Below are positions 1 to 64,000 of a DNA stretch of 64,000 bases, piece by piece. The translations under genes and the position numbers were made by a program. Below the pieces are notes generated by a model, which was not told where the DNA came from, did no database searches, and saw nothing but the letters and a program-made list of their open reading frames with translations. Origin of the DNA: Candidatus Zhuqueibacterota bacterium (GTDB lineage: Bacteria; Zhuqueibacterota; Zhuqueibacteria; Zhuqueibacterales; Geothermadaptataceae); contig JAUZRQ010000010.1 of assembly GCA_030950365.1 (NCBI GenBank), positions 1 through 64,000 of the forward strand, in the 5' to 3' direction. Position 1 is the stretch's first letter, and every line of letters begins with the position of its first letter.

Positions 1-56
1 GGATCACGGGACATCTTGAAAAGCAATCGGTGGAAGCCCAGCTTCTGTAAATTCGT

Positions 57-83
57 TCCGTCCCAAATTAGATTTGGGACGGA
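57..83. repeat. Palindrome, TCCCAA/TTGGGA family, copy 1
   Basis: TCCGTCCCAAAT (57-68) pairs perfectly with ATTTGGGACGGA (72-83) around a TAG centre. The core TCCCAA...TTGGGA is shared with palindromes at 46400-46428 and 55261-55289, so this is a dispersed family rather than a single-gene terminator. Confidence 0.75.
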
Positions 84-154
84 GAAAATGCAATATATAC
101 AGAAATCTCTCAGGTGCCCGGAGTTTCCGCCGCCTCCGGTAGCCGCAAAATTCT

Positions 155-209
155 GGTAGCCGCAAGCTTCAGCTTGCGCAATGGCGCAGGCGTAAAGCCT
201 GCGGCTACC
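155..209. repeat. REP-like double hairpin (GTAGCCGC family)
   Basis: Outer arms GGTAGCCGCA (155-164) and TGCGGCTACC (200-209) are perfect complements. Two hairpins can form inside: CGCAAGCT/AGCTTGCG (161-168 with 171-178) and CGCAGGC/GCCTGCG (185-191 with 197-203). A second GGTAGCCGC start lies just upstream at 139-147. A related CCGCGGCTACC hairpin is at 55348-55373, and a GGCTACCGG tail occurs near 25520. Confidence 0.65.
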
Positions 210-287
210 GGCCTGGTGCCTTTGCGGTGTCGCGTGCCCACTTCTCTCTCTGCGCTTTTCGCGCCTCTGCGAGAGAATGACGCGCTT

Positions 288-2717
288 TTATTTCCCCCGC
301 AACACCCACACCCTCTCCGCTACGGATACAATCTTCTTCCGTGAAAAATATACCGGGAAATACTGCCCTTTGGCCCATTTCGGGAACAGGTCGCGGTAGT
401 GCGGGTCGTCCGGGTTGCCGGACTGGCCGGGGGCGTTGCTGCCCAGCGAGCGGTCCCAGTCGCCGGTGTCGGCGATGAGGCGGAAAGTGGCGCCGGCGCG
501 CTGGTTGAGGGCCATGGAGGTGTTGTTCACGGTATAGCCATAGCCGCCGCGCGGCAGCGGGCCCCCATCCAGTTGCTTGCGCAGGTCGGCGTTGACCGCA
601 CTGCTGAGCACGTGGCGGATGGCCACGTGTTTGAATGCCGCCTGGCCGTACTGCCACCGACGCATGTCGTTGCCCAGCCTCTGGCGCAGCTCCTTCACCG
701 CGGCTTCGAGGCACTGCAGCAGAAACGCATCGCGGCCGGCCAGCGGATCTTTGCCGAAAGCGCCGTCGGGAGAGAGCAGCCACTCGATGAGCCGGGTGCG
801 CGCCGGCGCGCCGAGTTTCCGGCCGATGGCCGCCGCTTTTTGGCCGAATTTCAGCTCGAGAATGCGCTCCGCCAATGTGCGCTCCCAGGCAAAATAAATC
901 GCCGCCGCCACCGATGCCGCGCTCATGCGGTAGTCCCACTGCAGCAACCGCTCCAGCGCCCGCTGCGTCAGCCGGTTCTTCGCGCGCAGCGGTTTCAGCA
1001 GCGGCACCAGGCTGCGCGCCGGCAGGCTCACTTCATCCAGTTGCAGCGCCAGGTGGTCGGTCAGGGTCAGCACGCGGCTGGTGCCCAGCACCTCGACGAT
1101 ACGGCGGTGGCGGAACGGCTCCGACCACAGATAGCTGACAAAATAGGGATAATCCGGCGGTACGTTGTTCTGGTTGGCCGTGGCCCAGAAGCCCCCGGGG
1201 GGATTGCTCACATGCGGCAGCATCGGAATGGGCAGATAGCCCTGCCATTCATAGCGGCCATCGCCGGGGACGGGCAGCAGCCCCTCCCAGCCCTGTCGCA
1301 GCGGCATGAAGCCCACCGCCTGCCAGCCGATATTGCCGTCGCGGTCGGCCCAGACCATGTTTTCCGGTGGCGTGCCCGAGTAGCTGCACGCCTTGCGGAA
1401 CGCCTGCCACGAATCGGCCTGATCCATGCGCAGGCTGGCCAGGTAGGGCGCCGTGCCGATCTCCAGCCACGCCGCCCGCAGCGCATACGCCTTGCGGTGC
1501 TCGCGATCTTCGTACAGCACCGGCCCGTGGCGGGTGTATTTCAGCGTCACTTCCACCTCGCCCTCGCCTTTCACCGGGATTTTTTCCTTCACCAGCCGCA
1601 TCGGCTCCCAGCGGCCGCGGTAGCGATACCGGTTCGGATCATCGGGATGCGTGTCGTACACGTACAAATCTTCCTGATCGATGCGAAAGATGGTGAGGCC
1701 CCAGGCGCCGTGCTCGTTGTGGCCGATGGACACCCCCGGCAGGGCCGGCTCCCCACCGCCGATGACATTCCAACCCGGGCCGTTCAGGTGCACCCAGTAG
1801 CGCAGCGAAGGAATCTGCAGGCTGCGGTGCGGATCGTTGGCCATGACCGGATAGCCGCTGGCGGTGCGCTTGCCGCTCACCACCCAGTTGTTGCTGCCCA
1901 GCGCCCGGTAGGTTTCGGCCAGATCGGGCCATTCGGCCGGTCGCGGCAGCAGGGACGGCGGCGTGAGCTCGGCGCGGAATTCGGGCAGCACGATGTCTTC
2001 AGGCAAAAACGCAGGCTGGGTGCGCGCAGCGCGGTACAGCTCCATCACCTTTTCGGTGATCCGGCGGAAATCAAGGCCGGGGCGCGGCGCGAGCTGGGGC
2101 CGGCCGGGGTGGAAATTCATCATCGCCAGCACGGTATCGGCGCCGAGCCGGCTCACCGCCTGCGCCAGGCGGATTTCCAGCCGCAGGCCGTAGAACAGGC
2201 CGTTGTGCCGCGAGATCACCACCTCGGGTGTCCAGTGCTGCGGCCGAATGCCCAGCAGCCGGAATTCGACGGGCAATTCCTCAGGATGCTCGTTGACGTA
2301 ATCGACATAAGCATTGATCCCGGCCACGAAGGCGTGGATGATCTCCGGTCCGTCGGGATGGTAGTGGCGCAGCTCGGCGTCGAGATCACCGCGGAATTTG
2401 AGCAGCCGTGCGCCGATATCGTGCTGCAGGGCACGTTTGCCCAGGATTTCGGCGAAGCGGCCCAGAGCGCGGCGGCGCCACAGTTCCAGTTGAAACAGCC
2501 GGTCGCGGGCGGCGTTGTAGCCCTGGGCAAAGAACAGGTCCCATTGGGTTTGCGCATAGATGTGCGAAATGCCCCACGGGTCCTTGTAGATGATCACTGG
2601 TTTTTGTAGGCCGGAGACCTCGAGGGTATCTGCAGCTGGTTTTCCGGCATGAGCCGGCGGGCCGAACAGCAGCAGGCCGGCAAACAACACAGCGAACAGG
2701 CCGTTTCGAAATGCCAT
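288..2717 (-). CDS. Penicillin acylase family protein (Ntn hydrolase), copy 1
   Basis: An 809-residue secreted N-terminal-nucleophile hydrolase of the penicillin G acylase/AHL acylase family. Family members are made as one precursor that self-cleaves into two subunits; the new N-terminal Ser of the beta subunit hydrolyses amide bonds. Residues 1-24 form a signal peptide ending AHA, so the enzyme is exported. The cleavage/nucleophile site is GSNNW, with Ser275 the predicted catalytic residue, followed by the usual VVSGKRTASG and NDPH. The length matches the family's 750-850. The ATG has an AAGGAA ribosome site. A paralogue lies at 5276-7726. The substrate (beta-lactam, acyl-homoserine lactone or another amide) cannot be told from sequence. 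No promoter was identified. Confidence 0.93.
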   Translation of the reverse strand: MAFRNGLFAVLFAGLLLFGPPAHAGKPAADTLEVSGLQKPVIIYKDPWGISHIYAQTQWDLFFAQGYNAARDRLFQLELWRRRALGRFAEILGKRALQHDIGARLLKFRGDLDAELRHYHPDGPEIIHAFVAGINAYVDYVNEHPEELPVEFRLLGIRPQHWTPEVVISRHNGLFYGLRLEIRLAQAVSRLGADTVLAMMNFHPGRPQLAPRPGLDFRRITEKVMELYRAARTQPAFLPEDIVLPEFRAELTPPSLLPRPAEWPDLAETYRALGSNNWVVSGKRTASGYPVMANDPHRSLQIPSLRYWVHLNGPGWNVIGGGEPALPGVSIGHNEHGAWGLTIFRIDQEDLYVYDTHPDDPNRYRYRGRWEPMRLVKEKIPVKGEGEVEVTLKYTRHGPVLYEDREHRKAYALRAAWLEIGTAPYLASLRMDQADSWQAFRKACSYSGTPPENMVWADRDGNIGWQAVGFMPLRQGWEGLLPVPGDGRYEWQGYLPIPMLPHVSNPPGGFWATANQNNVPPDYPYFVSYLWSEPFRHRRIVEVLGTSRVLTLTDHLALQLDEVSLPARSLVPLLKPLRAKNRLTQRALERLLQWDYRMSAASVAAAIYFAWERTLAERILELKFGQKAAAIGRKLGAPARTRLIEWLLSPDGAFGKDPLAGRDAFLLQCLEAAVKELRQRLGNDMRRWQYGQAAFKHVAIRHVLSSAVNADLRKQLDGGPLPRGGYGYTVNNTSMALNQRAGATFRLIADTGDWDRSLGSNAPGQSGNPDDPHYRDLFPKWAKGQYFPVYFSRKKIVSVAERVWVLRGK

Positions 2718-3113
2718 CGTCAGGAATTCCTTTTTAAGCGGGTTGATTCACTACTATTTTTTTGACTCGCGGGGATGCTGAGCTCGCAGGAATCCATGCG
2801 GCAAGGCATGCCAGGGAGCCCAGAGTCATCTACGAGAGAATCGTTCCGGCATAATGTGTAGAACGGGAAAAAGCGAAGCAAGCAAAATGGGATGAATGGG
2901 GGGAGTGGCATGGGAACATACGGCGCCTTTGAGGTGTCTGGAATTTGTTTTCTGGAATGCGACGGCAATTTTGACAAAAAGTCCCCGCCCGCCGAAGCAG
3001 AAAGGAGGGGGCTTCTTAAAAAAATTTTCAGATATTTGAATTTCCTTTTCTGTAAATTCCGGCCATTTGGGCTATGATTTAGGGTGAATGATCATCAACT
3101 TCGGGGTGCCACG
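2718..3113. other. Divergent intergenic region without a gene
   Basis: This lies between the minus-strand acylase and the plus-strand membrane protein, so promoters for both should be here, but I cannot pick a convincing pair. A run AGTCCCC...GGGGGCTT around 2977-3018 could form an imperfect hairpin. Small reading frames here look random. Confidence 0.5.
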
Positions 3114-3809
3114 ATGAATTACACAGGTTCAGAGGGGGCTGAAACCTATTATTTTGCTCTCCGTCGCCAGCACTTGTATCTCCTGCTTGCCGTCATTCTC
3201 GCGGTGGATGCGCTGCTCATTGCGGCCAACTTTTCCTTCGCGCTGAAATGGCACATCGTTCCGCATTTTCTGAAAGACCAGCTCAACATGGACCGGGAAG
3301 CCGTTTTCGGCGCCTGGTATCCCAGCATGCTGCTGTTTACACTGGCGCTGCTGGCGCTGTTCAATTACAATTTGGACCTGACGCGCGGTCACGGCTGGTG
3401 GGCCAGAGGCTGGCTCGGCATTTTTCTGGTCACGCTCATGCTCAGCGCCGATGAGGTTTCGGCCATTCACGAGCGCATTGGCGGCTGGTTTGGCGACAAA
3501 ATCGGCGGTATTGACTTTCTGCCGCAGGCCTATGCCTGGGTGCTAATTTTTGCGCCGTTTGTGCTGGCTGTGGTCGTTTTTTACCTGCTGTTTTTCATCC
3601 GCCGGTTCCGGCATTCGTTGGTGAGCCGCAATCTGGCCCTCGCCGGGACCGCCCTCTGGTTGCTCGCGGTCATCTTCGAATCGCTGGCCAATCTCTTGTT
3701 CAGCGCCCGTACCATTAACCTGGAACGGGCATTTGAGGAGTCCAGTGAGTTGATGGGCACCACGCTGTTGTTGATTGCCTTTGCGCTCACGGCCATGGAA
3801 TCGCATTAG
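3114..3809 (+). CDS. Multi-pass membrane protein of unknown function
   Basis: I do not recognise a named family. From the ATG at 3114 (preceded by CGGGGTG; an in-frame ATG at 3084 is also possible) it gives 231 residues with about six hydrophobic segments: an LLLAVILAVDALLIAAN helix, an LLFTLALLALF helix, and two more pairs toward the C-terminus. A charged patch, SADEVSAIHERIG, lies between helices near the middle. A conserved-looking acidic/histidine patch within membrane segments can mark a metal site or a quinone/lipid-handling site, but that is speculation. It is convergent with the YjiH-like gene, leaving about 90 bases between them. Confidence 0.75.
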   Translation: MNYTGSEGAETYYFALRRQHLYLLLAVILAVDALLIAANFSFALKWHIVPHFLKDQLNMDREAVFGAWYPSMLLFTLALLALFNYNLDLTRGHGWWARGWLGIFLVTLMLSADEVSAIHERIGGWFGDKIGGIDFLPQAYAWVLIFAPFVLAVVVFYLLFFIRRFRHSLVSRNLALAGTALWLLAVIFESLANLLFSARTINLERAFEESSELMGTTLLLIAFALTAMESH

Positions 3810-3898
3810 CACAAAAAAGCCGCCGCTCCGGTTTCGGTCGAACATGTGGACCCGGTGCATTGACGCTGGCACGCAACTACGGTATTGGTTCCCAGAGA

Positions 3899-5251
3899 TC
3901 AGGAAATCATCCCCAGCGTGATGAGCCCATGCATCAACAGCGCCAGCAGCGGCAACAGAATGGCGGTTCGCAGCAAAAACAGCATCACCAGATCGCGCAC
4001 GCGGATGGGGATGTCCCGAAACATGTCGATGATCATCGGCGCCAGGCTTGAAAAGAAAATCAACTGGGAGACCGACATTACGGCGATGAAAAACCGAGCG
4101 CCGGCCGGCGCGTCCACCACCAGCAGCGCCGGGATGTACATTTCGGTGATTTCCACCAGCACGGCGGGCGCCACCTGCGCTGCTGCGGGCACGCCGAGCC
4201 AGGACAGAACCGGCTGCAGTGGCCGTCCAAGCCAGTCGAACACCAGCGTGAATTTGGCCAGCAGCAAAGCCATCGTGCCCACGGCGACGATGGTGCCGAG
4301 GATGCTCGCCGCCAGCGCCAGCCCATCCACAAACGCTTTCGGCACGCTCAGATAGAGCGGCGGGCCGGTTTGCGCCTGCCGAATTCCCGCCTCCCAGGCG
4401 CGCCGCCACAATCCGCGATGATCGCGCTCCACTTCCCCGGTAAACGGCCGACCATCTACCCTTTCTTGTGGATAGCGGCTTAAAGGTGGGATGCGCACCA
4501 AAATGGCCGCTAACAGCACCACGCCCACGAAGTAGCTCAGTAAAATCAGCGGAAACAGATGTAGCAAATTGAGGGTGCCGGCCACCACGCCCACAAATCC
4601 CATGGAAACCGTGGAAAAGCAGGTGGCCAGAATGGCGACATGCTGTTTGGAATAGCGTCCCTGCCGATACAACGAGCGCGTGATGTACAATCCCACCGAG
4701 TACGACCCCACCCACGATGTCAGGGCATCGAGAGCGGCGCGGCCGGGCAATTTGAACAGCGGCCGCATAATGGGCTCGGTCAGGGTGCCCAAAAATTCCA
4801 TGCCGCCATAGGCGACAAACAATTGCACCACCATGGCGCCCAGCGGAATAATCACCGCCACCGACACGGCCAGGGTGCTCCAGATCAATCCATCGATACG
4901 GGCGGCCTGCCAGGTTCCGGGGATCCAGTCCAACCAGAAGGCAAAGGCCAGTAGCACGCCCGCCAGTCGCAACGCAGTGATACTGTCCTTGCTGCGGAAA
5001 TCGTTGATCCAGTTCCACTCCTGTTTTACAGAAATACCGCGGGCCAGCAGGGTCAGCGCCGCCCCGGCCAGCACCAATAGCAACGTGTACAACTCCGCCA
5101 CCGCAGGTAAGCTTTTTCGAATCAAAGAGACGCACAGATCGAACGCCACCGTGTACCGGCCATGGAACGGAAACGGTACTAGAAAGAAAGCCCAGCCAAA
5201 CACAAACGTGGCCAGAAATCGGTATCGAGCTCGGGGTTTCGATACAGCCAT
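3899..5251 (-). CDS. YjiH family nucleoside-recognition (Gate) domain membrane protein
   Basis: A 450-residue polytopic membrane protein resembling the YjiH family, which carries the 'Gate' nucleoside-recognition domain also found in nucleoside transporters and the sporulation proteins SpoIIM/SpmAB. Visible features are an N-terminal helix (residues 11-30), a helix pair near 50-115, and a Gate-like stretch with FVAYGGMEFLG, FKLPGRAALDALTSWVGSY and repeated Gly/Pro-rich hydrophobic segments through the C-terminus. The substrate is unknown; transport or membrane gating is inferred from the family. The ATG follows a CAGGA site. It begins 24 bases after the stop of the upstream acylase (5276-7726), so the two are probably one transcript. 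Confidence 0.82.
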   Translation of the reverse strand: MAVSKPRARYRFLATFVFGWAFFLVPFPFHGRYTVAFDLCVSLIRKSLPAVAELYTLLLVLAGAALTLLARGISVKQEWNWINDFRSKDSITALRLAGVLLAFAFWLDWIPGTWQAARIDGLIWSTLAVSVAVIIPLGAMVVQLFVAYGGMEFLGTLTEPIMRPLFKLPGRAALDALTSWVGSYSVGLYITRSLYRQGRYSKQHVAILATCFSTVSMGFVGVVAGTLNLLHLFPLILLSYFVGVVLLAAILVRIPPLSRYPQERVDGRPFTGEVERDHRGLWRRAWEAGIRQAQTGPPLYLSVPKAFVDGLALAASILGTIVAVGTMALLLAKFTLVFDWLGRPLQPVLSWLGVPAAAQVAPAVLVEITEMYIPALLVVDAPAGARFFIAVMSVSQLIFFSSLAPMIIDMFRDIPIRVRDLVMLFLLRTAILLPLLALLMHGLITLGMIS

Positions 5252-5275
5252 AGAGCGGTCCTGTCAAGATTTGCG

Positions 5276-7726
5276 CTATTCGTTCTTCGGTTTCAGGTTC
5301 AGCACGGATTCGATGGCCTGTTTGGGAAAGGCATCCGGCTGCGCATAAAAATACAGCGGGATGTATTTCCCCTGCGCCCACAGCGGTAACAGATCGTCAT
5401 AGTGCGGATGATCCGGCACCCCAGATTGGCCGCCGGGATAGACGCCGACACTCCGGTTGAAATCGGCGAAATCGACGATCATGCGCCATGAAGCGCCCCC
5501 GCTGGTTCCGTTCAAACCACCCCCGGGGTTGATCGTAAATTGCCCGCCGGGGATGACCGTGCCGCTGCGCCCATGCTCAGGCCTGCTGGAAATCGCCGAA
5601 ATGTGCAGCCGGTGGGTGCGACCCCACCGCCAGTCCCGGGGCGAGGGGCCGCCCAGCCGGTCGGCCATGGCGCGCAACTGGCGCACGGCGGCCAGAAAAC
5701 TCCGCCGCAGGATATCGTCCCGCGTTTCCACCTCTGGAGTGCGGCGGTCGTCGAACCACGGCGAATCCGGCACGTAGCGCGTCATCCATTCCAGCACTTC
5801 CAATACCGGCTCGCGGCGGTTGTTGCCGGTGAAGCCCCAGCTTCCGCGCGGCCGGGGCACCTGCAGCGCTTCGAAATCGTCGTTCCACACTTGCTCGCGG
5901 AACGTGTCAAACCAGACCGTCCAGATGACCGGCGCGGCCAGTTCGGGGCGCATTTCGAAATTCCACTCTCGCAGCGCCTGCAGGCAGGCCGCCGCGAAGG
6001 GATCACCTGGCGGCTGCTGCGCGAAGGCCTGCAGCAGAATCGACACGAACACGGACGCGGGCATCGAGAACACGTCGTATTGCAACGCCTGCATGTCCTG
6101 CAAGGTAACGCGCTGTTTGCCGGCCAGTACCTGATGGATGCGTCGCGAGCGGTAACTCGGATCCCACATCCAGCCAAGGTAAAACGGATAACCGGCCGGC
6201 GCCGGCCGCTGATTGGCCGACAGCAGGTAATGCTGCGGCGGATTGAGCGCGAACGGCAGCGCATCGCGCGGTATGTAGCCGATCCAATCGTAGTCGCCGC
6301 TTTCACCGGGATGCGGCACTCTCCCCCGTCCGTACCTGCGAATGGGCAGTTTGCCGTGCGGCGCAATGGCGATATTGCCGTCGATGTCGGCATAAATCAT
6401 GTTCAGGGCCGGCACGTCGAGGTAGGTCAACGCACGCTTGAAATCGTGTACGTTGCGGGCGCGGTTGAATTCCGCCAGCGCCACCACCTCAAAGGTCGGG
6501 CCGAGGCCGGTCCATTGCAGGGCCACGGCGCGCCCCTTGCGATTGATCACCGGGCCGTGATGCGTGTAGCGGATGCGCACCACCCGCTCGCCTTCTCCGG
6601 CCACGCGGATGCGCTCGGTCACAACACGTATTTCGCGCCACTCGCCGCGGAAGCGGTAGCGCGTGGAGTCCCGCGGATGTACGGTTTCGATGAAGAAATC
6701 CACGGCATCGGCCTGCATGTTGGTCATGCCCCACGCGATGCGATCGTTATGGCCGATGACCACAAACGGCACGCCGGGAAACGTGACCCCGGTAACGTGC
6801 CAGTCTGACGCGATCAAATGCGCCACATACCAGAGAGAAGGCAACTGAAAACCAAGATGCGGATCGTTGGCCAGCAGCGGTTTGCCGGTGGCGGACTTGA
6901 CGCCGTCCACCACCCAGTTGTTGCTGCCAAAGCTGTGCTCGGAGTGAAACAGCCGCGGCTGTGCGGCAAACAAGCAACGAATGTCGGCAAAAGCCTGCTT
7001 CAGGTCAGGCGAGAGTGCCGGCGGTAGGAGGGCGCCCTGCAGGTCAAGGGTTTTCATTTTTATCGAATGTTCCGGCACCACAGGGATTTCGAACGGCCTG
7101 TCGATGGGCCAGAGCGCCTCGAAGCGGTCGCGGCCCATGCGTGCCACCACCTCGCCGAACCACAAATCGTCATCGGTGCCGGATTGATCCCAGCCCATGT
7201 ATTTCACGAAGCTCAGTACATCGATGGGCGACCATGGCCGCATGCGGAAATCGGGATCGCCAAAGATTTGCGCCAGGGGCTTTGCCGGGGGTTGCGCGAT
7301 GTACGCATTTACGCCCTGGCAATACGCTTCGATGGCCGTGCGCACGTGGGGTGGAAAGCGATCGCTGCGCCACGCCGCTTCCGAGCTTCGGCGAATGCCG
7401 AGTTGCCGCATGAGCAAATCGGCCTCAAAATAATCGGGGCCGAGCAGCTCGGCCAGTTCGCCGCGGGCGCGGCGGCGCAGGAATTCCATCTCCAGCAGCC
7501 GGTCGTGCGCATGCAGATAGCCAAGCGCGAAAAAGGCATCGCTGGCGGTCGAGGCATACATGTGCGGCACGCCGTGGCGATCGATAAGGATCTGCACGGA
7601 CTGGCGCAATCCGGGCAGGAAAAGCGTTTCCTTTCTCAGTTGAGTTGCAGCATCCGTGGGCGGTAGATTCAGTAACAGGCCCGTCAGCAATATGCATAAC
7701 CAGAGCACAGAATTCCATCGCGGCAT
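5276..7726 (-). CDS. Penicillin acylase family protein (Ntn hydrolase), copy 2
   Basis: An 816-residue paralogue of the acylase at 288-2717, with the same architecture: signal peptide (about 1-26), alpha-subunit region, a cleavage/nucleophile site FGSNNW with Ser268, and a beta subunit of about 550 residues. The GHNDRIAWGMTN and SANQRPAPAGYPFYLG stretches match conserved beta-subunit blocks of the family. The enzyme should mature by autoproteolysis in the periplasm or outside. The start ATG follows GAGGA. It is the first gene of a likely two-gene unit with the YjiH-like protein. The two acylases differ enough in sequence to suggest different substrates; which ones cannot be told. Confidence 0.93.
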   Translation of the reverse strand: MPRWNSVLWLCILLTGLLLNLPPTDAATQLRKETLFLPGLRQSVQILIDRHGVPHMYASTASDAFFALGYLHAHDRLLEMEFLRRRARGELAELLGPDYFEADLLMRQLGIRRSSEAAWRSDRFPPHVRTAIEAYCQGVNAYIAQPPAKPLAQIFGDPDFRMRPWSPIDVLSFVKYMGWDQSGTDDDLWFGEVVARMGRDRFEALWPIDRPFEIPVVPEHSIKMKTLDLQGALLPPALSPDLKQAFADIRCLFAAQPRLFHSEHSFGSNNWVVDGVKSATGKPLLANDPHLGFQLPSLWYVAHLIASDWHVTGVTFPGVPFVVIGHNDRIAWGMTNMQADAVDFFIETVHPRDSTRYRFRGEWREIRVVTERIRVAGEGERVVRIRYTHHGPVINRKGRAVALQWTGLGPTFEVVALAEFNRARNVHDFKRALTYLDVPALNMIYADIDGNIAIAPHGKLPIRRYGRGRVPHPGESGDYDWIGYIPRDALPFALNPPQHYLLSANQRPAPAGYPFYLGWMWDPSYRSRRIHQVLAGKQRVTLQDMQALQYDVFSMPASVFVSILLQAFAQQPPGDPFAAACLQALREWNFEMRPELAAPVIWTVWFDTFREQVWNDDFEALQVPRPRGSWGFTGNNRREPVLEVLEWMTRYVPDSPWFDDRRTPEVETRDDILRRSFLAAVRQLRAMADRLGGPSPRDWRWGRTHRLHISAISSRPEHGRSGTVIPGGQFTINPGGGLNGTSGGASWRMIVDFADFNRSVGVYPGGQSGVPDHPHYDDLLPLWAQGKYIPLYFYAQPDAFPKQAIESVLNLKPKNE

Positions 7727-8070
7727 GAGTGGTCCTCGGTCTTGAACGTTGGATTTATGAATTGCAAAGGGATACGAACAAACTCAAGGCACCTTCGCTC
7801 TGCCTCGAGTTTTCAGGGGTTGTCAAATACTAGTCTCGCCATGGACAGAAGTCAATTTTTTTCCTACGGATGAAATGGATTGGCAAGCCGCCAAAATCCA
7901 AAAAATGGCACGCAGCGTGCGTTGCTCAGACTGAAGCGGTGCGTTTTCAAGGAAGGGTTTCATTAAAATATCGTTTTAACCCTCGCTTCTTTGGCGAAAA
8001 AGGGTTATTTTAGTTAGCTTCGTTTCAAGCACCAACCCGTTGAATGGATCAACCCATCAGAGAGGAGCGT
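7727..8070. other. Intergenic region between divergent acylase and SDR genes
   Basis: No gene is seen. Around 7977-8006 the sequence AACCC...CGC...GCG...GGGTT can form an interrupted hairpin followed by ATTTT; it may be regulatory, but its role is unclear. The SDR ribosome site (AGAGGAG) is at 8061-8067. Confidence 0.5.
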
Positions 8071-8787
8071 ATGGAACTAAAGGATAAAGTTGCGATGGTT
8101 ACCGGCGCCAGCAAGGGCATCGGCCGGGCCACGGCGCTGGCGCTGGCTCGCGAAGGCGCGCACGTGGCCATCTCCGCGCGCACAGAATCGCTGCTCAACG
8201 ATGTGGCGGCGGAGATCGAAAAGCTCGGCCGCAAAGCGCTGGTCTTTGTGGGCGACATGAGCGTGGAAGACGACATCAAAGCGTTTGTCGCCAAAACCGC
8301 AGAGACCTTCAGCCACATCGACATTCTGGTCAACAACGCCGGCGTGGGGATTTTCAAGCCGGTGGCCGAGCTGAGCACCGACGACTGGGACACCATGTTC
8401 AACCTGAACGTACGCGGGCTGTTCATCGCCACGCGCGAATGTTTGCCGCACCTGCGCCGGGCCGGGGAATCGGTGGTGGTGAATGTGGTGTCGCTGGCCG
8501 GCAAAAATGCGTTCAAAAATGGCGGCGGCTATGCGGCCACCAAACACGCCGTGCTCGGTTTCAGCCGCTGCCTGATGCTGGAAGAGCGCTACAACGGCGT
8601 TAGAGTACTGGCGATTTGTCCCGGATCGGTGGACACCCACTTTGCCGACGGCCGTCGCAGTCCCGACGACCCGAAGCGGCAGCGCATCTTGCAGGCCGAG
8701 GACGTGGCGTCCAGCATCGTGCACATGATTCGCCTGCCACAACGCGCCATGATCAGCGAAATCGACATCCGGCCATCGCAGCCGTAG
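8071..8787 (+). CDS. Short-chain dehydrogenase/reductase (SDR)
   Basis: A classical SDR of 238 residues, an NAD(P)(H)-dependent oxidoreductase with a Rossmann fold. The cofactor motif TGASKGIG is at residues 11-18, NNAG at 88-91, and the catalytic Ser141, Tyr154 and Lys158 are all present (YAATK), so the enzyme should be active. It resembles 3-oxoacyl-ACP reductase (FabG)-like SDRs, but the substrate cannot be assigned. The ATG at 8071 is chosen over an upstream in-frame ATG at 8044 because AGAGGAG lies just before it and the protein then begins at the normal first beta strand. It appears to stand alone, with a promoter-like sequence for the next gene immediately after it. Confidence 0.93.
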   Translation: MELKDKVAMVTGASKGIGRATALALAREGAHVAISARTESLLNDVAAEIEKLGRKALVFVGDMSVEDDIKAFVAKTAETFSHIDILVNNAGVGIFKPVAELSTDDWDTMFNLNVRGLFIATRECLPHLRRAGESVVVNVVSLAGKNAFKNGGGYAATKHAVLGFSRCLMLEERYNGVRVLAICPGSVDTHFADGRRSPDDPKRQRILQAEDVASSIVHMIRLPQRAMISEIDIRPSQP

Positions 8788-8798
8788 CGGGTTGCTCA

Positions 8799-8827
8799 TT
8801 GACTTTTTATTGAAAAATGCGCATATT
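8799..8827 (+). promoter_or_regulatory. Candidate promoter for the superoxide dismutase gene
   Basis: TTGACT (8799-8804) and CATATT (8822-8827) are separated by 17 bases, in an AT-rich stretch directly after the SDR stop. An alternative FCB-type -7 element (TATTTG) overlaps it. This is a sequence match only. Confidence 0.4.
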
Positions 8828-8889
8828 TGTTAGCGCCCTGTTTACAATTCACAGGAACCAGATGAACTCAAACAATGCAGGAGGTTATC

Positions 8890-9516
8890 ATGGCTTACGA
8901 GTATAAATTCAATCCGCGTCCCTATAGCGATGAAGAGGCCAAAGAGCTGCTCAAAAACATCATCAGCCCGGAGACCAGCGACTGGCATTACAATAAACAT
9001 CACAAAGGTTACGTGGTCGCTCTGAACAACATCGAAAAAGCGCTGGAAAACGCCGACCGCGCCGCGGCCAACGGCAATTACAGCGAAATCGGCGAGCTGA
9101 AGCGCCGTTACACCTGGAATCACTCCGGCGCGCTGCTGCACGATGTGTACTGGTATGTGATGGGCGGCGATGGCGATCCGTCCAAAGGGCCCGAGGTGGT
9201 GGCGGCCATCGAAAAAGAGTTTGGCTCGTTTGAAAAATGGAAAGAAGACTTCAAAGCGACGGCCTTTTCGGCCAAACTGAGCGGCTGGGGCCTGCTGGTA
9301 TGGGATCAGTTGTACAGCGGCCGGTTGCTGAACGTGCTTGTGGACGAGCATCAGTACGGCGCCATCTGGGGTGGCATCCCCCTCATCGCCTGCGATGTGT
9401 TTGAGCACGCGTATTACCACAAGGACGGTCCCGGCCGCGCCGCATACATTGATAATTTCCTCAACGGCCTGCACTGGGGCCGCATCAACGAGCGGTTTAA
9501 AAAATATGTGAAATAG
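8890..9516 (+). CDS. sodB: Superoxide dismutase, Fe/Mn family
   Basis: A 208-residue Fe/Mn superoxide dismutase that disproportionates superoxide to oxygen and hydrogen peroxide. The four metal ligands are visible: His33 (in DWHYNKHH), His78 (in TWNHSG), and Asp169 and His173 (in DVFEHAYY). It has no signal peptide, so it is cytoplasmic. The segment around His78 (WNHSGALLHDVYW) differs from the usual NHTFYW or NHSLFW, which makes the metal preference uncertain; the symbol is given for the family only. The ATG at 8890 follows CAGGAGG and is preferred over the in-frame start at 8875. An intrinsic terminator follows at 9548. Confidence 0.92.
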   Translation: MAYEYKFNPRPYSDEEAKELLKNIISPETSDWHYNKHHKGYVVALNNIEKALENADRAAANGNYSEIGELKRRYTWNHSGALLHDVYWYVMGGDGDPSKGPEVVAAIEKEFGSFEKWKEDFKATAFSAKLSGWGLLVWDQLYSGRLLNVLVDEHQYGAIWGGIPLIACDVFEHAYYHKDGPGRAAYIDNFLNGLHWGRINERFKKYVK

Positions 9517-9547
9517 ATCTAATCCATTTTCGCTCATTGAACTTCCA

Positions 9548-9582
9548 CTCTGGCAGGGTTCCATCCCCTGCCAGAGGTTTTT
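9548..9582 (+). terminator. Intrinsic terminator after superoxide dismutase
   Basis: CTCTGGCAGGG (9548-9558) and CCCTGCCAGAG (9566-9576) form a perfect 11-bp stem with a 7-base loop, followed by GTTTTTG. It also rules out a TTG start at 9581 for the next gene. Confidence 0.9.
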
Positions 9583-9661
9583 GTTCTTTCATGAGAGTTT
9601 AGCTCGAAATTTCATCAACGGCCTTTTTGCTTGCCGCAAGGGGCAAATCACGGATTCATAT

Positions 9662-12600
9662 ATGCGAAGACCACCGCCTTCGCTGCTCTTCCAGCGCGGC
9701 CGCTGGCTGCGCCATTTTTCTCTTTTGTTCTATATAATGGCTGCCGCGGTCTCTTCCGTTCATCCCCAGATTGTTCACAAGCCTGTGCGTCATTTTTCCA
9801 TCAATGACGGCCTGTCGCAAAACAACGTGACGGCCATTCTGCAGGACCACTCCGGCTTCCTGTGGATCGGCACCCTGGACGGTCTCAACCGCTACGACGG
9901 CTATGCTTTTCTTACCTTTCGCCACTTACCCGGCGACAGCAATTCCCTGTCCCTGAGCAGCCACACGATCTCCTCGCTTGCGGAAGACGCGCAGGGCCGG
10001 CTATGGATCGGCACGATGTCACACGGCCTCAACCAGATGGATTTGCTCACCGGCCGCATTCACGTCTATGTGCATTCTCCAGATGATCCGTTTTCCTTGC
10101 CGGACAATCGCATCCGGGCGCTGGTGGTGACACCGGACGGGCGACTCTGCATCGGGACGCGCCATCGGGGGCTGGTGGTGTTCGACCTGGAAAGCCGGCG
10201 CTTCACAACGATCAGGCTGCAAATCAGCGGGACGACCGAAGAGCCCCCGCTCCACATTCGTAGCCTGTTGTTCGACCGTCGAGGGAACCTCTGGATCGGT
10301 TCAGCATCCCGTGGACTCTTTGTGCTGCGGCTTCCCGCAAAGGGCGTTGCCCGGACGGAAATAGTCCCTGCCGTTCACATTGCGAAAAGGGCGCGGGGGG
10401 TGAGCCACAACCGGATCGAAGCCCTGTCCGAAGATGCGCAGGGCCGCATCTGGGCCGGCACGTATGGCGCCGGTATCGATATTTTCCAGATTGATTCCAT
10501 TGCGACGCCCCTATCCGCTCGACACATCACAAAGGTCGAGCATTTGGGGCACAAGCCTCCCATCCAGGGCACACTCGCCGATAACACCATCGAGGCCATT
10601 TATTGTGACCATGAAGGCAAAATGTGGATCGGCACTGCCCACGGGGGGCTGAGCTGTTATGATCCTGCAACGGGAAAAACGCTCACCTATCGCAATGAGG
10701 TCGATAACCCACAGAGCCTGAGTTTCAACAATATCGATGCCCTTTTTGAGGATGCATCACACAATCTGTGGGTGGGAACCTGGGGCGGTGGGCTAAACAA
10801 GATTGATCTGAAACCGATAAAGTTCCATACCACAAGGCATATCAGGAAGACCGACAACAGGCCGACGCATGACTACATCCGGGCGGTGGCAGAAGACCCT
10901 GCCGGGAATATTTGGCTGGGCAGCGCCGGCGGCAGTCTGGGCCGAATCCACGCACGAGAGGGGCGTATCGATCACTTTGCCCACAATGCTGTCGGCGCAG
11001 CTACCTTGCGCAAGGATGACGTGCGCAGCATCCTGTTTGACCGTGAGGGCAACCTGTGGGTCGGCACCTACGGCAGCGGCGTTGCCTTTCTTCCCGCCCG
11101 GGCGCTCGAGCGTGCCCAGCATGGCACGGCTGACTTGCGATTCCAACCGTTTGTGCACCAGCCCGGGGAGAAAAACCGTCTGAGCAACAATTTTATCTGG
11201 TGCCTGCAACAGGATCAGCGGGGGGATATTTGGATCGGCACCAGTGGCGGACTGAATATATTCAACACCGCCACACGCCAAATTCGCCATTTTCGCCACG
11301 ACCCTGACGATCCGGGTAGCCTCAGTAATGATATCGTGCGCACCATCTACCTGGACGCCACCGGCACGCTGTGGATCGGGACCTACCGCGGCTTGAACCG
11401 GTTCAACCGGGAAGAACAGCGCTTTATCCGCTATCTGCACGATCCGAATGCCCCCAACAGCCTGAGCCACAACAGCATCACCGCCATCGTCGCGGATTCG
11501 GCCGGAGTTTTATGGATTGGCACCATGGGCGGAGGGCTAAACCGCTTTGAGCCCCAAAAAGAACAATTTCGCCAGTACCATCTCGCCCACGGTCTGCCCA
11601 ACATGTTCGTGCACGCGCTGCTGTTCGATGAGCGGGGCCGCCTCTGGCTTAGCACCAACCGCGGGCTGTCCGTTTTTGACGATCGCCTGCCGGACGGCAA
11701 AAAATTTCGCAACTACACCGTGGATGACGGCTTGCAGAGCAATGAATTCAATGCAGGTGCTGCATTCAAGGGTCATGATGGCACCCTCTATTTCGGTGGC
11801 ATCCACGGCCTGAACTTTTTCCATCCGGAGCGGCTGCAGGACAATCCCTTCGAGCCACCGGTGGTACTTACCGATTTCAAGGTCTTCAACAAAAGCCGGC
11901 GCTTTGCGCTGGCACTGGCGGAACTCTCAGAGATCACCCTGTCCCACAGCGATGATTTTTTTGCTTTTGAATTTGCCGCGCTGGATTTCACCGTGCCGGC
12001 CAGGAACAGGTATGCCTACAAGTTGGAGGGGTTTGACAGCGACTGGATCGAAGCCGGGCATCGACGTTACGCGGGATACACCAACATCAATCCGGGAAGC
12101 TACACCTTCCGCGTGCGCGCCAGCAACAACGACGGCGTGTGGAACGAGGACGGCCTGGCCGTGAAAGTGGTCGTGATCCCCCCTTATTGGCAAAAGTGGT
12201 GGTTTCGGGTGCTGGTGCTGTTGGCCGGCGGCGGCCTGCTTTTTTTAATGGTGTTCTACCGTATGCGACGTTTGCAGTTGGAAAAAGAAGCACAGGAGGC
12301 GTTTTCGCGCAAACTGGTCACCACCCAGGAACAGGAACGCCGACGACTGGCGGGTGAGCTGCACGACGGCCTGGGACAGGAGCTCATCATCATCAATAAT
12401 CTGATCCAGCAGCGCATGCTGCAAAATCGAGAAACACCGGAGACCGTGCAGGCGTTGCAGAACCTGTCAAAAAAAGTCGTGGCCGCGATCAATGAGGTGC
12501 GGCAATTATCGTCCCGGCTGCATCCGCATTTGCTGGAGCGCCTGGGGCTGGTCAGGGCCATGGAAGCGATGGTCGATAAAATCGCCGGGGCCTCGCAAAT

Positions 12601-12958
12601 CGCGATCTCCCTGGATTTGCAGGCGCTGCCACCCCTTTCCCCGGAAATGGAACTCAACCTGTATCGAATTCTGCAGGAGATCCTCAATAACGCCATCAAG
12701 CATTCGCAGGCAACAGAAATGACCATCAGCATGAAAACGGTCGGCGACCGGCTCAGAATCGTTGCCCGCGATAACGGTCGGGGGGTTGCCCCGGACCGGC
12801 TGCAGCGAACGCAGGGACTGGGCCTTGCCGGTATCCGGCACCGAGTTAAAACTATGCACGGTGAGCTCCGCATTCAGTCGCAGCCTGGCGCCGGGACGCG
12901 CATCATCTTGAGTTTTCCGGTGCAAGGGGACATGCCCAGGCAAACCGGGGAGGGTTGA
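9662..12958 (+). CDS. Two-component propeller sensor histidine kinase (HisKA_3)
   Basis: A 1098-residue membrane-spanning sensor kinase. After an N-terminal hydrophobic segment it carries a long periplasmic region of 'regulator propeller' repeats (recurring LWIGT, LNRF and SLS-N-I motifs, about 14 copies forming two beta-propellers). This is followed by a Y_Y_Y Ig-like domain (YKLEGFDSDW...YTNINPG), one transmembrane helix (WWFRVLVLLAGGGLLFLMVF), a NarL-type dimerisation domain with the phospho-acceptor His901 (in AGELHDGLGQ), and an HATPase domain (NNAIKHS, DNGRG, GLGLAGI). In FCB bacteria such kinases usually sense polysaccharide-derived ligands; that is not proven here. The ATG at 9662 is preferred because an upstream TTG lies within the terminator. 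The partner response regulator follows at once. Confidence 0.93.
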   Translation: MRRPPPSLLFQRGRWLRHFSLLFYIMAAAVSSVHPQIVHKPVRHFSINDGLSQNNVTAILQDHSGFLWIGTLDGLNRYDGYAFLTFRHLPGDSNSLSLSSHTISSLAEDAQGRLWIGTMSHGLNQMDLLTGRIHVYVHSPDDPFSLPDNRIRALVVTPDGRLCIGTRHRGLVVFDLESRRFTTIRLQISGTTEEPPLHIRSLLFDRRGNLWIGSASRGLFVLRLPAKGVARTEIVPAVHIAKRARGVSHNRIEALSEDAQGRIWAGTYGAGIDIFQIDSIATPLSARHITKVEHLGHKPPIQGTLADNTIEAIYCDHEGKMWIGTAHGGLSCYDPATGKTLTYRNEVDNPQSLSFNNIDALFEDASHNLWVGTWGGGLNKIDLKPIKFHTTRHIRKTDNRPTHDYIRAVAEDPAGNIWLGSAGGSLGRIHAREGRIDHFAHNAVGAATLRKDDVRSILFDREGNLWVGTYGSGVAFLPARALERAQHGTADLRFQPFVHQPGEKNRLSNNFIWCLQQDQRGDIWIGTSGGLNIFNTATRQIRHFRHDPDDPGSLSNDIVRTIYLDATGTLWIGTYRGLNRFNREEQRFIRYLHDPNAPNSLSHNSITAIVADSAGVLWIGTMGGGLNRFEPQKEQFRQYHLAHGLPNMFVHALLFDERGRLWLSTNRGLSVFDDRLPDGKKFRNYTVDDGLQSNEFNAGAAFKGHDGTLYFGGIHGLNFFHPERLQDNPFEPPVVLTDFKVFNKSRRFALALAELSEITLSHSDDFFAFEFAALDFTVPARNRYAYKLEGFDSDWIEAGHRRYAGYTNINPGSYTFRVRASNNDGVWNEDGLAVKVVVIPPYWQKWWFRVLVLLAGGGLLFLMVFYRMRRLQLEKEAQEAFSRKLVTTQEQERRRLAGELHDGLGQELIIINNLIQQRMLQNRETPETVQALQNLSKKVVAAINEVRQLSSRLHPHLLERLGLVRAMEAMVDKIAGASQIAISLDLQALPPLSPEMELNLYRILQEILNNAIKHSQATEMTISMKTVGDRLRIVARDNGRGVAPDRLQRTQGLGLAGIRHRVKTMHGELRIQSQPGAGTRIILSFPVQGDMPRQTGEG

Positions 12959-12960
12959 AC

Positions 12961-13608
12961 ATGCATCGGGTTCTTATCGCCGATGATCACCCGCTCTTTC
13001 GCCGCGGGCTGGCGCAGATCATCGATACCCTATCCGGGTTCAAAGTCATTGCAGAAGCCGGCGACGGTCATGAGGCGCTGCAGCAGCTTCGCGAATGCAC
13101 GCCGCACATTGCGATACTCGACATCGCCATGCCCGGCAAGGATGGGCTCGAGGTCGCACGGACGTTGCAGGAACAAACTGATCCCAACATCAAAATTGTT
13201 TTCCTGACCATGTATCGGGAAGAGGCGTATCTGGACAGGGCCCTCGAGCTCGGAGCGGTGGGGTATCTGCTGAAAGAGAACGCCGTCAGCGAGGTCGTGC
13301 AATGCCTGCAGGCTGTGATCCGCGGGCACATATACATTAGCCCGAGCCTGTCCGGGTATCTGATACAGCGGAAACAAAGGCAGGAGCGCTTGCAGGAGAC
13401 CACGCCCGGCCTGAAACAGTTGACCCCCACCGAGCGCCAGATACTGCAATGCATCGCCCAGGGGCAAACCAGTCGCGAAATTGCCGCAGCTCTGCATGTC
13501 AGCATCCGTACCGTACAAAACCACCGCCACCATATCTGCCAGAAGCTCGACCTGCGCGGTTACAATAAACTGCTGGAATTTGCGCTGAACCATAAGTCGG
13601 AGCTATAG
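12961..13608 (+). CDS. NarL/FixJ-family response regulator
   Basis: A 215-residue response regulator: receiver domain about residues 1-120 with acidic residues Asp8-Asp9, phospho-acceptor Asp54 (AILDIAMPG) and the Lys of YLLKE, then a LuxR-type helix-turn-helix at about 145-210 (LTPTERQILQCIAQGQTSREIA). It should bind DNA when phosphorylated by the kinase encoded just upstream; the pairing of a HisKA_3 kinase with a NarL-type regulator is the normal arrangement. The ATG at 12961, two bases after the kinase stop, follows GGGGAGGG; an in-frame TTG six bases upstream is less likely. Target genes are unknown. Confidence 0.95.
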   Translation: MHRVLIADDHPLFRRGLAQIIDTLSGFKVIAEAGDGHEALQQLRECTPHIAILDIAMPGKDGLEVARTLQEQTDPNIKIVFLTMYREEAYLDRALELGAVGYLLKENAVSEVVQCLQAVIRGHIYISPSLSGYLIQRKQRQERLQETTPGLKQLTPTERQILQCIAQGQTSREIAAALHVSIRTVQNHRHHICQKLDLRGYNKLLEFALNHKSEL

Positions 13609-13750
13609 CTCCTTGATAAAGCGCCATTGATGCGATTGCGGCGCTGATCACAGTGGGTCTGCAGGCAGGAACAACCTTGTAGCAAGAAGCTGACCTCCGG
13701 TGACTGCTCTTCGATCGGGAGCACCTGGAATCGATGCCATGCTGTGTTGC

Positions 13751-14156
13751 TTATTCGGCTTTCGCCATTTTGATCGAATGTTTTCTGGCAAGCTTCTGCA
13801 GCTTCTGATCGACCGTTAGCAAAACACCATTTTCCCTACGAGCCAAAATCAAATAAAGCGCATCATAGACCGGATGTCGGGTCAAGCATGCAAAGGCAAA
13901 AGCTTCTTTAGTACAAACTCGAAGCTTCGATAAAGTGATCAACCAGGGCCATTGTGGGATATAGCAACTCTTCACAAACTGGCAACGGGAGGTTCTCGAA
14001 TCGATGGTATTTCCAAAAAGCATTGGTGACTTCGGAAACAAATAAGTCTGGCGCGAGCACCCAATCCGATTCTGCAAGGATATCCGCACAAAAGGCCGCC
14101 TCTTGCTCTTTAAACACCAGGGCGATCGCTGCCGAAGCGTCCAGAACACATGTCAT
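13751..14156 (-). pseudogene. VapC-like PIN-domain toxin, broken by a one-base frameshift
   Basis: The first frame (14156-13908) reads as a PIN-domain N-terminus: LDASAAIALVF with the first catalytic Asp, EVTNAFWK with the conserved Glu, then VDHFIEASSLY and a TAA stop. The remaining PIN sequence, HPVYDALYLILARRENG and LLTVDQKLQKLA with the further acidic residues, continues in the other frame to 13751. At the join the minus strand reads TAC TAA AGA AGC; removing one T gives TAC AAA GAA GCT (Y-K-E-A) and a continuous protein of about 134 residues. PIN toxins are RNases. Unless the extra base is a sequencing error or is bypassed by frameshifting, the toxin is inactive. It overlaps the antitoxin stop by ATGA. 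Confidence 0.8.
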
Positions 14157-14404
14157 CGATTTCTATCCTCCCGAATCACTCGTACCGGGTCGGTCAATTT
14201 GTAGGCTTCCAGGGCTTTGGCTTTTGTTTGCAGCAGATCGAGTATCTCCCGTCTCCTTTTTTTCGCATCGAGAGGCGCTTTCACTTCCCGCGCCAGAATG
14301 GCAATTGCCTGCTGTGCGATGGTTCTGCGCTCCCTCCTTGCCTGCTGCTTGAGCATTTGATAAATCGCCTCCGGCAAATCGCGAACCTGTAAAGATGGCA
14401 TCAT
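14153..14404 (-). CDS. VapB/FitA-like antitoxin (ribbon-helix-helix)
   Basis: An 83-residue antitoxin. MPSLQVRDLPEAIYQML and the following helix QARRERRTIAQQAIAIL match a ribbon-helix-helix DNA-binding N-terminus of the FitA/VapB type. The basic C-terminal half would wrap the PIN toxin. The start is ATG-ATG at 14404/14401 behind AAGGAGAAGG; a longer in-frame extension to 14482 lacks a ribosome site. The stop overlaps the toxin start by four bases, the classic antitoxin-first arrangement. It should neutralise the PIN RNase and autoregulate the operon. With the toxin frame broken, only the repressor part may survive. Confidence 0.82.
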   Translation of the reverse strand: MMPSLQVRDLPEAIYQMLKQQARRERRTIAQQAIAILAREVKAPLDAKKRRREILDLLQTKAKALEAYKLTDPVRVIREDRNR

Positions 14405-14805
14405 CCTTCTCCTTGGCGGGTCTTGTTTTTTTGGTGCATGCAGTTTGATGAAAAATATATTAAAATCGGAGATGGAAATCAAATACTTTGAACGACAAAC
14501 GGCTGCCCCTGGCTTTGTCAGTACCTTATGCCAGATTCCGCTATAAGATATCGGACACTTTAAAAGTGCCCATCACAGTCCACTGCCTGCCCCCCACAGT
14601 TTGAGTACTTCTACTCATACCAAAATGAGTACCTTCCTCCATTGTCATCTCGTTCTCGCATCCCTACCTTAACATAACATATTATCAAACCTGAATTTTT
14701 CACGCAACGGCGCCACGCCGCAACGAAAAACAGCAACCTGGATAAAAGATGAGACTCGAGATGAGTCTCATCTCGAGTCTCATCTTGCAAAACCCATTTG
14801 GAGAC
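14405..14805. other. Intergenic region with long palindrome
   Basis: This separates the divergent antitoxin and receiver genes. It includes the antitoxin ribosome site (near 14408-14417), an AT-rich stretch at 14430-14480 suitable for promoters, and the 41-base palindrome at 14746-14786. No gene is supported. Confidence 0.55.
14746..14786. repeat. 41-base perfect palindrome (GATGAGACTC family)
   Basis: The left arm AAGATGAGACTCGAGATGAG (14746-14765) is the exact reverse complement of 14767-14786, with a single T at the centre (14766). Each arm also contains two GATGAG-type subrepeats. It ends 19 bases before the receiver-domain start. A 27-base palindrome with the same words stands before the giant gene at 17940-17966. 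Confidence 0.85.
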
Positions 14806-15156
14806 ATGCTTGTGACCCTGCTCATTGTGGACGATAACGCCCGGTTGCGCCGGATGCTATATGACCTGCTGACAAAACAGTACGGCCCGACGTTGTCCAT
14901 TCTCGAATGCGGCACCGGTAGAGAAGCCGTCGCAATGGCCCGGGAACACCAAACCGATTGGATACTCATGGACATCAAGCTGCCGGATATCGATGGTTTC
15001 ACCGCTTCGCGGCGCATCCTGAAAGAAGCGCCCGGGCGCAAAATCATCATCGTCACCAGCTATGATGAGCCGGAGTATCGGGACGAAGCGCAGCGATTGG
15101 GAGCCGCAGGCTATGTTCTCAAAGATAACCTGTTTGCCCTTTTCGATATCCTTTAA
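14806..15156 (+). CDS. Stand-alone response-regulator receiver domain
   Basis: 116 residues forming only a receiver domain: Asp9-Asp10, phospho-acceptor Asp56 (WILMDIKLPD), Thr84-Ser85 and Lys106 (AAGYVLKD). The GAAGYVLK signature is typical of NarL-type receivers, but the protein stops where the linker to a helix-turn-helix would begin. It is therefore either a single-domain phosphate shuttle or a truncated regulator. ATG at 14806 is chosen because it gives a standard first strand; an in-frame ATG at 14749 lies inside the palindrome. It is 20 bases upstream of the S74 protein and likely co-transcribed with it. No kinase is adjacent. Confidence 0.82.
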   Translation: MLVTLLIVDDNARLRRMLYDLLTKQYGPTLSILECGTGREAVAMAREHQTDWILMDIKLPDIDGFTASRRILKEAPGRKIIIVTSYDEPEYRDEAQRLGAAGYVLKDNLFALFDIL

Positions 15157-15176
15157 TCTGCCAAGGAGAAAGAACC

Positions 15177-17351
15177 ATGAAAAAACTCGCCATCCTGTGC
15201 TATTTTATTTATGCTAGCGCCGCCTTTAGCCAGATTCCCCAAACCATCAGCTACCAGGGGCTTTTGACCGACCGGGACGGCAATCCTGTTGCTGACGGGA
15301 ACAGGCAGCTGACGTTTCGGCTGTATGCGGCGGCCACGGGCGGCACGGCGCTCTGGGAAGAGACGCAGCAGATCCCTGTTATTAACGGCATTTTCAACGC
15401 CATTCTGGGCAGCCTCAATCCATTGAACCTGCCGTTTGACCGGCCGTACTGGCTCGGGGTGCAAATCGAGGGTGGCGCCGAGCTCGAACCGAGAATTGCA
15501 TTGACCGCCTCGGCGTACAGTTTGACCGCGCGCGCCGTGGCGGACAGCGCGGTGACCGGTGAAAACATCGCCGGCGGCCAGGTGGTTCGCAGTCTCAACG
15601 GCCTCACAGATGAGGTGACGTTGGCTGCTGGCGAGAATATCAATCTGTCGGTGGACGGCCAGACCGTGACCCTTTCAGCAAGCGGTCAGGTAGCCGAGAG
15701 CCGCAACACGCTCGACGCCGCTGATGGCGACCCGGTGGATGCGGTGTTTGTGGATAACGACGGCAAGGTCGGCATAGGCACCACCACGCCGGCGCAGCAG
15801 CTTGACATCACAGGCAATCTTCAGCTCCCGGCCACCTCTGTCAGCGCAGGCGACACCATCGGCCTCATGATGGTGAACGGAAATCGGTTCATTCACAGTT
15901 TTGGTACGGATAACTTCTTTGCCGGCAGAAATGCCGGGAACCTGAGCATGACGGGAACTGGCAACACCGCCAATGGAGTTGAGGCGCTCAGACAAAACAC
16001 TATAGGAATTGGCAACACGGCCACCGGAGCTTTCGCGCTCCTCAACAACACGACTGGATCCGCCAACACGGCCACTGGAGCTTCCGCACTCGTCAACAAC
16101 ACGACAGGATTCTCTAACACCGCCACTGGAGCTTTCACGCTCGTCAACAACACGACAGGATTCTCCAACACCGCCAACGGAGACTCCGTGCTCTTCAACA
16201 ACTCGACCGGATTCTCCAACACCGCCACTGGAACTGGTGCGCTCTTCAACAACACTACCGGTGACGGTAACACCGCCAACGGATATCAGGCGCTTCGAGA
16301 CAACACCACAGGAAGTGGAAACGCCGCCACTGGAGATATCGCGCTGGTCAACAACACCAGCGGCAGCGAGAACACTGCCTTTGGAAAGGATGCACTGAGC
16401 ACCAACATCGCTGGAAATCGCAATACAGCCATCGGTTTCGGTGCCGATGTCAGCGCTGAGAATTTAACCAACGCCACCGCCATTGGCGCCAATGCCGTCG
16501 TGGATGCCAGCAATAAAATGCGACTGGGGGATGCGAATGTGACCCTGGTGGAGACCGCCGCAACGGTGTCCGCAGCGGCGTTTGTGGGAGACGGCTCGCA
16601 ATTGACCGGCCTGTCCGGTGCCAGCCCGTGGACGACCACGGGGAACGATATTTATTACAACGACGGCAAGGTCGGCATCGGCGAAACGACGCCGCTGGCT
16701 CCCCTGCATCTTCAGACCAGCGACCTGGGCGTTTCCGCCGACATGCTGGGAAGCAACACCGCCCTGCTGATCGAATCGAGTGATTCACAAATACGACTGG
16801 TCAGTGATGGTGCAGGAACCAGTGGCTCGGCCATCATTCTGGCCGAAGTCCGCGGCGGCGTGCAGGATGACCAGTGGAACATTCGGCGACGCACCGTCAG
16901 CAGCGGCTCCGACCTCGAGTTCATCCATACCAACGGTAACGTGATGGTGCTCGAGCCTGGCGGCAACGTCGGTATTGGCACGACCAGCCCGAAAGACAAA
17001 CTGCATGTAAACGGAAATGCACTCGCAATCGCCCATACCACCCCTAGCTCCCGCCGCTGGAAAACCAACATCGAGACCATCGAAAATCCACTGCACACCG
17101 TGCAGCAGTTGCGCGGCGTGACGTACGACTGGAAGGCGTCCGGCAAGCACGACATCGGCCTGATTGCCGAGGAAGTCGGCGCAGTCATCCCCGAGGTGGT
17201 GACCTACGAGGAGAACGGCATCGATGCCAAATCCGTGGATTATGCCCGGCTGGTGGTAGTGCTGATCGAAGCAGTGAAGGAATTATCCGCCAGAGTTGAA
17301 CAGCTCGAAAGAGAGAAGCACAAAAAATGGCCGCCGGGGGCCTCCCGATAA
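15177..17351 (+). CDS. Secreted repeat protein with C-terminal S74 endosialidase-chaperone domain
   Basis: A 724-residue surface or secreted protein. Residues 1-18 are a signal peptide. Residues 19-130 (QTISYQGLLTDRDGNPV...) are a conserved N-terminal module common in FCB tail-fibre-like proteins. Residues 263-415 contain nine 17-residue NTATG...L.NNTTG repeats. The C-terminus (from about 615) is an S74 intramolecular chaperone: Ser624-Ser625 and Lys629 in SSRRWKTNI fit the Ser-Lys self-cleavage dyad, followed by GLIAEEV and a coiled coil (VKELSARVEQLEREK). In phage tail spikes this domain trimerises the fibre and then cuts itself off. A trimeric fibre or adhesin is therefore likely; the target is unknown. 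The ATG has AAGGAG upstream. Confidence 0.87.
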   Translation: MKKLAILCYFIYASAAFSQIPQTISYQGLLTDRDGNPVADGNRQLTFRLYAAATGGTALWEETQQIPVINGIFNAILGSLNPLNLPFDRPYWLGVQIEGGAELEPRIALTASAYSLTARAVADSAVTGENIAGGQVVRSLNGLTDEVTLAAGENINLSVDGQTVTLSASGQVAESRNTLDAADGDPVDAVFVDNDGKVGIGTTTPAQQLDITGNLQLPATSVSAGDTIGLMMVNGNRFIHSFGTDNFFAGRNAGNLSMTGTGNTANGVEALRQNTIGIGNTATGAFALLNNTTGSANTATGASALVNNTTGFSNTATGAFTLVNNTTGFSNTANGDSVLFNNSTGFSNTATGTGALFNNTTGDGNTANGYQALRDNTTGSGNAATGDIALVNNTSGSENTAFGKDALSTNIAGNRNTAIGFGADVSAENLTNATAIGANAVVDASNKMRLGDANVTLVETAATVSAAAFVGDGSQLTGLSGASPWTTTGNDIYYNDGKVGIGETTPLAPLHLQTSDLGVSADMLGSNTALLIESSDSQIRLVSDGAGTSGSAIILAEVRGGVQDDQWNIRRRTVSSGSDLEFIHTNGNVMVLEPGGNVGIGTTSPKDKLHVNGNALAIAHTTPSSRRWKTNIETIENPLHTVQQLRGVTYDWKASGKHDIGLIAEEVGAVIPEVVTYEENGIDAKSVDYARLVVVLIEAVKELSARVEQLEREKHKKWPPGASR
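15963..16421 (+). repeat. Nine tandem 51-bp in-gene repeats
   Basis: Units of 51 bases encode 17-residue motifs such as NTATGASALVNNTTGFS. Neighbouring central units are nearly identical at DNA level (for example around 16069-16200), which suggests recent duplication or homogenisation. Copy number should vary between strains. Confidence 0.85.
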
Positions 17352-17391
17352 CGATGCATTAAAAACCACCAGAAATGATTAGGAAAAAATC

Positions 17392-17919
17392 ATGAAGCCG
17401 TTTCAATATTCCGTTACCTTGTTCGTGCTTGCCCTGTCCTCAAACAGTGTGTTGGGTCAGGATCAGATCACCAGCAGCATATTCGGCAACGGCGCGACCA
17501 GCACCTCGAATGCCAGTTTCAAAATCGTCGGCACCGTGGGCCAGCCGGCGATCGGCGTCACGCGCGGCAACGACAACATCAGCCAGGCCGGTTTCTGGTA
17601 TCGGGCGACCGATCTGCTCACCAGCATCCAGCCGGTAGAAACCGATCCGTTGCCGGTGGAATTTCGCCTGGAACAGAACTACCCGAATCCGTTCAACCCG
17701 TCCACCACCATTCAGCTTGCGGTGCCGAAGGCCTCGCATGTGACCATTACCATTTATGACATGGTGGGACGACACGTTGCCACGCTGGTTGACGAGGAAT
17801 ATCCGGCCGGTGTGTACAGGGTGGTGTTTGACGCCGGAGAATTGGCCAGCGGTTTGTACGTGTACCGGATTACCGCCGGCGGTTTTCAAGCCACCCGGAA
17901 AATGCTGTTGCTCCAGTAA
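17392..17919 (+). CDS. Small secreted protein with type IX secretion sorting domain
   Basis: 175 residues. A signal peptide (about 1-22, ending VLGQ) is followed by a short region ITSSIFGNGATSTSNASFKIVGTVGQPAIG, a motif often seen just after the signal in FCB secreted proteins. A C-terminal type IX sorting module fills residues 88-175 (FRLEQNYPNPFNPST, ITIYDMVGR, GVYRVVFDAGELASGLYVYRI, ending KMLLLQ). Such modules direct export across the outer membrane and are usually removed. The body between signal and sorting domain is very short, so this looks like a carrier or minimal surface protein. It starts 41 bases after the S74 gene and probably belongs to the same transcript. Confidence 0.87.
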   Translation: MKPFQYSVTLFVLALSSNSVLGQDQITSSIFGNGATSTSNASFKIVGTVGQPAIGVTRGNDNISQAGFWYRATDLLTSIQPVETDPLPVEFRLEQNYPNPFNPSTTIQLAVPKASHVTITIYDMVGRHVATLVDEEYPAGVYRVVFDAGELASGLYVYRITAGGFQATRKMLLLQ

Positions 17920-17939
17920 ATTTTCATAAGTTCAGAAGT

Positions 17940-17966
17940 TGAGACTCATCTTCAAGATGAGTCTCA
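17940..17966. repeat. 27-base palindrome (GATGAGACTC family)
   Basis: TGAGACTCATCTT (17940-17952) and AAGATGAGTCTCA (17954-17966) are exact reverse complements around a single C. It shares AAGATGAGACTC/GAGTCTCATCTT words with the palindrome at 14746-14786. It lies 35 bases before the giant secreted protein gene and 21 bases after the preceding stop. Confidence 0.8.
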
Positions 17967-18000
17967 TCTTTCCTGCTAAATAAAATAAAAAGGGACAACC

Positions 18001-21000
18001 ATGATCACCCGAATTTGTTTGGCAATCAGTCTGACCGTGCTGATTGCACTTCCTGCCGCCCTGGCAGCCCAGCAAAAGCGTGTGCAAAGCAAAGCCGAAT
18101 ATGCTGAATGGGTCAAAACCCGCAAGGCATATAAGCGCGTGCAATGGTTCAATAAACAGCGCCAGAATCCGGACGGCACCATTCCGGTGGATATTTACTG
18201 GGCCGAGCGCGGTCGGGTCATCCGCGAGCAGCGCGCATTGGGCAAAGCCGTCGCCGGCCACCTCGAGTGGCAATCCGTGGGCCCGCACGGCGTCAATGCC
18301 CTGCCGGCGCATTGGGGCGTCACAAGTGGCCGGGTGCGTGGCCTGGCCATCCACCCACAGGATCCGGAGACGGTTTACATCGGTGTAGCGGCCGGCGGTA
18401 TCTGGAAAACCACCAACGGCGGCGCAAGCTGGACATCCCTCGGTAACAACTTCGAATCCCTGACCTTTGGCGCCATCGCCATCGATCCGCAAAACCCGCA
18501 GACCGTGTATGCCGGCACCGGTGAAGTCCGATTTGGATTCAATACGGTGCTCTACGACGGCAAAGGCCTGTTCAAAACCACCGACGGCGGCGCCACCTGG
18601 GCGGAAATCACCACCGATTTCGGAACCCGAACCCACTTTGCCGCCCTGGCGGTGGCACCGAACACCTCGAATGTGGTGTATGCCGCCCTGGCCAGTGGCT
18701 ACAGCTTTGTCGGTAGTTTGAACAACGAAGGCATCTGGCGCAGCGGTGACGGCGGGGTCAACTGGACTCAGGTCATCCCTATCAATGATGCCTTTGATAT
18801 TGCGCCCCACCCCTCCCGCTCGGGCGAGGTGTTTGCCGCCATCGGCGGCGGGAATAACGACAGTAGCGGCGTCTGGTTTTCCAGCGATTTCGGCCAGACC
18901 TGGACCCGGAGAAGCAGTGGCCTGCCCGATTCTCCGAAAATCGACCGCATCCAGATCGCCCTGTCACCGGATGCCACGAACACGGTGTACGCCATCGTTT
19001 TCACTGCCGGGGATCGAACCCGCATTTTCAAATCCACCGACAACGCCACCAGTTGGAGTCATGTCGCTTCCGGCATTGCCGGCAATTACGGCGATGGCCC
19101 GGTCGATCAGGGCGGCTACGATCTGTGCATTGCGGTCAACCCCAATGACGCCGATGATGTCTGGGCCGGCAATGTAGAACTGTACCGCAGCACCGATGGC
19201 GATAAATTCAGCGTTGTGCGGAACTTTGGGGTTCTCCAGGCGTGGGATAGCCCCATGCACGTTGATTACCACATCATCCGCTTCGCCCCCTCCAACCCCG
19301 GCATCATCTACGTCGGCAACGATGGCGGCATTTACCGCAGCAGCGATGGCGGCGGCAGTTGGAATAGCCTCGGCGCCGGCCTCAACACCCTGCAGTTTTA
19401 CCGCCTGGCCTCCAGTCCGCACAATGCCAACACCCTGATCGGCGGCGCCCAGGATAACGGCATCATCGGCAACAAAAACGTTACCGGCGGGATCAATCAG
19501 CGTTGGGACAATCTTTCCACCGGCGACGGCTTCGACTGCTTTTTCGATCCCACCAATCCGAATATCGTTTATGCCTCAACCCAGAATACCAACCTGTATA
19601 AAAGCACCAGCGGCCTCGATGGCTTCAATTTCATCGGTATTCCCACGGCCGGACGCATCATCAACGGCATTCCCGACAACGAGCGCAATCTCCGATTTGC
19701 CACGATCTTTTTCATGCACCCGACGGATTCCAAGACCCTGTTCACCGCCACCAACCGGGTCTATCGCACCACCGATGCCGGCGAGAACTGGACCGCTCGC
19801 TCGCAACCTATCGTTGGTGTCAACAATCCCATCCAGGCTCTGGCCATCAGCCGCAGTGAGCCGCAGAATTTCATCGCCGGTATCGGCAGCCGCGTCTTCG
19901 TTTCCACGAATGGCGCCGCCACCTGGACCGAGCGCACCGATACCACCAATTTCCCGAATCGAACCATCACCCGCGTGGTCACCCATCCGCATCAGGATAG
20001 CACCCTGTTTGTGCTCTTCGGCGGGTTCACCGGCGGCAACAGTATTTTCATGAGCACCGACCTCGGCCTCACCTGGAGCAACATCACCGCCAATCTCCCC
20101 AATGTACCGCACAGCGACCTGTTCGTCGATCCGCAATTTGCAGCCGCCAGCCAGGTATTGTACGTGGCCAACGATCTCGGCGTGTATGCCACCACCGACG
20201 GTGGTAGCTCCTGGGTGCGGGAATCCAATGGCATGCCCATCGTACCGGCTCTCGATTTCGATTATCATTTCGGCGAGCGTTTGCTGCGCGTGGCCACCCA
20301 CGGCCGCTCGATTTTTCAGGCGTCGCTGCCGCTGACGGCCCTGGCAATCACCGCACCCAACGGCGGTGAACAATTTGCCATCGGCGGCACTTACACCATT
20401 CGCTGGCTCGGCGCCGGTTTCGGCAATCCACAAACCGTACGGCTGGAATACTCCCTCAACAACGGCGCGACCTGGCAGTTGCTGCAGGATGCCGTGCCCA
20501 ATACCGGCACCTACGACTGGCTGGTGACGCCGAACATCCTGCCGACCAACCAGGCCCTGGTGCGGGTCATCAATCCTGAAAATGAAAACATTGTCGATGC
20601 CAGCAACGCCACTTTCAGCATCTTCCGCGATGCCTACTTCACCGTCAACACCAATTCCCCCTTTGCCAGCGACCTCGGCACCTTCACCAGCGCGGCCTGG
20701 GCCGATTATGACAATGACGGCGATCTCGATATCAGTCTGACCAGCGAGCACCCGACCGCACAGCCGCTGCGCCTGTACCGCAATAGTGACGGTGCTTTCA
20801 CCAATGTCAATCCCGGCATTCTGCCCGGTCAGGCCTTTGGCGCCAGTTGGGGCGATTTTGACAAGGATGGTGATCTCGACCTGATGGCGGTTGGCGTGCA
20901 AAAGAAGCTGCTGCGCAATCTCGGCAACGGCACTTTTGCCGATGCCACCGGCGCGGTGTTTTCCGGTCTGCCGGCCGGTGAGTTCACCAGCGTTTCCTGG

Positions 21001-24000
21001 GTCGATTTTGACCGCGACAACCGGATCGACCTGTTCGTCACCACCGGGCGGTATGATTTCGGTAAGAACAGCCGCAATATCCTGTTTCGCCAGACCACGC
21101 CGGGGCGATTGGTGGCCACCTATTTTGAAGGCAATTTCGACTCCCGCAATGCGGTCTGGGGCGATTACAACAATGACGGCTATCCCGACGTTTTCGTCGT
21201 CAACCACTCGGGCCAGACCAGCCGGCTCTACACCACGTTGAAGGACGGCGCCAATGTCATTATCTCGGATGACGTCATTCTATTGGGATCAGGCCATGAC
21301 TCCAATGCTGCGGCATGGGGCGACTATGACAACGACGGCGATCTTGACGTATTCTTTGCCAACGACGGCTCGAATGCGCTGTACCGCAATGATGGCAACG
21401 GCGTGTTTTCCAGAATCAGCGGCACGGTGCTCAACAATACCATCAGCGACTCGAAAACCTGCACCTGGGGCGATTTTGACAACGACGGTCACCTCGATCT
21501 ATTCGTCGGCAATGACGGACCGAATAATCTTTACCGCAATCTCGGTAACGGCACGTTCGAAGCGATCGAGCTCAGCGCCGTCACCACGGTGGATGATTAC
21601 ACCAGCAGCGCTGCCTGGGGCGATTACGACAACGACGGCGATCTCGATCTGCTGGTGGCCAACGGCGTCATCGGCACCTCCGAGACCGAAAGAAGCCTTC
21701 TGTACCGCAGCAAGTTGAACAGCAACGGCAACAACTGGCTGCAAGTCAAACTGCATGGCATCATTTCCAACCTGACCGGCATCGGCGCCCGCATCACCGT
21801 ATATCATCAGGAAGAGGGCGGGACCACGGTGGCAAAAGCCGCCGGTCGGGCCGTTGCCGGTCACAGCTCCCTGCAGATACGCGAAATCAGCGGTCTGACC
21901 GGCACCGGCCAGAACAGCACCATCGCCCATTTCGGACTGGGGCCGGTGACCGAGGTGGATTCGCTTGTGGTCCAGTGGCCGAGCCGGAGGCGCACGGTAT
22001 TGACAGAGATCACCGCCAACCAGCGGCTGACGGTTTTCGAACTGGAGAACAACCGCTTTTTGCTGAGCACGGGTGGCGATTTGGGTGCGGCGCGCAACAT
22101 GACCGCCAGCGCCTGGGGCGATCTCGATGGCGACGGGCTGGATGATTTGGTTCTCGTCGGTAAACAGGGGCAAAAGGGATGGTACCGCAATAATGGCAAC
22201 GGTACATTTCAACAGCAAATGCTCGGCGACCGGGCCAGCCGGTCCGATGATTTCACCGCCGCCATCCTGGCGGATTTTGACAACGACGGCGATCTCGACG
22301 TTCTCGTCGCCAACCATGGGGGAGCCAATCTGCTGTTTGCAAATAGCGGCGCGCCGGATTTCAAGCTGGTGCAAGTCACCAAAGGCGTGGTCGTGCAAGA
22401 CAATGAACGCTCCACCGCCGCGAGCTGGGGCGATTTCAACAACGACGGTCGCGTCGATCTGTTCGTGGCCAACACCACGACCAATGCCCTGTATCTGAAT
22501 AAGGGCGGCAGCACGTTCAGCCGCGTCACCAGCGGTCCGGTGGTTACAGACCGGGGCGCGGCCACGGGCTGCGCCTGGGTGGATATCGATGATGACGGCG
22601 ATCTCGATCTTTTCGTCACCTATTCGGACCGCAAAGATATTTTGTACCGCAACTCGGGTGCACCGAACTACACCTTCAGCAAAGTCGCGGCCGGTAAACT
22701 GGTGCAGGGCCAGCCGCCATCACTCGGTGCAAGCTGGCGCGATTTCGATCTCGACGGCGATCTCGATGTTTATGTGCTGAAAAACAGCGAAAACGAGCTG
22801 CACCTCAACAACGGCGACGGAACATTTACACGAACCACCAAGGGCGATGGTCTCGATGACATCGCCAACTCGCGTTCCAGCGCCTGGACTGATGTCAACA
22901 ACAACGGGTTCCCGGATGTGTTCGTTGCCAACGATGGCGTCGATCAACTCTACAGTGCCACCAGCGAGAAAAGCCTGATCGCAAATACAGTGACCGCGGC
23001 CACGCTCACCAGCGGCCAGCATGCCGGGGTGAGCTGGGCGGACGTCGATGACGACGGTTTTCCCGACCTCATCGTCAACAACACCAGCGGCAGCAGCCGA
23101 CTCTACCGCAACAGCGGTGGTATCTTCGCCTGGTTAAAAGTCACCTGCGTCGGCACAGTCACCAACGCCTCAGCCATCGGTACCCGCATTTCGGTGAAGG
23201 CGGATCTCAGTATAAAATTCCCCGGCATCTGGCAGACCCAGGAGATCAGCGCGCAGACCGGCACCGGCAGCCAGAACAGCCTGACGCAGATTTTCGGCCT
23301 GGGGCAGGCCACGGTCATCGATAGCCTGATCGTTGATTGGCCCCGCAGCGGTGCGCTGGTGCTGACCAATGTCGAGGTCAACCAGCATCTGATTCTGCAC
23401 GAAAGCGCCCGGACGCGTTTCCGCCAGGATAAACAGGCGGCATTCAGTCAACTCAACCTCGATGCCAGTGGCATCACCTGGGCCGACATCGACAACGACG
23501 GCGACCAGGATGCCTTCATCACCACCTTGCAAAATGAAAACGTTCTGTTGACCAACAACAAAGGCACCTTTGCCCTCAACAGCAAAAGCGGGCTCACAGA
23601 CAGAGCCATGCCCTCCGCGGCCGCCACCTGGGCCGATATCGACAACGACGATGACCTCGATGTCTTCATCGTTAATTCGGGCGAGTCCAGCCTGCTGTAC
23701 CTCAATCAGGGCAGGGGGCGTTTTGCCAGCACCCCCGGTGGCGAACTGAAAACGGCGCCGACCACGGCCACCGGCGCCAGTTGGGGCGATTTCGACAACG
23801 ACGGGCTGGTCGATCTGTTCATCCCCACCGGCGGCAAGGGCAACCTGCTCTTTCGCAATCAGGGCAATCGCGAATTCAAGCAGGTTAAAAGCGCCGCCCT
23901 GGTGAAGGAATCTTTTGACTCGCGTTCGGCAGCATGGGCGGATGTCAACAACGATGGCCGGCTCGACCTGTTTGTGGTCAATTTCAACCAACGCAATCAG

Positions 24001-25062
24001 CTTTTTCTCAATGAAGGCAATGGCACATTCACCGAGGTCGGGCAAGCGCCGTTCACCGAAGACGAAGGCGCTTCGGTCGGCTGCAGTTGGGGCGATTTCG
24101 ACAACGACGGCTGGCTCGATCTGTTCGTCGCCAACCAGGGCGGAACGGATTTTCTCTACCGCAATAATAGCAACGGCACATTTAGCAAGGTGCAGAACAC
24201 GCCGGTGACAGAAAAGGCCGGCGCTTCCACCGGCAGTAGCTGGATCGATTTCGACAATGACGGCGATCTCGATCTGTACGTCACCACCTTTGGAGAGGGC
24301 GGCCGTCTGTTTCGCAACCTCGGCAATGGTTTTTTTGAGCGTGAAACCGGTACGCCACTGACCGCAAACAAAAATAAGGTCCGCGGACAGGCCTGGGCGG
24401 ATTATGACGGCAACGGTACCCCGGATGCGCTGGTTGCCGTCGATGGCGAACCCATGCTGTTCAACAACGCCGGCAGCGGTACCAACTGGATCCGCCTCGA
24501 ACTGCGGGGCACGCAGAGCAACCGGGCCGCCATCGGCGCGCAGGTGCGGCTAAAAGCCTTTATCGGCGGCCGGGCGGTGTGGCAAACGCGGCAGGTCACT
24601 GCGCAGAGCGGCGGCGGCATGAGCGGCCAGAACAGCCTGTGGCTGACTTTTGGCCTGGGTCGGGCCTCTGTAGTCGATTCGGTGGTTATCGCCTGGCCCT
24701 CCGAAACCGTACAGGTTTCGACCGGGTTGGCCGTCAATCGAATCCATCGTATTCTGGAAAGCGCGCCCACAACCGTAGCAGACACACCGGAATTACCATC
24801 GGACTATATCCTGTACCAGAATTTCCCCAATCCCTTTAATCCGGAGACCACCATTCGGTTTGCGCTACCAGAGTCAGAGTTTGTAGTTCTCAAAATCTAC
24901 GATTTGCAGGGTCGTGAAGTCGCCACGCTGGTTCAAGAGCAGCGTTCTGCGGGACGCCATACAGCATTTTTCAACGCGTCCCACCTGCCCAGTGGCGTGT
25001 ACGTGTACCGCATCCAGGCCGGACGATTTCAGGACGCCAAAAAATTTGTATTGGTGAAGTGA
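18001..25062 (+). CDS. Giant secreted protein: BNR/VPS10-like propeller, three FG-GAP/ASPIC modules, type IX sorting domain
   Basis: 2353 residues. A signal peptide (1-23) is followed by a sortilin/BNR-type propeller at about 80-770, with repeated GIWKTTNGGASW/GGVNW Asp-box motifs. An Ig-like KRE9/Bsp-type domain (APNGGEQFAIG...) follows at about 780-880. Then come many FG-GAP/VCBS repeats carrying the calcium-loop motif DYDNDGDLD, arranged in three blocks, each closed by an ASPIC/UnbV domain (about 1241-1350, 1710-1800 and 2161-2250; signature GxGxQNS...FGLG). The last 90 residues are a type IX sorting module (LYQNFPNPFNPETT...VYVYRIQ). It should be exported to the cell surface or medium and bind calcium. 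Ligand and biological role are unknown; adhesion or glycan interaction is inferred from the families. Confidence 0.9.
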   Translation: MITRICLAISLTVLIALPAALAAQQKRVQSKAEYAEWVKTRKAYKRVQWFNKQRQNPDGTIPVDIYWAERGRVIREQRALGKAVAGHLEWQSVGPHGVNALPAHWGVTSGRVRGLAIHPQDPETVYIGVAAGGIWKTTNGGASWTSLGNNFESLTFGAIAIDPQNPQTVYAGTGEVRFGFNTVLYDGKGLFKTTDGGATWAEITTDFGTRTHFAALAVAPNTSNVVYAALASGYSFVGSLNNEGIWRSGDGGVNWTQVIPINDAFDIAPHPSRSGEVFAAIGGGNNDSSGVWFSSDFGQTWTRRSSGLPDSPKIDRIQIALSPDATNTVYAIVFTAGDRTRIFKSTDNATSWSHVASGIAGNYGDGPVDQGGYDLCIAVNPNDADDVWAGNVELYRSTDGDKFSVVRNFGVLQAWDSPMHVDYHIIRFAPSNPGIIYVGNDGGIYRSSDGGGSWNSLGAGLNTLQFYRLASSPHNANTLIGGAQDNGIIGNKNVTGGINQRWDNLSTGDGFDCFFDPTNPNIVYASTQNTNLYKSTSGLDGFNFIGIPTAGRIINGIPDNERNLRFATIFFMHPTDSKTLFTATNRVYRTTDAGENWTARSQPIVGVNNPIQALAISRSEPQNFIAGIGSRVFVSTNGAATWTERTDTTNFPNRTITRVVTHPHQDSTLFVLFGGFTGGNSIFMSTDLGLTWSNITANLPNVPHSDLFVDPQFAAASQVLYVANDLGVYATTDGGSSWVRESNGMPIVPALDFDYHFGERLLRVATHGRSIFQASLPLTALAITAPNGGEQFAIGGTYTIRWLGAGFGNPQTVRLEYSLNNGATWQLLQDAVPNTGTYDWLVTPNILPTNQALVRVINPENENIVDASNATFSIFRDAYFTVNTNSPFASDLGTFTSAAWADYDNDGDLDISLTSEHPTAQPLRLYRNSDGAFTNVNPGILPGQAFGASWGDFDKDGDLDLMAVGVQKKLLRNLGNGTFADATGAVFSGLPAGEFTSVSWVDFDRDNRIDLFVTTGRYDFGKNSRNILFRQTTPGRLVATYFEGNFDSRNAVWGDYNNDGYPDVFVVNHSGQTSRLYTTLKDGANVIISDDVILLGSGHDSNAAAWGDYDNDGDLDVFFANDGSNALYRNDGNGVFSRISGTVLNNTISDSKTCTWGDFDNDGHLDLFVGNDGPNNLYRNLGNGTFEAIELSAVTTVDDYTSSAAWGDYDNDGDLDLLVANGVIGTSETERSLLYRSKLNSNGNNWLQVKLHGIISNLTGIGARITVYHQEEGGTTVAKAAGRAVAGHSSLQIREISGLTGTGQNSTIAHFGLGPVTEVDSLVVQWPSRRRTVLTEITANQRLTVFELENNRFLLSTGGDLGAARNMTASAWGDLDGDGLDDLVLVGKQGQKGWYRNNGNGTFQQQMLGDRASRSDDFTAAILADFDNDGDLDVLVANHGGANLLFANSGAPDFKLVQVTKGVVVQDNERSTAASWGDFNNDGRVDLFVANTTTNALYLNKGGSTFSRVTSGPVVTDRGAATGCAWVDIDDDGDLDLFVTYSDRKDILYRNSGAPNYTFSKVAAGKLVQGQPPSLGASWRDFDLDGDLDVYVLKNSENELHLNNGDGTFTRTTKGDGLDDIANSRSSAWTDVNNNGFPDVFVANDGVDQLYSATSEKSLIANTVTAATLTSGQHAGVSWADVDDDGFPDLIVNNTSGSSRLYRNSGGIFAWLKVTCVGTVTNASAIGTRISVKADLSIKFPGIWQTQEISAQTGTGSQNSLTQIFGLGQATVIDSLIVDWPRSGALVLTNVEVNQHLILHESARTRFRQDKQAAFSQLNLDASGITWADIDNDGDQDAFITTLQNENVLLTNNKGTFALNSKSGLTDRAMPSAAATWADIDNDDDLDVFIVNSGESSLLYLNQGRGRFASTPGGELKTAPTTATGASWGDFDNDGLVDLFIPTGGKGNLLFRNQGNREFKQVKSAALVKESFDSRSAAWADVNNDGRLDLFVVNFNQRNQLFLNEGNGTFTEVGQAPFTEDEGASVGCSWGDFDNDGWLDLFVANQGGTDFLYRNNSNGTFSKVQNTPVTEKAGASTGSSWIDFDNDGDLDLYVTTFGEGGRLFRNLGNGFFERETGTPLTANKNKVRGQAWADYDGNGTPDALVAVDGEPMLFNNAGSGTNWIRLELRGTQSNRAAIGAQVRLKAFIGGRAVWQTRQVTAQSGGGMSGQNSLWLTFGLGRASVVDSVVIAWPSETVQVSTGLAVNRIHRILESAPTTVADTPELPSDYILYQNFPNPFNPETTIRFALPESEFVVLKIYDLQGREVATLVQEQRSAGRHTAFFNASHLPSGVYVYRIQAGRFQDAKKFVLVK

Positions 25063-25698
25063 GCGCGGCAACGGCCGGGCACACACAAGCAGAATAGACT
25101 CGGTTATCTTCTCTCAGGATCGCAGATAGTGCAAGGAAAAGCCGTTTAACTCAAAGGCGCAAAGCTCTGTTGGCTGTAAGACTGACTTGAGAATTGCGCC
25201 TTTTTTCTCGGCTTCAGGTGCACCGTTAGACGGCGGTGCATGTTATTCCGAGCGTAACGAGGGATCTTTTGAGGCAGGGGACTTTGGCAACCGCCGGGTG
25301 CGTAAATTTATCCAAGCCGATGCTCGTGGGAATGACATGAGAAAAGGCACCCGCCGAAATAAAAAAACGAGCTGGCGCATAAATCCCAAAGTCCAGGTAC
25401 AGGAGGCCTCCTGCAGCCGGCCGCGCAGCAGGCGGCCTCAGCCGACTTGCCATACTGCGCCTGATGCTTTAGCATCAGGCGATCTATTATCTCTGCGACA
25501 TTCGCAAGCGAAAGCTCGAGGCTACCGGATGCCCGACTCGCCTTCCCTCCAAAAAACGAGATCGGCGCCCTTTTCTGTCTAGCAAAGGCCTGAAAGCCCG
25601 GCATCGTGGATCATTCATCCCGTTGCGCTTGACCTGCCTCCGATTGTTTACCATATTCTACCCAAAATGCCAAACCATTCACCAGTAAGAGGAGCACC
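25063..25698. other. Intergenic region, 636 bases, with hairpin repeat
   Basis: No convincing gene is present; short frames here lack ribosome sites and family features. It contains the perfect 10-bp hairpin at 25458-25481, AAGGCGCAAAG- and GGCTACCGG-type spacer repeats seen elsewhere, and an AGAGGAG ribosome site just before the gene at 25699. Confidence 0.6.
25458..25481. repeat. REP-like hairpin
   Basis: CGCCTGATGC (25458-25467) pairs perfectly with GCATCAGGCG (25472-25481) across a TTTA loop. No T-run follows on either strand and no gene ends nearby, so a dispersed repeat is more likely than a terminator. Confidence 0.65.
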
Positions 25699-26268
25699 AT
25701 GTCGTTCATCGGATATATCGAAGAGCACGACGCCAACGAAGCTTTGCGTTCCCTTTATGAAAAATACCGCGCGCCGCACGGCGATGTGGACCACATCCTC
25801 AAAATCCACAGTTACAATCCACGGTCGATGGTCGGGCATTATGAGCTCTACAAAGCCCTCATGTTCGGCCGCTCGGAACTGTCGCGGGTGCAGCGCGAAA
25901 TGATCGCCGTGGTGGTTTCGGCGGAAAACCGCTGCAAGTACTGAATGACCCACCACGGAGCGGGGCTCCGCAGGCTCAAGGTACCCGAAGCGCTCATCGA
26001 CCAGCTCGTGGCCGATTACACCCGGGCCGATCTGTCGCCCGCCGACCGCGCCATGCTCGATTATGCGGCGAAACTCACGCGCACGCCATGGGAAATCACG
26101 GCGCAGGATGTCGAAACCCTTCGCCAGGCGGGATTCAGCAACGCGGCCATTCTGGACATCTGCCAGATCACCGGCTATTTCAACTTCGTCAACCGACTGG
26201 CCGACGGGCTGGGCGTGGAACTGGAACCGTACTGGAAACCGGAAGAAATTAAAACCCGAAACCCATGA
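25699..26268 (+). CDS. AhpD/carboxymuconolactone-decarboxylase-like peroxidase, probable selenoprotein
   Basis: Two in-frame pieces separated only by TGA at 25942-25944 read as one 189-residue protein. The N-terminal part (SFIGYIEEHDANEALRSLYE...) and the C-terminal part (LRRLKVPEALIDQLVADY...) are the two halves of a peroxidase-related CMD/AhpD domain. The join is AENRCKY-(TGA)-MTHHG, where relatives have CxYC followed by xxHH; the TGA therefore sits exactly at the second redox cysteine (position 82, with Cys79). A hairpin fitting a bacterial SECIS follows at 25953-25974. The second half has no ribosome site of its own. AhpD-like selenoproteins with CxxU are known. Simple nonsense mutation is the alternative. 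The ATG has AGAGGAG; the stop overlaps the region of the next gene's start. Confidence 0.8.
25953..25974 (+). promoter_or_regulatory. Putative bacterial SECIS hairpin
   Basis: CGGAGC (25956-25961) and GCTCCG (25965-25970) pair perfectly around a GGG loop, with a lower CC/GG extension across a small internal loop (25953-25954 with 25973-25974). The loop begins 17 bases after the TGA. Bacterial SECIS elements are hairpins just 3' of the UGA with a G in the apical loop at about this distance. Confidence 0.6.
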
Positions 26269-26276
26269 GGAGATTC

Positions 26277-28748
26277 ATGAAACGACTGTCGTTCGCTCTG
26301 TTGCTGTGGCTCATACTGGCGCCGCTGGCCCCCGGATGGACCGGCAAAGCCACCCCCTATCAGAAAAAAATTGCGGGTATGAAGGCCTTTCCCGGCTATT
26401 TCACTTTTTATTGGGATGCACAGGCCGGCAAAATCTGGCTGGAAATTGCCCGTTTCGATGAAGAATTTTTGTACGTCAATTCCCTGGCGGCGGGCGTTGG
26501 CTCCAACGACATCGGTCTCGACCGAGGGCAGCTCGGCCGCTCGCGGGTGGTGAAATTCATCCGCAGCGGCCCGAAGGTGCTGTTGGTGCAGCCCAACTAC
26601 CGCTACCGCGCCACGAGCGACAATCCCTTCGAACAGCGCGCCGTGGAAGAGGCGTTTGCGCAGAGCGTACTCTGGGGCTTCGAGGTGACGGCCGAAGAAG
26701 AGGGCCGCGTGCTGGTGGATGCCTCCCAATTCTTCCTGCGCGACGCCCACAACGTGGCCGGCCGCTTGAAACAGCGCGGACAGGGGCAGTATCGCCTGGA
26801 ACCGTCTCGTTGCGCCTTTTATTTGCCCCGAACCAAAAATTTTCCCAAAAACACGGAGATCGAAGCGATCCTCACCTTCGTGGGCGAGCCAAAGGGAGGC
26901 TACATCCACGATGTCACGCCATCGCCCGAGGCGGTTACCGTGCGGCAGCATCATTCCTTCATCGAACTGCCGGATGACGGCTACCAGCCGCGCGCCTTCG
27001 ATCCGCGGGCCGGCTTTTTCAGCATCCGCTATGCCGATTACGCCACACCGCTGGGCGAGCCCATGGTCAAACGGCTCATCGCCCGCCACCGGCTGAAAAA
27101 GGAAGACCCCACCGCGCCGGTGAGCGAACCGGTGGAGCCGATTGTCTATTACGTGGACCGCGGCACGCCGGAGCCGATCCGCTCGGCGCTGATGGAAGGT
27201 GCAAGCTGGTGGAATCAGGCGTTCGAGGCCGCCGGATACAAAAACGCCTTCCGTGTGGAACTGCTGCCGGAAGACGCCGATCCGATGGACGTGCGTTACA
27301 ACGTCATCCAGTGGGTGCACCGCGCCACCCGCGGCTGGTCGTACGGCGGTTCGGTGCGGGACCCGCGCACCGGCGAGATCATCAAAGGCCATGTCACCCT
27401 CGGCTCCCTGCGCGTGCGGCAGGATTACCTGATCGCCGAGGGGCTGCTGGCGCCGTACGAAACCGGCAAGCCGGTCTCGCCGAAAATGCGCGAAATGGCG
27501 CTGGCGCGCATCCGGCAGCTCGCGGCGCATGAGGTGGGCCACACCCTCGGCCTGGCGCACAACTTCGCCGCCAGCGTCAACCACCGCGCTTCGGTCATGG
27601 ACTACCCCCATCCCCTCATCAAGCTGGATGCCGACGGCAACATCGATCTTTCCGAGGCGTACGACGTGGGCATCGGTGAATGGGACAGGGTGGCGATCAC
27701 CTACGGCTATCAGGATTTTCCGCCGGGCACAGACGAGAAACAGGCGCTGAACGCCATTTTGGAGAAGGCCATCCGCGAGGGCCATCTATTCATCACCGAT
27801 CAGGATGCGCGGCCGGCGGGCGGGGCGCATCCGCTGGCACATCTGTGGGACAACGGCGCCAATGCCGTGGATGAGCTCGGCCGTATTCTCGACATCCGGC
27901 GCGTGGTACTCGAGCGCTTCGGCGAGACCAACATCCAGCCCGGCGCGCCGTATGCCACCCTGGAAGAGGTGCTGGTGCCGGTGTATCTGCTGCACCGGTA
28001 TCAAATCGAGGCAGCGGCCAAAGTGCTGGGTGGGCTGTACTACACCTACGCCCTGCGCGGCGGTCCGCAGAAGATTCTGGACATGATTCCCCCACAGGAG
28101 CAGCGCCGCGCGCTGGCCATGCTGCTGCGCACATTGCAGCCGGATGAACTGAAACTGTCCGAAAAAATTCTGAACCTGATCCCGCCGCGGGCGTTCGGCT
28201 ATGCGCGCAACCGCGAGCTGTTCCGCATCCGCACATCGCCGGCGTTCGATGCCATCTCGCCGGCCGAAACCGCAGCCAACATGACCCTGCGCCTGCTGTT
28301 CCATCCGGAACGCGCTGCCCGGCTGGTGCAGTACCACGCACGGGACAGTCGGTTTCCGAGCTTCGCGGAGGTGGTCGACCGCATTTTGAAGGCCACGTGG
28401 TACGCCAAACCTGGCAAGGGCTACGAGGCGGAAATCCGCCGGGCGGTGGACGCGCTGGTGGTGAAACATTTGATGGAGCTGGCCCAAAACGCGCAGGCGG
28501 CGCATCAGGTGCGCGCCGTCGCATTTCAAAAACTGGATGAGCTGAAATCGTGGCTGCGGCAGAGGATTTCGCGCGAAAAGGATGAGGCGCAACGGGCGCA
28601 TTTTCGGTTCACCGCCTGGCTCATCGAGCAGTTCCAGCGCGATCCGAAAAGCCACCCGGATGTGCAGTCGCTGCCGCCGCCTGACGGCCCGCCCATTGGC
28701 TCGGCGGCGAAATGGGATGGGTTGTGTCGGATGGCCACGGGATTTTAG
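26277..28748 (+). CDS. Secreted zinc-dependent metalloprotease (DUF5117/DUF4953 type)
   Basis: 823 residues with a signal peptide (about 1-20). The extended zinc-binding motif HEVGHTLGLAHN lies near residue 418: three His zinc ligands and the catalytic Glu, as in metzincin-like peptidases. The N-terminal region (FDEEFLYVNSLAAGVGSNDIGLDRG...) and the C-terminal region match the large 'zinc-dependent metalloprotease' family widespread in FCB bacteria. Substrates are uncharacterised. ATG at 26277 is chosen because GAGGAG lies six bases before it; an in-frame ATG at 26265 overlaps the stop of the selenoprotein-like gene. The two genes are almost certainly translationally coupled. Confidence 0.88.
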   Translation: MKRLSFALLLWLILAPLAPGWTGKATPYQKKIAGMKAFPGYFTFYWDAQAGKIWLEIARFDEEFLYVNSLAAGVGSNDIGLDRGQLGRSRVVKFIRSGPKVLLVQPNYRYRATSDNPFEQRAVEEAFAQSVLWGFEVTAEEEGRVLVDASQFFLRDAHNVAGRLKQRGQGQYRLEPSRCAFYLPRTKNFPKNTEIEAILTFVGEPKGGYIHDVTPSPEAVTVRQHHSFIELPDDGYQPRAFDPRAGFFSIRYADYATPLGEPMVKRLIARHRLKKEDPTAPVSEPVEPIVYYVDRGTPEPIRSALMEGASWWNQAFEAAGYKNAFRVELLPEDADPMDVRYNVIQWVHRATRGWSYGGSVRDPRTGEIIKGHVTLGSLRVRQDYLIAEGLLAPYETGKPVSPKMREMALARIRQLAAHEVGHTLGLAHNFAASVNHRASVMDYPHPLIKLDADGNIDLSEAYDVGIGEWDRVAITYGYQDFPPGTDEKQALNAILEKAIREGHLFITDQDARPAGGAHPLAHLWDNGANAVDELGRILDIRRVVLERFGETNIQPGAPYATLEEVLVPVYLLHRYQIEAAAKVLGGLYYTYALRGGPQKILDMIPPQEQRRALAMLLRTLQPDELKLSEKILNLIPPRAFGYARNRELFRIRTSPAFDAISPAETAANMTLRLLFHPERAARLVQYHARDSRFPSFAEVVDRILKATWYAKPGKGYEAEIRRAVDALVVKHLMELAQNAQAAHQVRAVAFQKLDELKSWLRQRISREKDEAQRAHFRFTAWLIEQFQRDPKSHPDVQSLPPPDGPPIGSAAKWDGLCRMATGF

Positions 28749-29204
28749 CATTATGCAAATGCGCATTCATCCAATTTTTGCTGACGTCTTTTAGCCCGGA
28801 TTCGCCATGATTTCATTCAACCTTGATTTCCTCCATGTCACAGAAATGCATGGCACAATGTCGGTCATTCTTCTATTTCTATCCATGCTCTTTGTTACAT
28901 GGTTTAAATATAAGTCCAATATTATCCAGGCTATGCCGGTTGTTTCTCCCCAACCCGGGAAAATAGAATCACTTTGCTGGCGTATTATGGTTGTTCCAAC
29001 TGTCGCAGAGGTGGCAGTCCGCTATGCATGTTTTCTCCCATCCGCAAAAAAATTCTTGCATTTTTGTCATTTTACAATAATTTGTGAATATGAAATGATT
29101 TATAAATCAATTTAATAAATAGCCATTTCTGCCAGTCCGCCTTGCGGCGGCATGCGCCCTCTGGCAGATGATCCGGCTACATGGGAAACATGGGAGGGAG
29201 AATC
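28749..29204. other. AT-rich intergenic region upstream of TonB receptor
   Basis: A 102-codon frame (28807-29115) is present but lacks a ribosome site, has erratic composition and no family features; I do not call it. The stretch 29040-29125 is very AT-rich and could hold the receptor promoter. An inverted repeat follows at 29128-29168. Confidence 0.55.
29128..29168. repeat. Inverted repeat upstream of TonB receptor gene
   Basis: TCTGCCAG (29128-29135) and CTGGCAGA (29161-29168) are perfect complements; the loop contains a nested CCGC/GCGG hairpin. It lies 36 bases before the start codon, so in an mRNA leader it could affect translation, but a REP-like repeat is equally possible. Confidence 0.5.
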
Positions 29205-32129
29205 ATGCGCAGTCATCTCACTGTCCGTTTATGGGGGGGATTTACTTCCTGCTGCTTGCTTGTCCTCATCTCCACCTCAAGTTTGTTGGCCCAGCGCGCC
29301 TCGATCAAAGGTAAAATTTTCGATAAAGAAACCGGTGAAGCCTTGCCAGCGGCCAATATCATTGTTCAGCCAGCCGATAAAAATCTCCGCTCCACTGGAG
29401 CGGCCTCCGGACTTAATGGTGCATTCGAAATTTCCGACTTGGAGCCCGGGCAGTACGCTCTGACCGTCACATACATCGGCTACAACCAATACAGCGCCAA
29501 TATCACCCTGGCACCCGGGGAGATCAAAACGGTTGAAATCCATCTGGTTCCTACTGGTATCAAAGTGAATCCCATTTCGGTGACAGCGTCGCGGCGGCCG
29601 GAAAAGCTGCTGGAAGCGCCTGCTTCCATTTCCATTGTCGATGCCGAGCAGGTGCAGGCGCGAACCAGCCTGACCACTGTGGATCACCTTCAGGCGTTAC
29701 CTGGGGTAGACATTGCGCAGTCTGGATTGGTGCAGGCCAATATCGTCACGCGCGGCTTCAATGGAGTGTTTTCCGGCGCGCTGCTGGTGCTCACCGATAA
29801 TCGCATCGCGCGAGTGCCATCCCTACGGCTCAATGCATACAGCCTCATTCCGGCCACCAACGATGATATCGAACGCATCGAAATTGTGCTCGGGCCAGGA
29901 TCGGCGCTGTATGGCCCGAACAGCGCCAATGGCGTCATGCACATTCTCACCAAGTCGCCGTTTCAGTCAGAGGGAACGGTGATCAGCATCGGCGGAGGCG
30001 GTAAAAATCTGTTCCTTTCTAGTCAAGCACCTTCCGATGCACAAAATATTTTCATCAGCAGTTTTCGCCATGCCAAGGTGATTAATGAAAAAATCGGTTA
30101 TAAAATTTCTGGCATGTATTATCGTGGGCAGGATTGGAAGTACTTCGATCCAGCCGAGCCGAAACGCATCTTGAAAGGCAAACAAACGCCACAAGGGCGC
30201 ATTGCGGTCGGTGATAGCGTGGACAACCAGCGCGATTTTAATGTGGAAAAATTTTCACTAGATGCCCGCATCGATTTTTTGTTCAATGACCACACCCAGC
30301 TCATTCTCAGTGGCGCGGTTCAGCAAATCGACCAGATCGAGCTGACCGGCATTGGTGCAGCGCAGGGCAAAAACTGGACGTACATCTATGGTCAGGCGCG
30401 TTTCAATTATAAAACCCTGTTCGCACAGGCCTTTATCAATACCAGCAATGCTGGCGATACCTACCTGTTGCGCACCGGCGATCTGATCGTCGATAACTCG
30501 AAGCTGATCGTCGGCCAGGTGCAGCACTATGTTTCTTTCGGTGATCGACAGCGTTTTACCTACGGCGTGGATATGTTGCTGACCCGACCGGACACCAAAG
30601 GCACCATCAACGGCCGCAACGAACAGGACGACGACATGAACGAATACGGTGTGTATTTGCAATCCGAAACCGCGCTGTCGCCGAAGTTGGAGATGGTGCT
30701 GGCCGCGCGCTACGATCGGCACAACCGGCTCACCAAAGGCGTGTTTTCACCGCGCGCCGCGCTGGTTTTCAAGCCAACGACTGGCCACAACTTCCGACTG
30801 ACTTACAACCGGGCTTTCAATACCCCTGACAACAACAACCTGTTCCTGGATATCCTTTCCGCACAGGATGTGTTTGGGCTTGGCGCCATGCTGGAACCAG
30901 CATTTGGATTCCGTCCGATGACCGATATCCGAGCTCAGGGCGTGCCCCAAACCGGCTTCCACTTCAGCCGAACCAGCGCCGGCCGGTTGCAATTCCGATC
31001 GCCGTTTGCGCCGCTGGCCGGTCTCGATCCGTCCACATTCATCGACATGGATGATCCCAATTTTACCAATGTCATGTGGAGCGTGGCCAGTCAGCTTATT
31101 CTGGCTGGACTTAAAGAAGAGTTTCGCCAGCCGCTCAAAGAGCAGGGATTCAGCGATGCCTTCATCGATCAACTCTTCAAGGACTTCGAGCAGTCCATTC
31201 TTCCCAAAACGGTTCAGGGGGTCCGGAACACGCTGTTGCGGCTCGATCCGGAGACAGCAGGATTTGTTCCAGTAAGCGAAAACGAAATTACCGATATCGC
31301 CCCCTTGAAACCGTCGATCACCGAAACATTCGAAGCAGGCTATAAGGGCGTTTTGGGCAACAAATTGATGTTCAGCATTGACGTGTATCACACGCGAGTC
31401 AAAGACCGGGTTGGTCCGCTGTTTATTGAAACCCCGAATGTTTTTCTGGATCAAACCTCTCTTGGGCAGACGCTTTTGCTGCAATTCCAACAAAACCTGG
31501 ATCAATCGTCCAACTTTCTGCTCAAGGGCATTCTTGGCCAACTCGATCTTCCGGATAATGGCGGCAATGGCAATGGCACCCCGGCTGATGAGCTGGCAGC
31601 CCTGTTCACCTCTAACGCGGCTCAAATTCCTTTTGGCACGGTTACGCCCAGGGAAGCTCTAGATCCCAACGCCATTATTCTCACCTACCGAAACTTCGGC
31701 GATGCCTCTTACTCCGGGCTCGACTTCGGCTTCCAGTATTATTTGAATTCCCGCTGGACGTTGAGTGGTTCGTATTCCTATGTGAGCAAGAATTTTCTCA
31801 CTAAAGAGGAGGCCCAGGCACCTTTCGACGTAGCGCTGAATGCACCAAAGCACAAAATGGGCTTGAGTGTGCAATATCGCAATCCGGAGAACGGCTTTGA
31901 TGTGCAACTGCGGGGTCGCTATGTGGATGGATTTCCGCTCATTGCGGGCGTGTACAAGGGGCACATTCAGACCTACACCCTATTCGACCTGAACCTGGGC
32001 TATCAGGTCAACGAAAAAACGCGCATCACCCTGACCATCAACAACCTGTTCGACAAGCGGCATCGCGAGATGATCGGTGCACCGGAACTCGGCCGGTTGA
32101 TCTTGTTGCGCGCTCAACAAATTTTGTAA
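29205..32129 (+). CDS. TonB-dependent outer-membrane receptor with carboxypeptidase-regulatory-like domain
   Basis: 974 residues from the ATG at 29205 (GGGAGG upstream). A signal peptide (about 1-29) precedes a CarboxypepD_reg-like beta-sandwich (about 32-115: SIKGKIFDKETGEALPAANIIV). A plug domain follows (about 125-240: ASISIVDAEQV..., RIEIVLGPGSALYGPNSANGV), then a beta-barrel to the C-terminus (FDLNLGYQVNEKTRITLTINNLFDKRH). It should import a large ligand using TonB energy, or act as a SusC-like porin, but there is no SusD partner, so the substrate is unknown. A strong hairpin follows the stop. Confidence 0.93.
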   Translation: MRSHLTVRLWGGFTSCCLLVLISTSSLLAQRASIKGKIFDKETGEALPAANIIVQPADKNLRSTGAASGLNGAFEISDLEPGQYALTVTYIGYNQYSANITLAPGEIKTVEIHLVPTGIKVNPISVTASRRPEKLLEAPASISIVDAEQVQARTSLTTVDHLQALPGVDIAQSGLVQANIVTRGFNGVFSGALLVLTDNRIARVPSLRLNAYSLIPATNDDIERIEIVLGPGSALYGPNSANGVMHILTKSPFQSEGTVISIGGGGKNLFLSSQAPSDAQNIFISSFRHAKVINEKIGYKISGMYYRGQDWKYFDPAEPKRILKGKQTPQGRIAVGDSVDNQRDFNVEKFSLDARIDFLFNDHTQLILSGAVQQIDQIELTGIGAAQGKNWTYIYGQARFNYKTLFAQAFINTSNAGDTYLLRTGDLIVDNSKLIVGQVQHYVSFGDRQRFTYGVDMLLTRPDTKGTINGRNEQDDDMNEYGVYLQSETALSPKLEMVLAARYDRHNRLTKGVFSPRAALVFKPTTGHNFRLTYNRAFNTPDNNNLFLDILSAQDVFGLGAMLEPAFGFRPMTDIRAQGVPQTGFHFSRTSAGRLQFRSPFAPLAGLDPSTFIDMDDPNFTNVMWSVASQLILAGLKEEFRQPLKEQGFSDAFIDQLFKDFEQSILPKTVQGVRNTLLRLDPETAGFVPVSENEITDIAPLKPSITETFEAGYKGVLGNKLMFSIDVYHTRVKDRVGPLFIETPNVFLDQTSLGQTLLLQFQQNLDQSSNFLLKGILGQLDLPDNGGNGNGTPADELAALFTSNAAQIPFGTVTPREALDPNAIILTYRNFGDASYSGLDFGFQYYLNSRWTLSGSYSYVSKNFLTKEEAQAPFDVALNAPKHKMGLSVQYRNPENGFDVQLRGRYVDGFPLIAGVYKGHIQTYTLFDLNLGYQVNEKTRITLTINNLFDKRHREMIGAPELGRLILLRAQQIL

Positions 32130-32159
32130 CCTTCACACCCTGAACTCCCGATGCGTTGT

Positions 32160-32194
32160 CCCCCGATCATCCAACCTCGGTTGGAGATCGGGGG
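32160..32194. terminator. Hairpin between convergent genes, probable bidirectional terminator
   Basis: CCCCCGATC (32160-32168) pairs with GATCGGGGG (32186-32194), with an inner CCAAC/GTTGG stem (32171-32175 with 32180-32184). There is no long T-run, but its position between the converging receptor and kinase genes supports a terminator. Confidence 0.6.
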
Positions 32195-32220
32195 ACTGGG
32201 TGTTTCCTGTCCCTTTCCCC

Positions 32221-35200
32221 TCAGTTTTTCAGCAATTGAGACAACGCTTCCTGAATTTCGGCCAGGGTAAACGGTTTCTGGATGAAGCCTGCCTTGCTGG
32301 TACTGGCAAATTTTTGCATGGTTTCATCTTCATTGTAGCCGCTGGTCAGCAGCACGGGAACCTGCGGATTGATTTTGTTCAGTTCTTTAAGCACTTCGAA
32401 ACCGCTCATTTCGGGCATGGTCATATCCAGCAGCACGGCGCGGATATCCGACTGATGCTGTTTGAACACCTCGATACCCTCCCGACCATCGCGGGCCAGA
32501 ATCACCTTGAAACCGAGCCGGTTGAGTATTTTGCGCGAAATTTTGCGTACCATTTCTTCATCGTCCACCACCAGCACCTGCCCGCTGCCCTGCCAGTGTT
32601 TCTCGTCCGGCGTATTCGCTTCCGCGCGCCGCTGTGCCATGCCTGCCATGGGAAACAGTACCTGAAACGTGGTTCCCTTGCCTTCCTCAGAAATCACATG
32701 GATCGTTCCCTTGTGGCCCCGCACGATGCCGAGCACCGCCGCCAGGCCTAATCCGCGGCCGGTAAATTTGGTGGTGTAAAAGGGATCGAATATTTTCCGC
32801 AACTGACCCGGTGTAATCCCCACGCCATCGTCCTTGACTTCCAGGCAGACGTATTTTCCCGGTTTCACATATTCGCTCAAAATCGCATCGTGGATGAACT
32901 CTTCATCGACCTCGTACAGATAGGTGGAAAGGCAGATCTCACCAGGTCGGTCGCCGATCGCCTCCGAAGCGTTGGTGATCAGGTTCATGATAATTTGCTG
33001 GATTTGCGCGGCATCCGCTTCAATTAGTGGCAGCGGGTCCTGCAAATTATAAATCAGGCGAATCTTTTTGGAGATGGATACTTTCAGCAGTTCGCCGATT
33101 TCCCGCACCAGGTTGGACAGGTCCAGGGCTTCGATGACAAACTTTCCTCGGCCGGAATAGGCCAACAATTGTTTCGTGAGGTCTGCAGCACGCTTGCTCG
33201 CCAGTTCAATTTGCCGGATGTGTTCCGCCACCGGCGAGTCCGGCGGCAGATCGATGCTGGCCAGGTTGGCGTTGCCGAGAATGCCGGCCAGCAGATTGTT
33301 GAAATCGTGCGCAATGCCACCGGCCAGAATGCCCAGGCTTTCCAGTTTTTGGGCATGCTGCATTTTGCGTTCCAACTTTTTGCGCTCCTCCTCGGCGATC
33401 TGCCGATCCAGTTCAGCCATGATGCGCATGGCAAAAATCTTCATGATCGATCTCGCCAGGTCCTCATTTTCGCCGATATCCGGGCCCAAGGCCAGAATGG
33501 CTCCCAGGCATTTGCCGGCCGGATTCTTGATGGACGTCAACAGCACCTTGCAGCCCTGGCAACTCTGGCGCAAACTCTCCGGGAGAGATAGAATTTCATC
33601 GATTGGCAGCACCATAAAGTCGACGTCAACCATGAGTTCGGACCACACTTTATCCGAAAGCCGGAAACTAAAATTGTCTTTGAGCCGTCCGGACTCCACC
33701 GAAGCCAGGGTTTCAAACGCATTTTCTTTGAAATTTTTGATTCGAGCGATGCACACATGCTGCGATTTGATAGCGTCGTGAAGATAGTGCGCCATGGTAT
33801 GAAAAAACTGTTCGCCGCTGACTGTGGACACCCCGACTGCCGCCATGTGCAGCGCTTCCTCGATCTTCTTTTTCTCGGTGATGTTTTCGAGCGTGCCTTC
33901 GAAATAGAGTACATTGCCATGATCATCCTTGACCGCGCGATCGTTCATCAACACGGTAATCGGAGTGCCATCTTTGCGTTTGAGTTGAAGTTCAACATTG
34001 TACAAACGGCCTTCGCGAGTTACCATCCGGGCCAGCCTGTGTCGGTCTTCCGGATGCAGATACAGGTCATCCGGCAACCGCAAATTCAACACTTCTTCCT
34101 CGGAATCGTAGCCCAGCATCCTCACAAGCGCCGGATTGACGGTGATGAATCGCCCTTCCACCGTACTCTGATAGATCCCCTCTGCCGAATTTTCAAAGAT
34201 ACTGCGAAATTTCTTTTCCGATTGCCGCAACAACTCCTGCGACTGGATCAGGCGGATGGCCGAAGCCAGATGATCGGCGAGCACCTGGCCCATTTGCACA
34301 TCTTCAGGATGAAATTTTCGGGGCTCATCGAACAGCAAAATAATTTTACCCAGCAGCACATTTTCCCCGATGAGTGGCACCACAGCCATGCTGCGGATGC
34401 GGTGCCTTGCAAAAAACGTCTTCACCTTTTCACCGAGGGAGGCGCTTGTTAGGTCTTCGATATAAACGGCCTCTGTCGTTTGGTGATCGTGGTTCCATTT
34501 CGGCAGTTGATCCAGCTCCTGCAGGAACTGGTGGGAGAGCCCGCGGCTGGATGCGATCCGCATCTCATCCCGGTTGGGCTCATTTTTGAGATCTATGAAC
34601 ACCACCTGTTCACACTGGAAAATGCTCTGAATGGCATCGATACCGATTTCATAGGCCTCAGGCAGGTTCTTGGCGCCAATCAAACGATTGGCGGCCTCGC
34701 GCACTTTCTCGGTGTGGTAGTATAGGCGCGTCAATTTGGCTTCGGCCTCCTTTCGGGCCGTAATATCCACAAACATAGCCAGTGAGCCGATAACCTCACC
34801 ATTAGAATTCACTTCCGGGATGGCATACAGAACCGTATGCAACACCTTACCGAATCTGGTGAGTAAACTCCGTTCTTCCTCAGTGAAATTTCCACTGGTG
34901 GCCCGCTGATAGCCGCCGCTTTTGAGACGAACCACAGAATCCTCGGAGTAAAAATCCTCCAGCGGCCGCCCGATGACTTCTTCCCTCGAGTATTCCAGCC
35001 GGCTGAGGAACAGTTCATTGCAATCCGTAATGATGGGTTGGTCATCCAGCCTTTGGGTAATGACATACATCACCGGCGCCCGGTCGAAAAGCCGGCGGTA
35101 TTTCAGCTCCGCAGCCCGCAACAACTGTGTGGTTTTCTTTTCCTCGGTTACATCCCGGGCGGTGGCGTAAATGGACTGATTCTGGGCAATCGCTTTCGCC

Positions 35201-36240
35201 GACCAGCTCAACCAGCGGAATTCGCCGTCCTGGTTGCGCAGCCGGCTCTCGAACGTCACGTGTTCGGTTCCGGCGGCAAGCAGGTCGAACATCTGCCGCA
35301 CATTGTCCACATCTTCGGGATGCGTCAGCTCAAACACGGTGGTTTCGGCCACCTGTTTCTCTTTCAGGCCAATGCCCCGCAAAAAGCTGGTGTTGATTCG
35401 ACGAAATCGGCCATTGAAATCCAGGATGCACATGAAATCCAGCGCCACATCAAAGAACTGCTTCAGCTCACGTTCAGCGAATTCCTGCTCCGTCACATCC
35501 CGAAACACAAACACGCTGCCGCCATGCAGTCCATTTTGCTCGATGGGCGAAATGTGGATCTCAATACGTTTCACTCGATCCGGTGCAATCTGGAAATCCA
35601 GCGGCTGAGTGGTCCATACACGTGTCAGCGCCTGCGCAGCCTCCTTATAGAGCTTTTCCATCGAAAAACCGGAAACATCGCGAATTTTCTGAAATAGCCA
35701 GCTCACCGGTTTTTGCAGGATGTCCTCTTCACGGAATTGCAACATTGTAAGAGCGGAGGAATTGGCGTAATTAATCATGCCGCTGGCGTTGGCCGAAATC
35801 ACGCCGTCCTGAATGCTGCCGAGGGTGGTTGACAACCAGCGCTCCTGCTCCCGAATGCGTTTTTCGGTTTTATGCTTATACAACGCCATATCAATCTGCA
35901 ACAGCAGCGCCTGCTCATCAAACGGCTTGCAAATATAACCATAGGGCATGGTGGCCTTGGCGCGCCGGAGGGTATCTTCATCCGCAAAAGCCGTCAGGTA
36001 AATCACCGGAACATCTCGGTGTTGGCGAATCAGGTTCGAGGCCTGAATGCCATCCATGTCGCCTTTCAACCGGATATCCATCAGAATCAGGTCCACGGCA
36101 TGCTGCATGGTAAAATCCACCGCCGCAGCACCGGTATCAAAAACTCCCGCTACCTCATATCCGGCCTGTCCCAGGGTCATTTTCAGATCTCTGGCGATGA
36201 TGCTTTCATCCTCGACGATCAGAATCGTCTGTCTGGCCAT
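32221..36240 (-). CDS. Hybrid histidine kinase: REC-PAS3-GAF-PAS-GAF-HisKA-HATPase-REC
   Basis: 1339 residues, soluble, no signal or membrane segment. An N-terminal receiver (1-120, Asp55) is followed by PAS domains at about 130-250, 258-370 and 375-500, a GAF domain at about 510-665, a further PAS at 672-795 and a GAF-like domain at about 800-945. HisKA has His978 in GGIAHDFNNLL; the HATPase spans about 1080-1198 (NLITNASEAIG, GRGLGLAAV), and the C-terminal receiver has Asp1272. Such REC-HK-REC proteins integrate cytoplasmic signals and relay phosphate. It is the last gene of a four-kinase run and shares an unusually similar core with the preceding kinase (36295-38739), so the two arose by duplication. 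No DNA-binding output domain is present. Confidence 0.92.
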   Translation of the reverse strand: MARQTILIVEDESIIARDLKMTLGQAGYEVAGVFDTGAAAVDFTMQHAVDLILMDIRLKGDMDGIQASNLIRQHRDVPVIYLTAFADEDTLRRAKATMPYGYICKPFDEQALLLQIDMALYKHKTEKRIREQERWLSTTLGSIQDGVISANASGMINYANSSALTMLQFREEDILQKPVSWLFQKIRDVSGFSMEKLYKEAAQALTRVWTTQPLDFQIAPDRVKRIEIHISPIEQNGLHGGSVFVFRDVTEQEFAERELKQFFDVALDFMCILDFNGRFRRINTSFLRGIGLKEKQVAETTVFELTHPEDVDNVRQMFDLLAAGTEHVTFESRLRNQDGEFRWLSWSAKAIAQNQSIYATARDVTEEKKTTQLLRAAELKYRRLFDRAPVMYVITQRLDDQPIITDCNELFLSRLEYSREEVIGRPLEDFYSEDSVVRLKSGGYQRATSGNFTEEERSLLTRFGKVLHTVLYAIPEVNSNGEVIGSLAMFVDITARKEAEAKLTRLYYHTEKVREAANRLIGAKNLPEAYEIGIDAIQSIFQCEQVVFIDLKNEPNRDEMRIASSRGLSHQFLQELDQLPKWNHDHQTTEAVYIEDLTSASLGEKVKTFFARHRIRSMAVVPLIGENVLLGKIILLFDEPRKFHPEDVQMGQVLADHLASAIRLIQSQELLRQSEKKFRSIFENSAEGIYQSTVEGRFITVNPALVRMLGYDSEEEVLNLRLPDDLYLHPEDRHRLARMVTREGRLYNVELQLKRKDGTPITVLMNDRAVKDDHGNVLYFEGTLENITEKKKIEEALHMAAVGVSTVSGEQFFHTMAHYLHDAIKSQHVCIARIKNFKENAFETLASVESGRLKDNFSFRLSDKVWSELMVDVDFMVLPIDEILSLPESLRQSCQGCKVLLTSIKNPAGKCLGAILALGPDIGENEDLARSIMKIFAMRIMAELDRQIAEEERKKLERKMQHAQKLESLGILAGGIAHDFNNLLAGILGNANLASIDLPPDSPVAEHIRQIELASKRAADLTKQLLAYSGRGKFVIEALDLSNLVREIGELLKVSISKKIRLIYNLQDPLPLIEADAAQIQQIIMNLITNASEAIGDRPGEICLSTYLYEVDEEFIHDAILSEYVKPGKYVCLEVKDDGVGITPGQLRKIFDPFYTTKFTGRGLGLAAVLGIVRGHKGTIHVISEEGKGTTFQVLFPMAGMAQRRAEANTPDEKHWQGSGQVLVVDDEEMVRKISRKILNRLGFKVILARDGREGIEVFKQHQSDIRAVLLDMTMPEMSGFEVLKELNKINPQVPVLLTSGYNEDETMQKFASTSKAGFIQKPFTLAEIQEALSQLLKN

Positions 36241-36294
36241 CCCGAGTCTCCTTACTGGCTCGATGCAGAAACCGGAGTTGTATCGAAAGTTGAT

Positions 36295-38739
36295 TTATTT
36301 CTTCAGGGCTGTTTGTATGAGATTCAACAGGGCATCAGACATGAACGGTTTTTGAATAAAGCCGGCCAGTCCTTCCTCATACAGCGCGTCGGTGACGCCA
36401 TTTTCGGCATAGCCGCTGGTTAGAATCACGGGAATGTTGCTGGACATCTCTCGCAAGCGCCGGAAGGTGGACACCCCATCCAAGCCCGGCATGGTCATGT
36501 CCAGAACCACCAGGTCGATCTCTGAGATGTGAGCATCAAACTGCTGGATGGCCTCCTGACCGTCGGTGGCCAGGAGTATATCGAATCCGGCCTGCTCCAG
36601 GATTTTGCGCACCATAGTGCGCACCATTTCCTCATCATCCACCACCAGCACCTTTCCCTTACCGCGAAACGAGCGCGGTGCCTGCGATGTTTGATTGGAT
36701 ACATCTTCCCCGGCTTGGAGGTTCCTTGCAGCCGGGAACAACACATAAAATGTGGTTCCCTGACCGGATTTTGATTCCACCATAATGTTCCCCTTGTGTC
36801 CTCTGACTATACCAAGGACCGTGGCCAAACCCAGGCCGCGGCCGGTGAATTTTGTGGTAAAAAACGGGTCGAAAATCTTCTGCAAGGTCTCGCTATCCAT
36901 GCCCTGGCCTGTATCGGTCACCTGGATATACACATATTCGCCCGGCGGAGTGACATCTTTCAAATACAGCCGTTCCTGATCGGCATTCCCAACGTGCTTG
37001 ATTCCCGTGGATAACGAAATAATGCCACTGCCATCGCCAATGGCTTCTGAGGCGTTGGTGATCAAATTCATTACAATCTGCTGGATTTGGGTAGGATCGC
37101 CCTTAATCAGTGGGAGATCGGATTTCAAATCTAGCATGAGCTGGATATTTTTAGACACGGAAATGCCCAGTAGCGGTTTCATATCTTCGATGAGTTCAGA
37201 AAGATTGAGCGCGCGGCTGGAAATTTTGGCTTTTCCAGAATAGGCCAAAAGCTGACGCGTCAGTTCTGCGGCACGCTTGCCGGCCACCTCGATTTGTTCC
37301 AGAATGTCACGTGCGGGCGATCCATCAGGAATTTCCTGCAGGGCCAGCTCGGCGTTACCAAGAATGCCGACCAGCAGATTGTTAAAATCGTGGGCAATCC
37401 CCCCCGCAAGAATACCCAGACTCTTTAGTTTTTCAATATGACGGAGCTGTTTTTCCATGTTGAGCTTTTCCTGCTCAGCAATGTACCGTTCCAGTTCCGC
37501 CTCTGCCCGGATGGCAAAAATACGGAAAAACGTCTCGATGCGTTCCAAAGCCTGCAGCGGTTCGTCGTCCATGATCATCAATATGCCGATGGGCTTCTTC
37601 TCGCCGCTAAACAGTGGGCCACCAATATAGCATTCAATCCCCATTCGCTGCAGCAATTCGTTATTTGGAAATAGCTTTTTCACGCTGTGGGGATAGATAA
37701 TAAAATGGCTGCCCAGCACATGCTCACACGGCGATCCTTCAATATCATACTCGAAGTTATCTCGCAACTGCCCCCGCTCACTGAAAGCCAGGGTTCGCAA
37801 CTTTCTCTGATGATCCAATATGCGGCTGATGACGGCATAACGAACATTGAGCAGCCGAGTCATGCTGGTGACCAAATTCTGAAAAAACGTCTCACCGGTG
37901 TAAGACGATAATCCCAGGGAAACTTCTCGCAAAACCTGGTCGAAGTTTTGCCGGTCGGTAATATCGCGAAAGACGATGACCTCTCCCTGATGCTTCTGGT
38001 GCATATCGCTCAGTTTTGCGACCGACACCTCGATCACATACGTTTTGCCGCGACTATTTTTGAGCAACATCCTGTTTAAAAACAGTTTGCCGTTGCCGGA
38101 AAATGTGCGCAACCGACCGGCGGTTTTAGCGGGCTCTCCCTGAAACGGTAACGGATTGAACACCTCGGTCAGTGGTTTGCCAAGGGTGCTATCGGCGCTA
38201 TAGCCCGTTAGCGCCTCGGCTTTTGGGTTAAGGAAAATTACCTGCCCGCTCTCATCCGTGCCGATGACCGCATCCTCGATGCTGTTCAAAATGGCCTGCA
38301 ACCGCTGTTCACGTTCACGAATGCCCTTCTCAATCTTGTGCTTGTATAGTGCCATGCTTAGAGTGGTTCGCAGTTCCAATTCATCGAATGGCTTCAGAAT
38401 GTAGCCATAGGGCTCGGTGAGCTTGGCGCGCTCAAATGTCTGAGAATCCGCGTAAGCAGTTAGATAGACCACAGGAATCTGCAACTGCTTTATAATGGCC
38501 TTCGCTGCTTCAATGCCGTCCATTTTGCCTTTGAGTCGGATATCCATCAGTAGCAGGTCGGGACGGGTATCGAGCGCCACACGAATGGCCAGTTCACCGG
38601 AAGAAGCCACGCCGACCACTTCATATCCCAAGCGCTGGAGCCGGTTCTGGATATCCAGGGCGACGATATTTTCATCTTCAACGATGAGCACTCGCGTACG
38701 CCTTTGTTTCGTCTTTTCTGCGCTCTTTAGACTGCTCAT
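36295..38739 (-). CDS. Hybrid histidine kinase: REC-PAS-GAF-HisKA-HATPase-REC
   Basis: 814 residues, cytoplasmic. Receiver 1 is at about 15-132 (Asp66 in LLLMDIRLKG) and is of the type that ends in KPFDELEL and an amphipathic YKHKIEK linker. A PAS domain is at about 145-262 and a GAF-like domain at about 275-415. HisKA has His450 (GGIAHDFNNLL), the HATPase spans about 550-670 (NLITNASEAIG, TDTGQG, GRGLGLAT), and receiver 2 has Asp747 (LVVLDMTMPG). It has the same layout as the neighbouring 1339-residue kinase minus several sensor domains. It is 54 bases from that gene and 51 bases from the upstream one, consistent with one operon. Signals and partners are unknown. Confidence 0.92.
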   Translation of the reverse strand: MSSLKSAEKTKQRRTRVLIVEDENIVALDIQNRLQRLGYEVVGVASSGELAIRVALDTRPDLLLMDIRLKGKMDGIEAAKAIIKQLQIPVVYLTAYADSQTFERAKLTEPYGYILKPFDELELRTTLSMALYKHKIEKGIREREQRLQAILNSIEDAVIGTDESGQVIFLNPKAEALTGYSADSTLGKPLTEVFNPLPFQGEPAKTAGRLRTFSGNGKLFLNRMLLKNSRGKTYVIEVSVAKLSDMHQKHQGEVIVFRDITDRQNFDQVLREVSLGLSSYTGETFFQNLVTSMTRLLNVRYAVISRILDHQRKLRTLAFSERGQLRDNFEYDIEGSPCEHVLGSHFIIYPHSVKKLFPNNELLQRMGIECYIGGPLFSGEKKPIGILMIMDDEPLQALERIETFFRIFAIRAEAELERYIAEQEKLNMEKQLRHIEKLKSLGILAGGIAHDFNNLLVGILGNAELALQEIPDGSPARDILEQIEVAGKRAAELTRQLLAYSGKAKISSRALNLSELIEDMKPLLGISVSKNIQLMLDLKSDLPLIKGDPTQIQQIVMNLITNASEAIGDGSGIISLSTGIKHVGNADQERLYLKDVTPPGEYVYIQVTDTGQGMDSETLQKIFDPFFTTKFTGRGLGLATVLGIVRGHKGNIMVESKSGQGTTFYVLFPAARNLQAGEDVSNQTSQAPRSFRGKGKVLVVDDEEMVRTMVRKILEQAGFDILLATDGQEAIQQFDAHISEIDLVVLDMTMPGLDGVSTFRRLREMSSNIPVILTSGYAENGVTDALYEEGLAGFIQKPFMSDALLNLIQTALKK

Positions 38740-38790
38740 ACACTGCGTCCTTTATATGAGATTCACTTCCATTTCTCAGAATGAGCTCCA

Positions 38791-41700
38791 TTAATCCAGT
38801 CGCAATTCTTGAAATGGAAATTTTAAATCAATACGGGTTCCGTTGTTATATTTAATTTGCAATTGCCCGTGGAGTTGCTCGGTCAGGGTCTGAACCAGAT
38901 GCATGCCTAATCCCCCAGAATTCTCCTGGTTTTTCCTTTTGTGCAGCCCCACCCCGTTATCCTGCATGATTAGTTCACACCAACCATTTTGTCGGTTGAA
39001 TTGCAATTGAATCTGCCCGGAAGGCTTGCCCTGAAACGCATGCTTAATGGCGTTGGATAGCAGCTCATTGAGAATCAATCCACAAGGGATAGCGCGATCG
39101 ACCGGCAGAAAAACCGAATCCACATCAATGTCGATGTGAATGTTTTGCACCAGCCGTGAATAACTGGCCATGAGGTAATTTACCAGTTGGCGAACATAAC
39201 TGGCAAAATCCACGCGGGCCAGATCCGGCGATTGATATAGCATTTCATGAATCAGCGCGATGGTGCGAATGCGGTGTTGACATTCCTGTATCATTTGCCA
39301 CACTTTTTCATCTTCCACGCCCTTCAACTGCAAATTGAGCAGGCTGGAAATAATTTGCAGATTGTTTTTTACACGATGATGAATTTCTTTCAGCAGCACG
39401 ACCTTCTCGGCCAGAGACTTTTGAATTTGCTTTTCCGCGATTTTGCGCTCGCTGATATCGCGCCCAATGCCCTGAACGGCCACCGGTTTGCCTTGGCGCC
39501 AGATGAGTTTGGTACTCACTTCAATGGGAATGCGCCGGCCGCGCCGATCCAGGATTTCCAATTCATAGGTGGTAATTGCGAGGCCCTGCAATTTCTCAGT
39601 GATTTTTTTTTGGGCGATTTCCAGTTGGTCCGCTGGCAAAAATTCTGAAATGTTATGGCCAATAATCTCCTCTCGCGGAGCCTTTATCAATTTTTCTACC
39701 GCCTTATTCACGGAAAGAATAGTACCATCGACGTCGTGGGTATAAATCATGTCGTTGGCGTTTTCAAAAATTTCGCGGTATTTTTCTTCACTTTGCCGCA
39801 ATAGTTCATCCTGTCGTCGCTTATTAACGATGTAGCCAATAGATAGCATGAGCACCATGAAGCCGAGGATCGACATGGGTACCAGAAACAGCGGACGCAA
39901 ATATAAAGGCGGCAGTACTTCAAACTCATAGTAGTAAACTTCGGATCGATTGCCCAAGAAGCCTTCCACCTGCACCTCGAATACATGCTTACCATATTTC
40001 AAACTGGTATAAATAGCCTCGTTGCGAATTGCCCAGGGCGACCACTCCTGTCTATCAATGCGATATCGGCTTTCCATTTCATCCGGGAGCATATCCCCCA
40101 TATAACTAAGCGGTTGCCAGCGGAAAATGATGTTCCCCTTGTTTTGCAAGGGCGGGGACAGAATCAATGTGGGCCTGGGTTGAGCTTTTTCTGTCAGATG
40201 CAACACATTGAGGCCGCCACCCAGAGTGCCAATGTACACCTGGTTTTTCTCCACCAGGATGGGCCAAACTTTCGGATAATTCAGGCCCTCACGCTCGGCA
40301 ATGTGCTGCCAAATGCCGTTTTTGCGCACCCACACCCCTTCGTCGCTGCCCACCCAAATGCGTCCTTGCGCATCGGTGGTGATGCTCCAGATGTCACCGC
40401 CGGGATAATCATTCAAATAGCGAACTTCGTATCCCTGATCGGTTGGTTGCAAATATCCAAGCCAGCGGTTTTGGGATGAAAACCAGATTCGGTTCTCAAC
40501 ATCCACGGCCAGGCTAAAGACTCGATTTGTTTTCATCCCCTCCGGTTGTTGCCAATAGGACCACCTGCCCTCTTTCCAGCGACCAATGCCTTTGGCTGTG
40601 CCAAACCATAACGAACCATCCGGACTTTCGACAAAGGAATATACCCGATTGTGCGGCAGGCCTTTCAGGGTGCTCCATTGTTCGAATTGACCCCGTTCGT
40701 ACACGAATGCGCCGGGCCCTTCCCAACTATCAGGGGCGCTTCCCGCCGTCGTCAAACCGAGAAACCACAACCGGCCCCGGCGATCGCGAACGATTTTGTG
40801 AATATGGCCGGCCTCCAAACCATCTTCGGTTCCAAAATAACGCCACTGCCGACCATCCCAGCGATACGCCCCCTGGAAGGCGAGCCCGCTGGAAATCCAA
40901 ATATGGCCGTCAGTATCCTCGGCCAGCCCGGTGACGGTGTAAATTTTCCGGCCATCGATTTCATCAAAAAAAATCACCGTGCTGTCCGGCTTGCGCACCA
41001 GCACTCCGGCCGACGTGGCCAGCCACAAGCTACCGTCGCTGCCGAGCAAAATTTCATTGATGTTGTTGCGCAAATCGAACACCGGAAAGGACCACGTCGT
41101 CCAGCGTTTGGACTCCATCTTAAACAGATATACCCCCCAGGCGGTTGCAAACCACACATTGCCATTGTGATCGAATAGCGCTGTGCGTGCGTTCATCAAT
41201 TCGGGCGGTTGATACGGCAAAAACATCCAGCGATTTTTTTCTTTATATAAAATTTCACCGGATTCCAGAATGCAGATGGCTTTACCATCGTTATCAAGAA
41301 TGATATTATCAGCTATGGCGCCTGCAAAAAACGGATCCCGTCTGAGCTGACCATACTTTTGCCAGGTCCAAACGCCGGCCATGCGAATTGGCTCATTAAT
41401 TATACAAGCTCCGTCACCGCGAACATTCTCAACGATACGCTCAATGATCACATCGGTCCCGGAGGCACACAGCATCCTTTCCCAACCTTTCGGCGTCCAT
41501 AGATAGAGGCATTTTTTCGCGGATAGCCACAGTCGGTGACCGCTCGTGTACCAGAAATGCCGTCGGCGTTTTCGCGGGATGCGTGTCGGCAAGTTCATCG
41601 AACGCAGCTCACGCGTTTCCAGATTGTATAGCCAGGCCTTCCCCTCGTTCGAGGTATGCATCCAGGCAAACAGCAAGATTTCGCCTGTGGGCGATGGTAA

Positions 41701-42120
41701 GGCCGTGCAAAGGGTGTACTCTTCGCCAATGGAAACGCTGATCTTCTCGAAACCATTTTGATTGCCAAAATACACACCATCGGCCTGATGGACGACCAGA
41801 TAATTTTCACGAGCCGGGGTGACCCGGATGATCCGGTGCGTTGGCAGACCATAGGTAGAGTCAATTTTGATCCAGCCGTAGCCGTCGTAATAAGCCAATC
41901 CAAGGCTGGTAACGGCCCATAACGTACCATCTGAGGCCTGGAGCAAATCGGTCACGAAATTGGACGGCAGACCGTGCTGAGTAGTGTATTTCACCCATCG
42001 CCAGGCCTCAGAAAACCGGTTTAGACGGGAGCGGCCAATGATGGTCTCAGGCCAGATGGACAGGCCTACAGTCAGGACAGCGGTCCAATACAGAAATCGC
42101 CAAAGACGATGCGTAACCAA
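38791..42120 (-). CDS. Propeller sensor kinase with PAS and HisKA_2 (HHRVKNN) core
   Basis: 1109 residues. An N-terminal hydrophobic segment (about 8-28) is followed by a large extracytoplasmic beta-propeller region (about 40-650) with regulator-propeller repeats (LWAVTSLG, LWLATSAG, HIWISSG, LWFGTAKG, IWVGSDEG). A Y_Y_Y-like domain (YRIDRQEWSPW...KYGKHVFEVQ), one membrane helix (about 735-770) and a PAS domain (about 785-895) come next. The HisKA_2 phospho-acceptor site is His914-His915 in EIHHRVKNN, followed by an HATPase. Unlike the propeller kinase at 9662-12958 (HisKA_3), this one uses the LuxQ-like/HWE-related core and has no adjacent response regulator. It ends 5 bases before the upstream kinase gene begins its 3' end, so the genes are tightly linked. 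Confidence 0.92.
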   Translation of the reverse strand: MVTHRLWRFLYWTAVLTVGLSIWPETIIGRSRLNRFSEAWRWVKYTTQHGLPSNFVTDLLQASDGTLWAVTSLGLAYYDGYGWIKIDSTYGLPTHRIIRVTPARENYLVVHQADGVYFGNQNGFEKISVSIGEEYTLCTALPSPTGEILLFAWMHTSNEGKAWLYNLETRELRSMNLPTRIPRKRRRHFWYTSGHRLWLSAKKCLYLWTPKGWERMLCASGTDVIIERIVENVRGDGACIINEPIRMAGVWTWQKYGQLRRDPFFAGAIADNIILDNDGKAICILESGEILYKEKNRWMFLPYQPPELMNARTALFDHNGNVWFATAWGVYLFKMESKRWTTWSFPVFDLRNNINEILLGSDGSLWLATSAGVLVRKPDSTVIFFDEIDGRKIYTVTGLAEDTDGHIWISSGLAFQGAYRWDGRQWRYFGTEDGLEAGHIHKIVRDRRGRLWFLGLTTAGSAPDSWEGPGAFVYERGQFEQWSTLKGLPHNRVYSFVESPDGSLWFGTAKGIGRWKEGRWSYWQQPEGMKTNRVFSLAVDVENRIWFSSQNRWLGYLQPTDQGYEVRYLNDYPGGDIWSITTDAQGRIWVGSDEGVWVRKNGIWQHIAEREGLNYPKVWPILVEKNQVYIGTLGGGLNVLHLTEKAQPRPTLILSPPLQNKGNIIFRWQPLSYMGDMLPDEMESRYRIDRQEWSPWAIRNEAIYTSLKYGKHVFEVQVEGFLGNRSEVYYYEFEVLPPLYLRPLFLVPMSILGFMVLMLSIGYIVNKRRQDELLRQSEEKYREIFENANDMIYTHDVDGTILSVNKAVEKLIKAPREEIIGHNISEFLPADQLEIAQKKITEKLQGLAITTYELEILDRRGRRIPIEVSTKLIWRQGKPVAVQGIGRDISERKIAEKQIQKSLAEKVVLLKEIHHRVKNNLQIISSLLNLQLKGVEDEKVWQMIQECQHRIRTIALIHEMLYQSPDLARVDFASYVRQLVNYLMASYSRLVQNIHIDIDVDSVFLPVDRAIPCGLILNELLSNAIKHAFQGKPSGQIQLQFNRQNGWCELIMQDNGVGLHKRKNQENSGGLGMHLVQTLTEQLHGQLQIKYNNGTRIDLKFPFQELRLD

Positions 42121-42125
42121 CGTAC

Positions 42126-44153
42126 TTAAACCTCCTGCAATTGTTTGGCTTGCGTTTCGCGTTGACGCGTTCGCGTCTGAAAAACGATCTGGAATCGCGC
42201 GCCAGCGTGACGATGTTCGATATGCATCTTACCATCGATCTGATTGATGAGCGAGCGCACCAATTGCAATCCCAATCCTTGGATCTCGGCGGCGTTGAAA
42301 TCGGCCGGTAGGCCAATGCCGTCATCCTGTATTTCTAAATGCACGGTGTTTTTATTGCGGTACAACTTCACCTTGATGCACCCCGTTGGCTTTTGTTCGC
42401 GCGGAAAGGCATATTTGAGCGCATTGGTCAGCAGCTCATTAACAATCAGACCGCAGGGAATGGCATAATCCAAATCGAGAAACAGAGGCTGCAAATCGAG
42501 GTGAAGCTGAACGCGAGAGGGGATGGTTTCATGGGACCGCATCAGGGTGCCGGCGAGCTGGCGCACGTATTCGGCAAAATTCAGGTGCGCGAAATCTCTG
42601 GATAGGTAGAGTTTCTCATGCACCAGCGCCAGCGATTTGATCCGATTCTGACTTTCTTTGATGATATGTATCAAGGTGTGATCCTGTACACTGCGCGCCT
42701 GCAGCGTGAGCATGCTGGAAATAATCTGCATGTTGTTCTTGACGCGATGGTGAATTTCTTTGAGTAGGATTTCTTTTTCATGCAGTGATTTTTTAATCTC
42801 AGTTTCTGCCTGCTTCTGCAGGGTAATATCCAGCGCCACGCCGATGGTGCCGATGATATTCTCCTGCTGGTCGCGCAGCGGCTCGATGTTCGCCCGATAA
42901 AATTGCTTTTTCCACTTGAATTCAAATTCTCTCGATTCACCATGCAGCGCTGCCTGGTGCTCGTCCATCAGGACTTTCAGTTCCTGAGCGCCGGCGAACA
43001 AATCCGCCAGTGATTTTCCAGCTGCATCGGACTCATCAATGCCGATGTCCCGGCTGCCGGCACCAAAAACCGATGTCAGTTTCAACGTCAAATCGGTGGT
43101 CCAGTGAATCGCCGGAATTTGCTGGGTAAGCAAGCGTAACCAGGTTTCGCTTTCTTTTAAAGCCAGCTCCGCATTTTTACGTTCGGAAATATCACGCACC
43201 GCCACGACGCGATAATTTGCCTCTTTACTTCGGATGACCTTCCCGCATATTTCCACATAAAACGTTTCACCATTTTTACGCACCGCTTCAATCTCATACG
43301 GCTCTTTCTGACCTGTGGCGATGGTTCGCTGCACAACCAACCGATATTCCGGCTTGACCAGATCCATCGCATTCATACCAATCATTTCTTTTACACTATA
43401 TCCGCACATAGCGGCCAGAGATTCATTAACATCGATGACTCGTGCATTTTCATGAATAATCACTCCCTCGCGCGTGGCCTCAGAGAAACGTTTGTAGCGT
43501 TCCTGCATCTCGTGAGCATTTTGTAGCGCCCGTTCCAGCATGGCCTGTTTTTGTTTGGTTTGAATAAAATACATGTTCATCTGCTTGAATGCCTGAATTC
43601 GCGAGCTGTGAATAATGTAACCCAGAATTTCGGACACGAATAGGGTCGTGCCATAGTGCAGCCACGATCCGAAATCGCCCGGAGAAAAAACCAGCAACAT
43701 GACGTTCCAACCGACAAATATACCAACCAGTACGAGAATCACCAGGGATGTGGAAAGCAAATAAATGCCCGCCCCCATGGCTAACACCATTAAATTGATG
43801 CTGTGGATTGGATCACGGGTGAGGCCGATCTGGAGCATGGCGTCCACAAAAATGATTAGCGCAAGAAACCCGGCATGTTTTTCGATATTTTTATAGCTTT
43901 CAAAATGTTTTAGTACCCAGAGTCCCTGGAACAACAATATCAATGCGGCGGCAAGCGACACAATGATCTGTGTACCCTGGTTGCGAGTTTGAGCAATAAA
44001 AATATGATACCCACCGGCTATGGCAAAAACCAGTGCCATGGCTGGAATTAATTTGATCAGATTGTTACGTAAACTGACTTGCAGTGCACTATACAGGGTA
44101 TTATCAAGCTGATCGGGACGAAATTGCTTTAATTTTTTGAAATTTGAGAGCAT
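42126..44153 (-). CDS. Membrane sensor kinase: 5-6 TM helices, two PAS, HisKA_2
   Basis: 675 residues and the first gene of the four-kinase run. Hydrophobic segments at about 32-52, 62-82, 95-112, 118-156 and 166-184 form a MASE-like integral membrane sensor. A coiled linker (190-220) and PAS domains at about 222-328 and 335-450 follow. The HisKA_2 core has His468-His469 in EIHHRVKNN, and the HATPase is at about 560-660 (NELLTNALKYAF, DDGIGLP, GLGLQLV). The kinase core closely resembles that of the next gene. No receiver or output domain is present. The ligand of the membrane sensor is unknown. Confidence 0.92.
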   Translation of the reverse strand: MLSNFKKLKQFRPDQLDNTLYSALQVSLRNNLIKLIPAMALVFAIAGGYHIFIAQTRNQGTQIIVSLAAALILLFQGLWVLKHFESYKNIEKHAGFLALIIFVDAMLQIGLTRDPIHSINLMVLAMGAGIYLLSTSLVILVLVGIFVGWNVMLLVFSPGDFGSWLHYGTTLFVSEILGYIIHSSRIQAFKQMNMYFIQTKQKQAMLERALQNAHEMQERYKRFSEATREGVIIHENARVIDVNESLAAMCGYSVKEMIGMNAMDLVKPEYRLVVQRTIATGQKEPYEIEAVRKNGETFYVEICGKVIRSKEANYRVVAVRDISERKNAELALKESETWLRLLTQQIPAIHWTTDLTLKLTSVFGAGSRDIGIDESDAAGKSLADLFAGAQELKVLMDEHQAALHGESREFEFKWKKQFYRANIEPLRDQQENIIGTIGVALDITLQKQAETEIKKSLHEKEILLKEIHHRVKNNMQIISSMLTLQARSVQDHTLIHIIKESQNRIKSLALVHEKLYLSRDFAHLNFAEYVRQLAGTLMRSHETIPSRVQLHLDLQPLFLDLDYAIPCGLIVNELLTNALKYAFPREQKPTGCIKVKLYRNKNTVHLEIQDDGIGLPADFNAAEIQGLGLQLVRSLINQIDGKMHIEHRHAGARFQIVFQTRTRQRETQAKQLQEV

Positions 44154-44578
44154 TTTTATTTCTGAAGCCTACGTTGCAAACCATTTCGTGCCTGCAGAAT
44201 TGAATGCGCGAAGGGAAAATTGGGTTGGTTGAGAAAAAAATCTTATTATATTAACTATCTGACATGGTTCGTCCCGGGTTGGTTCATGAATCATCCCTGC
44301 ATCGTTCTTCAGCCCTGGCGGCAGATATCAGTGCCCCCCCGGTCCTCGAAATTTGTTTTGTTTGTCGAAAAAATTTTAAAACATACGGATATCCAAAACC
44401 AGTTACCAAAATAAAGATATACCGTATGTTTTTAAAAAAGTTATGGCGGATTGTATTCTGACAATATAAAATTCAGGGGCTAAATTGGCAATCATTTTTC
44501 CTTGATTTAAATGATTATGAACGAAATTTAATTTTTGTTCGTCTGAAATTGTACACCTTTTTCTCCAGGAGACATTTC
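44154..44578. other. Divergent AT-rich intergenic region
   Basis: This lies between the kinase run (minus) and the TPP enzyme (plus), so both promoters should be here. It carries a strong inverted repeat (44378-44432) and the CAGGAG ribosome site of the TPP enzyme near 44568. No gene is seen. Confidence 0.55.
44378..44432. repeat. Inverted repeat in divergent promoter region
   Basis: AAAACATACGG followed by ATATC (44378-44393) is complementary to GATAT, a bulged A, and CCGTATGTTTT (44416-44432); the loop is 22 bases. On the plus strand it ends in TTTTT. It could be an attenuator-like hairpin or a binding site for a dimeric regulator. Confidence 0.55.
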
Positions 44579-46225
44579 ATGGAAAACATTCCCAACGGCG
44601 GAGCGCAAGTTGCGCAGGTTTTGCAGAAAGAAGGCATCACGCATCTATTCACGTTATGCGGTGGGCACATTGCGCCGATTTATCTGGCGGCCGGTTATAC
44701 CGGCATCCGCGTCATCGATGTACGACACGAGCAGGCTGCCGCCCACGCCGCGGACGGCTGGGCGCGGGTAACGCGGCATCTGGGTGTGGCCGTGGTCACG
44801 GCCGGCCCGGGGGTGACCGATGCCGTGACTGGCGTTACCAATGCGTATTTTGCCGACAGCCCTGTGCTGGTACTCGCTGGAAGCGCGCCGGTGCAGGAGT
44901 GGGATCGCGGGGCGCTGCAGGAAATGAACCAGATCGACCTGTTCAAGCCCATCACCAAATGGGCCAAAGTAGTGACTGATCCGAAGCGCATTGGCGAATA
45001 CACGGCCAACGCCATTCGCGAAGCCCTCAGCGGCCGGCCTGGCCCGGTGTATCTCGAACTGCCCATCGACGTGCTGATGGAGCCGGTGGAGCCCAAGGAC
45101 TGGACGTACAAAGAGCCCTACCGCGTGCCGCAGGCTACGGCGCCCGCGCCAGAGGCGATTGAAGCGGCGGCGAAACTACTGCAGCAGAGCGAGCAGCCCG
45201 TGGTCCTTGCCGGGAGCAATGTGTACTGGGATCACGCCGAGCAGGCTCTGCAAGATTTCATTGCCCGGCTCCGCGCACCAGTGTATCTTAACGGCATGGG
45301 ACGCGGCTGCGTGCCAGCGGATCACAGCCAGTTTTTCAATCTATCGCGGCGTGAGGCGCTGAAGCAGGCGGACGTAGTGGTGGTCATCGGCACGCCGCTG
45401 GATTTCCGTCTCGGCTACGGCAAATTCAATCCGAACGCGAAGGTCATCATGATTGACCGCGATGGCAGCCACATGGGGCGCAACCGGCCGGTGCATGCCG
45501 GGGTGATCGGCAACGTACGCCTGTGTCTGGAAGCGCTCAGCGCCGCCATCGATAAGGGCCCCGACCGGCTGGGCTGGTTTTCCACCCTGCGCAAAGAAGA
45601 ATCGCAACGGCAGGACGCATTGATGCAAAAGGCTACTTCGGACGCCACGCCCATCAACCACTATCGCATGGTCAAGGCCATTGCTGATTTTGCGGATGAC
45701 GACACCATCATCGTCGGCGACGGCGGTGACATTGTGGCCTGCGGCGCCAAAATCATTCCCATCAACAAACCAGGCAATTGGATGGATCCAGGGCCATTTG
45801 GCTGCTTGGGGGTGGGCCCCTCGTTTGCCATAGCCGCCAAGCTGGCCAATCCGGATAAAAAAGTACTCATTCTTCATGGCGACGGGAGTTTTGGACTCAA
45901 TGGCATGGAATTCGACACAGCGATACGACACAATATCCCCATCGTCAGCATTGTAGGAAACGATGCCGGCTGGGGCCAAATTCGTAATCCGCAGGTGGCG
46001 CTGCTGGGCGAGAACGCCACCCTGGCCACCGATCTGGCATCTACTCGTTACGACAAGATTGTGGAGGCCATGGGCGGCTACGGCGAAACCGTTAGCGATC
46101 CGAAAGAGATCGTGCCGGCGCTGGAACGCGCTTTCGCTGCCGGTGTGCCGGCCTGCGTCAACGTCATCCTTGATCCGAAGGCGCTGCTCGGCGAGGTTAA
46201 CGTCATGCGCGGGTTGAGCATTTAG
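44579..46225 (+). CDS. Thiamine-pyrophosphate-dependent enzyme (acetolactate synthase-like)
   Basis: 548 residues of the three-domain TPP enzyme family that includes acetolactate synthase, oxalyl-CoA decarboxylase and 2-hydroxyacyl-CoA lyase. The catalytic Glu51 lies in DVRHEQAAAHAADG, and the TPP/Mg motif runs from GDG at 434-436 to Asn461 (IVGNDAGWG). A central FAD/CoA-like domain lies between. There is no small regulatory subunit next to it and no branched-chain amino-acid genes, so I do not call it IlvB; a 2-hydroxyacyl-CoA lyase/oxalyl-CoA-decarboxylase-like function is at least as likely. The ATG at 44579 has CAGGAG; an in-frame upstream start at 44549 lacks one. It appears monocistronic. 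Confidence 0.88.
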   Translation: MENIPNGGAQVAQVLQKEGITHLFTLCGGHIAPIYLAAGYTGIRVIDVRHEQAAAHAADGWARVTRHLGVAVVTAGPGVTDAVTGVTNAYFADSPVLVLAGSAPVQEWDRGALQEMNQIDLFKPITKWAKVVTDPKRIGEYTANAIREALSGRPGPVYLELPIDVLMEPVEPKDWTYKEPYRVPQATAPAPEAIEAAAKLLQQSEQPVVLAGSNVYWDHAEQALQDFIARLRAPVYLNGMGRGCVPADHSQFFNLSRREALKQADVVVVIGTPLDFRLGYGKFNPNAKVIMIDRDGSHMGRNRPVHAGVIGNVRLCLEALSAAIDKGPDRLGWFSTLRKEESQRQDALMQKATSDATPINHYRMVKAIADFADDDTIIVGDGGDIVACGAKIIPINKPGNWMDPGPFGCLGVGPSFAIAAKLANPDKKVLILHGDGSFGLNGMEFDTAIRHNIPIVSIVGNDAGWGQIRNPQVALLGENATLATDLASTRYDKIVEAMGGYGETVSDPKEIVPALERAFAAGVPACVNVILDPKALLGEVNVMRGLSI

Positions 46226-46399
46226 TTCAGCGCAGTAGTGCAAGCTCGGCAAGGTTAGGCCAGGTGGGTGGGAAAACACGCGGTCGGAGACCGTGTGAGA
46301 TCGGGTAAGGTTGAGCCAGACAAATCAAAAGTAGGTTAAGCCGCCACATTGATCTCAGCGGCTCTGCGAGAAATTCTCTCTTTTCTCTTTCCTCTTTCC

Positions 46400-46428
46400 C
46401 TCCTTCTCAAGTTAAACTTGGGAAGGAG
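46400..46428. repeat. Palindrome, TCCCAA/TTGGGA family, copy 2
   Basis: CTCCTTCTCAAGTT (46400-46413) pairs with AACTTGGGAAGGAG (46415-46428) around a single A, with one G-T wobble. It is almost identical to the copy at 55261-55289. Confidence 0.8.
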
Positions 46429-46516
46429 GAGGAAAACAAGTGGATATGAAATTCCGGCATTTCAGCGGTTCCTTTTCGGTCGCCACTGAAAGCCAGAATG
46501 CCAAAAAACTGTATAT

Positions 46517-46529
46517 GCTGAATAGTTAC
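46517..46529. mobile_element. Solo MITE end (remnant)
   Basis: GCTGAATAGTTAC equals the last 13 bases of the terminal repeat of the element at 63421-63525. No second end is found in the preceding few hundred bases, so this is a remnant or a chance match. Confidence 0.35.
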
Positions 46530-46567
46530 ATTCAACCTTAGATGTCTCTTTCCTATGAGGACGTGCC

Positions 46568-47683
46568 ATGCGCTCATTGCGAATTATCCAGGCCCTGCTG
46601 TTGATCCTGAGCATGCTGTTCGGCTCGTGGGCAGCCGGGCAGGAATCGTTGCCGTTACATAAGATCAAATTGCCCGAAGGCTTCAAAATCGAGCTATTCG
46701 CCAGCAACGTGCCCAACGCCCGCTCCATGACCCGAAGCCCGAACGGCACCCTGTTTGTCGGCACGCGCCAAGCTGGCAATGTGTACGCCATTCTCGACAC
46801 CAACCGCGATTACCGCGCCGACCGCATCATCACCATCGCCAGCGGGCTCAATATGCCCAACGGCGTGGCGTTCCGCGACGGTGCGTTGTACGTGGCCGAA
46901 GTGCACCGCGTCATCCGGTTCGACAATATCGAAGCACGATTGGACCGCCCACCGCATTACGTGGTGGTGAACGACACGTTTCCCGACAAACGGCACCACG
47001 GCTGGAAATTCATCCGGTTCGGGCCGGATGGCAAGCTGTACGTGCCCATCGGCGCGCCCTGCAATGTGTGCGACCGCGGTGATCCGTTTGCCACCATCAC
47101 GCACATGAATCCGGATGGCAGCGGTTTCGAAATCTTTGCGCGAGGCGTGCGCAATACCGTCGGCTTTGACTGGCACCCGGTAACCGGGGAACTGTGGTTC
47201 ACCGATAATGGCCGCGACTGGCTGGGCGACAATCTGCCGCCGGATGAGCTGAACCATGCGCCGAAGCCCGGTATGCATTTTGGTTTTCCCTACTGTCACG
47301 GCAAGAACATCCCGGATCCGAAATTTGGCCGCGTGGGGAAATGCCAACAAACCACGCCGCCGGCCATGGAACTGGGACCGCACGTGGCGGCGCTGGGAAT
47401 GCGGTTCTATACAGGCAACATGTTTCCGAAAGAGTACCACCACCAGATTTTCATCGCCGAGCACGGCTCATGGAACCGCACGCTAAAAATTGGCTATCGC
47501 ATCTCACTGGTGCGGCTCGAGGACAACCGCGCCGTGTCTTACGAAACCTTTGCCAGAGGCTGGTTACAGGGGCAAAAGGCGTGGGGCCGGCCAGTGGACA
47601 TCGAAATTTTGCCCGACGGCTCCATGTTGGTGTCCGATGATTTTGCGGATGCAATTTACCGGATCAGCTATACTGCCCGTTGA
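46568..47683 (+). CDS. Secreted sorbosone-dehydrogenase-like PQQ-type beta-propeller oxidoreductase
   Basis: 371 residues. A signal peptide (1-24) is followed by a six-bladed propeller of the glucose/sorbosone dehydrogenase family: LPEGFKIELFASNVPNARSM, LNMPNGVAF, WKFIRFGPDGKLYVPIGAPCNVC, GVRNTVGFDWHP, GELWFTDNGRDWLGDNLPPDELN, HGSWNRT. Family members oxidise sugars with a PQQ cofactor in the periplasm. The paired APCNVC cysteines are characteristic of the sorbosone-dehydrogenase branch. It lacks a cytochrome domain, so the electron acceptor is unknown, and no PQQ synthesis genes are in the window. The ATG follows GAGGA. It stands alone. Confidence 0.88.
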   Translation: MRSLRIIQALLLILSMLFGSWAAGQESLPLHKIKLPEGFKIELFASNVPNARSMTRSPNGTLFVGTRQAGNVYAILDTNRDYRADRIITIASGLNMPNGVAFRDGALYVAEVHRVIRFDNIEARLDRPPHYVVVNDTFPDKRHHGWKFIRFGPDGKLYVPIGAPCNVCDRGDPFATITHMNPDGSGFEIFARGVRNTVGFDWHPVTGELWFTDNGRDWLGDNLPPDELNHAPKPGMHFGFPYCHGKNIPDPKFGRVGKCQQTTPPAMELGPHVAALGMRFYTGNMFPKEYHHQIFIAEHGSWNRTLKIGYRISLVRLEDNRAVSYETFARGWLQGQKAWGRPVDIEILPDGSMLVSDDFADAIYRISYTAR

Positions 47684-48002
47684 ATTCAATAGTACTTATT
47701 CAGCGAATGGAGAGAAACTCATAGGGCAGAAAAGCAAACCTCTCGCAGTGGCGCTAAGGTCGCTAAGGTTTAATTCTGAGGATTTCGGAATAGCGAATTC
47801 ATCATTTCAAGGTTTCGGGGAGGCCATCTGCGCCAATCCGTGTGCTTCCGTGGCTCGCCGAAAATCAGGGCCAATCTGTGAAATCTGTGGTTTTTTGAAG
47901 TCGACATTCAAATTCATTAGCAAGGCGCTTCTTTGTTATTAAAAATGGTAGTGCCCGATTTAGGCTGATTAGTTGCATTCCATAAATTACGGGGAAACAC
48001 CC
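47684..48002. other. Intergenic region with degenerate spacer repeats
   Basis: No gene. It contains words such as AATCCGTGTGCTTCCGTGGC and AATCTGTGAAATCTGTGG, related to stretches at 49032-49052 and 63667-63690, plus a GCGCTAAGGTCGCTAAGG run. These look like a dispersed degenerate repeat family. Confidence 0.45.
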
Positions 48003-48920
48003 ATGAACGTATTAATTGCAGGAGGAAGCGGCTTCATTGGCCGACATCTCGTCAGTCATTTGTTGGCGGAAAGGCACCGCGTTGGTGTGTTGTCGCGTAG
48101 CCCGGACGCCCACCGCTCCTCCCTGCCCGGCGAGCTGGAATGGCTGAGCTGGCCGGTGCGCGCGGAGGGCGACTGGCTGAACCGGCTGCCGGAGTTCGAT
48201 GCCATCATCAACCTGGCGGGGGATAACCTTGGTTCTGGCTGGTGGACGGCCGCCAAAAAGCGCCGCATTCTGGAAAGCCGGTTGCAGGCCACGCGCGCCC
48301 TGACCGACGCGCTGCGGAAGACCGGCGCCCGGCTCCGGGTGTTTGTCAACGCGTCGGCCATCGGCTATTACGGCTCCCGCGGCGAGGAACCCATCGACGA
48401 GCAGACGCCGCCCGGGGAGGATTTTCTGGCGCAAGTTTGTCGCGAATGGGAAGCTGCCGCGCAAGAAGCGGACGGCCTCGCAGAGCGGCGCTGTATCGTG
48501 CGCATCGCTATGGTGCTGGGTACCGATGGCGGCGCATTGCCACAGATGCTGCGGCCGTTCAGGCTGTTCGTCGGCGGAAAAATCGGCAGCGGCCGGCAAT
48601 GGATGTCATGGATTCATATCCAGGATCTGGTGCGGGCGTTCGCGTTCGTTTTAGATCACGCAGAAGCCCGTGGCGTGGCCAATGCCACCGCGCCCAATCC
48701 CGTCACCAACGCCGAATGGACGCAGACCCTGGCGCATGTGCTGCACCGGCCGGCGCTGTTTCCGGTGCCCGCAATCGCATTGAAACTACTGTTGGGCGAA
48801 AAGTCCATACTGGCCCTGCAGAGCCAGCGCGTACTGCCGAAAACGCTGCTCACGCTGGGTTTCCGGTTCCAATTCCCCACCGTGGAAGATGCACTGGTGA
48901 ATTTATTGAGGCAGAACTGA
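48003..48920 (+). CDS. TIGR01777 family NAD-dependent epimerase-like protein
   Basis: 305 residues of the extended-SDR subgroup TIGR01777 (YfcH/SulA-type). The nucleotide-binding motif GGSGFIG is at residues 7-13. NLAGDNLGSGWW, KRRILESR, NASAIGYYG and the C-terminal DUF1731 segment (LKLLLGEKSILALQSQRVLP...GFRFQFPTVEDAL) are all characteristic. A sugar-nucleotide or other NAD(P)-dependent reaction is presumed; members have no firmly established substrate. The ATG at 48003 begins the Rossmann strand directly; an in-frame ATG at 47973 has no better ribosome site. Confidence 0.92.
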   Translation: MNVLIAGGSGFIGRHLVSHLLAERHRVGVLSRSPDAHRSSLPGELEWLSWPVRAEGDWLNRLPEFDAIINLAGDNLGSGWWTAAKKRRILESRLQATRALTDALRKTGARLRVFVNASAIGYYGSRGEEPIDEQTPPGEDFLAQVCREWEAAAQEADGLAERRCIVRIAMVLGTDGGALPQMLRPFRLFVGGKIGSGRQWMSWIHIQDLVRAFAFVLDHAEARGVANATAPNPVTNAEWTQTLAHVLHRPALFPVPAIALKLLLGEKSILALQSQRVLPKTLLTLGFRFQFPTVEDALVNLLRQN

Positions 48921-49263
48921 CGCGACTTTCAATGAATGCGTTTGAAAGCCTGGTGTCTCATATGCCGGATTGCACCATGGCAAAAAAATTGGGTATGGGG
49001 ATTATCCAAAAGAGAAACCTTCATGCGCGTTCAATCCGTGTCTATCCGCGGCTTTAAGAAACAGTGCCCCTCCGTGAAATTTTTGATTTTTCAGAAATCC
49101 ATCAGATGTTGGATGAAACCGTAGCACTTGAAACGGAAGGACGTCCCCCCAAAAAGTGGCCTTCGCTTGAACCCGGGCGAGAAATCGGCGTAAAATAAAA
49201 TGAGACTACTCGCACCGTCAAGCGCCTGGAATGCCGTCTCACTTTTCAGGAAAGGAGGTTTCC
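48921..49263. other. Intergenic region with a possible gene remnant
   Basis: An open stretch (49058-49198) ends with EIHQMLDETVALETEG and PPKKWPSLEPGREIGVK and reads like the tail of a small protein, but it has no start upstream of a TAA at 49055 except an internal ATG at 49106. I do not recognise it. A TGAGAC/GTCTCA inverted repeat (around 49200-49245) precedes the next gene's AAAGGAGG site. Confidence 0.4.
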
Positions 49264-49884
49264 ATGTTGAAAGATTTCCATCAACACCAGGAACCGCCGC
49301 CGGGCTTTGGGCGTGATTTTCCGGGCTTCCCCATGTCTAACCTGTGTGTGCCCTTCTCCCGTCAGCAGATCACGATTCTGCTTCTCAGTGTTTCTCTCCT
49401 GGTCCTCATCATCAATCTATGGTTCTCGTTGCGCCGACCCAAATTCCGCCGGCTGCCCAAGGTTCAGATCGCCATTTTGTCGGATCATTTCGTGCAGCAG
49501 CAGATGCAGGAATTGGCTAACGATGCGCGCCAGCAATTCATGTCCGGAGTAGCTGCCTACCAGCAGCAGCATTGGAGTCAGGCCGAAAAGCACTTCCTCA
49601 ACGTCCTGCAGCAGGAGCCGAACCAACCCAATCTGCATGCTCTCCTCGGGCTGGCGATGCTGTACGGCAAACGCACCGAAAAGGCCATTTACTACCTCAA
49701 AGTAGCTGTGGATTCGAATTGCGCGCTGCGTGAGGATGCGCTGTGGAATCTGGCGCAGGCGTATCTGCTCGAAACGAAAGCCGATCTGGCTGAAGAAGCC
49801 CTGCAGCGGCTGGTCGCCCTGAATGGCAAATACGCGCACGAGGCCAGAGAGCAGCTCCGGCGGTTGCAGCCAATCCGGGATTGA
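49264..49884 (+). CDS. Membrane-anchored TPR protein
   Basis: 206 residues. An N-terminal tail rich in His/Pro is followed by one transmembrane helix (about 36-55, ITILLLSVSLLVLIINLWF). About 150 residues containing three to four tetratricopeptide repeats come next (FMSGVAAYQQQHWSQAEKHF, LHALLGLAMLYGKRTEKAI, ALWNLAQAYLLETKADLAEEAL). TPR domains mediate protein-protein contacts, so this may be a scaffold at the membrane; no partner is adjacent. The ATG at 49264 is chosen for the strong AAAGGAGG site. It is convergent with the DUF2461 gene, seven bases away. Confidence 0.85.
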   Translation: MLKDFHQHQEPPPGFGRDFPGFPMSNLCVPFSRQQITILLLSVSLLVLIINLWFSLRRPKFRRLPKVQIAILSDHFVQQQMQELANDARQQFMSGVAAYQQQHWSQAEKHFLNVLQQEPNQPNLHALLGLAMLYGKRTEKAIYYLKVAVDSNCALREDALWNLAQAYLLETKADLAEEALQRLVALNGKYAHEAREQLRRLQPIRD

Positions 49885-49890
49885 TGTCCC

Positions 49891-50583
49891 TCAAAACGGG
49901 ATGCCCAGCGCGATACACATGAATTCCACGAACGGCGCGGCATCCTGAAACACCCGAATCGTTTCATCTACAATTTCGGCCTTTTCCAGACAGGCAGCAT
50001 TATCGGCCTCATGGCGCACCAGATATTGCTTCATCTTGAGCACGTCGATCAGCGGGTGATCGGCATCGAAACCTTTGGGTGGCCGCGTGAGACGTTCGCC
50101 GTACACCTCACCGAAGCGCTCGCGAAAAACCGGGTCCTGCGTGACCGCCTGCCACATGCCAGGATTGCGTGCCAGGAATGCGCGGATCCGCGCCAGTTGC
50201 TCGGGCTCGATTTTGAAGTGACCGGCTCCCCAGAAAATGCCGCGATGGGAAATCTGAAAATAAAAGCCCGGGTATTCGTGTTTTTTGCCGTAGTGATGAA
50301 AAAAGACGGCCGCGGTGTGAGTTTTGTATGGTAGCTTGTTCTTGCTGAAACGGATGTCCCGGTAGATGCGGTACACCGAGCCGTTGATGCGCGGATCGGC
50401 CACGAACTCGGGCGATACCTCCGATATTCGTTCACCGACCGCGGCCACAAAATCCAGCATCGCCTGTTTGACGTGCGTCTCGTAAATGCTGCGATGATCC
50501 TCGAACCAGTCTTTGCTATTGTTTTTCTCCAGTCCGGCAAAAAATTCAATGAGTTGCGGCGAAAATCCCTGGAAGGTGGCCAT
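49891..50583 (-). CDS. DUF2461 (TIGR02453) family protein
   Basis: 230 residues matching the DUF2461 family over their whole length: FSPQLIEFFAGLEKNNSKDWFEDHR at the start, YRIYRDIRFSKNKLPYKTH in the middle, and a RPPKGFDADHP block near the end. The family is widespread and cytoplasmic; its biochemical function has not been established. The ATG follows CAGGAG, which lies within the last codons of the MocA-like gene, so the two are likely translationally coupled. Confidence 0.9.
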   Translation of the reverse strand: MATFQGFSPQLIEFFAGLEKNNSKDWFEDHRSIYETHVKQAMLDFVAAVGERISEVSPEFVADPRINGSVYRIYRDIRFSKNKLPYKTHTAAVFFHHYGKKHEYPGFYFQISHRGIFWGAGHFKIEPEQLARIRAFLARNPGMWQAVTQDPVFRERFGEVYGERLTRPPKGFDADHPLIDVLKMKQYLVRHEADNAACLEKAEIVDETIRVFQDAAPFVEFMCIALGIPF

Positions 50584-50585
50584 GG

Positions 50586-51197
50586 CTACTCCTGTCGTTG
50601 CAATCGTTCATAGGCCTCGGGCGTGTCGATGTCGGTGACGACCGCCGGATCCTCCATCGGGACGGGCACGATGACGGCGGCGCGTTCGGCCAGCAGCCGT
50701 TTGGCGCCGGTATCGCCCTGCAGTTGCAACAATTCGGGAAAATAGGCGCGCGGAAACAGCACCGGGTTGGCCTGCCGCCCCCGGTACACCGGCACGATAA
50801 TGCTGTTGGCTTGTTCAGAATCGTAGCGGCTCATCAGCATGCGCAGGATGTCCGCATGCAGCAGCGGCATGTCGCCCTGAACAATGAATGCGGCCTCCAC
50901 CTGTGACGGCAGGGCAGCAATGCCCGCCCGGATGGACGAGGCCATCCCCTCCTCATAATCCCGATTGAACACCACGGTGATTCTATCCGGCAGGACGGCC
51001 CGCAGCCGCTCGCGTTCGTGCCCCACAACCACTACAATCTGACTCAGGCCGGCGTCCCGGAGCGCCGCCAGGGTGTGGAGAATAAGTGGCCGACCGCGAA
51101 ACGGCAGCAGCAGTTTGTTTTCACCAGCCATGCGGCTGGATTTGCCGGCCGCCAGCACCACCGCCGCCACGCGCGGCTCAATCGATTTTGGCTTCAT
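50586..51197 (-). CDS. MocA-like molybdenum cofactor nucleotidyltransferase
   Basis: 203 residues of the MobA/MocA-like NTP-transferase fold. The signature VVLAAGKSSRMAGENKLLLP binds the nucleotide. QGDMPLL and DIDTPEAYERL are the metal-binding and C-terminal motifs. In molybdo-enzyme systems MocA attaches CMP to molybdopterin to make the MCD cofactor needed by xanthine-dehydrogenase-type hydroxylases. That role is supported by the overlapping upstream XdhC gene (20-base overlap). The molybdo-enzyme itself is not in this window. Confidence 0.88.
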   Translation of the reverse strand: MKPKSIEPRVAAVVLAAGKSSRMAGENKLLLPFRGRPLILHTLAALRDAGLSQIVVVVGHERERLRAVLPDRITVVFNRDYEEGMASSIRAGIAALPSQVEAAFIVQGDMPLLHADILRMLMSRYDSEQANSIIVPVYRGRQANPVLFPRAYFPELLQLQGDTGAKRLLAERAAVIVPVPMEDPAVVTDIDTPEAYERLQRQE

Positions 51198-52224
51198 CGC
51201 TGCCCCGTCGAACCGCGATCATTTCGGCAAGAATACTCACCGCAATTTCCGCCGGCGATTTGGCGCCGATGCTTATCCCCACCGGCGCATGCAGCCGCTG
51301 TAAATCATGTTCGCCGATATCAGCCTTGCGCAGCCGCTGCAGCCGCTTTTCGTGCGTGCGTTTGCTGCCCAGAACGCCGATATACGCCGGCTGCTGGCGC
51401 AGTGCGGCGATGAGCGCGGGGTCGTCCAGTTTTTCATCATGCGCCAGCACCACGATGAATGTATTGGGATCAATTCCCAGAGTCTCCATGGCCTCATCCG
51501 GCCACTTGTGAATGAGATGCCGGAGGTGTGGGAACCGCTTTTTGGTGGCGAAGCGTTTGCGGGGGTCGATGAGATAGACTTCGAAATCGAGCTCAGGCGC
51601 CATTTTGCTGAGAGGGATGGCGATATGCACACCGCCCACAATTAGCAAACGCGCGGGCGGCAGGATCGGCTCGATGAACACCTCATTTCTTCCGATAGTG
51701 AACACACGTGGCAACCGTGGCGGCCGTTCTGCATCCAGGGTTGAAATGAGCGCCGCATCGATGGGGCCGTAGTCGATTTTGCCAACGGCGCCCTCGCGGG
51801 TGATGAATAGCGACCGGCCAAGCAGCGAATCCTGTCCGCGGATATGGGTGCACCATATCCCCGTGCCGCGGGCATGGATGGTTTCCCGGATTTTACGGAA
51901 GATGTTCTCTTCCGGCAAAATTCGCTGCACGAACACCTCGATGCTGCCGCCACAAGCCAGCCCCACCGACCAGGCGGTTTCGTCACTGACACCGAAGCGC
52001 AGCATCTCCGGAATACCACTCTGCAGCACGTTCTCGGCGGCTTCAGCGACGGCGTTTTCAACACAACCGCCACTCACCGAACCGACGATATCTCCGGTTA
52101 CGGAAACCGCCATGTGCGAGCCAACCGGACGCGGCGCCGAGCCCCAGGTTTGAATCACTGTGGCCAGCACGAATGGGACGTCTTCCTCTCCCCAGCTTCG
52201 AATGCCTTGAATGATTTCTCGCAT
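51178..52224 (-). CDS. XdhC family molybdenum-cofactor insertion protein
   Basis: 348 residues from the ATG at 52224 (an in-frame TTG at 52236 is possible). The N-terminal XdhC/CoxI domain (FVLATVIQTWGSAPRPVGSHM, GSVSGGCVENAV, LACGGSIEVF) and a C-terminal Rossmann domain (LLIVGGVHIAIPLSKMAPEL...VLAHDEKLDDPAL, YIGVLGSKRTHEKR) are complete. XdhC proteins bind molybdopterin and help insert the sulfurated cofactor into xanthine-dehydrogenase-family enzymes. With MocA downstream it forms a maturation pair without its client enzyme nearby. Confidence 0.9.
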   Translation of the reverse strand: MREIIQGIRSWGEEDVPFVLATVIQTWGSAPRPVGSHMAVSVTGDIVGSVSGGCVENAVAEAAENVLQSGIPEMLRFGVSDETAWSVGLACGGSIEVFVQRILPEENIFRKIRETIHARGTGIWCTHIRGQDSLLGRSLFITREGAVGKIDYGPIDAALISTLDAERPPRLPRVFTIGRNEVFIEPILPPARLLIVGGVHIAIPLSKMAPELDFEVYLIDPRKRFATKKRFPHLRHLIHKWPDEAMETLGIDPNTFIVVLAHDEKLDDPALIAALRQQPAYIGVLGSKRTHEKRLQRLRKADIGEHDLQRLHAPVGISIGAKSPAEIAVSILAEMIAVRRGSDEAKID

Positions 52225-52556
52225 GGCCCTCGCCAATTTACTCTTGTTGAATTTTATAAAATGTAAACAATCGCCGGCAATGTGCCAAATCCTTTAGAAC
52301 GGTCGTATGCCTATCAGTGGTCATTTCCCATATTTTTTTACCAGGAAAATAAGTTGTCGTTTTTTCATGCAAACAAAGCCTTGCCGGAAATCATCTCAAT
52401 TGATACGACGCCACAAGTTCAACCCTGTCGGTTTTTCTCCAGACATCACCAAGATGCCGGGACCCATTGCATTTAAATCCATTGGATATGGTTTTGACCT
52501 ATGTTTAGCAATGACCTAACTGAAAACGCAGGATCAATTCAGGGATTTTGGATGTT
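52225..52556. other. Intergenic region, nothing recognised
   Basis: Between the XdhC start and the end of the DUF77 gene. AT-rich near 52240-52380 and could hold the xdhC promoter; I find no repeat or gene. Confidence 0.5.
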
Positions 52557-52862
52557 TCATGATGAACCGAGCTTTTCCTGCACGCTTCTAACTTTGTCTT
52601 CCATACTTTGCGGCCGGTCCACGCGCGTGCCGAGGCGCAGATTGGTGGAAATGCGCGGCACGCCCATCTCATGCAGCCGCTCGTGGCACTTTTTGATGGC
52701 CGCAAATACCGCCTCCCATTCGCCTTCAAGATTGGTGCCATACGCATGCAGCGACGTTTTGAGGCCGGCCTCGGCGAAAATTTTCTCGCATTCGGCCACG
52801 TATTTCGATAGCGACACGCCCACCCCCAATGGCACGATGCTCACATCGGCGATCACTTTCAT
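52557..52862 (-). CDS. MTH1187 family thiamine-binding protein (DUF77)
   Basis: 101 residues matching the MTH1187/YkoF-like family: MKVIADVSIVPLGVGVSLS at the start, AYGTNLEGEWEAVFAAI in the middle, STNLRLGTRVDRPQSMEDKV at the end. Members form a ferredoxin-like fold tetramer and bind thiamine-type ligands. The start at 52862 follows GGAGG; an upstream in-frame codon at 52919 is inside the preceding terminator stem and can be discounted. It lies just downstream of the thioredoxin terminator, so it is probably expressed separately. Confidence 0.88.
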   Translation of the reverse strand: MKVIADVSIVPLGVGVSLSKYVAECEKIFAEAGLKTSLHAYGTNLEGEWEAVFAAIKKCHERLHEMGVPRISTNLRLGTRVDRPQSMEDKVRSVQEKLGSS

Positions 52863-52908
52863 GGCATTGCCTCCGTTGCTTGACACTCCGGTTTTCAAAA
52901 ACGAGCAT

Positions 52909-52940
52909 AAAAAAAACACCCAACACGGCGTTGGGTGTTT
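52909..52940 (-). terminator. Intrinsic terminator after thioredoxin
   Basis: On the minus strand AAACACCCAAC and GTTGGGTGTTT form an 11-bp stem (52930-52940 with 52914-52924) with a 5-base loop, followed by eight T (complement of 52909-52916). Confidence 0.9.
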
Positions 52941-52964
52941 ATGCAGAATCCATTTCGCTCACGT

Positions 52965-53297
52965 TCAACCTTCCTGGAGGATGGCATCCAGACGGCGGGT
53001 GATTTCCGATTTCGGAACCGCACCAATGATGCTGTCCACCACCTGGCCATCTTTGAAAATCAGCAACGTCGGGATGGAGCGAATGCTGAAATTCGCTGCC
53101 GATTGCATGTTGTTATCGACATCGACCTTGCCAACTTTCACCTTGCCTTCATATTCGTTGGCGATCTCTTCCACCGTCGGTGCGATCATCTTGCACGGGC
53201 CGCACCATTCGGCCCAGAAATCAACCAGCACAGGAACATCAGATTTCAGAACCTCCTGTTCAAAGGTTGCATCCGTGATTTCGATCGGTTTCGCCAT
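52965..53297 (-). CDS. trxA: Thioredoxin
   Basis: 110 residues, a full-length classical thioredoxin. The active site is WCGPCK with Cys32 and Cys35, preceded by VDFWAE; the cis-proline is Pro77 in RSIPTLLIF. It is cytoplasmic and reduces protein disulfides with electrons from thioredoxin reductase. The ATG follows AAGGAG and the gene ends in a strong terminator, so it is likely monocistronic. It is a plausible electron donor for the AhpD-like protein at 25699, though the genes are far apart. Confidence 0.96.
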
Positions 53298-53677
53298 TCT
53301 CTGCTCCTTTTTATGCTTGTCGTGTGTTCTATGCTACCATTGTTTTCATGCCGAACGAATCAACATAATATATAAATTTGCGCATAAATTTCAAGTGTTT
53401 TGCCCACATTGGGATTACCTTTGGGCTATGAGCCATCCCGCCTTTGCCTTTTTCGTCAGCCGGCGAAAAATGAGGCCGGAGCCCCGTGTCCCGGAAGAAA
53501 GATTACGGTTTTTCTCGCCGATCGGCATTGCCGACGGACGGAAAAACCGGAATGGCGTAGGCAATCGCGAAATTGCTGGTGCGGCTGATTAATTGCCCTC
53601 TGGTCTTTCCTGCTGCAGGCAGGACAGGTTCGGCTATTGATCGAAACCACGGATGGTTTAAAAATAATCCGAATCGG
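53298..53677. other. Intergenic region with inverted repeat
   Basis: CGGTTTTTC (53506-53514) is complementary to GAAAAACCG (53541-53549), with the palindrome GCCGATCGGC (53517-53526) inside. It lies downstream of ybjQ and upstream of thioredoxin on the same strand, so it could terminate the sigma operon. The thioredoxin promoter should be in 53298-53400. No gene is called. Confidence 0.5.
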
Positions 53678-53992
53678 CTAGTGCACCACCACCGCGGTAC
53701 CATAAGCAAGAATCTCCGACGCCATGCCCATCACATAGCTGGTGGAAAAGCGCACATCGATCACGGCGTTGGCGCCCATCTCTGCGGCGGCGGTTTTCAT
53801 TCGGTCCAGCGCCTGCTCGCGCGCTTCGGCCAGCAGCTTGGTGTATTCCTCGATCTCACCACCCACGATATTCTTCAGGCCGGCAATGATGTCCTTGCCC
53901 AGATGCCGCGCCCGGATGGTATTGCCGCGAACCAGTCCCAGGGTTTTGACGATCTTTTTTCCGGCGATTTCACTGGACGTCACCACAATCAT
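53678..53992 (-). CDS. YbjQ/UPF0145 family protein
   Basis: 104 residues matching the YbjQ (UPF0145) family over its full length: MIVVTSSEIAGKKIVKTLGLVRGNTIRARH, GGEIEEYTKLLAEAREQALDRM, MGANAVIDVRFSTSYV. The fold is a pentameric dodecin/heavy-metal-binding-like domain; its function is not established. Its ATG overlaps the stop of the anti-sigma gene (ATGA), so it is translationally coupled to the sigma/anti-sigma pair and may be part of the same response. Confidence 0.92.
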   Translation of the reverse strand: MIVVTSSEIAGKKIVKTLGLVRGNTIRARHLGKDIIAGLKNIVGGEIEEYTKLLAEAREQALDRMKTAAAEMGANAVIDVRFSTSYVMGMASEILAYGTAVVVH

Positions 53993-54438
53993 TGCTGCAC
54001 CTCCTTGTAAGGATCTCGTTTGCGCACAAACAGCTTTTCACGAATCACCGATACCAGAAGGATGGCCGTGCCGATCACCAGCGCCACGATGGCCACTCTG
54101 AGCAGCAGCGGCAGCTCCGAGCCGTTCACCACCACATGAAACAGTTGATACAGGCCGTAACTCAGAAAAATGATGGCGCCGATAGACAATAAAATCCACG
54201 CCAGGCCCCGTTCCAGACGATTGTACACGTTCATCCAGTACGAGTCCCAGACCTCCTGAGGTGGATACTTGAATTTCATGCCCTGTGTCACCTCCTTCAA
54301 TTGTTTGAATTCCAGCCATTCCCTGCGAAAGGCTTTTTCCTGCAGGAATTGCTGGAATTCGGTCTCTTCTTGCGGCGATAACTCGCCGTCCAGTGCTTTC
54401 ATCATCAGAAGGCGAAATTGTTCGTGTTTTTGAATCAT
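53989..54438 (-). CDS. Putative membrane anti-sigma factor
   Basis: 149 residues. The N-terminal cytoplasmic part (about 1-75: LMMKALDGELSPQEETEFQQFLQEK...) has the helix pattern of an anti-sigma domain (DGELSPxE is typical) but lacks the HxxxCxxC zinc motif. Two transmembrane helices follow at about 79-101 and 109-131, then a short basic tail. The identification rests on that pattern and on position: its ATG overlaps the stop of the sigma factor gene by ATGA. It should hold the sigma factor at the membrane. Both ends of the gene show four-base overlaps. Confidence 0.8.
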   Translation of the reverse strand: MIQKHEQFRLLMMKALDGELSPQEETEFQQFLQEKAFRREWLEFKQLKEVTQGMKFKYPPQEVWDSYWMNVYNRLERGLAWILLSIGAIIFLSYGLYQLFHVVVNGSELPLLLRVAIVALVIGTAILLVSVIREKLFVRKRDPYKEVQQ

Positions 54439-55067
54439 ACGGGATCCTTCAATCGATCGCTGAGCTGATCCCTCAAGGACTTTCTTGCATAATACAGGCG
54501 CGACATCACCGTACCAACGGGGATAGTGAGCATCCCGGCGATGTCGTTGTACGAATAGCCCTCGAACTCGCGCAAAATGAGGATTTCGCGCTCTTCCGGT
54601 TTCAGGCGGTTCATCGCCTGCCAGACCGCTTCCTGAATTTCTTTGCGCTGCAGGGCCTCGTCCGGGCGCTGTAAGACGTCGCTGATTTGCGACAGCCGGC
54701 TCTCGCCGATCTCCGAAAAGGGCGCCGCGTGGCGCTTGCGGTCTCGCAGGTAATTGAAGCACAGATTGCGCAAAATTTGATAATACCACGCAAAAAACGG
54801 CCGGCCGGGCTCGAATTTTTTAATGGCACGGTAAGCCCGGATAAAGGCATCCTGCGAGAGATCGAGCGCCGCCTCGCCGGAGCCGGTGATCCCCAGGGCC
54901 GTGAAATAGGCGCGCTGCATATAGCGCCGCACCAGCTCGCCAAAGGCCGCTTTTTCGCCCCGCTGGCTGCGTACCACCAGCATACGCTCGTCGAGTTCCT
55001 GCCGCGTTGTCGATACTTCTTCGTCGGAAGGATTCACACTCGTCCAGTCGTTGGTTTTGGTTTTCAC
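54435..55067 (-). CDS. ECF-type RNA polymerase sigma factor
   Basis: 210 residues with region 2 (AFGELVRRYMQRAYFTALGITG, ALDLSQDAFIRAYRAI, FFAWYYQILRNLCFNYLRDRKR) and region 4 (AMNRLKPEEREILILREFEGYSYNDIAGMLTIPVGTVMSRLYYARKSL) of sigma-70 ECF factors. It should redirect RNA polymerase to a small regulon when freed from the anti-sigma factor encoded next. The start is GTG at 55067; the ATG two bases upstream is out of frame. It is the first gene of the sigma/anti-sigma/YbjQ operon. No target promoter could be recognised in the window. Confidence 0.93.
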   Translation of the reverse strand: MKTKTNDWTSVNPSDEEVSTTRQELDERMLVVRSQRGEKAAFGELVRRYMQRAYFTALGITGSGEAALDLSQDAFIRAYRAIKKFEPGRPFFAWYYQILRNLCFNYLRDRKRHAAPFSEIGESRLSQISDVLQRPDEALQRKEIQEAVWQAMNRLKPEEREILILREFEGYSYNDIAGMLTIPVGTVMSRLYYARKSLRDQLSDRLKDPV

Positions 55068-55347
55068 ATGTTCCCGATAAATTACCCTTTAAGGAGCAAA
55101 AAATTCAAACGGAATTGCAAGGAATTTGTTACGGGAGGGGCTATCGGCCGGAGGCGGAAGACTCTGCCAGACAGCGGAGCGCTCGCAAAAGCCGGTGCCC
55201 GCGTCCTCGTATTGTTCGGGTGGGATCGGGAATTGCACTGTTTCTCCCAGTTTATTCTCACTCCTTCCCAAGTTTAACTTGGGAAGGAGGAAATCGGAAC
55301 CTCGGGAAGCAGAGAAATCCCCCACCGGCCGCGAACACAAACATAAA
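55068..55347. other. Upstream region of the sigma operon
   Basis: No gene. It contains the palindrome at 55261-55289 and the sigma gene's upstream region; CGGGAA lies before the GTG start. Confidence 0.55.
55261..55289. repeat. Palindrome, TCCCAA/TTGGGA family, copy 3
   Basis: CTCCTTCCCAAGTT (55261-55274) and AACTTGGGAAGGAG (55276-55289) are perfect complements around a single T. Near-identical to the copy at 46400-46428. Confidence 0.85.
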
Positions 55348-55373
55348 AGCCGCGGCTGATGACCGCGGCTACC
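55348..55373. repeat. REP-like hairpin (GCGGCTACC family) overlapping a stop codon
   Basis: AGCCGCGG (55348-55355) pairs with CCGCGGCT (55363-55370). The conserved GGCTACC end of the repeat supplies the TAG stop of the DUF4202 gene on the minus strand (55369-55371). Confidence 0.6.
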
Positions 55374-55965
55374 GGGAGTCGTTGTTTTTTTGGGGTGGCT
55401 CGGACAGGAAGCGTTTCATCAAAGCCGCTGCTTTTGGTTCGGCAGGGTGAATGCCAGGAAAATGGGTTCGCGCGAGCGGCGAGAGACGCCGGTATCCCCA
55501 GCGCATGCGCCGCAACGCCTCGGCCTCGCCCTCCCGCTGGGCATACGCGCCGAGGTTGGTTTCAAAAAAGGACAGGCTGTCGGCGTCCTTCAAAAGCGCC
55601 GCTTCGGGATCGCCGTTCCGGCCGAATTCATGATGCCGGACCAGCTCGACAATCCGCTTCCGAATCGCCGCGGGCGCGCCCACCTCTCGCAACAGTTCCT
55701 CGACCATGCGCGCGCTGTTTTCGGCATGCGCGCGTTTGAAGTCATCGTAATCCTCAAAATCCTGGCGGCGCACCTTGCGGTCGGGAACGGCGCGTTCCAC
55801 ATCGTGGGCGAGCGCGGCCAGTTGCAGCGCTTCACTCGCTTGACCGTCCAATCGCTGCACCCACTGTCGTACATTCAACGCATGCGCGTAATCCTCCGGC
55901 ACCGGCGAATGGCGCAAAATCTCAAGCACGGCCTGCTCAAATCGTTTCTTCCAGTTGGAGCCCAT
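55369..55965 (-). CDS. DUF4202 domain protein (HD-like)
   Basis: 198 residues. The family DUF4202 is recognisable from FEQAVLEILRHSPVPEDYAHALNVRQWVQRL, LAALAHDVERAVPDR (His-Asp pair), DDFKRAHAENSARMVEELL, VRHHEFGRNGDPEA and LKDADSLSFFETNL. The His/Asp pattern is that of an HD-type metal-dependent phosphohydrolase, though activity has not been established for the family as far as I know. Its start overlaps the end of the CDP-alcohol enzyme gene by 29 bases, so the two form an operon. The last codon and stop lie in a REP-like hairpin, suggesting the original C-terminus was altered by the repeat. Confidence 0.85.
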   Translation of the reverse strand: MGSNWKKRFEQAVLEILRHSPVPEDYAHALNVRQWVQRLDGQASEALQLAALAHDVERAVPDRKVRRQDFEDYDDFKRAHAENSARMVEELLREVGAPAAIRKRIVELVRHHEFGRNGDPEAALLKDADSLSFFETNLGAYAQREGEAEALRRMRWGYRRLSPLARTHFPGIHPAEPKAAALMKRFLSEPPQKNNDSR

Positions 55966-57271
55966 AGCGCAATACGAAAATGCGTCGGATCGATTCCAGA
56001 TTGGTGATCACCGCCAGCAACATCAGCACCATAAACAGTTGGTTGAACAGCGTGCCAAGGAAGATGATGAAAATGCGCACATCGCGGCCAAGTCGGACTT
56101 GCCGGCCATTGATGAGATTCTTTTTCAACAACCGGTCATACGGCTGCGCCGTGTAGCTGTTCATGAACGTGCCGGTCAGCGCGAGGAAGCCCACCAGCCA
56201 CACCCAGTCGTGGCCCAGCGTCTTCCAGCTCGCGAAGGTCATGCCGAGAATCATGAAGCCATCGGCATAGCGATCGAGGATGCGGTCGAGCCATTCGCCG
56301 AACGTGCTGAATTTGAATTTCAGCCGAGCGATCTCGCCGTCGCAACCATCCAAAATTGATGACAACTGGGCGGTGATGCCGGCGGCAAGCACCGCCCAGT
56401 AGTTGGCCATGAAAAACAGCGCGGCCGAGAGCATCGACAGCCCGAAGCTGAACAGGGTGATCATGTTCGGCGACACGTTGTACTGCGCCAGATAAGCCGA
56501 AATGCGGGTGGACAGCCGCCGATTTACGGTGCGCGAAATCGGCCCATCCGTCGGCTTAAACAGTTGCCGGATGAGGATTTCCCTGGCTTTTTGCAGCGCC
56601 TCTTCATTGTCCACGTCCACCCAGAAATGGCCGGTGACGTCCAGGGTGTTCAAACGGCCTTCTCTGGCCAGAATCTGATTGCCCGCCGCCAGGCTGTATT
56701 GTCCCTGCGCAATGCTTTTTTCCAGCGCCTCAAAAATGCCCGAGGTGCACATGAATACGCCCGTATCCACGGCATTGTAGCGCTCGATTTCCTTGCCAAT
56801 GGCGCGGATGTGGCCGTTTTCGGCCCAGACTTTGGTCACGTCATCCAGGGCGAAATGGTCGCCTTCTAGATTTTTATCCACGCACAGCACACAGTGGCCG
56901 GGTTCAAGATCGTATTTCAGTAGTTTCTCCAGCATGGTAGAGTCGAACAGATGGTCGGACATGAGCAGCAGAAATTTTTCCGGCATATGTCCTTTGGCCT
57001 TCAGCACCGAAACGCCATTGCCTTTTTCCCATTCGGGATTGCAAATATATTCAATATGGACGCCATATTTTTTGCCATTGCCAATTTCGCGTTTGATCTT
57101 ATTAGCCTTGTATCCCACCACAATTTTAAACTTGCGAACGCCGGCCATTTTAGCCTCGAGAATGATACGTTCCAGCAGGCGCACACCAAAGATAGGGGCA
57201 AGAGGCTTCGGCGAGTAAAACTTCCGCAACCGACTTCCCTGCCCCGCTGCGATGATCAACGCTTCTACCAT
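55937..57271 (-). CDS. Bifunctional NTP-transferase / CDP-alcohol phosphatidyltransferase (IPCT-DIPPS-like)
   Basis: 444 residues, two domains. Residues 1-235 are a sugar-phosphate-type nucleotidyltransferase (ALIIAAGQGSRLRKFYSPKPLAP, MSDHLFD, ENGHIRAIGKEI, DVDNEEAL). Residues 245-440 are an integral-membrane CDP-alcohol phosphotransferase with the complete motif Asp308-x2-Asp311-Gly-x2-Ala-Arg-x8-Gly325-x3-Asp329-x3-Asp333 and about five hydrophobic segments. This fusion is known in CTP:inositol-1-phosphate cytidylyltransferase/di-myo-inositol-phosphate-phosphate synthase, which makes the compatible solute DIP in hyperthermophiles. An inositol lipid or another CDP-alcohol product is also possible. 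No inositol-1-phosphate synthase is in the window. The ATG has AGGAAGGGG. Confidence 0.87.
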   Translation of the reverse strand: MVEALIIAAGQGSRLRKFYSPKPLAPIFGVRLLERIILEAKMAGVRKFKIVVGYKANKIKREIGNGKKYGVHIEYICNPEWEKGNGVSVLKAKGHMPEKFLLLMSDHLFDSTMLEKLLKYDLEPGHCVLCVDKNLEGDHFALDDVTKVWAENGHIRAIGKEIERYNAVDTGVFMCTSGIFEALEKSIAQGQYSLAAGNQILAREGRLNTLDVTGHFWVDVDNEEALQKAREILIRQLFKPTDGPISRTVNRRLSTRISAYLAQYNVSPNMITLFSFGLSMLSAALFFMANYWAVLAAGITAQLSSILDGCDGEIARLKFKFSTFGEWLDRILDRYADGFMILGMTFASWKTLGHDWVWLVGFLALTGTFMNSYTAQPYDRLLKKNLINGRQVRLGRDVRIFIIFLGTLFNQLFMVLMLLAVITNLESIRRIFVLRYGLQLEETI

Positions 57272-57825
57272 GTCACTGCCCCTTCCTTTTAGTTTGGGTG
57301 AATGGTTGAATCCCGTTGCATGCTTTGCGTACGTCGTCCCTTACGGCAAAGGAATGTTCCGGGCCGTCGCGCCCGAATCCTTCCGGCGATCAATGGCGAT
57401 GTTCGATACGTGAATTGAAATGAAATCAGGCTACAGCGCGCGAAAAGAATTCAAGGTCGGTAGAGAAAAGCAGGTAACTAATACTACTTCGGTAAATTTT
57501 AAAAACCGTACCTATTCAGCCCTATGGAACAGAAAATAAAAGGATCCATCATAGCGCGCCTCCTCCGGCTAGCGGAGGCACGGCGATCTATGTGCCTTTT
57601 TTAAGGAGATTGCGTCGTCTCCGCAGGCTGGCGGATCCTCGCAATGACGGGAAGTGGGCTGAATCGTACAAAATCCTGATTTACTGAAGTAGTAATAAAT
57701 AATAATTAAAAATTTTTCACAAAAGCGCAAATAATTTTTTCTAATTATAAATTTCATTTCATCCCATCAGGTTCGCGGAATTTTGTTTCAGGCCATTGCC
57801 CCAGGTCCCCGGATCCTTCTAACAT
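57272..57825. other. Intergenic region containing a MITE-like element
   Basis: No gene. It holds the diverged element at 57508-57669 with its AGATTGCG...CGCAATGACG inner sequence, AT-rich flanks (57690-57760), and the start of the hairpin at 57826. The IPCT-like gene promoter should lie in 57272-57480. Confidence 0.6.
57508..57669. mobile_element. MITE-like element, diverged relative of 63421-63525
   Basis: GTACCTATTCAGCCC (57508-57522) and GGGCTGAATCGTAC (57656-57669) are imperfect inverted ends matching the 15-bp ends of the copy at 63421-63525. In this orientation the first inner bases (CTATGGAACAGAAAATAAAA) and the CAATGACGGG near the other end also match the reverse complement of that copy. 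About 55 extra bases including a TCCGGCTAGCGGA hairpin are inserted. Flanks AAAAACC and AAAATCC are similar but not an exact duplication. Confidence 0.65.
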
Positions 57826-57858
57826 AAACACCAGGCACCTTCAAGGTGCCCGGTGTTT
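57826..57858. repeat. Hairpin repeat (CACCAGGCACC family), copy 1
   Basis: AAACACC-A-GGCACCTT (57826-57841) pairs with AAGGTGCC-C-GGTGTTT (57843-57858) around one C, with one mismatch. It overlaps the 3' end of the aminotransferase gene and supplies its stop codon. A related hairpin is at 59118-59152. Confidence 0.7.
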
Positions 57859-59058
57859 CGCGATGTCCCGACACACCTGACGGAACAGCCGGTCTAACAA
57901 CTGCAGTTCCGTTTCCTGCAAAATCAGCGGCGGCGCCAGGCGAATGACATCGTCGCGGAACAGCGTCCAGCCGAGGATGATGCCGTTTTGCATGCAAAGG
58001 CGGGTGAATTTCTGGCAATCCTCGGCGCGGTGAAATTCCAATGCCAGCAGGCAACCCAGTCCGCGCGCGGTTTTGAGAAACGCAAATTCCTGACACAGCG
58101 ATTGCAGCAACGAGAGCAACGCCTCACCGATGGTTTTAGCCCGGGCCGGCAAATGTTCCTTTTGCAAGATCTCCAGCGCGGCCAGTCCCGCGGCACAGCT
58201 CACCGGGTTGCCGCCAAACGTGGTCACATGCGCAAGCGGCGGATCGGTGGACAGGCACTGCATGACAGGACGCGGACCGGCAAACGCGCCCAATGGTAGA
58301 CCTCCGCCCAGCGCCTTGGCCATGACCACGATATCGGGCGCCACCGGCCAGTGCTCCAGCGCAAACATCCGTCCGGTGCGGCCAAAACCGGTCATGACCT
58401 CATCGAAAATCAGCAGCGCGCCCACCTCCGTACAGCGCTCACGCAGCGCCTCCATAAAACCAGCATCCGGAATGCGCACCCCGCCCTCACCCTGCACCGG
58501 CTCGAGGATGACCCCGGCCGTGTCGCAGTCGATGCGCTCCAGGTCGCCGACATCGTTCCAGCGCAGCACATGAATCTCCGGCACCACCGGTTCGTAAGGC
58601 CTTCGGTACAACGGCTCCGACTGGCACGACAGGGCGCCAAACGTATCGCCGTGGTACGCATGGTCAAAGCTGAAGAGCTTTTGCCGGCCGGTAAACTTGC
58701 GCGCGGTTTTAAGCGCCCCTTCCACCGCCTCGGCGCCGGAGTTGATAAAATAGATGACGTCAATTTCGCCGGGCAGCACGTCCGCCAGGCGCCGGGCATA
58801 GCGCACCTGCGGCTCCATGATCACCTCGCCATACACCATGGGATGCAAATAGGCCTGCGACTGTTCTGCGATGGCGCGCTGCACTTCTTCCCGGCCATGG
58901 CCGATGTTGGCCACCCCGATGCCGGCCAGCAGATCGAGATAACGCCGGCCATCGCGGGTGATTAAATAAGGTCCCTCGGCGCACACAATCTCCAGCGCCA
59001 TGGGCTCCGGCGAGGTCTGGCACACATAGCGAAAAAAATCCTGTTTTAAATCTGACAT
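57841..59058 (-). CDS. Class III (PLP) aminotransferase
   Basis: 405 residues of the acetylornithine/4-aminobutyrate aminotransferase family. The PLP-binding Lys248 lies in VVMAKALGGGLPLG; Asp219 (LLIFDEVMTGFGRTGR) contacts the PLP ring; FINSGAEAVEGALKTAR binds phosphate. It transfers an amino group to a keto acid or aldehyde; the substrate is undetermined. The ATG at 59058 matches the usual family start, with a CCGGAG site; an in-frame upstream extension to 59133 has no support. It follows LuxC on the same strand after 105 bases containing a hairpin repeat. The C-terminus (AKHRAP) is encoded within another copy of that hairpin family. Confidence 0.9.
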   Translation of the reverse strand: MSDLKQDFFRYVCQTSPEPMALEIVCAEGPYLITRDGRRYLDLLAGIGVANIGHGREEVQRAIAEQSQAYLHPMVYGEVIMEPQVRYARRLADVLPGEIDVIYFINSGAEAVEGALKTARKFTGRQKLFSFDHAYHGDTFGALSCQSEPLYRRPYEPVVPEIHVLRWNDVGDLERIDCDTAGVILEPVQGEGGVRIPDAGFMEALRERCTEVGALLIFDEVMTGFGRTGRMFALEHWPVAPDIVVMAKALGGGLPLGAFAGPRPVMQCLSTDPPLAHVTTFGGNPVSCAAGLAALEILQKEHLPARAKTIGEALLSLLQSLCQEFAFLKTARGLGCLLALEFHRAEDCQKFTRLCMQNGIILGWTLFRDDVIRLAPPLILQETELQLLDRLFRQVCRDIAKHRAP

Positions 59059-59117
59059 GGCAGATTGCGTCTCCGGTGGTAGGTTATCGTGAACAGATAC
59101 CGGGTATCTTTCACCCA

Positions 59118-59152
59118 AAGACACCAGGCACAATGAAGGTGCCTGGTGTCTT
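59118..59152. repeat. Hairpin repeat (CACCAGGCACC family), copy 2
   Basis: AAGACACCAGGCAC (59118-59131) and GTGCCTGGTGTCTT (59139-59152) form a perfect 14-bp stem with a 7-base loop, between luxC-like and aminotransferase genes. It could attenuate transcription into the aminotransferase gene. A smaller GATACC/GGTATC palindrome lies at 59096-59109. Confidence 0.75.
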
Positions 59153-59163
59153 GTATCTATTGA

Positions 59164-60294
59164 CTACCATTGAAACACGGCCTCTGGCAGCAGCGCACCG
59201 CCGTTCGGCCAGTCGAGAGGTGGGGCCTGCAATTCGCCCGGGGGACAGACGTGCGAAAAGCCGAACCGGCCAAGCTCCTGCGCCGCCAGGCTGGCCATGG
59301 GTTCCTCCATGGCCAGCGCGCAACCCTGCAGTTGCCCACGCCGCGGCTCCAATTGTCGCAGCATGCCCGTCACATCCGTCACCGGGATGATTTGCACAAA
59401 ACCATTTCCCAGCAGCAGGTCTTCGTTGAATTGGGGCTGCACCGCGAGAAAATAGCTGCGATCGTCGGCCATCAAGTACTCCGCGCCGGACAGGTCGAGA
59501 ACATCGCGGGTGGTTGACCATTGCATGGCCTGCTTATCGGACGCCGGCGGCCGGCCGAACTCCTCATCCAGCACGCGGTCAAACATGGCGGACAGCGCGT
59601 CCAGCCAGCGCCGCGGCGCATCATCGCCCACCACAAACACAGCCTGCGCCGAAAGGCAGCCGGCCTGTCGGAATAGCAGCACATCGTAAGCCAGTCCGCG
59701 CAAAACGGTATCGGTGGCCTGCGAGGCATCCACCAATGCCACGCTGAATTTGTGACCGAAACCGATGACCTTCTGCCCGTACTGTTGTTTCAGCGTCGCC
59801 ACGGTTTCATCGCTGCCAAAGGCCAGTACGCGATCGGCTTCGGTGAGCCAGCGATGCAGTTCCGGGCTATCCGGCGGATGATAGGCTGCGTGAATCGCAT
59901 CGGGGGTCTCGGGCGAGCGGCTTTGATGCTGTTCCAGTAGCCATGGCAATAGCCAGCGATCGGCCGCGGCCAGCTTGACTTGCACTACGCAACCGGCGGC
60001 GGCCAGCATCACCGCCGGCGCCACGGCTACCCCGGGAATGTTCCCGGCCGCCACGATGGTCACCCGGCAGCTCGCGTCCAGGGTGATGTTCCACATGAAC
60101 GGCGAGCGCCGCAACTGCGCCCAACCACAACACATCACCCCGATGCCGGCGCGAAGATTCTGAGCAGGGATGCCGGTCGCTTCGGAAAGCGTGTCGATCA
60201 GTGAGGACGGCAGGGCTACCTGGCTTTCGGCCATCTCGCGAAACAGGTCGCGCCACGAATCCAGATAGGCCAGCCGGGTGCGCGGATCGTTCAT
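59164..60294 (-). CDS. LuxC-like acyl-CoA/acyl-protein reductase
   Basis: 376 residues of the LuxC family (acyl-CoA reductase, PF05893 type), aldehyde-dehydrogenase fold. The predicted catalytic cysteine is Cys213 in AGCLSAQAVF, the usual CLS-Q motif; the nucleotide-binding segment VTIVAAGNIPGVAVAP lies at about 78-93 and VLAFGSDETVATL at 156-168. LuxC takes an acyl group, holds it as a thioester and reduces it with NADPH to an aldehyde. Its ATG overlaps the LuxE-like stop by four bases, so the two proteins should be made together as a fatty-acid reductase. No luciferase genes (luxA/luxB) are present, so bioluminescence is not implied. Confidence 0.88.
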   Translation of the reverse strand: MNDPRTRLAYLDSWRDLFREMAESQVALPSSLIDTLSEATGIPAQNLRAGIGVMCCGWAQLRRSPFMWNITLDASCRVTIVAAGNIPGVAVAPAVMLAAAGCVVQVKLAAADRWLLPWLLEQHQSRSPETPDAIHAAYHPPDSPELHRWLTEADRVLAFGSDETVATLKQQYGQKVIGFGHKFSVALVDASQATDTVLRGLAYDVLLFRQAGCLSAQAVFVVGDDAPRRWLDALSAMFDRVLDEEFGRPPASDKQAMQWSTTRDVLDLSGAEYLMADDRSYFLAVQPQFNEDLLLGNGFVQIIPVTDVTGMLRQLEPRRGQLQGCALAMEEPMASLAAQELGRFGFSHVCPPGELQAPPLDWPNGGALLPEAVFQW

Positions 60295-61406
60295 GATTGC
60301 AAAATTTCCTCAGCCAGAAGTGAACAGCCTCGCGGTTCGGCGCTGATGAGCCGTCCCTCGAGCCGCACCGTTCGGCCCCGCACCGCGCCAACATCTTCGG
60401 TCTGCAGCATGGCCACCGAGTCCAGATTGGCGAGATCGAAAAACCGAAGCACGCCGCGCTGGCCCTCCGGCAACACGGTCAGGGTCTGCGGATCGCAGCT
60501 CATGATGCGCAGCCAGGGCGGCGCGACTTTGACGCCCTCGCCAAAGCGGCCGGCGGTGAAACGGCTCTCGTACATCTGCGACGACAGCTCGGTCATGCCA
60601 TATTCGTTGAAAATCCATTCCGGCGCCAGGCGGAACGTTTCGGACAGCATGTGCAAAAACGCTTCACGCGACAGGGCCTGTTTTTTGCCTTTATAGCCGC
60701 CGGTGTCGATGATGCGGCTGCCCTCGGGCAACGTCAGCGTTTCCCGACGGAGGGCCTCGTTTTCGCACCAGTTCCACAGCGCCAGCGATGTGCCCAGGAT
60801 CAGCACCGGCTCGCGCCGGGCGATGCGTTCCAGCAGCCACGGGATGGCGCGGTCGTACGCCATGCCGTCGGGCGTGAAAGCGATCAAACTGTCGGAGCGG
60901 CCAAATGTTTCGCGAATCCAGGAAAACATCTGGCCGAGACTGCTGTTCGGGAAGTGCTCGATGCTCGGCCCGAGGATCAGCACCGGCAGACGCTCCACGT
61001 CCGGCAGGCAGCACGCGCGGAACCAGCGCATGGCTGCGGCACGATACAGCTCCAGCGTGCGGAAAAAATGCCGGCCGGGACGGCTCTGCGTGGTGCCGCT
61101 GGTATGGAACACCGCCACCGCTTCCGCCGGATCGCCGCAAAACAGGTCCACGTGCTTGAAACTGGCCGTGGCAACCGCCGGGATATCCTGGCAGCGCGCA
61201 ATGTTTTCCGGCGTGACGCCGCGCCGGCGGCACAGGTTCTGATACGCCGGATTGGCTTCGAATTGATATTGGAACAGCGCCAGAGCCAGCTCCTCGAATT
61301 GTGTTTCAGCGCTCGCCGGCAGCGCATCCGCTTGCACATCCGCGGCCTGGATGAAATCGAAAATGCGGGTTTGCAAACGCTCGCGGTCGGTCTGGCGCGC
61401 GGTCAT
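60291..61406 (-). CDS. LuxE-like acyl-protein synthetase
   Basis: 371 residues of the LuxE/PaaK-related adenylate-forming family. The AMP-binding motif is FHTSGTTQSRPGRHFF; other conserved blocks are WIFNEYGMTELSSQMY, RFGEGVKVAPPW and LRFFDLANLDSVAMLQTEDVG. LuxE activates a carboxylic acid as acyl-AMP and passes it on as a thioester to the reductase. The ATG at 61406 overlaps the IspG stop by four bases (ATGA) and is preferred to an extension to 61490 that would lie inside ispG. With LuxC it forms an acid-to-aldehyde module. Confidence 0.88.
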   Translation of the reverse strand: MTARQTDRERLQTRIFDFIQAADVQADALPASAETQFEELALALFQYQFEANPAYQNLCRRRGVTPENIARCQDIPAVATASFKHVDLFCGDPAEAVAVFHTSGTTQSRPGRHFFRTLELYRAAAMRWFRACCLPDVERLPVLILGPSIEHFPNSSLGQMFSWIRETFGRSDSLIAFTPDGMAYDRAIPWLLERIARREPVLILGTSLALWNWCENEALRRETLTLPEGSRIIDTGGYKGKKQALSREAFLHMLSETFRLAPEWIFNEYGMTELSSQMYESRFTAGRFGEGVKVAPPWLRIMSCDPQTLTVLPEGQRGVLRFFDLANLDSVAMLQTEDVGAVRGRTVRLEGRLISAEPRGCSLLAEEILQS

Positions 61407-63373
61407 GGATCCACCCATTTGCCGTGTTTGCGGATCAGCTCGATGAGCCGCTCGTCGGCCTCGCTTTCGGGGATATTGCGCTCGACGCACTCTTTACCGA
61501 CAAACAGATTCACCTTCCCCGGCCCGGCGCCAACATAGCCGAAATCGGCGTCGGCCATTTCACCTGGCCCATTAACGATGCAGCCCATGATGGCGATTTT
61601 CACGCCCTTGAGATGGCCGGTTTTGGATTTGATCCGCTCCGTGGTGGTTTGCAAATTGAACAAGGTGCGGCCGCAGGACGGGCAGGAAATGAACTCGGTT
61701 TTGGAAATGCGCAGCCGCGCCGCCTGCAAAAGAATGTAGCTAAACCGGCTCGCCTGCTCGGCGGTCAGGTCGCCATCGATCCACACGCCGTCACCGATGC
61801 CGTCGCACATGAGGCTGCCCAGGGTAGCCGCGGCGTCGAGCTGCCAGTTGGCGAAGCCCGCGGGCACCCGGTAGGCCAGCACGATCGGGGCGTTGAAACC
61901 GAGTTTGGCCAGCCAGCCAACCGCCTGACGCACATTGCCCACGCCACCCGGGGTATCGGCGGGCATTTCCAGGCCGATGATGATGGGCCAGTAGTCGATT
62001 TCGGCGCAAGCCTGAATCAGCGCCTGCAACCGCTCGCGGAAACGCTCGGGACGGAACCGGCCCGGCGCAAAACCGGTGAAATGCGCGTAAACCGGCAGCG
62101 CGCGTTTTTGCGCCTCACGGAGGATTTCAGTCTGAGGCCCTGCCGTATCACCGTCGTCGTCCACCCGGATGCGGATGCCGCGAACCGCGCCGTCGGTGTC
62201 ATCAAAATGCACCGACGGTAGCCAGTCGGTCAACGCGATCTCAGCCCGCCCCATGAGCCACTCCGGGCGGGACATGTCGCCATTACTGGCATTCAGCACG
62301 CGCAGAGAAGGCCCTTCGGCCAGTTTCGCATCGGCGGAAACGGCTACCCGCACCGGCTCGCCGCCGCCAATCGCTGCGCCGATCACTGGCACCTTATAGC
62401 TCTGCCACCGGTTGGATTGAAACGGTGGGAACGCCCGCAAATAGTCTTTTTCGGAAATCAGCGGCGGTTGCGATTCGGCTGCCTGCCAGCGGCGGTTGTA
62501 TTTTGCCACCAGCGCCTTCGCCACCGGAATTTCGTGGATGGCGTCCTCGGTGAGCGACACCCGGATGGTGTCGCCGATGCCATCTTCCAGCAGCGCACCG
62601 ATGCCGACGGCAGACTTTGCCCGGCCGTCCTCGCCATCGCCGGCCTCGGTGACTCCGAGGTGAAACGGATAGGTCATGCCCAACTCGACCATGCGCGCCG
62701 CCAGCAGCCGGTAGGCCTGTATCATCACCTGCGGATTGGAAGCCTTCATGGACACCACGATATCACGGTAGGTCCAGTCCTCGCAGATGCGAATGAACTC
62801 CAGCGCCGATTCGACCATACCCTCGGGGGTGTCGCCGTAGCGGTTCATGATGCGATCGGACAGTGAGCCGTGGTTGACACCGATGCGCATGGCCACGCCA
62901 TTTTGTTTGCATTTTTTCACCAACGGGGAAAAGCGCTCGTACACACGCTCCAGCTCGGCGTTGTATTCGGCATCGGAGTATTCTTTGACTTCGAATTTCT
63001 TTTTGTCGGCGTAATTGCCGGGATTGATGCGCACCTTTTCGACGATCTCCGCGGCTACCAGCGCAGCATTGGGGGTGTAGTGAATGTCGGCTACCAGCGG
63101 CACATGCACCCGGGCCGCCCGCAGCCGTTTTTTGATTTCGCGCAAATTCTCCGCCTCTTTGATCGAGGGCGCGGTCAGCCGCACGATTTCGCAGCCGGCC
63201 TCAGCCAGCTCGATCACCTCGCGCACCGCCGCCTCGGTGTCCATCGTATCGGCGATGGTCATGGACTGAATGCGGATGGGGTTGTTGCCGCCAATGCCCA
63301 CATCCCCCACCATGACCTCGTGGGTTTTACGCCGGCGGTATTGAAACAGGTTTTCACAATAGCGTTTCATCAT
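61403..63373 (-). CDS. ispG: 4-hydroxy-3-methylbut-2-enyl diphosphate synthase (IspG/GcpE), large form
   Basis: 656 residues, the long IspG form with an inserted middle domain (about 300-540) as in plants, chlamydiae and many FCB bacteria; the short form is about 370. It reduces MEcPP to HMBPP in the MEP isoprenoid pathway. The TIM-barrel start (RKTHEVMVGDVGIGGNNPIRIQSM, DIHYTPNAALVAAE, RINPGNYADKKKF) and the [4Fe-4S] site (Cys564, Cys567 in SCPSCGRTLF; Cys598 and Glu605 near GCIVNGPGEM) are complete. The start may be either of two adjacent ATGs (63373 or 63370). It is the first gene of the run with LuxE and LuxC. Confidence 0.95.
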   Translation of the reverse strand: MMKRYCENLFQYRRRKTHEVMVGDVGIGGNNPIRIQSMTIADTMDTEAAVREVIELAEAGCEIVRLTAPSIKEAENLREIKKRLRAARVHVPLVADIHYTPNAALVAAEIVEKVRINPGNYADKKKFEVKEYSDAEYNAELERVYERFSPLVKKCKQNGVAMRIGVNHGSLSDRIMNRYGDTPEGMVESALEFIRICEDWTYRDIVVSMKASNPQVMIQAYRLLAARMVELGMTYPFHLGVTEAGDGEDGRAKSAVGIGALLEDGIGDTIRVSLTEDAIHEIPVAKALVAKYNRRWQAAESQPPLISEKDYLRAFPPFQSNRWQSYKVPVIGAAIGGGEPVRVAVSADAKLAEGPSLRVLNASNGDMSRPEWLMGRAEIALTDWLPSVHFDDTDGAVRGIRIRVDDDGDTAGPQTEILREAQKRALPVYAHFTGFAPGRFRPERFRERLQALIQACAEIDYWPIIIGLEMPADTPGGVGNVRQAVGWLAKLGFNAPIVLAYRVPAGFANWQLDAAATLGSLMCDGIGDGVWIDGDLTAEQASRFSYILLQAARLRISKTEFISCPSCGRTLFNLQTTTERIKSKTGHLKGVKIAIMGCIVNGPGEMADADFGYVGAGPGKVNLFVGKECVERNIPESEADERLIELIRKHGKWVDP

Positions 63374-63972
63374 CTATGCAAACCGGTCTTTAAGTTCGAA
63401 ATTTTGGGCTCTGTCGCATTGTAACTATTCAGCCCACTACCCGTCATTGGGAGGCTCCGTCAGCCGGCAGAGGCTCGCGATGAAGGATCATTTTATTTTT
63501 TTGTTCCAAAGGGCTGAATAGTTACGTCGCATTTCGAATGGTTCAGATTTATTAAAATAAGGGATTTGCGGAGGAAAATCAAGACGGAGTTGGCAGATAG
63601 CATGCCTCACGAATGGAGCAATAAGGAGCCCGCCAATTCCTTTCCAACCATACGCATCATCCGCAGGCCCTCCGTGTCCATCCGTGGCGTTTCTCAATGC
63701 GGCTGAATCGTGACCAGTTCCCGGTTTGAAGCCCACCAGCCAGTAAAACGATTTCTTCCAGTACTTCATTTTCGCTGTTTCATCCGCTTGCACGGGACTC
63801 TGGCATAAAATCCCATTGCGCAAAAAGTATTGACAAGCTGTAACATATTGTTTAACTTGAAACGTTGAGGAGGAAACGTCAAACTCAAGCCTTTCCGAAA
63901 GTCTCACCAGGACGCGCGCTTGCCCCTCGCCTTCCGGCAAGGCAACCTTTCATTCAATTTGGAGGGAGCATG
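63371..63972. other. Intergenic region with intact MITE-like element
   Basis: No gene; a frame on the minus strand (63488-63940) runs through the element's right half and has no family features. The region holds the element at 63421-63525, a TCCGTGTCCATCCGTGGCG repeat near 63671-63689 and GGCTGAATCGTGAC at 63701-63714, which resembles an element end. The ispG promoter and that of the next gene should be here. Confidence 0.6.
63421..63525. mobile_element. 105-bp MITE-like element with 8-bp target duplication
   Basis: GTAACTATTCAGCCC (63421-63435) and GGGCTGAATAGTTAC (63511-63525) are perfect 15-bp terminal inverted repeats. The element is bracketed by GTCGCATT (63413-63420) and GTCGCATT (63526-63533), a perfect 8-bp direct repeat. 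It has no coding capacity. Ends beginning GTAA with 8-bp duplications are typical of the IS66 family, so an IS66-type transposase may mobilise it. Confidence 0.85.
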
Positions 63973-64000
63973 ATGAACCTGAACAAAGCTCTGATTGCCG
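63973..64000 (+). CDS. Start of a gene cut by the window edge
   Basis: Only the first nine codons are visible (MNLNKALIA), behind a strong GGAGGG ribosome site at 63961-63966; ATG-ATG occurs at 63970/63973. The beginning looks like the basic-then-hydrophobic start of a signal peptide, but the product cannot be named. Confidence 0.55.

Follow-up and report, generated by a model that had tools for sequence, protein, structure and literature searches.

The window, the whole 64,000-nucleotide stretch of DNA analysed, carries on its + strand an AhpD-like gene of the TIGR01926 / CMD domain type (25699..26268), consisting of 189 codons and a final TGA stop (26266-26268) and preceded by a likely ribosome-binding site (AGAGGAG, 25688..25694, + strand) that can be read directly 4 bases upstream of the ATG at 25699. 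A further TGA (25942..25944, + strand) lies in frame with both this ATG and the final stop. Read-through of this codon yields a product of 189 residues with the context RCKY-U-MTHHGAG, in which the motif C79-K-Y-U82-M-T-H-H86 places Cys79 (25933..25935, + strand) at the first and the putative selenocysteine (Sec82) at the second position of a CxxU motif. The NCBIfam model TIGR01926 matches residues 4-175 (149.7 bits against a curated cut-off of 81.8) and the Pfam CMD model residues 49-124 (46 bits). Both matches span U82, in agreement with the preliminary description of a single domain broken solely by an in-frame TGA at the second Cys of a CxxC motif. Its remark on the lack of a ribosome site for the second half also holds, none being present upstream of the ATG at 25945, as opposed to the AGAGGAG before the ATG at 25699. 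Standard annotation would split the gene in two, and the active site would be lost.

In a scan of the window for in-frame TGAs with an open frame on either side, candidates were ranked by the codon score of their worse-scoring side, and on the + strand the TGA at 25942-25944 ranked first. The next-ranked candidate (49882-49893) was present on both strands, resembled the end of an ordinary gene together with its antisense shadow, and was rejected. Downstream, the frame of a met-zincin gene (DUF4953/DUF5117; window 26265-28748) overlaps the final 4 bases of the AhpD-like gene. Beside an AhpD-like orthologue, this neighbour was found only in the same-genus genome G054 (candidate division KSB1 bacterium isolate S140_5, WFVT01000052.1).

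Relatives of the gene were sought by six-frame search in 82 genomes of the phylum, with matches in 19. In a codon-by-codon alignment TGA occupies the same column in 10/10 orthologues, namely the window gene and nine further ones, from separately assembled genomes, with 61-84% identity to it. When distant subfamilies are included, the 24 aligned homologues of the phylum show TGA in 22 cases and Cys in 2 at this column, so that the check proposed earlier on the aligned residue returned TGA or Cys alone, with no unrelated residue or other stop. At the first motif position, 21/24 homologues have Cys. One Cys homologue belongs to a genome (G007) with no selA above cut-off and no detected tRNA-Sec. 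Comparison of the window gene with its closest orthologue gives dN/dS values of approximately 0.09/1.27 before the TGA and 0.15/1.24 after it (dS being near saturation), and since dN is well below dS on both sides, both halves of the gene are judged to be under protein-level constraint.

Given that TGC or TGT is converted into TGA by one base change and that the sequence derives from a draft assembly, a nonsense mutation or a sequencing error could have altered the second redox Cys codon, leaving a pseudogene or a mis-read. However, the occurrence of the same TGA in the nine orthologues refutes this explanation, and both the low dN relative to dS downstream of the TGA and the conservation of a hairpin at synonymous sites (see below) also count against it, making it extremely improbable. 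Since an ATG directly follows the TGA and the second half is open, the locus could also be taken to encode two proteins by termination-reinitiation (TGA-ATG), that is, an 81-residue N-terminal half ending at the TGA at 25942 and a 107-residue half starting from the ATG at 25945. Yet residue 83 of the 22 Sec sequences (Ile in 10, Met in 6, Leu in 4, Thr in 1 and Val in 1) is mostly no start, the second half is devoid of a ribosome site, the Cys homologues form a single undivided frame, and the split would put Cys79 and the remainder of the active-site hairpin on different chains. Expression as two halves is thus very improbable.

Several variant forms were observed among the relatives. Three distant homologues (L039, L040 and L047) retain the TGA and lack the first motif Cys, presenting GxxU or SxxU motifs. 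Another relative (L036, G037:C155) has, in addition to the Sec TGA, an in-frame TAG 18 codons downstream, possibly because the gene is decaying or because of an assembly error. The source genome itself harbors a second AhpD-like gene (L045, G000:C75:15026-15529, - strand), which is 24% identical to the first and has an in-frame TGA (NACRYULAAHTALA) followed by a hairpin. Among NCBIfam models it comes closest to NF053654 and TIGR01926, scoring below the cut-off of each.

The TGA of the window gene is followed by a SECIS-like hairpin (25956..25970, + strand) formed by the stem strands CGGAGC (25956-25961) and GCTCCG (25965-25970) and a GGG loop (25962-25964). The preliminary description had a hairpin with a GGG loop starting 17 bases downstream; hairpin and loop are confirmed and 17 is the distance to the loop, whereas the stem already begins 11 bases after the TGA. 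The published bSECIS model requires a stem of 4-16 bp, a loop of 3-9 nt with G at its first two positions, a distance of 16-37 nt from the UGA and a minimum free energy of at most -7.5 kcal/mol (PMC13188914). With its GGG loop, 6 bp and 17 nt, and with -8.2 kcal/mol for the hairpin alone and -11.9 kcal/mol for the 45-nt stretch, the window hairpin agrees with this model. All 22 Sec sequences (22/22) have, 16-20 nt from the TGA, a stem of 5 to 8 bp with a loop of 3-5 nt whose first two positions are G; the isolated hairpins of some relatives are weaker than -7.5 kcal/mol and still match the geometry of the model.

The free energy of the window hairpin is not unusual for a G+C-rich coding sequence: when the codons are randomised synonymously, 70% of the resulting sequences reach an equal or greater folding stability, and a 5-bp stem at the same place occurs in 4% of them. 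As free energy alone gives no support, the hairpin claim rests on conservation. Across the 10 orthologues, 66 degenerate columns have an invariant amino acid, and the codon never varies in just three of these (+5 GGA, +6 GCG and +8 CTC), all located within the hairpin stem (P about 2e-4 for such clustering, by arithmetic); the Gly codon at +7, between the invariant codons, varies in its third base. Compensatory changes that keep the stem were also found among 17 sequences of several subfamilies, with one G-C pair replaced by C-G in 5/17 and a different pair, C-G, replaced by U-A in 1/17. The covariation score of 0.218 compares with 0.080 in shuffles, is reached by 0/500 of them and is abolished by sliding of the pairing partners. 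The SECIS scoring that had been suggested for the region after the TGA therefore came out in favor of the element, which both fits the bSECIS model and has been maintained through compensatory changes. That an Rfam search of the region gave no SECIS family match is to be expected from the diversity of bacterial SECIS elements.

The occurrence of selenocysteine machinery, which the preliminary description had proposed to search for as selA, selB, selC and selD, was confirmed for the last three genes in the source genome, while selA was not found in the draft assembly. A tRNA-Sec with anticodon TCA scores 68.8 bits, with ARAGORN in agreement; selB (324 bits) lies on the same contig as the AhpD-like gene; and selD (380 bits; L022 791-1906, G000:C136, - strand) carries an in-frame TGA in the context SCAGUASKIG, so that SelD is itself likely a selenoprotein. 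No selA match was recovered with TIGR00474 or PF03841 in the source assembly, which is 95% complete and comprises 136 contigs. In the same-genus genome G054, selA is flanked by serB and groEL (genes named after inspecting their translations), and groEL and a close serB were likewise not found in the source assembly. Given that groEL is nearly universal and that both flanks of selA are missing with it, the serB-selA-groEL block most likely fell into an assembly gap. Among the 63 genomes of the class, 58 have a selA match, which exceeds the family cut-off in 55.

This machinery also bears on whether a recoded tRNA could read the TGA as some other amino acid (Trp or Cys, for example). Relatives without the TGA have Cys at the aligned position, so a functional protein would also result from Cys insertion. 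Against this, the AhpD-like gene itself ends in TGA, the genome has the tRNA-Sec (TCA), SelB and a SelD of the Sec type, and the context-specific hairpin points to SelB. Recoding is accordingly a very unlikely explanation, although misincorporation of Cys at low selenium may give rise to a minor product.

Together, the conserved TGA/Cys column, the hairpin, selB, selC and selD uphold the earlier interpretation that the UGA is read as Sec to give a 189-residue protein. We thus conclude, with a probability of about 0.96, that the gene encodes an AhpD-like (TIGR01926) selenoprotein, a probable peroxidase-type oxidoreductase, in which SelB and the hairpin direct the insertion of Sec at position 82. 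In the mechanism proposed, SelB bound to Sec-tRNA(Sec) would recognize the hairpin just after the UGA (25942-25944), and selenocysteine would be inserted as residue 82, where the CxxC/U redox motif has its second Cys or Sec. The finished protein would probably act as a peroxidase-type thiol/selenol oxidoreductase, with Sec82 attacking the peroxide, Cys79 presumably resolving, and Glu67, Tyr81 and His86 completing a putative proton relay. In the AhpD-like protein PA0269 the relay residues are Glu36, Cys48, Tyr50, Cys51 and His55 (PMC3141380), and Glu67, Cys79, Tyr81, Sec82 and His86 match their spacing. Because these five residues are present at AhpD spacing, and Glu67 and His86 are invariant in 24/24 homologues, the most likely function is that of a Sec-based hydroperoxidase or selenol-disulphide oxidoreductase. 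The label "peroxidase" derives from the family and the active-site residues, and the substrate and catalytic cycle are put forward here as predictions.

At the level of the lineage, a tRNA-Sec above the gathering score was detected in 43/63 genomes of the class, G054 among them. At NCBI a KSB1 entry is now placed in Candidatus Zhuqueibacterota, and KSB1 has been reported to possess selABD without selC (2022 paper PMC9012183). The detection of tRNA-Sec in 43/63 genomes appears to depart from that report on KSB1. The present case indicates that this KSB1 lineage decodes selenocysteine with ordinary bacterial machinery. A broader proposal is tentative and somewhat doubtful: KSB1/Zhuqueibacterota would be a lineage that uses Sec and has several AhpD-like selenoprotein subfamilies in parallel, among them GxxU/SxxU forms that have lost the partner Cys. 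If it is true, the Sec-retaining GxxU/SxxU forms would imply a one-selenol peroxidase mechanism; to our knowledge, no such mechanism has been described for AhpD.

With respect to known proteins, near full-length similarity, with the five best at 95-120 bits, was found to the Cys-type peroxidase-related AhpD-like structures 2PFX, 3C1L, 6K40, 2OYO and 2PRR, which have a CxxC motif at the same position, with Cys where the window protein has Sec; the fold is considered fixed because these solved relatives match so well. The AhpD of Mycobacterium tuberculosis has in common the active-site spacing E-x11-C-x2-C/U-x3-H (PMC3141380), but differs in overall sequence and chain topology, and the window protein has Tyr in place of its His132 and Sec in place of its Cys133. 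Scores for two related AhpD-type (seleno)protein families, NF041238 AhpD_rel_CFYUT (53.7 against a cut-off of 175 bits) and NF053654 GroundWater_YciW (27 against 310 bits), place the protein outside both.

That AhpD-like CxxU selenoproteins exist, as the preliminary description stated, is well documented: the first was described in 2005 from the Sargasso Sea metagenome (PMC1088965), the protein is the "AhpD-like 1" of the GOS data, abundant in ocean samples (PMC2398784), and a 2026 review (PMC13188914) lists TIGR01926 as a selenoprotein family of the CxxU type. The window protein resembles this family (TIGR01926 / COG2128) in family assignment, CxxU motif and the G-containing apical loop just after the UGA; no difference in kind was found, and what differs is the host lineage. 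The novelty is therefore modest, the gene adding a further TIGR01926 CxxU selenoprotein, now in the uncultured candidate phylum KSB1 (Zhuqueibacterota).
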